32,018 nt of DNA from a virus, in the IMG/VR virus record IMGVR_UViG_3300032164_000046, positions 1 to 32,018 of that record. One strand, given 5' to 3'. How positions within the stretch are numbered: the first letter of the stretch is position 1; every line of letters begins with the position of its first letter. The notes beneath the pieces were generated by a model. It did not search any database. It saw nothing but the letters and a program-made list of their open reading frames with translations, and had not been told where the DNA came from. Shown here piece after piece: positions 1 through 32,018 of this stretch. Made by a program: the position numbers and the translations under genes.

Positions 1-22
1 CTGGGGGCTCAAGGAGGGAGGG

Positions 23-115
23 ATGATCGCGCGGAACCCTCTCGACCCGTCCGATCAGTGGTACGTGTCGAAGGAGTTCTTCGAGAGCTCCTACATCCCG
101 GCCCGGGAGTGGTAG
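23..115 (+). CDS. Small ORF of 30 codons, unknown function
   Basis: A 30-codon frame starts at an ATG just downstream of a strong purine-rich ribosome binding site (AAGGAGGGAG at 11-20) and stops 2 nt before the GTG of the next gene. The peptide is rich in aromatic and charged residues and has no recognisable domain. The frame is also open upstream to the window edge, so this could be the C-terminal end of a larger truncated gene; the ribosome binding site is the reason for choosing the internal ATG. Function unknown. Confidence 0.4.
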   Translation: MIARNPLDPSDQWYVSKEFFESSYIPAREW

Positions 116-117
116 GC

Positions 118-477
118 GTGAGCGACTACCCGCTGGGCCGGCCCTCGTGCGAGGCGTGTCGGGGGGCGTGCTGCGAGACGATCCTGCTGCCCGAGACGCT
201 GCAGGTAGACCTCGAGTGGCTGGAGGTCCGGGGCGGCCGGTTCGTTCCTGGGGCGCTCGAGCTCGCGTTCGTCTGCCCCAAGCTCGACACCTGGGGGGCG
301 TGCTCGATCTACGATGACCGGCCGCACCTGTGCCGCGAGTACGCCGTGGGAGGGGTCCACTGTAGGGCGGCGATCCGGCGGCTCCGGACGCCGATCCAGC
401 AGGGCGCGATCTTCAATTCAGAGCGCGACCCTTCCATTCGCCCACCTGGCGAAGAAGGTCCCCCGCCCGAAGGTTGA
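118..477 (+). CDS. YkgJ-like CxxC...CC cluster protein (putative metal-binding)
   Basis: This 119-residue protein has the arrangement of the YkgJ/UPF0153 zinc- or iron-chelating family: an N-terminal cysteine cluster (CEACRGACC, residues about 11-19), then a Cys-Pro followed by a second motif in which a Cys-Ser-Ile-Tyr is followed by Arg-Pro-x-x-Cys-Arg-Glu, then one more Cys. Family members are thought to bind a metal through these cysteines; the biochemical role is generally unclear. GTG 118 is chosen over the upstream start at 58 because it follows the previous stop by 2 nt, has GGGAG about 10 nt upstream, and begins just before the conserved cluster. The last 65 nt overlap a convergent gene on the other strand, and that tail is low in structure. 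The family call is fairly firm; the phage role is unknown. Confidence 0.75.
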   Translation: MSDYPLGRPSCEACRGACCETILLPETLQVDLEWLEVRGGRFVPGALELAFVCPKLDTWGACSIYDDRPHLCREYAVGGVHCRAAIRRLRTPIQQGAIFNSERDPSIRPPGEEGPPPEG

Positions 478-706
478 TCGCGGCGTGGAAGGCGAGCTTG
501 TCCCGCCACTTCTCGATCTCGACTCGGACCACGATCCGGCTGTCGTCGGGGAGCGAGTGGGCCATGAACATGATCCAGGTCTCGTCTTCCTCGTGGATGA
601 GCAGGAGGTGGACCCCGTTGCTGGTCTCCTCGAGGACGAGCCATCCACAGCCCTGGGGGAGAGGCGCCGCGTTGACGGTTTCAGCGAGATCGCTTGGCGC
701 CAGCAT
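413..706 (-). CDS. Lone minus-strand gene, 97-residue unknown protein
   Basis: This is the only convincing minus-strand gene in the window. Read on the minus strand, an AAGGAGGA ribosome binding site sits about 4 nt before the ATG, and the 97-residue product has a balanced, protein-like composition: a hydrophobic beta-like centre (residues about 20-60, with Trp-Leu-Val-Leu, Leu-Leu-Leu-Ile and Thr-Trp-Ile-Met stretches) and a charged helical end. The stop is TGA. It overlaps the 3' end of the YkgJ-like gene by 65 nt in convergent orientation and is divergent from the secreted hydrolase gene. I recognise no family. An oppositely transcribed gene in a late operon is often a separately expressed accessory gene (regulator, exclusion or anti-defence factor), but that is inference only. 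Confidence 0.7.
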   Translation of the reverse strand: MLAPSDLAETVNAAPLPQGCGWLVLEETSNGVHLLLIHEEDETWIMFMAHSLPDDSRIVVRVEIEKWRDKLAFHAAINLRAGDLLRQVGEWKGRALN

Positions 707-780
707 CGTTCCTCCTTGACAGGTACGGCCTTACAGGTCGAAACTCTACCGCGGCGGCGCGCGAAACGACAGGGGGAAAG
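707..780. promoter_or_regulatory. Divergent intergenic region
   Basis: This 74-nt gap separates the minus-strand gene from the secreted hydrolase gene and holds both ribosome binding sites: AAGGAGGA for the minus gene and AGGGGGAAAG for the plus gene. It is the only divergent gap in the window, so a promoter for the minus gene must lie here or inside the hydrolase gene. A TTGACA occurs at 716-721, but no good -10 box follows at 16-18 nt, so I do not call a sigma-70 promoter. Confidence 0.3.
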
Positions 781-2268
781 ATGAGCCTTCGATGGCGGTG
801 GTCCTGGGCCTGGTTCATCGGAGCGCTCCTTGGCGCGGGCTGCACGAACCACAAGCCCCCGGTCGTGGTCCCCACCCCGCCGCCTCCGGTCATCGAGGAG
901 GGGCGGCCCTCGAGTCCGCAGTTCGTGGAGCTCGAGCTCCGCACGACGCCCCAGGGCACACTCACGCGCGGCGGGGCGCCTTTCGCGATGGTAGGCGGCA
1001 TCCCGTGCTGGCCCACCGATGGGACCGGCGAGATCCTGCGCGTGGGCCCGGAGGGGCGTCCGATCCCCTACCTGTGGCCGCTCGTCTCGAAGGAGTGGGC
1101 CGCCTACTTCGCGTCGGCCGGGGGCAACACGCTCCACACCCGCACCGGCCCGATCAAGGACCCTAAGTGCTGCGGGCTCGAGACGGTCGGGGGGCCGTAC
1201 CTCGCTGACGGAGTGACCCTCAACAAGCCCTTCTGGGAGCTGTTCCACGTGGCACACCGCGAGGCCGGGAAGCTCGGCGTCAACGTCCAGAACGGGGTCC
1301 TCGACGGCTGGGTCCTGAAGAACGCGGTCAATGGTGAGCCGATCATGGCGCTCCCTGAGGAGGACATCCAGAACGCGCACGACGTCCCGATCCGCCCGAA
1401 CATCCGGCGCTGGGTCTTCGACCTGGTGAAGCAGGGGTGCAACTGGAGGAACGGCTTCTGGGAGATCGGGAACGAGTCGGACCTCGCCCAGGGCTGGACG
1501 CGCGAGTGGGAGCGGGCGATGTTCCAGCTCATCCGGGAGGCCGAGCACCAGGAGGGATGCCCCGGCACGCCGGCCCTCATCGGGTCGAACACGCGCGACG
1601 AGAGCGGCCCCTACGACCTGTTCTCGGTCCACTGGCCGGTGGCCCTCACGGGGCCCACGAACGGTGGTCGCTTCACGATGGTCAACGAGTACAACCCGTC
1701 GCTGGCGCCGGCCCAGTTCAAGAGCCTCTACTGCACGGCGCGCGCGAGTCACCAGGCCTTCTTCTGGTGGCGGTCGGATGGGAGCGACGAGCGCCAGGAG
1801 GAGTCGCTCGCGGTCATCCGCGCGGGCTGTGACGCCCCTCCATCCTGCCCGGACCCCACGCCCGATCGGAAGAAGCTCGGCTGGAACATCCCGTGCAAGG
1901 CCAACGGCGTTTGTGACGCAACGCCTCTCGGCACGCGGGACCCGGCCTACTGCGCCTCGATCGGGATGCCCTACGGACCCGACGGAGTGACGCCCCGCGG
2001 CGCGTGCCCGATGAGGAACGAGTGCGCCTCGCCGCCCGACCCGCCGAACCCGCCCGGCTTCGAGGGCTTCTGCGAGGACCGCCTCGCCTGCGAGCAGTTC
2101 GCCCTCTCTGTCCCCGGCGTCTGCAGCGCCACGGCGCCCCTTTGGCGCTCGGACGGTGAGGTCGTGCTCGAGGACCAGTACGGGTTCCGCGCACGGTGCA
2201 ACGGCTGCACCTGGCTCGAGGCCTGCAACTGTGACGGCACGAATTGCGGGAGGGCGCAGCTCCCGTGA
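781..2268 (+). CDS. Secreted, lipoprotein-like glycoside hydrolase (clan A-like) with Cys-rich tail
   Basis: The 495-residue product starts with a short basic-hydrophobic signal sequence ending in a lipobox-like LGAGC (Cys21) and a Pro-rich linker, so it is probably exported and possibly lipidated. Residues about 45-345 read like a (beta/alpha)8 clan-A glycoside hydrolase: IGNES with Glu232 fits the beta-4 acid/base Asn-Glu, MVNEY with Glu303 fits the beta-7 nucleophile, and an aromatic AFFWW strand follows as beta-8. Residues 350-495 hold 15 cysteines, suggesting a disulfide-rich domain outside the cytoplasm. The substrate cannot be read off: peptidoglycan, capsule or exopolysaccharide are possible. 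ATG 781 is chosen for its ribosome binding site (AGGGGGAAAG) and signal peptide. It precedes lysis-like genes, so it could act as an unusual lysin, a depolymerase or a cell-surface modifier. The signal peptide and catalytic pair are seen; the family is inferred. Confidence 0.8.
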   Translation: MSLRWRWSWAWFIGALLGAGCTNHKPPVVVPTPPPPVIEEGRPSSPQFVELELRTTPQGTLTRGGAPFAMVGGIPCWPTDGTGEILRVGPEGRPIPYLWPLVSKEWAAYFASAGGNTLHTRTGPIKDPKCCGLETVGGPYLADGVTLNKPFWELFHVAHREAGKLGVNVQNGVLDGWVLKNAVNGEPIMALPEEDIQNAHDVPIRPNIRRWVFDLVKQGCNWRNGFWEIGNESDLAQGWTREWERAMFQLIREAEHQEGCPGTPALIGSNTRDESGPYDLFSVHWPVALTGPTNGGRFTMVNEYNPSLAPAQFKSLYCTARASHQAFFWWRSDGSDERQEESLAVIRAGCDAPPSCPDPTPDRKKLGWNIPCKANGVCDATPLGTRDPAYCASIGMPYGPDGVTPRGACPMRNECASPPDPPNPPGFEGFCEDRLACEQFALSVPGVCSATAPLWRSDGEVVLEDQYGFRARCNGCTWLEACNCDGTNCGRAQLP

Positions 2269-2435
2269 TCTACGGCCTCAACGCTGGCTTCGGTCTACCC
2301 CAGGGCTGCGGGGCCGAGTGTTTCGTTACGTACCAACTCAACGACGGCCGGGACCTCTCGAACGACCAGGACTGCTTCGGAATCCGCCGAACCGACGGCA
2401 CGCTCAAGCCGAGCGCGACCATCTTGCTGAGGTGA
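2265..2435 (+). CDS. Small ORF coupled to the hydrolase gene; may be its displaced C-terminus
   Basis: A 56-codon frame starts with a GTG overlapping the hydrolase TGA (GTGA), with GGGAGG about 11 nt upstream. The peptide contains three Cys and ends with Tyr-Gln-Leu-Asn-Asp-Gly, later Phe-Gly-Ile, then DGTLKPSA. That order resembles the last beta-strand and the closing 'Gly-Leu...dGxxKPA' signature of many clan-A glycoside hydrolases. Either it is a translationally coupled small protein or it belongs to the preceding protein and was separated by a single-base change. The frame is open upstream only to 2235, so any junction lies between 2235 and 2268. Confidence 0.5.
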   Translation: MIYGLNAGFGLPQGCGAECFVTYQLNDGRDLSNDQDCFGIRRTDGTLKPSATILLR

Positions 2436-2440
2436 GCCCG

Positions 2441-2878
2441 ATGAGTGTCAGAAGCTGGTACGCGGCGTCGATCCTGATCGGCTTCCTCGCCTGCCACGCC
2501 CCGGCGCCGGCTCCCACCCCGACACCTACCCCGATCCCCACTCCGTCCCCGATCGAAACGCCGTTGGCGTGCGCCCCGGCTCCCTCCCTCGACCTCTCCC
2601 CGCTCCAGCCGGAGCCGGTCTTCCGCCTGGCGGTACGCGCGGCCCAGGAGGCGCTCGGCGACGTCTGCGGCCAGGACTCCAGCCTCTCGCTCGACCGTCT
2701 CGCCCTGCAGCTCTGCGAGGCCGGATACTGCGCCAACCGCGACGAGGACCGGGTGGTAATCCAGCGAGAGCCCCCCTTCGGCGATCTCTACGAAGAACAT
2801 CATGCCGTGTATTACGGAGACGGTTGCTGGACATTTAACACCTTCAAGCGTGTACTGAAAGCCACAAAGGAGAAGTGA
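2441..2878 (+). CDS. Small proline-rich lipoprotein-like protein (possible outer-membrane spanin type)
   Basis: The 145-residue product begins with an export signal ending in a lipobox-like FLAC (Cys18), then a run of Pro-Thr repeats (about residues 19-40) and a Cys-containing globular part. A short, Pro-rich lipoprotein next to a holin-like gene recalls Rz1-type o-spanins, but this protein is longer than most and I see no partner i-spanin, so that role is only a suggestion. ATG 441 nt into this segment (2441) is preceded by GAGGTGAG. Its stop overlaps the next gene's ATG by one base, so the two are probably translated together. The last part (2800-2878) is less GC-rich than its surroundings. 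Confidence 0.7.
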   Translation: MSVRSWYAASILIGFLACHAPAPAPTPTPTPIPTPSPIETPLACAPAPSLDLSPLQPEPVFRLAVRAAQEALGDVCGQDSSLSLDRLALQLCEAGYCANRDEDRVVIQREPPFGDLYEEHHAVYYGDGCWTFNTFKRVLKATKEK

Positions 2879-3219
2879 TGGTAAGGCGAATTCTGTTCCT
2901 GCTGCTCGTGCTGTTCTCGGCGAGCCTCGCGTTGGCCCAGGCCGAGACCCCGCCGATCTCCGCGATCGACTGGAACGCCGTCGGAGCTCAGGCGATCATG
3001 GGCCTGGCGCCGGTCGTCGTCTTCCTGCTCGTCCAGGGGGTCAAGGGCCTCTCGACGAAACTGCCGAAGTGGGCTCCGCCCGTGATCGCCCTGGCCCTCG
3101 GCGCCGTGGCGAACGTGGTTGCCCAGATGGCCGCGAGCCCCAAGAACGCCATCATGGGGGCCATCTTCGGCCTGGCCGCGACCGGGATCTACGAGATCCA
3201 GAAGAACCTCCGTGGCTGA
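2878..3219 (+). CDS. Holin-like membrane protein
   Basis: The 113-residue product has a hydrophobic N-terminus resembling a cleavable signal (ending near Ala-Leu-Ala-Gln-Ala), then three hydrophobic segments at about residues 38-56, 66-83 and 89-106, separated by a short basic loop and a Pro-rich turn, with a basic C-terminal end. Small size, several membrane segments and position just before the packaging genes fit a phage holin, which permeabilises the inner membrane at lysis. ATG 2878 is preferred over the GTG at 2875 because AAGGAG lies 5-6 nt upstream and the ATG overlaps the preceding stop. No holin family signature is visible; the call rests on topology and context. Confidence 0.65.
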   Translation: MVRRILFLLLVLFSASLALAQAETPPISAIDWNAVGAQAIMGLAPVVVFLLVQGVKGLSTKLPKWAPPVIALALGAVANVVAQMAASPKNAIMGAIFGLAATGIYEIQKNLRG

Positions 3220-3541
3220 CGAGGCCTACCCCTACAAGGTCATCGGGACGGCGCGCGACGGCTCCGAGATCCGCAAGTTCACGGCCGACAAGATCGCCTC
3301 CGCGATCGACAGCGCACTCGCGGCCTCCGACTTGAAGGTCAACCAGAACGCCGCGGTGGTCGTCACCTACTCCGACGCGGCGGCTGGGGGCCCCGGTGTC
3401 ATCCGGGGGGCCGTCATGGTCCGCAAGGAGGTCGGGACGTTCTTCAAGCGGAAGGTCGAGTTCACCTTCGCCGGGGTCCTCTCCCACGACTTCTCGACCG
3501 GCGACAACCGGAAGGAAGCCGGACTCGTGATCCGAATCTGA
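3212..3541 (+). CDS. Small unknown protein
   Basis: The 109-residue protein starts at a GTG overlapping the end of the holin-like gene by 8 nt; the ribosome binding site is weak, so coupling is likely. It has a mixed composition with an N-terminal Lys/Asp-rich part, then alternating beta-like stretches (for example Ala-Val-Val-Val-Thr-Tyr, Gly-Ala-Val-Met-Val). It contains no Cys, no membrane segment and no motif I recognise. It ends 2 nt before the putative small terminase gene. It could be a small virion or lysis-associated protein, but there is no direct evidence. Confidence 0.65.
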   Translation: MADEAYPYKVIGTARDGSEIRKFTADKIASAIDSALAASDLKVNQNAAVVVTYSDAAAGGPGVIRGAVMVRKEVGTFFKRKVEFTFAGVLSHDFSTGDNRKEAGLVIRI

Positions 3542-3543
3542 CG

Positions 3544-3987
3544 ATGGCAGCGAAGAAGCTCTCTCCGGAGTTCCTGGCTCGCGTGGGCAAGACGGCCCCC
3601 ACCGTCACCCGCGCGAAGAACGGCCGACTCACGTCCAGCCGCTCCGAGTTCGGCAAGGAGATCGCCACGGAGCTCGTGAACGATCCCCAATATCGAAAGA
3701 GCGTCCTCGAGCGACTCCGCGCGGGAGTTGCGGGACCCCTTGAAGTGCATCTGTGGCGCCTTGCGTTCGGCGACCCCCAGAAAGACGACTCCGAGCGAGC
3801 GGCAGAGATCGCCAAGTTCGACAAGATCCGCGACGAGCTGCGCGACTACATGTCGAAGAACCGCGACCAGGCCCGGGTCCTCGACGCGGTAGTGACCCGG
3901 GCGCCGCGGCTCCTGCCCCTCCCCACCATGCGGCGGCCGGAGCCGGAACCCGAGAAACCAGACGAGGGCGATGCCCAGCCAGCCTGA
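3544..3987 (+). CDS. Candidate small terminase subunit
   Basis: This 147-residue, mostly helical, charged protein lies immediately upstream of the large terminase gene and overlaps it by 17 nt, the usual place for TerS, which recognises DNA and regulates packaging. The N-terminus is basic (several Lys/Arg in the first 30 residues), the middle is helical (about residues 35-110, with an Arg/Glu/Asp-rich coiled-coil-like end), and the C-terminus is Pro/Glu-rich. These features fit TerS in general, but I cannot point to a definite helix-turn-helix. The gene identity rests on position and size. ATG 3544 directly follows the previous stop. Confidence 0.65.
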   Translation: MAAKKLSPEFLARVGKTAPTVTRAKNGRLTSSRSEFGKEIATELVNDPQYRKSVLERLRAGVAGPLEVHLWRLAFGDPQKDDSERAAEIAKFDKIRDELRDYMSKNRDQARVLDAVVTRAPRLLPLPTMRRPEPEPEKPDEGDAQPA

Positions 3988-5518
3988 GCAGTTCGAGCAC
4001 GCGCACCTTCTCTCCCCGCTGGGGCTGGCCATGACAGCCACGGCGGGGGCGCCCCAGCCCTACGAGTACGCCGAGCATCTCGACCTCCTCTCCCAGGAAC
4101 TCGTCAAGCTGCGCTCCCGGGAGCCCGGATGGCCCCGGAGGCTCCTCGTCACCTTCCCCCCGCGGCACGGCAAGTCCGAGATGTGCTCCCACTGGTTCCC
4201 GTCTTGGGACCTGGCACTCGAGCCGACCGACAAGATCATCCTCACGTCCTACGAGGCCGAGTTCGCCGCCCACTGGGGCCGCAACGTCCGCCGGACGGTC
4301 CAGGAGCACTACCCGATCATCGGGGCTCGGATCACCGAGGACTCCAAGGCCGCCCACCGGTGGGAGACGACCCAGGGCGGCGGCATGGTCACGGCGGGCG
4401 TCGGGGGCCCGATCACGGGCAAGGGCGGCAACATCGTCATCTGCGACGACCCGATCAAGAACGCCGAGGAGGCCAACTCCCAGGTCATCCGGAACAACAT
4501 CTGGGAGTGGTGGGTCACCACGTTCCTCACCCGCATGGAGCGCGACCGCCACGGCAACGAGCCGATTCTCGTCCTGATCCTCACCCGCTGGCACGAGGAC
4601 GACCTGGCCGGCCGGATCATGCTCACCCCGGAGTTCAAGTTCTGGCGTCACCTCAACCTCCCGGCGCTCGCGGAAGGCGACAACGACCCCCTGGGCCGGC
4701 TGGAGGGGGACGCCCTGTGGCCGAAGAAGTTCGACGGCGCGACCCTCGAGTCCAAGCGCGCCGAGATGGGCTCCAGGGCCTTCACCGCCCTCTACCAGCA
4801 GCGCCCGTCTCCGGTCGAGGGGTCCGCGGTTCAGCGCTCGTGGTGGCGGTGGTACGACGACGCCCCGGCCCTCGACCAGTTCGACCAGATCATCCAGTCC
4901 TGGGACCCCACCTTCAAGGCCGCAGCGAGCTCGGACTACGTGGCCGGCGGCCTCATCGGGCGCCTGGGGAACCAGTTCTACATCCTGGACTGCGTCCACC
5001 AGCGGCTCAACGGGCCCGACACGCTCCGGGCGATCAAGCAGATGGACGACCAGTACCCCCAGGCCCGGTGGTGCCTCATCGAGGACACGGCCTCCGGGTC
5101 CATGATCTGCGACATCCTCGAGCGCGAGCGGGGGCACATCGTCCGGGTCAAGACGCGCGGCCGGTCGAAGGAGACCCGGCTCCACTGGGGCGTCAACTCC
5201 GTGGCGGCCGTCATCGAGCGGGGCCAGGTCTGGCTTCCCCGGGGTCGCGCGTGGGCCGGCCGGCTCGTGGACGAGGCGGCCTCCTTCCCCCACGGCCAGC
5301 ACGACGACCTGATCGACATGCTCGTCCAGGGGATCGAGCACCTGATGCCCAAGGCCTGGCTGTCGGAGAACCGTGCGGAGCGGCTCGCCAAGGTCCACAA
5401 CCCGGCTGACTACCACGAGGCAATGAGCATGGACCTCCACGCCAAGGTTCGGAAGCGGATCGAGGCGATCCGGAAGCCCATGCGCCGAAATCGTCGCGAG
5501 CCCTATTCCGGCGTGTGA
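3971..5518 (+). CDS. Large terminase subunit (packaging ATPase and nuclease)
   Basis: The 515-residue product is a clear TerL, the motor that pumps DNA through the portal and cuts it. The N-terminal ATPase has a Walker A PPRHGKS (residues 63-69, Lys68) and a Walker B NIVICDD (154-160). The C-terminal RNase-H-like nuclease shows acidic sites in SWDPTF (Asp312), LIEDTASG (Glu371/Asp372) and GQHDDLID (Asp445/Asp446). The length is normal for the family and all motifs appear intact. It overlaps the upstream TerS candidate by 17 nt and lies just before a small gene and the portal, the usual order. The packaging mode (headful or site-specific) cannot be decided here. Confidence 0.96.
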   Translation: MPSQPEQFEHAHLLSPLGLAMTATAGAPQPYEYAEHLDLLSQELVKLRSREPGWPRRLLVTFPPRHGKSEMCSHWFPSWDLALEPTDKIILTSYEAEFAAHWGRNVRRTVQEHYPIIGARITEDSKAAHRWETTQGGGMVTAGVGGPITGKGGNIVICDDPIKNAEEANSQVIRNNIWEWWVTTFLTRMERDRHGNEPILVLILTRWHEDDLAGRIMLTPEFKFWRHLNLPALAEGDNDPLGRLEGDALWPKKFDGATLESKRAEMGSRAFTALYQQRPSPVEGSAVQRSWWRWYDDAPALDQFDQIIQSWDPTFKAAASSDYVAGGLIGRLGNQFYILDCVHQRLNGPDTLRAIKQMDDQYPQARWCLIEDTASGSMICDILERERGHIVRVKTRGRSKETRLHWGVNSVAAVIERGQVWLPRGRAWAGRLVDEAASFPHGQHDDLIDMLVQGIEHLMPKAWLSENRAERLAKVHNPADYHEAMSMDLHAKVRKRIEAIRKPMRRNRREPYSGV

Positions 5519-5540
5519 TACCCTTTCGCGGAGGCACAAC

Positions 5541-5807
5541 ATGTGGGGGTCGAAGTGCAGGGGCTGCGAGGCGAAGGACAAAGAGATCCTTCACCTCATC
5601 GCGCAGCTCGACCGGCTACACGCCCACCTCGAGTCCTCCCAGGCCCGGATCGCAGAGACGGTCGCTCCAGGCATCGAGCGACGAATCGCCCAGAAGGTCC
5701 CGTCCGCGCGCGTGAACACGCCGCGCGCCTTCATCCCCAGCTTCCCCGGCTACTCGCGCGAGGTGGCTCGACCCACCGTCGCGATCTCGGAGCCGGGCAA
5801 TGAGTAG
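5541..5807 (+). CDS. Small CxxC protein between terminase and portal
   Basis: An 88-residue protein starts at ATG 5541 with GGAGG 6 nt upstream. The N-terminus has CRGCEAK, a single CxxC that could bind metal as a dimer, followed by a helical heptad-like stretch (residues about 14-50) with Leu/Ile spacing suggestive of a coiled coil. The C-terminus is basic and Pro-rich. The gene overlaps the portal start by 8 nt. Small coiled-coil proteins at this location occur in several phages, but I recognise no named family. Confidence 0.75.
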   Translation: MWGSKCRGCEAKDKEILHLIAQLDRLHAHLESSQARIAETVAPGIERRIAQKVPSARVNTPRAFIPSFPGYSREVARPTVAISEPGNE

Positions 5808-8601
5808 CCCGGCTCCGACGATCACCCCCGCTCCCTCGTGGCTCAAGATCCCGACGCTTAAGAGTAGAGACGAGGAGGTTCGCCAGTGGATGCGAACCCA
5901 CCTCGACTACCTCTCGCCGCGGCGCCGCTGGCAGACCCAGCGCGCGGCCCTCAACCTGTGGATGTACCTCGGCCGGCAATGGATCGAGCCGCGCGCCGAG
6001 CTCGCAGCCAACAACGGCGGCTACCACTTCGCCGAGATCTTCCGCGACTCGAACGCGGCCTTCCCCAGGCCGGTCACGAACCTCATAGCCCCGGCGGTCG
6101 ACAACGAGGTGTCCCGCCTGGCGCGCAAGGACTACGTCCCCGACACCTCGGCCGGCAAGAACAACCCGGAGTGGATGGCCGCGGCCCGCCTGGCCAAGGA
6201 CATCCTCATGCACGAGATCTCCAAACAGATCTGGCACGACAAGCGTGAGCACCTGATCTTCAACCTCTGCATCGACTCGGTGGCGATCGCCAGGTCATGG
6301 TGGGACGAGAACGACGTCGAGGTAACCCTCGTCGCGGCGCCGGACTCCGTGAAGTGCCCGACGTGCGACAGGTACTTCGCGTCCGCGAAGGTCCCACGCC
6401 TCTTCCTGCAGACCGGCATTCCGACCGAACCCGGCAGCGAGACTCCGATGATGGGCATCCAGCACACGGAGACGCTCGAGGAGGTCGACCAGACCGGCGA
6501 GATGACAGCCGAGCAGGCCGACGCCGGCGCCCAGGTGCGCCTGCGGCATTGCCCCTACTGCTCCCAGCTCTCGCTCCTCAAGCCGTTCGAGATGTCCGAG
6601 AAGGAAGCCACAAGCGAGGATCCCTTCGGTCGCCCGATGGGCCTCGAGGTGCCGCGCGGCGAGGGTCTCATCGACGTCGTCTCGATTCACGAGTTCTACC
6701 CCGAGAACGGCGGGCTCGGCGTCGAGCCGTACCAGCAGAGGATCTTCTCCCAGGTCAAGGTCCGCCCCCTCGAGTGGGTGGCCTTGCGGGTGCCGGAGTT
6801 CCGCGCGAACCTCGACCCGGAGGAGCCGTCGCTCCTCCTCAAGTACAACCCCCTCTACGCCGAGCAGGCCTTCCAGGGCGCCGCCAGCGCATACGGTATG
6901 GGAAGCGGGTACGAGTCGTACTACAACCATACCCGCGTGCATGAAACCATCCTCGCGCCCCAGCCGATCGAGGGCCTGGAGCGGGGCGCCCACTTCATCA
7001 TGGTGGGGGACAAGATCGCCCGCCGGCCGCTGTGCATCGAGGTGAACACGGAGAACGGCGCGAAGCTCGTGCCGCGGATCAAGTACCACTTCGCGAGGTT
7101 CAAGCGCATCCCTGGCAACTTCTGGGGGCGGACGTTCGTGGACGACATGATCCCCCTGCAGCGGCGCCTCAACGAGGTCGACGCCCAGTCGGTCGACCTT
7201 CGCGAGCGCGGCAAGCCGAACATGTGGGTGCCGGAGGGGACGGAGCTCTACTACCGGGACGACATCGTGGGGTCACTCAACATCATCGACTACGACGCGG
7301 CCGCCTCTGGGTGGTCGCCGCGCGACGGGCTCTTCCCGGGAATCCCGCTCACCGGGGCCGTCTACGCCGAGGAGCGGGCCGCGATCCTGCGCGACATGCA
7401 GGCGCTCGGGGCCCCCCAGGACATCGAGATGGGGCAGTCGCCCGGCTCCGTCAAGACGACCTCCGGCCTCATGCTCCTCTCCGAGGAGGCCTCCCAGAAG
7501 CGGGCCCCGCGCGAGCGCTCGATGCTGAAGCTCTACGAGTCCGTGTTCGAGCACCTCCTGGAGCTCAACTGGGCGCTCCGCAAGGAGGACGCGACCTACG
7601 AGATCCAGCGCGAGGGCGGGATCTACGAGGAGGAGTGCTACACCGGCGCGGACCTCCTGGGGAACATCCGGGTCAAGATGGCGGCCCGGGTCAACTACGA
7701 CCAGACGCTCTACAACAAGGAGGCCGCCGCGGAGGCGCTCCAGCTCGGCCTCTACAAGCTCGACACGCCGGCCGCCGTCGATCGGGTCCTCGACCTGATG
7801 AAGCTGCCGAAGGACGTGAACGAGAACCAGACCCTCCAGATCACGCGCGCGGAGATGGCCTGGACGCTCTTCCTCAAGAACAGGGCCATCCCCCCGATCG
7901 ACCCCACGATCCACGACTCGCTGACCTGGTACTCGGTCCTCGGAAAGCGCTGGCTTACCGACCAGGCCTACTCGATGCAGGAGCGGTGCGGCTGGAAGAA
8001 GATCATCCCCCGCATCGTGACCTGGCCCCAGGTCCTGGCCGAGACGGAGGCCGCCGAGGCTCCGGCGAAGGCGGTCTACGGGAAGTTCCCGCAGGAACAG
8101 TGGCCGGCCATCCAGCAACAGGGCGAGGCCCTCGTCGCCCAGGCCACGGTAGCCGCCCAGCAGGCCCAGGAGAGCTTCAGCAAGATCCAGGGCAACGTCG
8201 TCCCCGGCGCCGCGCCGGCCGCCCCGCCCCCGCCCCCTCCGATACAGCAGTTCCCGGTCCCGCCCCAGCAGGGCTTCCTACCGGACCCGATCGAGGACAA
8301 GATCTACACCGTCTGGATCAGGATGATGCCGGAGTTCGACGCGGCCCGGCTGGCGCTGGATCAGGCGAAGCAGTTCAAGGACGTCGTCGAGCCCGCGCCA
8401 GAGAGCGAGCAGGTGGAGGATCTCGATGCCCTCTTGCGGATGCGGGCGGTCATCGAAGGCTACCGTCTCCTCGCACAGCCCCCAGCCATCGGCGCCCCGC
8501 CTCCGCCCGGTGGAGCCACCCCTCCCGGCGCCCCGCCCGCCCCTGGCGCCCCGCCGGGCCCGGTCGCCCCTGGCGCCCCGCCGCCTCCCCCCGGAGCGTA
8601 G
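5800..8601 (+). CDS. Portal protein with zinc-ribbon-like insertion
   Basis: The 933-residue product follows TerL and has the composition and length of a large podovirus-type portal, the dodecameric ring through which DNA enters and leaves the head. The N-terminal part has the Trp-Met-Tyr-Leu-Gly-Arg-Gln-Trp segment typical of this class; the centre (residues about 430-620) contains the usual RRLNEVDAQS and SVKTTSG stretches; a long helical region follows. Unusual for a portal, two CxxC pairs (Cys186/189 and Cys251/254) frame a polar loop and look like a zinc ribbon. The C-terminal third includes two Pro-rich stretches, the last one (about residues 893-933) made of Gly-Ala-Pro-Pro repeats. 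It overlaps the preceding gene by 8 nt. The call rests on position, size and these segments. Confidence 0.88.
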   Translation: MSSPAPTITPAPSWLKIPTLKSRDEEVRQWMRTHLDYLSPRRRWQTQRAALNLWMYLGRQWIEPRAELAANNGGYHFAEIFRDSNAAFPRPVTNLIAPAVDNEVSRLARKDYVPDTSAGKNNPEWMAAARLAKDILMHEISKQIWHDKREHLIFNLCIDSVAIARSWWDENDVEVTLVAAPDSVKCPTCDRYFASAKVPRLFLQTGIPTEPGSETPMMGIQHTETLEEVDQTGEMTAEQADAGAQVRLRHCPYCSQLSLLKPFEMSEKEATSEDPFGRPMGLEVPRGEGLIDVVSIHEFYPENGGLGVEPYQQRIFSQVKVRPLEWVALRVPEFRANLDPEEPSLLLKYNPLYAEQAFQGAASAYGMGSGYESYYNHTRVHETILAPQPIEGLERGAHFIMVGDKIARRPLCIEVNTENGAKLVPRIKYHFARFKRIPGNFWGRTFVDDMIPLQRRLNEVDAQSVDLRERGKPNMWVPEGTELYYRDDIVGSLNIIDYDAAASGWSPRDGLFPGIPLTGAVYAEERAAILRDMQALGAPQDIEMGQSPGSVKTTSGLMLLSEEASQKRAPRERSMLKLYESVFEHLLELNWALRKEDATYEIQREGGIYEEECYTGADLLGNIRVKMAARVNYDQTLYNKEAAAEALQLGLYKLDTPAAVDRVLDLMKLPKDVNENQTLQITRAEMAWTLFLKNRAIPPIDPTIHDSLTWYSVLGKRWLTDQAYSMQERCGWKKIIPRIVTWPQVLAETEAAEAPAKAVYGKFPQEQWPAIQQQGEALVAQATVAAQQAQESFSKIQGNVVPGAAPAAPPPPPPIQQFPVPPQQGFLPDPIEDKIYTVWIRMMPEFDAARLALDQAKQFKDVVEPAPESEQVEDLDALLRMRAVIEGYRLLAQPPAIGAPPPPGGATPPGAPPAPGAPPGPVAPGAPPPPPGA
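8476..8601 (+). repeat. GAPP-type repeats at the portal C-terminus
   Basis: Imperfect direct repeats of a GGCGCCCCGCC-like unit encode a Gly/Ala/Pro tail with repeated GAPP motifs. It is probably disordered. Such a tract is prone to length change and to assembly collapse. Confidence 0.7.
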
Positions 8602-8602
8602 G

Positions 8603-8824
8603 ATGGCCACGCTTGCAACCGCGGCAAACACGGTCGGCCGCTGCCACATCTGCCACCTCGACGCCGTGCCGATCGAGTACTGCGACCGGTGCGACCACTG
8701 GTTCTGCACCCTCTGCCAGGACAACTGGCTGTGGCGCGGCATCGAGTTCGTGAAGCAGCTCGTCGGCGGCCGATCCGAGGGTTGCTGCGGCCCCGCACAG
8801 GCACTTTCCGAAGGGAGGACATAG
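8603..8824 (+). CDS. Zinc-finger microprotein (RING/treble-clef-like)
   Basis: This 73-residue protein begins 1 nt after the portal stop. It shows CHIC, then after nine residues CDRCDHWFCTLC, so its metal ligands are Cys-x2-Cys, Cys-x2-Cys with a nearby His, and Cys-x2-Cys. That order resembles the first half of RING, B-box or FYVE fingers and other treble clefs. A Gly-Cys-Cys-Gly follows near the C-terminus. It could stabilise a virion component or bind a host protein. No nearby evidence decides. The cysteine pattern is seen; the fold is inferred. Confidence 0.8.
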   Translation: MATLATAANTVGRCHICHLDAVPIEYCDRCDHWFCTLCQDNWLWRGIEFVKQLVGGRSEGCCGPAQALSEGRT

Positions 8825-9106
8825 GTGGACGACCCCGTCAAGCGCAAGAAAAAGGCCCCGGTCGTGTCGAGCGACGAGGCGGCCGACATCCTGGCTGACC
8901 GCGGGCAGCCGTGGAACGACCCGTCGCTCAAGCCGAAGGACCCGCCTCCGAAGTACGACGCCGCGGCGGACAAGCCCAAGTCGGAGGGCAAGCCCTACGA
9001 GTTCAAGGTGCCCGACCCGGAGGCCGACGCGAAGAAGCTCGAGAAGCGAAACCGGGCCGTCGCAAAGGGCGCAGGCTGGCTCTCGGACGCCTGGTCCCGC
9101 TGGTGA
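8825..9106 (+). CDS. Small hydrophilic, lysine/proline-rich protein
   Basis: The 93-residue protein starts at GTG 8825, directly after the previous stop, with GGGAGG 6-7 nt upstream. It is rich in Lys, Asp and Pro, with no cysteine and no membrane segment, and ends in a short aromatic helix (Trp-Leu-Ser-Asp-Ala-Trp). Much of it is probably disordered. I recognise no family; position between portal and scaffold suggests a head-related accessory. Confidence 0.7.
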   Translation: MDDPVKRKKKAPVVSSDEAADILADRGQPWNDPSLKPKDPPPKYDAAADKPKSEGKPYEFKVPDPEADAKKLEKRNRAVAKGAGWLSDAWSRW

Positions 9107-9114
9107 GGTGACCG

Positions 9115-9321
9115 ATGCCCAGGAATCAGCCGTTCAACCAGATGGAGGCCACGAGCGGCGCCGATAAGACCGGCCCTCTCCAGGCTGACGAGTACCCGAA
9201 GTTCCCCAAGGACCACAACACCTCCACCCAGAAGGGGCGCCGCAAGCCCCGGGGGTACTCCAGCACCCAGGCCGCCGCCGCGCTGGAGTCGCGATCAGGC
9301 AAGAAGGGATGCTGCCCGTGA
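9115..9321 (+). CDS. Small unknown protein with C-terminal Cys pair
   Basis: The 68-residue product begins at ATG 9115 with GAGGTGA about 4-5 nt upstream. It is polar and probably disordered, with a basic stretch (residues about 40-50) and a C-terminal Lys-Lys-Gly-Cys-Cys-Pro. Its stop overlaps the GTG of the co-chaperonin gene by 4 nt, suggesting coupled translation. Function unknown. Confidence 0.65.
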   Translation: MPRNQPFNQMEATSGADKTGPLQADEYPKFPKDHNTSTQKGRRKPRGYSSTQAAAALESRSGKKGCCP

Positions 9322-9608
9322 ACTGGACGCCGCTGTACGACAAGGTGATCGTGAAGAGGGACGCCGCGAAGGAGGAGTTCGCTCCGGGCCTGGCGGTTCC
9401 CGACACTCACAAGCAGGACCAGAATACCGGCACGGTGCGGATGATCGGCCAGGGTCGCTGGATCCAGGGCCTTCTGTACCCCCTCACCGTCGCGGTGGGA
9501 GACCTGGTCCTCTTCTCCAGGTTCGCCGGCGTCGAGCTCGAGGACGAGGAGAAGGGCCTCATCATCCTGCGCGAGGACGAGATCCTCGGCTGGAAGTCGC
9601 AGGGTTAA
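9318..9608 (+). CDS. GroES-like co-chaperonin (Cpn10)
   Basis: The 96-residue product matches the GroES fold by eye: PLYDKVIVKRD at the start, a mobile-loop region with GLAVPD (Leu-Ala-Val in the place of the hydrophobic tripeptide that contacts GroEL), NTGTVRMIGQG, then VAVGDLVLFSRFAG and IILREDEILG at the end. GroES caps the GroEL chamber during folding; phage versions such as T4 gp31 adapt host GroEL to fold the capsid protein. No GroEL gene is visible here, so the host enzyme would be the partner. I chose GTG 9318 because it overlaps the upstream stop and has AAGGGA about 9 nt before it; ATG 9309 is the alternative. It lies just before scaffold and capsid genes, fitting a role in coat folding. 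Confidence 0.9.
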   Translation: MNWTPLYDKVIVKRDAAKEEFAPGLAVPDTHKQDQNTGTVRMIGQGRWIQGLLYPLTVAVGDLVLFSRFAGVELEDEEKGLIILREDEILGWKSQG

Positions 9609-9763
9609 GTGAGGGGCGGACCCGGGTCACCATCAGCGGGAACCAACGGCTCCGGGCGTCCCACGCACCGCCCCGCGAAGCATCGTACCGCAATCCGTTC
9701 TTGACGCAAACGGTTTAGATGGACGACACTCCCGACATCCCGGTCGCCCCGGGGAGGTAGAAC
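9609..9763. other. 155-nt non-coding gap before the scaffold gene
   Basis: This is the longest gene-free stretch in the packed plus-strand cluster and precedes the scaffold/capsid genes, so it is a likely site for a late promoter or transcript end. I see TTGACG at 9701-9706 but no credible -10 box at normal spacing, and a weak complementary pair (GGGGCGG near 9613, CCGCCCC near 9669) too far apart for a terminator. The ribosome binding site GGGGAGGT at 9751-9758 serves the scaffold gene. Confidence 0.4.
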
Positions 9764-10975
9764 ATGGCCGATGACGACGTGAACCTCGACGCACCGGCGG
9801 GGACGCCCCCCGACGAAGGTGCGCCTGACGAGCTGTCGGGGACGCCCCCCGACGAAACGGAACTGGGCGACGAGCCCAGCGACGACGAAGCCCCCAGCGA
9901 CGAGCCGGCCGACGAGGACGCCTCGAGCGAAGGGCAAGACGATCCTGCCGACGGACCGCCAACCGACCCTGCCGAACGGAAAGCCTGGGAGAACCTCTCC
10001 AAGAAGTACGCCTACATCAAGGACCCCGAGGACAGGCAGGAGGCGGTCGCCAGAGCGTACTGGGACAAGGCCCGCTACGCGAAAGAGCAGAGGATCCGAG
10101 CGGACACGGCCGAGGCCGAGCTGGTCAAGCTCCGAAGCGAGCGCGAACAGGCGAAGCCGAAGGAAGAGCCGAAGGAAGAGCCGCCGCATCCCGACGTTGC
10201 CAAGATCGAGGGGCGCATCCAAGCTCTGTACGCCAAGAACACGAAGATCCAGGAGGAGCAGAAGTCGAGACTGGCCGAGCTCACGAAGTTCGACCGAGAG
10301 GTGGCCATCGCAACCGACCGCCTCAAGGACGCCTACGACGAGAACAAGCCTGCTCTCGAGGACCGTCTCCGACTCGCGCAGCGCGACTACGACTACACCC
10401 GCCGACAGTACCTCGATGCCAACGAGAAGATCGAGGACCTCCGGGAGCGGATGGAGCAGGAGCTCGCGAATCGCGACTGGGTCGTCAAGTTCAACCGCGA
10501 CCAGGCAAACCGCACTCAACAGGAGCAGCACAACCTCGAGATCTTCCAGAAGGAGTTCCCCCGCGAAGTAGACGAGCTGATCGAAGCCAAGGCTGACGAG
10601 TTGACCCTTCCGAAGGACCCGCGCATTCGGCAGGCCGTCTGGAAGCACGTCAACCGAGCCCTCATGGTCGATCTCCGACAAGCGAACGTCCCGGATGTCG
10701 GGCAAGTGGACCTGCCCGGCATGATCGAGAGGTTCGTCAAGGAGTACGCCGAAGACCGTGACTTCGCCGGCAGATCCAACTTCAAGGCGCGCTCCGACGC
10801 GAAGCTCGCGGTAGCCGCGCGAAGCGGAACGGGGGTAAGAAAGGCCCCCGCAACACCCGCCAAGCCGGCGCCGGCATCGTCTCGTCCGCCGGTCCCTGCT
10901 GCCCTTCTCTCTGGCGACACGTCCCCCGCCATGGCTCGAGCCAGAAGGTTGCTCGTGTCCAAGTTCGGGGGCTGA
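9764..10975 (+). CDS. Capsid scaffolding protein
   Basis: This 403-residue protein directly precedes the major capsid gene. Residues 1-70 are extremely acidic with repeated Gly-Thr-Pro-Pro-Asp-Glu and Asp-Glu-Pro segments; about 100-240 are charged, helical and coiled-coil-like with Lys/Glu-rich stretches; about 240-330 form a further helical part; and the tail is basic and Pro/Ala-rich, ending in an Arg/Lys-containing helix. An acidic, coiled-coil protein with a basic C-terminal helix upstream of the capsid gene is the classical scaffold layout, where the basic helix binds the coat. No protease domain is visible. The start is supported by GGGGAGGT. Confidence 0.82.
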   Translation: MADDDVNLDAPAGTPPDEGAPDELSGTPPDETELGDEPSDDEAPSDEPADEDASSEGQDDPADGPPTDPAERKAWENLSKKYAYIKDPEDRQEAVARAYWDKARYAKEQRIRADTAEAELVKLRSEREQAKPKEEPKEEPPHPDVAKIEGRIQALYAKNTKIQEEQKSRLAELTKFDREVAIATDRLKDAYDENKPALEDRLRLAQRDYDYTRRQYLDANEKIEDLRERMEQELANRDWVVKFNRDQANRTQQEQHNLEIFQKEFPREVDELIEAKADELTLPKDPRIRQAVWKHVNRALMVDLRQANVPDVGQVDLPGMIERFVKEYAEDRDFAGRSNFKARSDAKLAVAARSGTGVRKAPATPAKPAPASSRPPVPAALLSGDTSPAMARARRLLVSKFGG

Positions 10976-10994
10976 CGCCGGGCTCGAGGATTTC

Positions 10995-12251
10995 ATGGCC
11001 GACACCGGTGCATTCCAGGACATCAGCAACGAGCTGAAGAACGTCTACCCCACGGGCACCTTCGAGGAGCCCGTCAACAAGAACAGCAAGTTCCGCCGCG
11101 ACCTGCAGAAGGTCGACCTCATGCTCGCCGAGGGCGTCGGCTACTTCCCGCTGGGCGTCGCCTCGGCGTGGAACGTCGGCGTGATCGCGGACATGGGGAC
11201 CTTCCCCGCGCCCATCGACCCGACCCGCATCCAGGGGAAGGTCACCCCCGAGCTCTTCGTCGGCTCCTTCCAGATCGGCCTCAAGACGAAGGTCGCCGCG
11301 AAGACCGCCAAGGGCACGTTCAACACGGGCGGCATCATGGCCGACCGCGTCGAGAACACCGTGGCCGAACTCGGCAAGTACATGAACCGCGTCTACGTGG
11401 GCTCCACGAACGGGATCATGGCCACCGTCGCCTCGAACTCCGGCGGCTCGGTGATCGTCCTGCAGAAGCCCCTGGGGGCCGAGCTCCTCAACAAGAACAT
11501 GCGGGTCGACTTCTACAACGCCGGCACGCCCCGCACCGCCGTCAACACCGCCCTCACCGTGGTGAACCGCGCGACCCAGACGGTCACCTACGCGGCCGCC
11601 AACGACGCCGCCATCGCGGCCGGCGACTTCGTGTACATCGCGAACACCTACGGCCGGGAGATCTGGTGCCTCACCCAGATCGTCGGGGACGCCGCCGACC
11701 AGGCCACCATCTACACGAACGGCAACCGCTCCACGTACCCCGAGCTCAACGCCTTCGTGCAGCGCTCGACGTCGGGCTTCCGGGACATCTCGGAGCAGCT
11801 CATCCTCGACACCATCGACCTCCCGATGCGGGAGACGGGCAAGAAGATCAACAAGGCCCTCTCCAACACCGGCCAGGCCCGCAAGTACGTCGAGATGATC
11901 CAGGCCGAGCGGCGCTACGCGGGCCCGCAGGGCGGGGCTCCGCGCTACACCGTCGGCTACGACGAGGACTCGCTGCAGATCCTCGCCCCCGGCGTCAACG
12001 TCAAGCTCGAGGTCGACGTCGACTGCGCCCCGCGGCGCATGTACTTCCTCGCGATGGACACCTTCGGTCGGTACGAGTCCATGCCGATCGACTGGATCGA
12101 CCAGGACACCCTCCTCCGGCTGGTCCCGGGCTCCGGCACGTTCAAGGCCGGCTTCCTGGCCTACGTCGGGTGCGTCGAGAACATCATCAACACCATGCCG
12201 CGCGCGAACGCCCGGCTGGACGACCTGTACGACCCGATCTGCGGCGACTAG
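10995..12251 (+). CDS. Major capsid protein (HK97-fold type)
   Basis: This 418-residue protein lies just after the scaffold gene and has the composition of a major coat protein: evenly mixed, few Cys, helix-rich flanks (LGKYMNRVYVG in the spine-helix region), and a beta-rich insertion-like part (about residues 140-235 with Ala/Thr/Val repeats such as TLTV...TVTYAA). The C-terminal part carries segments typical of P22/N4-class coat proteins (MYFLAMDTFGRYES, then a Gly-rich turn and TMPRANARLDDLY). Length is normal. Codon usage is the most uniform in the window, as expected for a highly expressed gene. HK97 fold is inferred from context; I cannot run a structure search. Confidence 0.88.
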   Translation: MADTGAFQDISNELKNVYPTGTFEEPVNKNSKFRRDLQKVDLMLAEGVGYFPLGVASAWNVGVIADMGTFPAPIDPTRIQGKVTPELFVGSFQIGLKTKVAAKTAKGTFNTGGIMADRVENTVAELGKYMNRVYVGSTNGIMATVASNSGGSVIVLQKPLGAELLNKNMRVDFYNAGTPRTAVNTALTVVNRATQTVTYAAANDAAIAAGDFVYIANTYGREIWCLTQIVGDAADQATIYTNGNRSTYPELNAFVQRSTSGFRDISEQLILDTIDLPMRETGKKINKALSNTGQARKYVEMIQAERRYAGPQGGAPRYTVGYDEDSLQILAPGVNVKLEVDVDCAPRRMYFLAMDTFGRYESMPIDWIDQDTLLRLVPGSGTFKAGFLAYVGCVENIINTMPRANARLDDLYDPICGD

Positions 12252-12275
12252 TCCGCAGCGTCTGAGACGTGGGCC

Positions 12276-12302
12276 CCCGGGGGCCGGCCATCGGCCCCCG
12301 GG
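12276..12302 (+). terminator. Strong GC hairpin downstream of the capsid gene
   Basis: A perfect 11-bp inverted repeat, CCCGGGGGCCG and CGGCCCCCGGG, encloses a 5-nt loop GCCAT, 24 nt after the capsid stop. No T-tract follows, so a classical intrinsic terminator is uncertain. It may attenuate transcription or protect the 3' end of the capsid mRNA. A ribosome binding site GAGAGGAG and the next gene follow. Confidence 0.6.
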
Positions 12303-12338
12303 ACTTGAGGGGGAACCCTCTGAGAGGAGAAACACGAG

Positions 12339-13190
12339 ATGGCGAGCATCGGAACGAAGAAGGGCACGGAGAAGGCCGGCGGCGGGATCACCTCGAACTC
12401 GATCAAGGACGAGGCGATCTTCGCCGGCAAGCTGCACCCCGACATCACCCAGGGCAACTACATCAACTACGGCGGGAAGGGCCAGCCGTACCTGATCCTG
12501 GCCACCCAGGGCGCGGTCGCATCGGGCGGGGACACGGTGGAGCACATCGCCTACCTGCCGTCCGGGGGCGCGCTCCACTACAACCCCGTCGGCGCCATCG
12601 CCCAGTCGATGAAGGGGCCGGAGGCCAACGCTCTCGGCCTGCGCCTCGACTTCGACGCGGCGGCCGGCGACGGCGTGAACATCGTCCCGGGCGGCCTGCT
12701 GGGCCCGTGGCGCCACACCATCGAGCGGACCGCGAACCTCGCCGTGGCGCGCTCCCTGTTCTTCCGCTGGCGCGGGGTCATCGAGGACGTCTCCGGGAAC
12801 GCCGAGTTCAACATCGGCTTCCGGAAGGCCGAGGCGATCCAGGCCGCCGTCGACAACTACGACGAGGCGGCCTACTTCAACATCCTCCTCGGCGTCATCA
12901 ACATCGAGACGATCCTCAACAACGCCGCGACCGTCACCACGGCGACCACGAACACCGCCTGGGCCGACGGCGAGGAGCACGATCTCATGGTCGTGTGCCA
13001 CGGCAACGGCAAGGTGGAGTTCTTCTACGACGGGAAGCCCCCGATCGTCTCCAAGGCCTTCCAGTTCGACGACGACGAGGTCGTGGTGCCCTTCATCCAC
13101 TGTCTCCAGTCCGCCGACTTCACCTTCCTCTACACGAAGAAGCTCGAGGTCGGCTTCCTGCAGCAGATCAAGCGGATGAACACCCGCTAG
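12339..13190 (+). CDS. Capsid-associated beta-rich structural protein (possible decoration or head fibre)
   Basis: The 283-residue protein directly follows the capsid gene and is preceded by GAGAGGAG. It begins with a Gly/Lys-rich segment and continues as a beta-sandwich-like region. A stretch with DGEEHDL...GNGKVEFFYDGKP (about residues 207-230) is typical of concanavalin A/LamG-like jelly rolls, where paired strands expose a polar loop. It could decorate the capsid or form a head fibre. The function is inferred from neighbours and composition; no enzyme motif is seen. Confidence 0.75.
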   Translation: MASIGTKKGTEKAGGGITSNSIKDEAIFAGKLHPDITQGNYINYGGKGQPYLILATQGAVASGGDTVEHIAYLPSGGALHYNPVGAIAQSMKGPEANALGLRLDFDAAAGDGVNIVPGGLLGPWRHTIERTANLAVARSLFFRWRGVIEDVSGNAEFNIGFRKAEAIQAAVDNYDEAAYFNILLGVINIETILNNAATVTTATTNTAWADGEEHDLMVVCHGNGKVEFFYDGKPPIVSKAFQFDDDEVVVPFIHCLQSADFTFLYTKKLEVGFLQQIKRMNTR

Positions 13191-13199
13191 GGTCCAGAG

Positions 13200-13889
13200 A
13201 TGGACTTCGACCACTACTGGAGGGTCGCCCCCGACCAGTACACCTGCGTGTCGCCGCCGGGGTACGAGAAGGACCCGGCGGTGACCGCGGCCATCCGCGA
13301 GTTCGATCCCGGCCTCATTCCAGTCTGGCGCGTCCAGCTCTGGAGGTTCCCGGGGAGCGCCACCGAGCGACGTGTCGTCCACCACGGGATCGCGCGGTAC
13401 TACCCCGTGCCGCGCTACATGCGGCGCGCGCTGCGGGTGGAGCTGCCTGCCGACTTCGACGGGGACGCTCCGAACATGCTCGACGCCATCCTCGAGGACG
13501 ACAACACGCTCCAGTACAAGCGGGGCGGCCCCGGGGACTTCCTGCCCTGGGACTGGGCCCTGTACCGCTGGTGCCGCTTCCAGTTCGACAAGCTGACGCT
13601 CGCGGCCTGGAGCGACCGCGCGGAGCGCAAGCAGGCCCGGCAGGCCCGCGAGTACAAGGCGATGATGGACGAGCTCGAGTACCGGAAGAAGCAGGTCGAG
13701 CCGTACCTGCTCAAGACGGCCGACAAGATCTCGGACCGTGGGGTCCGGCAGTACATGGACGCGATGTGGGGCTCCGGCGCCGGGAAGGTCCCGTTCCGTG
13801 AGTCGAAGCTGTTCGCAGATCTCGGCCGGTCGCCCCGGCCCGAGAAGACATTCGGGCGGGTCGCCCCTGCCCTCGAGCTGGGAGAGTAG
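13200..13889 (+). CDS. Unknown neck or head-completion protein
   Basis: The 229-residue product starts at ATG 13200, 9 nt after the previous stop, with only a weak ribosome binding site, so its translation may depend on the upstream gene. It is rich in Trp, Tyr and Arg in the first 130 residues (several WRV, YPVPRY and LPWDW segments), then has a charged helical region (about 135-180, Lys/Glu/Arg-rich) and a Pro-containing tail. No family is recognised. Its place between capsid and adaptor genes suggests a structural or completion protein. Confidence 0.7.
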   Translation: MDFDHYWRVAPDQYTCVSPPGYEKDPAVTAAIREFDPGLIPVWRVQLWRFPGSATERRVVHHGIARYYPVPRYMRRALRVELPADFDGDAPNMLDAILEDDNTLQYKRGGPGDFLPWDWALYRWCRFQFDKLTLAAWSDRAERKQARQAREYKAMMDELEYRKKQVEPYLLKTADKISDRGVRQYMDAMWGSGAGKVPFRESKLFADLGRSPRPEKTFGRVAPALELGE

Positions 13890-13891
13890 TC

Positions 13892-14695
13892 ATGCAGGTG
13901 AAGAAGCTGTGGAACCGGGTGAACCGCCAGATCTTCGTGTGGGCCGGCGAGGAGCCGCTGACGCTGCTCTACAACGCCCTGACGTTCGTCATTCCGCCCC
14001 GTTTCGAGACGGCGAAGCCGGGAGTCGTCGGATCCATCTACCGCCACGAGAGCGCGCGCAACGGCTCCGGGGACCTCATTCCGGGGACCATCGTGGTCGA
14101 GGACGAGGACATGGCGACCGACACCGGCGGGAGCAAGAGGGTCTTCGACACCCAGGAGATGTGCCTCTATCTCACGCGCGACCGGGACGACCTCTTCCAG
14201 CGCGGGTTCAACATCGTCTCCACCATCGATGAGGTCTCGATCGCGATGGAGCAGGGCATCCCGCTCTACGAGGCCAGCCAGGACGAGCGCGCGCGCGGAA
14301 TCCTCGCGGCAGAGCTCGACCGGCAGAAGCGATTCGAGGAGAAGGGCCAGCCGGCGCCGCCCTCCTCGAGCGATCACCACATCCACTGGGCGATCCGGCA
14401 CCTCAAGAGCCGAGCTCCGGCCCGGGCGACCCACTCTCCGGCGGACCTGCGCTCGATCCTGGAGGGCCGCTACGCTGCGGACGCGCCCCCGGCAACCGTC
14501 CGGCTCCCAGTCAAGTACAGTGGGGCGGCCCTCTACGACGAGGCGAAGTCGCTCGACATCGTGCTCAACAAGACCGAGCTCCAGGCGATCCTGGAGGGCG
14601 ACGAGGAGCAGATGGGGTTCGTCCGGGCGAAGATCCAGGCCCGGCGGGATCGGAACATGGAAGAGCGGACGGCGAAGGAAGTCGCCGCCGGGTAA
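13892..14695 (+). CDS. Unknown structural protein
   Basis: The 267-residue protein starts 2 nt after the previous stop at ATG 13892. The first 150 residues are mixed, with beta-like parts (for example FVIPPRF and GTIVVEDED) and the rest is helical and charged, ending in an Arg/Glu-rich coil. Residues about 160-185 contain a Ser-Asp-His-His-Ile-His stretch. No catalytic motif or known family stands out. It lies between two probable neck proteins and likely belongs to the head-tail connector region. Confidence 0.7.
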   Translation: MQVKKLWNRVNRQIFVWAGEEPLTLLYNALTFVIPPRFETAKPGVVGSIYRHESARNGSGDLIPGTIVVEDEDMATDTGGSKRVFDTQEMCLYLTRDRDDLFQRGFNIVSTIDEVSIAMEQGIPLYEASQDERARGILAAELDRQKRFEEKGQPAPPSSSDHHIHWAIRHLKSRAPARATHSPADLRSILEGRYAADAPPATVRLPVKYSGAALYDEAKSLDIVLNKTELQAILEGDEEQMGFVRAKIQARRDRNMEERTAKEVAAG

Positions 14696-14712
14696 CGCCG
14701 TAGGAGGGCCTG

Positions 14713-15675
14713 GTGAATGTAGACGACCTCATCGACAGCGCCCTCTCTCAGGGGGACAACGTCTCCGAGTCGGACCAGGCCTACGTCGAACGTCGGCGCC
14801 GCGCACTCGCCTTCACGCGCGAGGTGTTCGACGACGCCTACTGGGCGCGGGACTGGCCCCGCCGGAAGACGTTCGCGAGCCTCACCGTCCCCGCCGCCAC
14901 CGGCCAGGTCGCGGTGCCGGCGGACTACGGTAGCATCGGGCAGTTCGGGGGGCTCTACCTGGTCGTCGGGGGGCGCCCCCAGCCACCCTTCATGGACCGG
15001 GTCCCGGAGTCGGAGATCACCGACTCCAGGGCCGGCCAGGAGCGGACCGACAGCCCCGACAAGTACGCCATTTTCGGGATGGTCGAGGTGGGGACCGGGA
15101 GCGGCGTCTTCCGCGATCTCATCCAGCTCCCGATGAACGTGGGGGCGCTCGCCCTCGAGCTCCACTACCAGCGCAAGCCTCCGAAGCTCCTCGACGCGGG
15201 CGACCCGGACGCCGACCTCTCCTACACGCTGGCCTCGCTCACCTCGGTCCTCCTGGTAGCAACCGCCACCATCGGGGCGGCGCACGGCTTCAAGACGGAC
15301 GACCTGGTGGTCATCTCCGGCGCGGTCCAGACGGCCTACAACGGGACCTTCCGGGTCATCGTCACCGGCGCCACCACGTTCACCTACACGCTCCTCGCCG
15401 CCGCGTCGGCCTCGCCCGCGACGGGCACGATCACCGCGGCGATCGACATCGCGGCCGGGAATTCCGCCCTCAACTACATCTCGGAGATGTTCCACCAGAG
15501 CGTCCTGCTCAACGGTGTAAAGGCGAAGCTGCGCGAGTCGAAGGGGGACGGTCGCTGGCAGTTCCTCGAGGGCCAGTACCAGAAGCAGCTCGCGGCGATG
15601 AAGCGCGAGCGGACGAGGTTCGAGGGACAGGGCCGTCGGATGCCGTCGTTCTTCGGGAGTGGGGGGCGCCGGTAG
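14713..15675 (+). CDS. Head-tail adaptor protein with inserted beta domain
   Basis: The 320-residue product has the general plan of a podovirus tail adaptor: an N-terminal helical part (about residues 1-60), a beta strand region with FASLTVPAATGQVAVPADYG, and a C-terminal helical tail with FLEGQYQKQLAAMKRER. Between them, residues about 177-247 (AHGF...GAVQTAYNGTFRV...TFTYTL) match a beta domain often found in phage tail proteins ('HG-x-GD-x-V-x-ISGA-YNGTF-TFTYT'). The insertion looks like a small Ig-like module. Adaptors join the portal to the nozzle. GTG 14713 is used because GGAGGG lies about 5 nt upstream. Confidence 0.75.
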   Translation: MNVDDLIDSALSQGDNVSESDQAYVERRRRALAFTREVFDDAYWARDWPRRKTFASLTVPAATGQVAVPADYGSIGQFGGLYLVVGGRPQPPFMDRVPESEITDSRAGQERTDSPDKYAIFGMVEVGTGSGVFRDLIQLPMNVGALALELHYQRKPPKLLDAGDPDADLSYTLASLTSVLLVATATIGAAHGFKTDDLVVISGAVQTAYNGTFRVIVTGATTFTYTLLAAASASPATGTITAAIDIAAGNSALNYISEMFHQSVLLNGVKAKLRESKGDGRWQFLEGQYQKQLAAMKRERTRFEGQGRRMPSFFGSGGRR

Positions 15676-17376
15676 ATGCCGCGCCGATCCGCAGAGCAGG
15701 GCGTCAAGCCGTTCGAGCTCCGGACCGGAGTCGGAGGCCTTCCCCCCCTCGGGGGGATCTACCGGGCCGGCGACCCCGCGACCATCCCGCCGTTCAAGCA
15801 CCACATGGTCGTGAACTGCCGCATCAAGCCGGCCGGGCTCTTCTCGCGCGACGGGCTCGTGACGGTGTTCGACACGGGCGTCGAGGAGTGCATCAACGGC
15901 ATGACGGAGTACGGCGACGAGCAGGGCCAGGCGCTCATGCTCTACGCCGGCGCCGATGGCGTGACCGGCCCCCCGGACTTCAACATCGCGACGTTCCGGG
16001 CAATCTTCCCCGGTCAGAGCATGACCTACTCCGAGTTCGTCTTCGTGCTCGAGGGCGAGGCCGGGCCGGTGGACACCTGGTCCCCAGTCGTGTCCCCACA
16101 TTGCCTCACCACCGGACATGCGGCAACCACGGCAGAGAGCAACCCCTTCCTCTTCCGCGATCGAATCCACCAGTTCCGGTCGGCGAGCGGGATCCTCGAG
16201 CTCTGGGAGCTGCCCCTCCCGGAGCGCTCGTTCCTCCAGGCCGCGGACTGCAGCAGGGATTCCTCGACCGTCGCGAGCCTCACCGCACTCGCGACGAAGT
16301 GCGTGGCCGTCCCGGGCACCGGGCCCGATTCGATCGGACAGAAGTGGCCGTTCAACCATCCCGTCTCTCAGGCGATCCGCCGCGTGTCGTTCACAATCGC
16401 CGGCTCCACCAATCCGGCCCTGTACCGCTCGAGTCGCGTCATCGGCGACCCGCGCTATCTCAGCGAGCCAGGCGTGAGCTTCGCGATCTGTCCAGAGCGA
16501 GTGGACGACCCTCTGACTGGCGCCGTTGGCGTGGCCGACGTTCTATACGTCCTCGTCACGAACGTCACGGGGGCGGACTACACGCTTTGCCGCTGGGATG
16601 GGGTGAGCCTCGGGATCGAGCACCAGCTTCCGGTCGGCACGCTCACGCTCGGCTTCGTGACGGTCTGCATCGCTCCCTCCGGACCGGTGATCTACGGCGA
16701 GGGCTGGGACCCAATCCAGGAGGCCCAGATCTCCTACCGTGACGACGACGGGGTCTGGCACGACGACGGGATTTCAATGACGGTCCCCCTCGCCACCTAC
16801 TACATCAGTGCCTGGAAAAGTTTCGACGGCGGACTCGTGCTGGTAACGAAGCAGCAGATAGTAAGCGTTACGGAGCTTTCTCAGGTCACCCTCCAGCGCT
16901 TCAGCGCCGACTCCAAGCACGCGCAAATCGACGACCAAGTAGTGTGGTCGAGAGAAAGCAATCAGCAGCCGAGCATCATCGACGCCTGCCTGGCGGCCGG
17001 CACCTGCTATGCCCTCCTTGTCGCCCCCGGTGCGAGCACCCCCGTCTTGCTGGCGAGCCTTGAAGTGGAACGCACCATCGACCCCGATGCGTCCTTCGGC
17101 TACTGGATCCAGGCGGTGGGCGACCGCGTGTACGTGGGCGGGGCATTCACCGACGCCTGGGATCCAATTACCCAGGGTCCGGTGGCCATCGGCAAAAGGC
17201 ACTGTGTCTTCGACGTTACCGACTTCTCGGACATCTTCCTCGTCTACGAGGTCCTCGATAGCGCTCAGGACTTCGACAACAACGGGAACGAGACACATCG
17301 GATCGCGCGCGGATGCCTGCCGGGCCTGCCCGGCGGGGGCTCGACATCCGAGGGCTTCGGGGAGACCTACGGCTGA
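15676..17376 (+). CDS. Tail nozzle-like protein, first part
   Basis: The 566-residue protein begins at the ATG right after the adaptor stop. Near the N-terminus, a segment with Asn-Cys-Arg-Ile-Lys-Pro and SRDGLVTVFDTG, then INGM and MLYAG, resembles the start of podovirus tail-nozzle (tail tubular B-like) proteins: 'N-x-x-...-kR-x-G-...-v-x-x-G-...-i-x-g-m/l'. The rest is beta-rich with many Asp/Gly turns and repeated Trp/Tyr, consistent with a beta propeller. It ends in a Gly-rich tail. Its stop overlaps the ATG of the next, also nozzle-like, gene by 1 nt. The assignment rests on these short resemblances and on position. Confidence 0.65.
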   Translation: MPRRSAEQGVKPFELRTGVGGLPPLGGIYRAGDPATIPPFKHHMVVNCRIKPAGLFSRDGLVTVFDTGVEECINGMTEYGDEQGQALMLYAGADGVTGPPDFNIATFRAIFPGQSMTYSEFVFVLEGEAGPVDTWSPVVSPHCLTTGHAATTAESNPFLFRDRIHQFRSASGILELWELPLPERSFLQAADCSRDSSTVASLTALATKCVAVPGTGPDSIGQKWPFNHPVSQAIRRVSFTIAGSTNPALYRSSRVIGDPRYLSEPGVSFAICPERVDDPLTGAVGVADVLYVLVTNVTGADYTLCRWDGVSLGIEHQLPVGTLTLGFVTVCIAPSGPVIYGEGWDPIQEAQISYRDDDGVWHDDGISMTVPLATYYISAWKSFDGGLVLVTKQQIVSVTELSQVTLQRFSADSKHAQIDDQVVWSRESNQQPSIIDACLAAGTCYALLVAPGASTPVLLASLEVERTIDPDASFGYWIQAVGDRVYVGGAFTDAWDPITQGPVAIGKRHCVFDVTDFSDIFLVYEVLDSAQDFDNNGNETHRIARGCLPGLPGGGSTSEGFGETYG

Positions 17377-19526
17377 TGCCGATCATCTATGCCCAGGGCG
17401 GACGTCTTGGAAACGATTCGGCTGGAGGCGTCGTCGCGCCCAGCCAGTTCGCGGCCCAGGGCGCCATCTACACCGGAAACCGACCATGCTTCGTCTGGTT
17501 CCGCGGCGACCTTCACGTCATCGGCTACTACACCCGCCCCGTGGTGCGCTTCATGGCCGACGCGGGCCAATGGCGCCTCTCCGGGATCAAGTCGCCCCAG
17601 GAGAAGCTCTCCGTGGCCCCGGGAGCCCTCGCTGGAGGGTCCGCTGGCGAATGCCTCGCGGCCATCACATTCCTCCACAAGTCGGGCCAGAAGGTCCTCG
17701 CCGAGTCGAACTTCTCGAACGTGGTCGATGTGGGAGCGCTCACCGGAGAGGGTCGCTCGTGGTCGAACATCGACAAGAACACGGCCGAGGATCGGGTCAC
17801 ACACGTCCGAGGCTACGTCTCGATGAACGGGAACCTCTTCCGCATGGCATGGGAGGCTCCCTTTGGGATTTCTACGATCACCGAGAACACGCGCACCGCC
17901 GCCCTCACCTTCGCCGGGCCGAACGACTTCGACCACGGGATCACGCCCGCCACACGCTTCGGGCACTCCTTCGCCGGGCGCATGTGGTACGCGCGCTCGT
18001 CTCAGCACCCCTACCGCGTCTGGTACTCGATGGCCGGGGAGCCGCAGTACGTCAAGCCGGCGTCCTTCCGGGACACCTGGGACAAGGAGCCGATCACCGC
18101 CATCTGGAAGGGGCGCAACGAGCTCCTCGTCTTCTGCCAGCGCGCGAGCTACATGATCCGGCAGTTCGGCCAGGGCGCCGACGACTTCATCATGGAGAAA
18201 CTCGACTCCGACGTGGGGTGCGTGAGCCACTGGGGAATCCAGGAGATCCACAACAAGGTCTGGTTCCCCAGCGAGGACGGCATCTGGATCTACGACGGCG
18301 GCTTCCGCTACCTGATGAAGGAGGTCCAGCCGCTCTGGGGTGGGGACTGGAAGACGAACAAGAACGACTTCCTCAACGGCTTCTCGATGCACGACCGCGT
18401 CAACAAGATCTACATGTACGCGACGAACCGAGCGGCGAAGCCCGAGTACGAGGGCCTGGACATCTTCCCGGGAACGGTCACCTACTGCGGCTACTACGGG
18501 CAATTCGAGCCGTCCATGCAGGGGAATCAGCCGAACCCCGAATGGACGATCGACATGAAGAACCGCTTCGACTCGAGCGGCTTCTACAACTCCGACGGCG
18601 AGCTCGTGATCGGCTCGTGCGACGGTGTCATTCGGAAGCAGGACGAGCTCAACGCCGACGACGATGGGGACCTCCTCCAGAAGGAACTCGTCATCAGGAC
18701 CGGGCACCAGCTCTTCTTCGATCCGGGCGACGACCTGGAGGGCGGCAAGCAGCTCAATCAGCTCTGGGCCTACATCGAGTCCGAGGCGACCGCCTGGCGC
18801 ATCTACGCGAAGGGCGGCGACGAGCAGGCCTGGCAGGGGATGCTGCCTGACAACGACTTCTGGTTCTGGACCGCGACCGTTGCGGCGGCCTCGAGCGGGG
18901 AGATCCGCCGGATCACGCCGAGCCGGAGCGGCCCCAGGACCTACGACCTCCTCTACGTGCCCGCGGGGACCCACTGGTTCGTGCCGGAGCGGGTGACCGG
19001 GCGCGGCTTCACGTTCGAGATCCGGGCTACGGCCCCGGTGGGCCTGCAGTACCGCGGCATCGGCGGCCTATGGTCGCCCGGCTCGACCGCGCGCGGGGTG
19101 GCGGAGCGCACGAACATCACGCTCTCCGCGACCATCAACGCGACCGACCTCGACCTCAATCCAAGCCTCCCCTGCGGCTACTACCCCTTCACCATCAGCG
19201 CGGTCTACAACTACGGCTCTCCGCTGGCCCCCGTTGTCGCGACGATCACGGCTGTCGCCACGGGCGGCGCCGCGGTCAATTTCACCGAGCAGGTGACGCT
19301 GAATCCCGGCACGCTCATCGGGGTATCGGCTGACCACCTCTTCTGCGAGGACGATGCCTATGACGTCACCATCACGCTCGAGGACGGGAACGGAATCCCC
19401 GCGAATGCGCCGGTCACTGGCGCGATCCTTGGCATCGTGGGCGGGACCTTCCTCACGACCGCGAACGTCACGAACGCCACTCCGGGGGTCGGGGTCTCGG
19501 TCACCTTCTCGGCCACCTTCCCATGA
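17376..19526 (+). CDS. Tail nozzle-like protein, second part, with C-terminal Ig/PKD-like region
   Basis: The 716-residue product contains the segment most typical of nozzle/stabilisation proteins: a Trp-Tyr-Ser-Met-Ala-Gly-Glu-Pro-Gln strand, then ITAIWKGRNELLVFCQ, a GCVSHWGIQEIHNKVWF stretch and EDGIWIYDGGFRYL. These repeat the Phe/Trp, small loop and Asp-Gly pattern of beta-propeller blades. From about residue 570 it turns into Thr/Val/Ala-rich beta repeats that resemble Ig or PKD domains; the final residues read GVGVSVTFSATFP. ATG 17376 overlaps the upstream stop (TGATG) and GGGGAGA lies about 11 nt upstream. The 3' end overlaps the next ATG by 4 nt (ATGA). Role: connects neck to tail tip; the C-terminal repeats may hold receptor-binding units. 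Confidence 0.7.
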   Translation: MPIIYAQGGRLGNDSAGGVVAPSQFAAQGAIYTGNRPCFVWFRGDLHVIGYYTRPVVRFMADAGQWRLSGIKSPQEKLSVAPGALAGGSAGECLAAITFLHKSGQKVLAESNFSNVVDVGALTGEGRSWSNIDKNTAEDRVTHVRGYVSMNGNLFRMAWEAPFGISTITENTRTAALTFAGPNDFDHGITPATRFGHSFAGRMWYARSSQHPYRVWYSMAGEPQYVKPASFRDTWDKEPITAIWKGRNELLVFCQRASYMIRQFGQGADDFIMEKLDSDVGCVSHWGIQEIHNKVWFPSEDGIWIYDGGFRYLMKEVQPLWGGDWKTNKNDFLNGFSMHDRVNKIYMYATNRAAKPEYEGLDIFPGTVTYCGYYGQFEPSMQGNQPNPEWTIDMKNRFDSSGFYNSDGELVIGSCDGVIRKQDELNADDDGDLLQKELVIRTGHQLFFDPGDDLEGGKQLNQLWAYIESEATAWRIYAKGGDEQAWQGMLPDNDFWFWTATVAAASSGEIRRITPSRSGPRTYDLLYVPAGTHWFVPERVTGRGFTFEIRATAPVGLQYRGIGGLWSPGSTARGVAERTNITLSATINATDLDLNPSLPCGYYPFTISAVYNYGSPLAPVVATITAVATGGAAVNFTEQVTLNPGTLIGVSADHLFCEDDAYDVTITLEDGNGIPANAPVTGAILGIVGGTFLTTANVTNATPGVGVSVTFSATFP

Positions 19527-20320
19527 GTAGCCCGCCGCTTCCCTCGCGCTACCGATGGCGGTTCGACCAGTCGACTCTATGGAACGGGCTCGTCCACGCA
19601 TGGGCGCTCGATGAATCGTCCGGAGATCGAGGTGACGCCGTTGGTTCGTGTGACCTGGTCGAGGTCGGGACGGTTCCGGCGGTGGCGGGCCTTGTTGGGA
19701 ACGCGGCCGACGCGACTGGCGGATACCTGTACAACCCGGCGCTGGCCGAGTCCTTGACCCAGAAGTTCGCCTTCGCGGTCAACTTCAAAGCGGGCATTGG
19801 CGGGTCGATGCTGATGCTGCAATTTTTCCACTTTCCCGGAGCGTTTTTCGGCGGACTCCTTCAGAACCGCGTCTACTGGGAGGTGGACGCCTGGACCGAC
19901 CCTCACGCATCGTGGGGGGCCTCTGCCGGGGACGGACTCTGGCACACGATCATCGTCTGGGTCGATCGAGACGAGGACAACCGTATTCAGTCGAGCTTGG
20001 ACGGGGCCGCAACCGTCTACAGCGCATTCCCGATCACGGGCACATTCAAGGTGAATCCCGGTCTGGGAATGCCGATCTGGGTGGGGTACGGTGTCGACGG
20101 GACCACGCCGACAGGACTCGCGCTACAGCGGCTTCTCTGGTGGAACCGGTCGCTCACGGCAGGTGAACGCGCGGAGATCTTCGCCGGCCACTACTACGGC
20201 TCGGCCCGGAGTGCCGCGGCATACCCCTACCCCACCGCCGGCGCTAAGGTCTGCTCTCTCCAGGTCACCGACGACTGCGGCCTCGTGGCGACCGATACCG
20301 TCGTGGTGACGGTGACATGA
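19523..20320 (+). CDS. LamG-like tail-tip protein flanked by PKD-like ends, copy 1
   Basis: The 265-residue protein starts within the stop of the previous gene (ATGA). The first residues (RYRWRFDQ) resemble a PKD-domain strand (YxWdFGDG), the last about 30 (PTAGAKVCSLQVTDDCG and then a DTVVVTVT end) resemble the second half of a PKD domain, and in between (residues about 20-230) lies a LamG/concanavalin A-like domain (HAWALDES, DGLWHTIIVWVD, LQRLLWWNRSLT). LamG-type domains bind glycans or proteins, so a receptor-binding role is likely. The next gene has the same architecture. The LamG assignment is based on these segments; the PKD resemblance is by eye. Confidence 0.75.
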   Translation: MSSPPLPSRYRWRFDQSTLWNGLVHAWALDESSGDRGDAVGSCDLVEVGTVPAVAGLVGNAADATGGYLYNPALAESLTQKFAFAVNFKAGIGGSMLMLQFFHFPGAFFGGLLQNRVYWEVDAWTDPHASWGASAGDGLWHTIIVWVDRDEDNRIQSSLDGAATVYSAFPITGTFKVNPGLGMPIWVGYGVDGTTPTGLALQRLLWWNRSLTAGERAEIFAGHYYGSARSAAAYPYPTAGAKVCSLQVTDDCGLVATDTVVVTVT

Positions 20321-21216
20321 GCAGCCCCCTTCCGGTCCGCTATCGCTGGGACTTCGGGGATGCGCTGCCTCGCTTCTCTCGGACTGGGCTTCATTGTTAC
20401 TGGGCACTTAATGAAGCCAATGGGACAAGAGCAAAAACTTACGGGTCGTCTGTCACAGGAGATCTATCCGAAACGGGTGGTGCCGTTCCGGCTGTCGTCG
20501 GGCAGTATGGGAATGCAGTCTCTTCAACTGAGGCGCAGGCTGGGCATCTGGTCGGGACTTTTGATGAAGTGGATCTGGCAGCAACTGGTTTCACCATTGC
20601 GATGCGTCTCTACTGGGCTCCGAAGAGTCCTACGGTTGAAGTCGAATCCTTGATTCATCTCTGGTCTTCGTCGGGCGGGGCTGTCCCCCTGAGTTATCCA
20701 AACCTTGCAATCGTTCGCTATTTCGACACCGACTACGTGAACTTCGGAATGACAGGTAGCGCAGGAAGTACCGTCAACATTGCTCAATTCGGGAATGGGG
20801 TACCAGGTCCGTTCATACCGAATGCATGGAACTTCCTCATCTTCTCTTGGGATGCAGCAACCGGACAAATGCTCATCCAGACGAATGATCCACTGACCGG
20901 GACCAGAGGCGGAACCCCACTCGTCGGGACGTATTCTGCCGCCAATTTCGGGTCTACTGGCTTCAAGTTCGACAGCATAGACCTCTTGGGCAAGTGGGCC
21001 AATTCGGGGATAGCGTGGCAGGGCTATGTTGACGAGGTGGCTCTGTGGGCGAGAGTTCTCACGACAGATGAAAGAGCTATCGTATTCGACGGCAACTCCA
21101 GGCTTGAAACCCCCGTGTACCAGTATCAAACGGCTGGGGTTGAGACGGCCTCCGTCACCGTCACCGACGCCTGCGGGCGAGTCGCAACGGACACGGTAGC
21201 GGTGACGGTGACGTAG
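20317..21216 (+). CDS. LamG-like tail-tip protein flanked by PKD-like ends, copy 2
   Basis: This 299-residue paralogue of the preceding gene starts in its stop (ATGA). The N-terminus (MSSPLPVRYRWDFGDA) and C-terminus (SVTVTDACGRVATDTV and a final VTVT) are close to copy 1. The LamG-like centre (HCYWALNEANG, GFTIAMRLYW, VDEVALWARVLT) is only similar in pattern. Most of it is clearly less GC-rich than every other gene here (about 20390-21110), while the ends keep the local GC-rich style. This suggests that the centre was acquired from another source. It is probably involved in host recognition. No enzyme motif is visible. Confidence 0.75.
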   Translation: MSSPLPVRYRWDFGDALPRFSRTGLHCYWALNEANGTRAKTYGSSVTGDLSETGGAVPAVVGQYGNAVSSTEAQAGHLVGTFDEVDLAATGFTIAMRLYWAPKSPTVEVESLIHLWSSSGGAVPLSYPNLAIVRYFDTDYVNFGMTGSAGSTVNIAQFGNGVPGPFIPNAWNFLIFSWDAATGQMLIQTNDPLTGTRGGTPLVGTYSAANFGSTGFKFDSIDLLGKWANSGIAWQGYVDEVALWARVLTTDERAIVFDGNSRLETPVYQYQTAGVETASVTVTDACGRVATDTVAVTVT

Positions 21217-21254
21217 AGCTTGCGTCCACATGTAGAATACGGGAGGGTGGAAAC

Positions 21255-22025
21255 ATGCCAGGTCTGGGCGGTCCCACAACGAGGCCGTTGGGAGGGGGCG
21301 GTTTCGCCTCCGGCTACTACACCAACGTCAATAGCGACGGCGGCTCGCTTGGTACGCCGGGGTCGATCGGGTACAAGACCACCAAGCCTGTACCGACCGC
21401 GGCCGCGGCCCCCATCAAGTTCTCAATGCCGCCGGCTCCGACATGGAGTCCCTCCGCGGTCCCGCGGCCCGAACTCGATTCGGTCACGCCCGAGGCGGCC
21501 TACGACCCGGAGATCGCGAAGGCCCTCGCTGGGCAGCAGGGCTACGCTCAGGACCTAAAGGCCGGAACCGGCTTCGCGATGGACGTGCTTACGGGCTCAC
21601 AGGCGGATCAGCTCCAGGCGCAACTCGTCCAGGCCCGGCAGGCCGCCGCGCAGGCCGGCATCCCCTTCGACGAGGCCGCCTGGCGCTCGACCTCGATGCG
21701 CGGAATCGCTGGCGCGCAGGCCGACGAGAAACTGAAGCGCGAGGCGATGGTTGGAGGGGCTCTCGGGGCCGTGGCCGGAACGGCACAGGGCCAGGCCAGC
21801 GAGCGCGACACCAGGCTCGGGATCGACCTCTCCGCGAAGAGCACCATGAACGCGCAGAAGCTCGACCTCTACAGCCGCGACCTCGAGAAGTACGGGACCG
21901 ACACCCAGGCCGCGACGTCCGCGAACAGCGCCCTCATGTCCTTCTACTCGCAGTTGATGGGCGGGATGTTGGGCGCCATGAGCCCGGGGAACATGTCGAT
22001 GTCCAGCTCCAACTACTACTCCTGA
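21255..22025 (+). CDS. Internal virion-like protein (possible ejection protein)
   Basis: The 256-residue protein starts at ATG 21255 with GGGAGGG 7 nt upstream. The N-terminus (about 90 residues) is Gly/Pro/Thr-rich and probably disordered. The middle (about 95-185) is Ala/Gln-rich and helical, including an ALVQARQAAAQAG-like stretch and a small Gly/Ala hydrophobic segment (GGALGAVAGTAQG). The end is Met/Ser-rich (GGMLGAMSPGNMSM). Such Ala/Gln-rich helical proteins after tail genes in short-tailed phages are often ejected with DNA, but I see no named family, so this is a positional inference. Confidence 0.7.
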   Translation: MPGLGGPTTRPLGGGGFASGYYTNVNSDGGSLGTPGSIGYKTTKPVPTAAAAPIKFSMPPAPTWSPSAVPRPELDSVTPEAAYDPEIAKALAGQQGYAQDLKAGTGFAMDVLTGSQADQLQAQLVQARQAAAQAGIPFDEAAWRSTSMRGIAGAQADEKLKREAMVGGALGAVAGTAQGQASERDTRLGIDLSAKSTMNAQKLDLYSRDLEKYGTDTQAATSANSALMSFYSQLMGGMLGAMSPGNMSMSSSNYYS

Positions 22026-22038
22026 GGGAGAAGCGACC

Positions 22039-22590
22039 ATGGCCAGCCCTGCATTCAACCTCAACGCGATGATGCCGATGGTCCAGGCGCTCCAGGACCG
22101 GTACGGCCAGGCGATGGACATTCAGACGCAGCGAATGTCAGACGCCGGCACGAACGACCGAATCGCCTTCGACAACTGGAGGAAGAAGCAGGCGCTCGAG
22201 CAGGAGAGGGCCAAGCAGGGCATGGCCATGGAGCGCAAGGCCTACTCCTCGGCCGAGGCATCGAAGGCGCTCGCGCTACGCGAGAAGAGGGATGCGGCGG
22301 CGATCGCGACCAACAAGGAGCGCGCCGGCCTCAACGCGCAGATGATGCGTCACTACCCGGGGATGGATGCTGGGGGCAACCGGCCGGGCCTCGGAGGCCT
22401 TGCCGATTACTACCAGTACGGGACCGGCAGCGCAGCGGGGCGCGGCGGTGGTGCGGACGCGAAAGGTGCGCCAGAGAACGCGACCGGATCCGGCGCCCCG
22501 CAGCTCCCGGCGGAGGCCCAGAATTGCCCGCCCGGCATGAGGTTCGACGGGAAGGGCTGCTCGTACCCTCAACCCTACGGGCTGGGCTAG
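22039..22590 (+). CDS. Small helical virion-like protein
   Basis: The 183-residue protein has GAGGGAGAAG upstream of ATG 22039. Residues about 1-105 form a Gln/Lys/Ala/Met-rich helix-prone region, followed by a Gly-rich, Tyr-containing stretch and a tail with two cysteines (residues 162 and 172; NCPPGMRFDGKGC). It lies between two likely internal virion proteins, so it may be one too. No family recognised. Confidence 0.65.
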   Translation: MASPAFNLNAMMPMVQALQDRYGQAMDIQTQRMSDAGTNDRIAFDNWRKKQALEQERAKQGMAMERKAYSSAEASKALALREKRDAAAIATNKERAGLNAQMMRHYPGMDAGGNRPGLGGLADYYQYGTGSAAGRGGGADAKGAPENATGSGAPQLPAEAQNCPPGMRFDGKGCSYPQPYGLG

Positions 22591-22593
22591 GCC

Positions 22594-22782
22594 ATGCGGA
22601 CCGGGTTGTCGAACTGGCAGAACTTCAAGTCGCCGCACGACAGCCTCGACACGTTCACGCGCCACGAGCCGTTCGGTGACGAGCTCAAGGCGACCTACGT
22701 CGGCGGCACGAAGCGGCCCGGGAAGCGCAGCCGAAAGGCCTGCTCCAGCGCACTCGAGAAGCGCTGGCGGAAGCGCCGGTAG
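22594..22782 (+). CDS. Small basic protein
   Basis: The 62-residue protein starts at ATG 22594, 3 nt after the previous stop, without a clear ribosome binding site; translation may be coupled. The C-terminal half is strongly basic (KRPGKRSRK and KRWRKRR), which suggests nucleic-acid binding. The codon pattern matches neighbours. Function unknown. Confidence 0.55.
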   Translation: MRTGLSNWQNFKSPHDSLDTFTRHEPFGDELKATYVGGTKRPGKRSRKACSSALEKRWRKRR

Positions 22783-22791
22783 GAGGACTCG

Positions 22792-23892
22792 ATGGCGATT
22801 CCCGCAAAGAAGCCTACCGACCAGGAGCTGGCCCAGAAGTACATTCCGAAGCCTGTGATGGATGCGGCCGGCTGGATCGGCGACCGAACCCGTGAGGGCC
22901 TCGGCTCGGTGGGGATCAGCACTCCCGACAGCAACACGGTGGGCGGCGCGGTCCGGGGCGCGACCGGCGCCGGAGCGCCGCCGAACTACGACGCCGAAAA
23001 GGCCGCTGCTGCTGATGACGCGGCGCACATGGCGGCAACCGCCAGGGACCGGGGCCGCGCGGTCGCTCCGCCTCCCGGCCAGATCGAGACGCCGACTCCC
23101 CGCAACCCGACCGCGCCCGGCCCGACGGCAACGCCCGCGACACCCCCCGCGGCCGGCGCCGAGCCCTACGGCCCGGGCGTGAAGGCGAAGTTCATGAAGT
23201 TCAACGGCAAGATCGTGGGGGCGGCGCCGGAAGGCAACGCGTCGATCCGGCCGGACGTGGGCGGGGGGCTCTACTCTGACAAGCTCCGGGCCCTGGAACT
23301 CGACCTGCCCCGCATCGACACCTCGACGCGGGGTGGGGGCGTCCTCCACGAGACGCCAGGCGGGGGCCAGCTCGGCTTCACTGGTCCCCACTCGCGCACC
23401 ACAGAACTCTCCGGACTGGAGCAGGCGGTCGCCCGCCGCGACTGGCTCGAGGGGCGGGTGGGCGCCGAGCAGGCGAACGAGTCCGCCGACGCGAAGCGCG
23501 CGGAGGAGCAGGCGCGCGCCGAGGCGAGCATCAAGTACGCCCAGGTCGACCCGCTCGACCGTGCGCGCATCGAGGCGTCTGGGAAGTACGGGGGGGCGCA
23601 GATCACGGCGGCCACGGAAGAGGCCTCGCGAGCTCGCGCGGCCACGATCTACCAGGGCTACATCCCCCAGTTCCGGGCGGTCACGCAGGCCATCGCCGCC
23701 GCGAAGACGGTCGAGGACCGAACCGCGCTGCAGGCGGTCCTCGACGGCCTGCGGCGAGAGGCCGAGATCCAGGCGGGCCTCGCAATCGGAAAGGTCTGGC
23801 CGGACCCGAAGCAGAATCCGTTGGCAGCACTTCTCGGAGGCGCGCTCGGCGGGGCGGCTCCTGCGGCGACTCCTGCGGGGCCCCAGGGGTAA
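22792..23892 (+). CDS. Internal virion-like protein, Ala-rich helical
   Basis: The 366-residue protein has GGAGG 6 nt before ATG 22792. Residues about 1-60 are mixed, about 60-125 are Ala/Pro/Thr-rich linker, about 130-210 Gly-rich with mixed strands, and about 215-340 long charged Ala/Glu/Arg-rich helices. It ends with a small Ala/Gly/Leu stretch (ALLGGALGGAAPAATPAG), possibly membrane-active. It precedes the giant protein and looks like another ejected inner-body protein. No recognised family. Confidence 0.68.
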   Translation: MAIPAKKPTDQELAQKYIPKPVMDAAGWIGDRTREGLGSVGISTPDSNTVGGAVRGATGAGAPPNYDAEKAAAADDAAHMAATARDRGRAVAPPPGQIETPTPRNPTAPGPTATPATPPAAGAEPYGPGVKAKFMKFNGKIVGAAPEGNASIRPDVGGGLYSDKLRALELDLPRIDTSTRGGGVLHETPGGGQLGFTGPHSRTTELSGLEQAVARRDWLEGRVGAEQANESADAKRAEEQARAEASIKYAQVDPLDRARIEASGKYGGAQITAATEEASRARAATIYQGYIPQFRAVTQAIAAAKTVEDRTALQAVLDGLRREAEIQAGLAIGKVWPDPKQNPLAALLGGALGGAAPAATPAGPQG

Positions 23893-23901
23893 CGAGGCCA
23901 G

Positions 23902-26900
23902 ATGGCGATCTCCCCACCTGGCCCCCGGCGACCCCTGACGCTCGACGAGACGCTCGCCGACCTCGAGGCGCAGCGCCAGGCATCCCTGGCCGCAGCGCCG
24001 CCTCCCGCCGCCCCTCCGCCGCTGCCGCTGATCCCGGAGCTCCAGGGCCGTCCCGATCCGTGGGCGTCCGTGGGCCTCCCGCCGCCCCTCGACCTCCCCG
24101 CGTTCACGCCGGCCGAGCCGACCCCGCCGCCGCCCGCGCCACCCGGCATCATCGGGCGCTCGATGGAGGCGCTCTCGGAGGCGGGCGGTCGCGCGGCGGC
24201 CTACTACGCCGGGAACCCGGCGGCGCTCTCGGAAAAGCCCCCCTCGCTGCGCGAACAGGCCGAGGGCGCGTTCGGCTGGGCCGCGGCCGGCGAGCCGGAG
24301 CCTGGCGAGGACCCGGGGATGGCCGGGCGCCGGGCGATCGGCCGTGGTGTCGGAGACGTAGCCGCAGGCCTGGCCGACCCGAGCCAGCTCGCCCTCATGG
24401 CCGGCATCTATGGCGCGGCCGCGGTTGCGCCGGTGGCCGGGACGATCCTGGGCATCGGCGCGATGGGCATGATGGCCAAGTCGACGTTCGACCAGGCCAG
24501 CAACGCGATCGCGCTGGGGAGCAAGTTCGGCTTCAAGAGCCCGGAGTTCCTCCAGGCCGCGACCGAGGCGGGCGGGAACACGGCCATCCTCGGCGCCCTC
24601 GGCTACCTCGGCTACCGCAGCATGAGGCGCAAGCCGGTCGCCGCCGAGCCTGCGGAGGCGCCGCCGACCCCTCCCACCGGAGAGGCGCCGCCCGCCGGAG
24701 GGCTACCTCCCGGAGTGCCGCCGCCGCAGCCCGGAGAGCCGCTCCCGCCCCGCGGCGCGCCGCCCGGCCCCCCGCCGGCCGACGCCCCCCCGCGCCCCCC
24801 GACGATTGATCCGCTCCATCCGAGTGCCGAGCTTTGGGACGACGCCTACCGGTGGGCGAAGGACCAGGGCATGGACGAAACCCAGGCGATCGGCGTTGCC
24901 GACGTGGTTGTAACAGAGACGGCATTCCCGCCCCCATCGCGACCCCTCGACGGAGCGCCAAAGGTCGAGAAGCAGATGGGGCCCGGAGAGGGCCGGCCCG
25001 AGAATGTGGGGACGCCGCCGAGGACAGAGCTCGAGGCGAGTACCGAGCCGTTCGTTCGTGCGACTCTCGCCGAATTCGACCGGGCGATCACGGCCGCGGA
25101 AGCCGCCGGTGACGCCGAGCTTGCCCAGCGGCTTCGCAACGAACGCTACAAGGTTCTGACGGCTGGGAGCAAAGCGGCGAGTGCTCCTACGCCGGCCAGA
25201 ACACCAGAGGCAGGATCGGTTGCGTTCCCGCCAACCCCGGCCCCGGGGCCGACCGGAAGCGCAACGGCGACGGCGACTGCACCGCCGCCCCCCGGCACCA
25301 CCGTTCCCGGCCCCCGGCCCGGCGCCGAGGTCACCCCGATGATCCCCGGCGAGCCGGTCGCGCCCGGCGCCGCGACCCCCGTCGAGGCGGCCGGGGCGCG
25401 CGCCGCCGGCCAGGCGCCCGAGGTCGACGCACTTCTTGCGGCCGCCCGCGACCAGGCCGCGGGCGGCACGGGCGAGACGCTCCCCCCCGGGCTCACGCCG
25501 GTATCCGGCCGGCCCGAGGGCGCCGCGGCCGCCGCGGGAGTCCGCCCGACCCCTGCCCTACCGACGGTGACCGGTGTCGTTCCGACCCCGCTGGCGCCGC
25601 CCGTGACGGGGATGGCCCCGCCCCCCGCGCCGATCCCGTCGCCCGTGGCCGGGCCGCTGCCGGCGCCGCCCTCGCCCGCTCCGCAGCCGCAGGAGCCCGT
25701 GGCCCCGGCAGCGGCGCCCGTCACGGCGCCCACCGGCGGCAGAATCCGCCTCAAGGTCGTCGACGGCATGTGGGTGGCCGGGCACGAGGGCCCCGTTGCC
25801 GCCAAAGTCCAGGAGGCGTTTGGTACCACGGAGGTCCCAACGCCCTGGGGCGAGGAGACGGACCCGGCCGAGATCGTTGCGGAGCTGCAGAACCGCAACC
25901 CGAACCTCGAGGTGGTCGTGGACCGGGCCCCCACGGGGCCGGTCATCCTCCCGCCTACGCGCCCCGCCAAGCCCACGGCGGCGCCTCCCGTGGCTGTTGC
26001 CCCGCCCCGCCCCGCTCCGGCCCCGCCTGCGCCGGCCGCTGCCACGGAGGCCGAACCTACGCGACGTCTCCGCATCGGGCGGGGCGCCCACGGCCAGGTG
26101 GAGGTGATCTTCCCGGACTCCACCCACGCCGACCTGTTCTCGGCCCCGGGCCGGTCCCGGCGCCAGATGCGAGGGGAGGGGGCCGGCCGCCGAGGGGCGG
26201 ACTGGCCCGGCCTGGCGAGCCGGCTGAAGGTCCCGGAGGCCGAGGTGGGCGCTGCGGCCCAGCGCTACCGGGACCGCATCCAGCGGAACATCCGGGCCCT
26301 CCCAGAGGGCGAGAGGTACGAGGCGCCCCGCTGGGACTCCGAGGACACGGAGGCGCCGGCCCCCGCGCGCGCCGCCGAGGCGCCGCCGGAGGCCGTCCAA
26401 GGCGACATCGGGCGGGGCCCCGGGGGGCAGGGCTGGATCGTCCGGACCTACGGCCGGGACAAGAAGGTGGTGTCCGAGTCCGAGGCCTACGTCAACAAGG
26501 ACGAGGCGAAGGGCGCCCTGAAGGCGCTCCAGGCGCAGCTCGGCCGAAACCGGTTCGAGGCCCGGAAGAAGGAGATCTCCCCGACCGAGGAGGACTGGGC
26601 GGCGATGTCGCCCGCGGACTACGAGGCCAGGGTCGTGAGCCCCGGTGGCGTGCGCGACCCGAACCGCCTCGATCTCGGCGAGCTCAAGGAGCAGGCGGCG
26701 GCCGGCAGCGCGACGACGGCCTACCGGGCGATCCGGGCCGCGCACTCGATGGGGAGGCCCGTCCACGAGGGCTGGTACGACGTCTTCCCGATGCTGCGGA
26801 AGGTTCCGAAGACCGGAGAGCGCGGGCGGGCGGGCGCCGAGTTCAAGCCCGAGAAGAAGCCGGCCGAGGCGCCCGCCAAGAAACCGACGAAGCTCCAGCA

Positions 26901-29900
26901 GGAGATCGCGAATATCCTTGAGTTCTCAGCGGACGGCTACGTCGAGCCCGACACTGACTTCTCCGGATTCAAGATCGGCGATGTCGTCAACGTCAAGGGG
27001 AAGAAGCAGCAGGGCAGGATCACGCGTCTCTGGTCGGTCAAGCACGCGAAGAACGCCGCGCAGGAGAAGCAGATCCGGCGCGACTTCTCAAGCGGGCGCG
27101 TTGCCAACCTGCACTGGTCCGACGGGACAGGACAGAACGTCGACCTCGCACGGTTGAGCAAGGCCACAACGACCAAGCCCAGCCGGCCCACCCACGACGC
27201 CGAGGGGAATCCGATCCGGTACGCAACGCCGAGTCCTGGCATGGCCGCCGCGGCGCAGGGGCTCGCCGGAGAACTGGCGCCCGCGCCGGCGAAGCCCGTC
27301 GACGTCGCCCCGCCGGCCGCTACGGACCCCGAGCTCGAGGCCGAGCTCGGCCCCGGCGAGGAGCCGGTCACGCCCTCCGATGTCGCGCCGGCGGATCGCG
27401 ACTGGGTCGCGGGATGGGGCTCCTCGCGGAGCGCCGCATTCCAGCGAGCGACCGAGCGGGTGGCGGAAGCGCTTCGCGCGGACCTCTACAAGCTGACCAA
27501 CGACCAGGACTTCCGCTGGCGCCTGGTCAACGACGCCAAGGCGGACTGGGAGTACTTCGGCCAGAGGATCGACGCCGCGACGAACCAGAAGATCAAGAAC
27601 CGGGCGAATCAGCGAGCGGCGGCGAAGCAGAAAGTTGAGTCCCTGGAGGCGCTCTACGCCGCGGGCCGCGAGTCGATGGCAGGACTCCTGAAGGGCGAAA
27701 AGGAGGGCGCGGCCGTCACGGACCGCATTCACGCCCTCATCGAAGGGCGCGCCGGCCTCAACCGCACCCAGCGAGACCCGGGCGCGCTGCCGCTGACCGG
27801 CTACGCCTACGAGATGGTGAGGGGCTGGGCCGAGGAGCGTGAGAACCTCTCCGTCGAAGAGGCGGTCGCGGAAGTCCTCGAGCGCGCACCCTACTACGCC
27901 GAGCGCTGGACCGCGGAGGACGTGATCTCCGACCTCGAGCGTCTGGCCGAGCGTCTCGACAAACTCAACGAGCAGCAGGTCCGGTTCGAGGTGGACATCC
28001 CCGGCATCGGGCGGAAGAGGCTCAAGAGCCTCCTCGACATCCCGCCCGCGATGCTGGGCGCCCTCTCCGACGCCAACACGGCTGCCCTCAAGCAGGTCAC
28101 CGACTACCGGCGCCGGACGATGGCCGAACGGAGCGCGATCGAAGAGCTGCTCACGGAGTTCCAGGAGCCGGCGCACCACGACACCCTCCACCGGATCGCG
28201 GATGCGCTGACCCAGGACCTGGCGCTCATCGCGGCCCGGCCGGAGTTGAAGGCGGAAGAGCCTCTCGCCAAGACCTTCATGTGGGACGTGCGGGATCCGG
28301 CCACTGGCAAGCAGATCACGACGGAGCAGGCCATCAACGCGATCCGGGAGGGCCGCGGCCGGCTGTTCGCCAGGATCCTCTCGGAGTACCGGCTGGCGTC
28401 CGCCCTCATGGCCGACAACATCCCCTTCGACGTCCCCGACGGCGGACTCGCGGACGGGGAGGGCATCCTCGAGGCCCCGGGCAGCAGGCGGCCCCAGCAG
28501 GACCTCATCCCCGGCTTCCTCGAGGCCGTCATGGGGACGCCTCAGAAGCCCGTCGAGCGCGCGGGCAAGCCGGCGAGCAACTTCATCGACTCCGAGCTCT
28601 TCACCCAGGAGGAGCGCGCGAAGGCGCAGGCCGACGAGGAGAGGTCGAAGAAGGCGCAGAAGGGGCTGTTCAACGAGGCCGCGGGCACCCGGACGGTCAT
28701 CTTCCTAAACAGTCCACAGGACGAGTTCAACGGTCGGTACGGTCCGCCCCCGCGGCGGGCGACGGAAGCGCAGCTCGCGGCCCGTCGAAAGTGGCTGGAC
28801 CTCGTGACGACGTTCGCGAATACTGGAGGCTCCAATGAGCAAGGCGCACCCGCACTCCGTCCTGCCAAAGACGCCGAAGGAGGTGGGGATCTTCGCTCCG
28901 ACTCCCTACAGCCAGCTCTCGGAGGAGGAGCGCAAGACGCTGACCGAGGCCGAGCTGGTGGAGGCGCTCGCGGAGGAGAGCGAGGACTGGCAGGCGTTCC
29001 AGGAGGCGAAGGAGCTGCAGGACCTGGCCGAAGCGGAGCGGGTCGAACTTCTCGAAAGGGAATCTTCGAGATCAACGACCCCCGATACGCCGCAACCCAC
29101 GCCAGGCCCCCGAAGTACGACCTCATCCCTGCTCGACTCCGAGGAGTAGACGCAAACGGCGACTCCTACCTCTCCGAAGACCAGCAGATCGGGGTAGCGA
29201 AGGCGATCGAGGCGACGGAGGCCGGCAGCGGCTTCCTGTTCGAGGACGGGACCGGGGTTGGCAAGACCCGGGAGCTCCTGGCCGTCGCGTACTACTGGGC
29301 CAACCAGCCGCTTCCCGAGACGAAGCCGGGGTTCTACGATGGGCTCACGGACGCCGACCTCGAGGCCGCGCTGGATGCCTACCGGACCAATCCCGCCGCA
29401 GCCACTGTCGCCTCACGAGAGAACGCCGAGCGGATGCGGAAGGAGCTCGACCGGCGCCGCTCCACCACCGAAGAGCCGCCGCCATACTCCAAGGCCACCG
29501 ACGCCGAGCTCGAGGCCTACTGGGAGCAGGAGGTCGGAACGGCCTCGGCGACGGCGCAGGATGCCGCGAAGCGTGCCCGGAAGGAACTCGATCGGCGCAA
29601 GGCCCTCGCGAGCGCCCACGCGCCCTCGTCCTTGAAGCACAAGGTCATCATCGTCTCCAAGTCCGGCGCCATCGAGGCCGTGAAGGACAAGGACGGGGTG
29701 TGGCGTCCCAGCGGATCCTACGCGGACGACTCCGCGGCGATGGGCATCCCGATCACCTACATCAAAGACCGCACCCAGCCACTCGAGCCGGGGAAGGTGT
29801 ACCTGGGGACGTACCACGATCTGCGCGACTACAAGATCGACAACACGACCGTCCTCCTGCTCGACGAGGCGCACCAGCTCAAGAACACCGGCCAGTCCGA

Positions 29901-32018
29901 GATGCACTCGGCCGGCGTCTCGCTGATTCGGAAGGCGAAGGTGACCGTCTTCGCGACCGCGACCCCGGGAGACAAGCCGTACCACATGGCGTATCTCTCT
30001 TCGATCGGCCTCCTGGAGGGCAAGGAGATGGTCGAGGCGATGAAGCAGCTCGGAGTCACCGTCAAGGAGAAGAAGACGTTCTCCGAGAGGCTCTACAAAA
30101 AGCTGGTGTCGGACAACGTCCCGGCCCACGAGGCCCGCGAGCAGGCGACCGAGACGTTCTACATGTGGAAGACGACCAACCTGAAGAAGATGCACAAGGA
30201 GACGGAGGCGCTGTTCACGCGACTCACCGAGAAGGGGACGGTGGTGAAGCGCGAGGTGGACATGTCCTCCATCGACGTGCGGACGGTGATGATCCGATTG
30301 CCCGAGGACGGCCACAAGGCGATGGCCGAGATCGAGCAGGGCCGCTTCGACCGCAAGACCATGCTGCAGCACCAGCGGCGCCAGCAGGAGCCGTACAAGC
30401 TCGAGGCGGTGAAGGGGATCATTCGGGCCGAGCTCGCCGAGGGCCGCCAGGTGGTACTGTTTGCCGCCCGGGTCAACCGATCCGACGTGGTCGAGAAGAC
30501 GAAGGACCCGGAGACTGGCGAGCTCATCACCCGCCTCCTAATGAGCTCCGAGGGGACGCTCAAGCAGCTTCGCGAGTGGCTGAAGGGGGAGGGGATCGCC
30601 TTCTCCGAGATCCACGGCGCAGCCGACGAGAACAGCAAGACCGCCCAGGCCCGCTTCCAGTCCGGCGAGGCAAAGGTGGTGATCGCCACCTACGAGAAGG
30701 GCGGGACCGGGATCAACCTGGACGACCGCGGCGGCGCCGCCCCCCGGACGATGGTGATGATGACGCCCCCGTTCGACTCGGTGTCGGTCGTCCAGGCGGT
30801 CGGGCGGATCCACCGCTTCACGACGCGGTCGTCCTCGCGGGTCCACATGCTCTTCACGGACCACGGCATCGACAAGTGGAACGCGCGGATCCTCGCGACG
30901 AAGATCGCGATGCTCCACGCGATGGTGTCTGGCGACATCGAGCTCCTCGACCCGTCAATCCTGGGCGGCGGCGAGGAGGCCCTCCAGGCCGGCACGGTCC
31001 ACTACGGCGATGCCGCGGTGAAGCTCCTGAAGGAGGGCCCCCCGGACCAGGCCAACGGGCTGCGGTCCGCCCGCGAGTGGAACTATGTGATCGCCCAGCT
31101 CAAGAGCCTCGGCGTGAAGATCACCCAGAAGGGCGGGGAGTTCTCGATCCAGACCCACGAGGGCTTCGCGATTGAGGGCACGCTCGAGAAGACGCCGCGC
31201 GCCCTCACCTACGGGGTCCTCCGGTGGAACCACGACGAGGAGGCCGGCGACCTGGTGAAGACGCTGGCGCTCGCGCCCTCCGTCATGCGCGGCGCGAAGA
31301 CCTCGTCTCAGGTCGCGGCAACGCTCGCCAGCCTCCATCCCGGCCGCGAGCAACTGAAGAAGATCATCTCCACGAAGCAGTACGAGATGCACGCGCGGGT
31401 CCTTCGCGACCTCGGGGCGATCTACGGCACCGACGGGAAGCCCGGCTCGTTCACGATCCCGACGGCAGAGGGTCACCTGTACGCCGGCGAACTCGTGGCC
31501 GCGGCCATCGACTGGGGTGGGCGCGCGAAGCCCGGCCAGGAGGGCGGGTTCTACTGGCAGCGGCTCGGGAGCGAACTCGTCCAGCAGGCCACCCAGTCCC
31601 AGGCGGAGAATCGCCGCAACATGGACCGCCTCCTGGCCCGCATCGAGAAGGGCGCCTCCTTCCGCGATCTCTACACGCGGCACCAGCCGGCCCTGCGCGA
31701 GCTCTTCGGGAACGACACCGACCTGTTCATGCGGATGCTTGCCGTGACGTTCCAGGCCGCGAACACCCGCGGCTCCTTCACGCTTGCGCTCAAGGCCTAC
31801 AAGCAGCTCCGGCTGGGCCAGCCGTTCGCCGGGTTCATGGGCCCCGTGCGCCGGGCGCTCGACAAGCTCGCGGCCGGCGAGTCCGAGTACGTGCGCGGCC
31901 CGAAGATGCGCCCGTTCGCGATGGCCGCGACGAACGAGGACCTCCACTCGATCGCGGTGGACCGCCACGTCGGGCGGTTCATCCTCGGGGACGACTGGAA
32001 CGGTTCGGAGGCCCAGAT
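23902..32018 (+). CDS. Giant polyvalent virion-type protein with SF2 helicase (3' end beyond window)
   Basis: One frame is open from ATG 23902 to the window end (at least 2705 codons, no stop). Residues 1-110 are Pro/Ala-rich; 163-194 and about 225-242 are hydrophobic and could cross or perturb membranes; long Pro/Ala/Gly linkers follow; small modules come next, including an SH3-like one (about 1023-1087); about 1170-1450 is helical. Then an SF2 helicase of SNF2/strawberry-notch type appears: Walker A GTGVGKT (Lys1788), DEAH (1988-1991), TATP (2019-2022), TYEKGGTGIN, and QAVGRIHR (2298-2305). Position after virion genes suggests a protein packaged and injected to act on host or phage DNA early in infection, as proposed for phage polyvalent proteins. 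From about 28835 to 29050 coding statistics favour another frame, so the translation there (a Gly/Ala/Arg-rich stretch) may be wrong. The region before 28835 and after 29060 is firmly coding in this frame. Confidence 0.85.
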   Translation, partial: MAISPPGPRRPLTLDETLADLEAQRQASLAAAPPPAAPPPLPLIPELQGRPDPWASVGLPPPLDLPAFTPAEPTPPPPAPPGIIGRSMEALSEAGGRAAAYYAGNPAALSEKPPSLREQAEGAFGWAAAGEPEPGEDPGMAGRRAIGRGVGDVAAGLADPSQLALMAGIYGAAAVAPVAGTILGIGAMGMMAKSTFDQASNAIALGSKFGFKSPEFLQAATEAGGNTAILGALGYLGYRSMRRKPVAAEPAEAPPTPPTGEAPPAGGLPPGVPPPQPGEPLPPRGAPPGPPPADAPPRPPTIDPLHPSAELWDDAYRWAKDQGMDETQAIGVADVVVTETAFPPPSRPLDGAPKVEKQMGPGEGRPENVGTPPRTELEASTEPFVRATLAEFDRAITAAEAAGDAELAQRLRNERYKVLTAGSKAASAPTPARTPEAGSVAFPPTPAPGPTGSATATATAPPPPGTTVPGPRPGAEVTPMIPGEPVAPGAATPVEAAGARAAGQAPEVDALLAAARDQAAGGTGETLPPGLTPVSGRPEGAAAAAGVRPTPALPTVTGVVPTPLAPPVTGMAPPPAPIPSPVAGPLPAPPSPAPQPQEPVAPAAAPVTAPTGGRIRLKVVDGMWVAGHEGPVAAKVQEAFGTTEVPTPWGEETDPAEIVAELQNRNPNLEVVVDRAPTGPVILPPTRPAKPTAAPPVAVAPPRPAPAPPAPAAATEAEPTRRLRIGRGAHGQVEVIFPDSTHADLFSAPGRSRRQMRGEGAGRRGADWPGLASRLKVPEAEVGAAAQRYRDRIQRNIRALPEGERYEAPRWDSEDTEAPAPARAAEAPPEAVQGDIGRGPGGQGWIVRTYGRDKKVVSESEAYVNKDEAKGALKALQAQLGRNRFEARKKEISPTEEDWAAMSPADYEARVVSPGGVRDPNRLDLGELKEQAAAGSATTAYRAIRAAHSMGRPVHEGWYDVFPMLRKVPKTGERGRAGAEFKPEKKPAEAPAKKPTKLQQEIANILEFSADGYVEPDTDFSGFKIGDVVNVKGKKQQGRITRLWSVKHAKNAAQEKQIRRDFSSGRVANLHWSDGTGQNVDLARLSKATTTKPSRPTHDAEGNPIRYATPSPGMAAAAQGLAGELAPAPAKPVDVAPPAATDPELEAELGPGEEPVTPSDVAPADRDWVAGWGSSRSAAFQRATERVAEALRADLYKLTNDQDFRWRLVNDAKADWEYFGQRIDAATNQKIKNRANQRAAAKQKVESLEALYAAGRESMAGLLKGEKEGAAVTDRIHALIEGRAGLNRTQRDPGALPLTGYAYEMVRGWAEERENLSVEEAVAEVLERAPYYAERWTAEDVISDLERLAERLDKLNEQQVRFEVDIPGIGRKRLKSLLDIPPAMLGALSDANTAALKQVTDYRRRTMAERSAIEELLTEFQEPAHHDTLHRIADALTQDLALIAARPELKAEEPLAKTFMWDVRDPATGKQITTEQAINAIREGRGRLFARILSEYRLASALMADNIPFDVPDGGLADGEGILEAPGSRRPQQDLIPGFLEAVMGTPQKPVERAGKPASNFIDSELFTQEERAKAQADEERSKKAQKGLFNEAAGTRTVIFLNSPQDEFNGRYGPPPRRATEAQLAARRKWLDLVTTFANTGGSNEQGAPALRPAKDAEGGGDLRSDSLQPALGGGAQDADRGRAGGGARGGERGLAGVPGGEGAAGPGRSGAGRTSRKGIFEINDPRYAATHARPPKYDLIPARLRGVDANGDSYLSEDQQIGVAKAIEATEAGSGFLFEDGTGVGKTRELLAVAYYWANQPLPETKPGFYDGLTDADLEAALDAYRTNPAAATVASRENAERMRKELDRRRSTTEEPPPYSKATDAELEAYWEQEVGTASATAQDAAKRARKELDRRKALASAHAPSSLKHKVIIVSKSGAIEAVKDKDGVWRPSGSYADDSAAMGIPITYIKDRTQPLEPGKVYLGTYHDLRDYKIDNTTVLLLDEAHQLKNTGQSEMHSAGVSLIRKAKVTVFATATPGDKPYHMAYLSSIGLLEGKEMVEAMKQLGVTVKEKKTFSERLYKKLVSDNVPAHEAREQATETFYMWKTTNLKKMHKETEALFTRLTEKGTVVKREVDMSSIDVRTVMIRLPEDGHKAMAEIEQGRFDRKTMLQHQRRQQEPYKLEAVKGIIRAELAEGRQVVLFAARVNRSDVVEKTKDPETGELITRLLMSSEGTLKQLREWLKGEGIAFSEIHGAADENSKTAQARFQSGEAKVVIATYEKGGTGINLDDRGGAAPRTMVMMTPPFDSVSVVQAVGRIHRFTTRSSSRVHMLFTDHGIDKWNARILATKIAMLHAMVSGDIELLDPSILGGGEEALQAGTVHYGDAAVKLLKEGPPDQANGLRSAREWNYVIAQLKSLGVKITQKGGEFSIQTHEGFAIEGTLEKTPRALTYGVLRWNHDEEAGDLVKTLALAPSVMRGAKTSSQVAATLASLHPGREQLKKIISTKQYEMHARVLRDLGAIYGTDGKPGSFTIPTAEGHLYAGELVAAAIDWGGRAKPGQEGGFYWQRLGSELVQQATQSQAENRRNMDRLLARIEKGASFRDLYTRHQPALRELFGNDTDLFMRMLAVTFQAANTRGSFTLALKAYKQLRLGQPFAGFMGPVRRALDKLAAGESEYVRGPKMRPFAMAATNEDLHSIAVDRHVGRFILGDDWNGSEAQ
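25171..25743 (+). repeat. Pro/Ala/Gly-rich linker in the giant protein
   Basis: About 190 codons in which Pro, Ala, Gly, Thr and Val make up nearly all residues, with repeated Ala-Pro-x-Pro and Val-Pro-Thr-Pro-like units. It is probably a disordered tether between modules. A similar shorter tract lies at about 24637-24819. Confidence 0.7.
28835..29149 (+). CDS. Alternative-frame ORF inside the giant gene, first 70 codons look coding
   Basis: ATG 28835 follows a good ribosome binding site (GGAGG at 28825-28829). The 104-codon frame runs +1 relative to the giant gene. Of its first 70 codons, all but four end in G or C, the signature of real genes here, and the peptide is a normal acidic helical sequence. 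Over the same bases the giant frame gives a Gly/Ala/Arg-rich string with many A/T third positions. After about 29045 the situation reverses: this frame becomes Ser/Thr/Pro-rich and the giant frame coding-like. So either this is a short overlapping gene, or its first 70 codons are really the start of the helicase gene, joined to it by an indel near GAAAGGGAA (29054-29062). Confidence 0.5.
   Translation: MSKAHPHSVLPKTPKEVGIFAPTPYSQLSEEERKTLTEAELVEALAEESEDWQAFQEAKELQDLAEAERVELLERESSRSTTPDTPQPTPGPRSTTSSLLDSEE

Follow-up and report, generated by a model that had tools for sequence, protein, structure and literature searches.

The stretch of DNA analyzed here (the window) is a virus record of 32,018 bases, IMGVR_UViG_3300032164_000046, and all the features located in it below are on the + strand. 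A giant open frame starts at ATG 23902 and runs off the window at 32016. Its at least 2,705 codons without a stop fill the last quarter of the record, and the predicted product is a polyvalent internal virion protein. Region A (27397–28806), an upstream domain of this protein, is conserved by homology to two relatives, L003 and L010. The downstream part (29062–32016) begins with (G)IFEINDP, lacks a start codon of its own and is predicted to be an SF2 (SNF2/Strawberry-notch-like) helicase, with matches to Pfam AAA_34 and Helicase_C and also to phrog_62. Between region A and the helicase the giant frame reads as a linker rich in Gly, Ala, Pro and Arg (28804–29061, 86 amino acids, no stop), and the same segment carries, in the +1 frame, a nested gene that we call X (28835–29149). 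X would encode an acidic protein of 104 amino acids (pI 4.5) with a conserved core at 28835–29059 and predicted helices within residues 30–79. A Shine-Dalgarno-like GGAGG (28825–28829) lies five bases before the ATG of X. The landmarks listed in an earlier note on this DNA were all found in place, namely the stop-free giant frame from 23902 to 32016, the ATG at 28835, the GGAGG, the ATGA at 28835–28838 and the A/G run at 29054–29062.

L003 is a 29.4 kb virus contig that was retrieved by a motif scan of virus contigs, and its helicase and upstream part are 54% and 41% identical, respectively, to those of the window. L010, which lies on a 66.8 kb contig of a different record set, was found by a scan with the upstream region, and its helicase is about 38% identical. 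Region A itself shares 40–44% identity with L003 and, over part of its length, 35% with L010. The earlier note had advised that homologous genomes be compared for the presence of one or two genes at this place. Both contigs hold one unbroken, full-length giant frame (3,602 codons in L003 and 4,552 codons in L010), with X at the same joint. In protein searches, cultivated phages and plasmids yielded no relatives of region A, X or the helicase beyond generic helicase motifs, and no relative of the region was found in 398 genomes from the phylum to which L004's organism belongs.

For the polyvalent proteins of phages and conjugative elements, Iyer et al. (2017, PMC5512222) proposed an injection along with the DNA. 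The giant protein is likewise very large and multidomain, and it combines several catalytic domains that are unrelated to one another and typical of that class: the SF2 helicase is accompanied in L003 by InPase (PF18823) and RadC domains. As read from the sequence, this domain content carries the marks of the polyvalent proteins described by those authors. The difference is that here a conserved +1-frame gene lies at a domain joint; the word "overlapping" is absent from the main text of PMC5512222. In its C-terminal part, the giant protein of L010 is similar to internal virion protein D from Pelagibacter and Roseobacter podoviruses (22–30% identity over up to ~530 amino acids); no similarity of region A, X or the helicase to these phages was found. 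This resemblance suggests that the giant protein may be an ejection protein, which would be packaged and injected with the DNA. The core running from region A to the helicase is common to L003 (5543–16351) and the window (23902–32016), and InPase is found only in the L003 copy, the window copy having no Pfam match to this domain. Since InPase was not found in the window copy while the A–X–helicase joint is kept, upstream modules appear to be swapped next to a joint that stays fixed.

At this joint the coding signature leaves the giant frame for the +1 frame and later comes back. Third-position G/C in the giant frame is 0.9–1.0 up to ~28690, falls to 0.33 at 28980–29010 and is again 0.93 by 29220; in the +1 frame it reaches 0.97 over 28980–29010, and it switches likewise in L003 and L010. 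Codon usage was then scored using the rest of the giant gene as the reference. Per codon, the X segment scored +0.44 (+1 frame) against −0.53 (giant frame) in the window, +0.51 against −0.69 in L003, and +0.41 against −0.80 in L010. Among 244 windows of the same length elsewhere in the giant gene of the window, none had so low a giant-frame score or so high a +1-frame score, and the scores of the X segment were unmatched elsewhere in each of the three giant genes. In a sliding scan, this segment was the sole part of each giant gene that was better coded by another forward frame, and the offset was always +1. The switch to the +1 frame and back to the giant frame that the earlier note had described is thereby confirmed, and it spans 28835 to ~29059. 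The shift is far beyond chance and recurs in the two relatives.

The alignable homology of region A stops at ...QLAARRKWLDL (28803), directly before the frame switch. In L003, the giant frame reads as a Gly/Ala/Arg string between ...QLAARQRWADL and GIFHIVNP, and the +1 frame over the same segment reads VDYPHRALPPNEDQL...RLLEQ. In L010, a Gly/Pro/Arg string precedes GIYDI and the +1 frame reads VDRQPPEAPDG...RLLERR. The giant frame is open and in phase in both relatives, and in all of this set of only three genomes the step from region A to X is +1 and the step from X to the helicase is −1, despite the differing lengths of the segment.

Three explanations had been left open for the window: a short overprinted gene, a pair of compensating indels (natural or from assembly) and a hidden gene boundary. 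The first of them stands, since the position, the +1 phase and the codon signature are the same in three phages and the giant frame is open in all of them. The second would leave one giant protein in which X is not a gene. The A/G run could conceal a missing base, but the same double switch is present in two independent contigs (54% and 38% identity), and codon usage and protein conservation still act in the +1 frame, so that an artefact or a recent event is refuted. A missing base in the A/G run that would separate X from the helicase is also unneeded, the phase being the same in three genomes. According to the third explanation, an upstream gene extends to TGA 28836–28838 and the helicase is encoded by a gene of its own from 28835, one base having been lost from each. 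The ATGA overlap together with the GGAGG (28825–28838) is what such a boundary might look like. However, no TGA overlaps the start of X in L003 or L010, where the ATGA is missing and the phases are the same as in the window, and no stop interrupts the giant frame in any of the three genomes. We consider this boundary very improbable. As far as the sequence can tell, the helicase is fused to the upstream virion protein.

The X frame combines its coding signature with conservation at the protein level. The X proteins of the window and L003 are identical at 29 of 70 positions with no internal gaps (E=5e-12). It had been pointed out before that homologues aligning to the giant-frame string would speak against the switch; in shuffle comparisons of the window and L003 the z value was 10–11 for X versus 2.2–2.7 for the giant-frame reading, and the giant-frame readings compared with L010 gave z values of about 0. 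The L010 X shows weak sequence similarity (a single comparison gave E=0.003), and when L003 and L010 were compared a third, noncoding frame gave a z value similar to that of X. The case for X in L010 consequently rests mainly on its place, phase and codon signature. At third codon positions, X is slightly less variable than comparable windows (0.44 vs. 0.45–0.60), a difference that is suggestive only. The predicted proteins have 104 (window), 94 (L003) and 87 (L010) amino acids, with pI values of 4.4–4.8. In the window protein, helices are predicted at residues 30–35, 38–48 and 50–79, with pLDDT of about 80–94 over most of these helices and a low-confidence tail where the protein overlaps the helicase. 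Comparisons of X with Pfam, PHROGs, solved structures (by fold) and phage records produced no convincing match. The identification of X as a head scaffolding protein (phrog_172) was considered and rejected, the match being found in one of the three members only (E=0.018).

Because of the in-frame TGA at 28805–28807, X cannot start further upstream in the window. An aligned TGA is found in L003 at 9765, and it is absent in L010. With the +1 frame stopped upstream in the window and L003, X needs a start of its own. The start signals before X are GGAGG in the window and AAGGGAGAA in L003, and no ribosome binding site precedes X in L010. At the other end, the +1 frame stays open beyond the switch-back, to TAG 29147–29149, which gives X a formal overlap of about 30 codons with the helicase start. 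A promoter scan near X returned nothing above the threshold. Inspection by eye of L010 (7899–7934) revealed TTGACA, 17 bases, TACTCT and then 7 bases to the GTG of X, without a ribosome binding site; the TTGACA-17-TACTCT arrangement is a possible promoter from which X would be transcribed as a leaderless message. Immediately behind the conserved end of region A, GTGA in the window (28804–28807) is aligned with TTGA in L003 (9764–9767), a site that places the +1-frame TGA beside a possible giant-frame start codon in two of the three genomes. The +1-frame TGA that follows WxDL was also considered as a termination site and discarded, as it is present in the window and L003 (NTGA) and absent in L010.

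The giant-frame linker has no ATG, GTG or TTG after GTG 28804, and in all three genomes the giant frame crosses X without a stop. In simulations that used the X protein and the codon usage of the gene, the chance of this was 0.38 for the window, 0.25 for L003 and 0.55 for L010. For the two relatives only, the chance of no stops (about 0.25 × 0.55) multiplied by that of the phase (1/9, or 1/3 each) amounts to about 0.015. With moderate confidence, we take the giant frame to be kept open by selection. Avoidance of A/T-ending codons in X would be expected if the third base also serves the giant frame. Such codons number 0 of 73 in L003 (p=0.0001) and 0 of 66 in L010 (p=0.005), as determined by simulation, and elsewhere in the giant genes of L003 and L010 windows with none of them make up 1.3% and 2.5%, respectively. 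In the X gene of the window A/T-ending codons are not avoided (7 observed, 6.9 expected). An independent start for the helicase was sought and rejected, as there is no ATG, GTG or TTG near its beginning in the window or L003; in L010, an isolated, unaligned GTG (8081) lies before the helicase and ATGs lie downstream. The open frame, the same phase, the lack of a helicase start and the avoidance of A/T-ending codons, taken together, favour a true fusion, and our confidence that the upstream part and the helicase form one protein is moderate. The predicted fold of the joint between region A, the linker and the helicase had a mean pLDDT of 40, too poor to use, with the linker among the lowest, structureless parts.

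A different product would result if translation started at 28835 and a programmed −1 frameshift near 29055 joined X and the helicase in one protein, the giant-frame linker being a bystander. Such a frameshift would fit the conserved part of X, which in each of the three genomes ends exactly where the helicase begins and is always followed by a −1 step, the poor conservation of the tail of X up to its own stop, and the predicted helix that extends to residue 79, beyond the junction. However, the X frame of none of the three genomes contains an X_XXY_YYZ heptamer, and a G_GGA tetramer found at the junction in L003 and L010 is absent in the window. In addition, the downstream RNA structure, in a model of folds other than pseudoknots, is weaker than in shuffled sequences (z values of 0.64, 0.90 and 0.20), and the upstream frame free of stops in three genomes would be left unexplained. 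We regard the frameshift as distinctly unlikely.

The explanation that we prefer, and consider probable, is that X is a genuine overlapping gene with an independent start, that a part of an ejection protein and an SF2 helicase are fused via the linker, and that X is the older of the two readings. We infer that both frames are translated. One ribosome path would read the full giant frame and produce a virion protein with the upstream domains and the SF2 helicase on a flexible linker. A second initiation at ATG 28835, aided by the GGAGG, would read the +1 frame to produce X, a small, acidic, helical protein of 104 amino acids. X would be the older, codon-adapted frame and the linker the newer reading, an order judged from codon usage, which is a criterion for viral overlaps (PMC8227390). 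The simplest history would begin with three neighbouring genes, X being the one in the middle. Its upstream neighbour, which stopped just short of X, and the helicase gene, which started just past it, would have lost the stop and the start that separated them and become fused over X. This three-gene order, which forms part of the preferred explanation, is a possible ancestor of the fusion. Our guess is that X could help to make, fold or package the giant protein translated from the same mRNA.

The alternative that X arose de novo by overprinting in a giant gene that was already fused, and later took the codon preference of the genome, differs from this explanation only in the order of events. 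Overprinting is the usual reading of most nested viral overlaps, and old de novo genes can gain a genome-like codon usage (PMC8227390). Nonetheless, it is the giant-frame reading that has the alien codon usage and shows no sequence conservation, X has the best codon fit, and the alignable upstream homology ends just before X. We find a de novo origin rather unlikely.

A history like the preferred one, in which X came first, was proposed for the spacer of the hepatitis B polymerase, where a short gene once located between two neighbours would have been fused over (PMC8227390). Both cases consist of a multidomain fusion via a linker taken from the other frame of a short gene (the surface gene in hepatitis B), and in both the older frame is told by codon usage. 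They differ in that hepatitis B is a reverse-transcribing animal virus with unrelated proteins and a small gene that later grew, whereas this is a tailed phage; moreover, an ancestor with the upstream part, X and the helicase as three separate genes was not found among the relatives here. There is an even chance that the fusion in a tailed phage leapfrogged an intact small gene, whose −1 frame became the disordered linker of an injected protein of >3,500 amino acids, that the small protein stayed in use, and that the dual reading was then maintained over a long period (helicase identity 38–54%).

If both products are made, this would be a clear tailed-phage example of a linker derived from the shifted frame of a gene that already existed. 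A linker with that origin implies that two genes can be joined into a fusion protein while the gene lying between them survives. It would provide a testable model in which giant injected phage proteins grow by fusion, in parallel with the hepatitis B polymerase spacer hypothesis. X would be overlooked by gene finders that choose the longest open frame, and the alien low-complexity stretch would be reported as part of the giant protein. In the pairs formed by phiX174 E in D and lambda Rz1 in Rz, a small protein is encoded in an alternative frame inside a larger gene, and the larger gene itself encodes a conserved protein where the two overlap. Here, in contrast, conservation lies in the nested frame, and the enclosing frame reads as a low-complexity linker. 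The joint is real, conserved and unusual; what is new is a nested frame that is codon-adapted and structured, placed inside a reading that forms the linker of a giant, fused virion protein.

In the rest of the phage genome, the major head protein (phrog_14242) and the terminase were located at 10995–12251 and 3971–5518, respectively. The head protein has only weak relatives in cultivated phages (26% identity to Microbacterium phage Shocker), which places this phage far from known isolates. At 19523–21216, two adjacent proteins begin alike (MSSPPLPSRYRW and MSSPLPVRYRW), and the pair is probably a tandem duplication of a structural gene.
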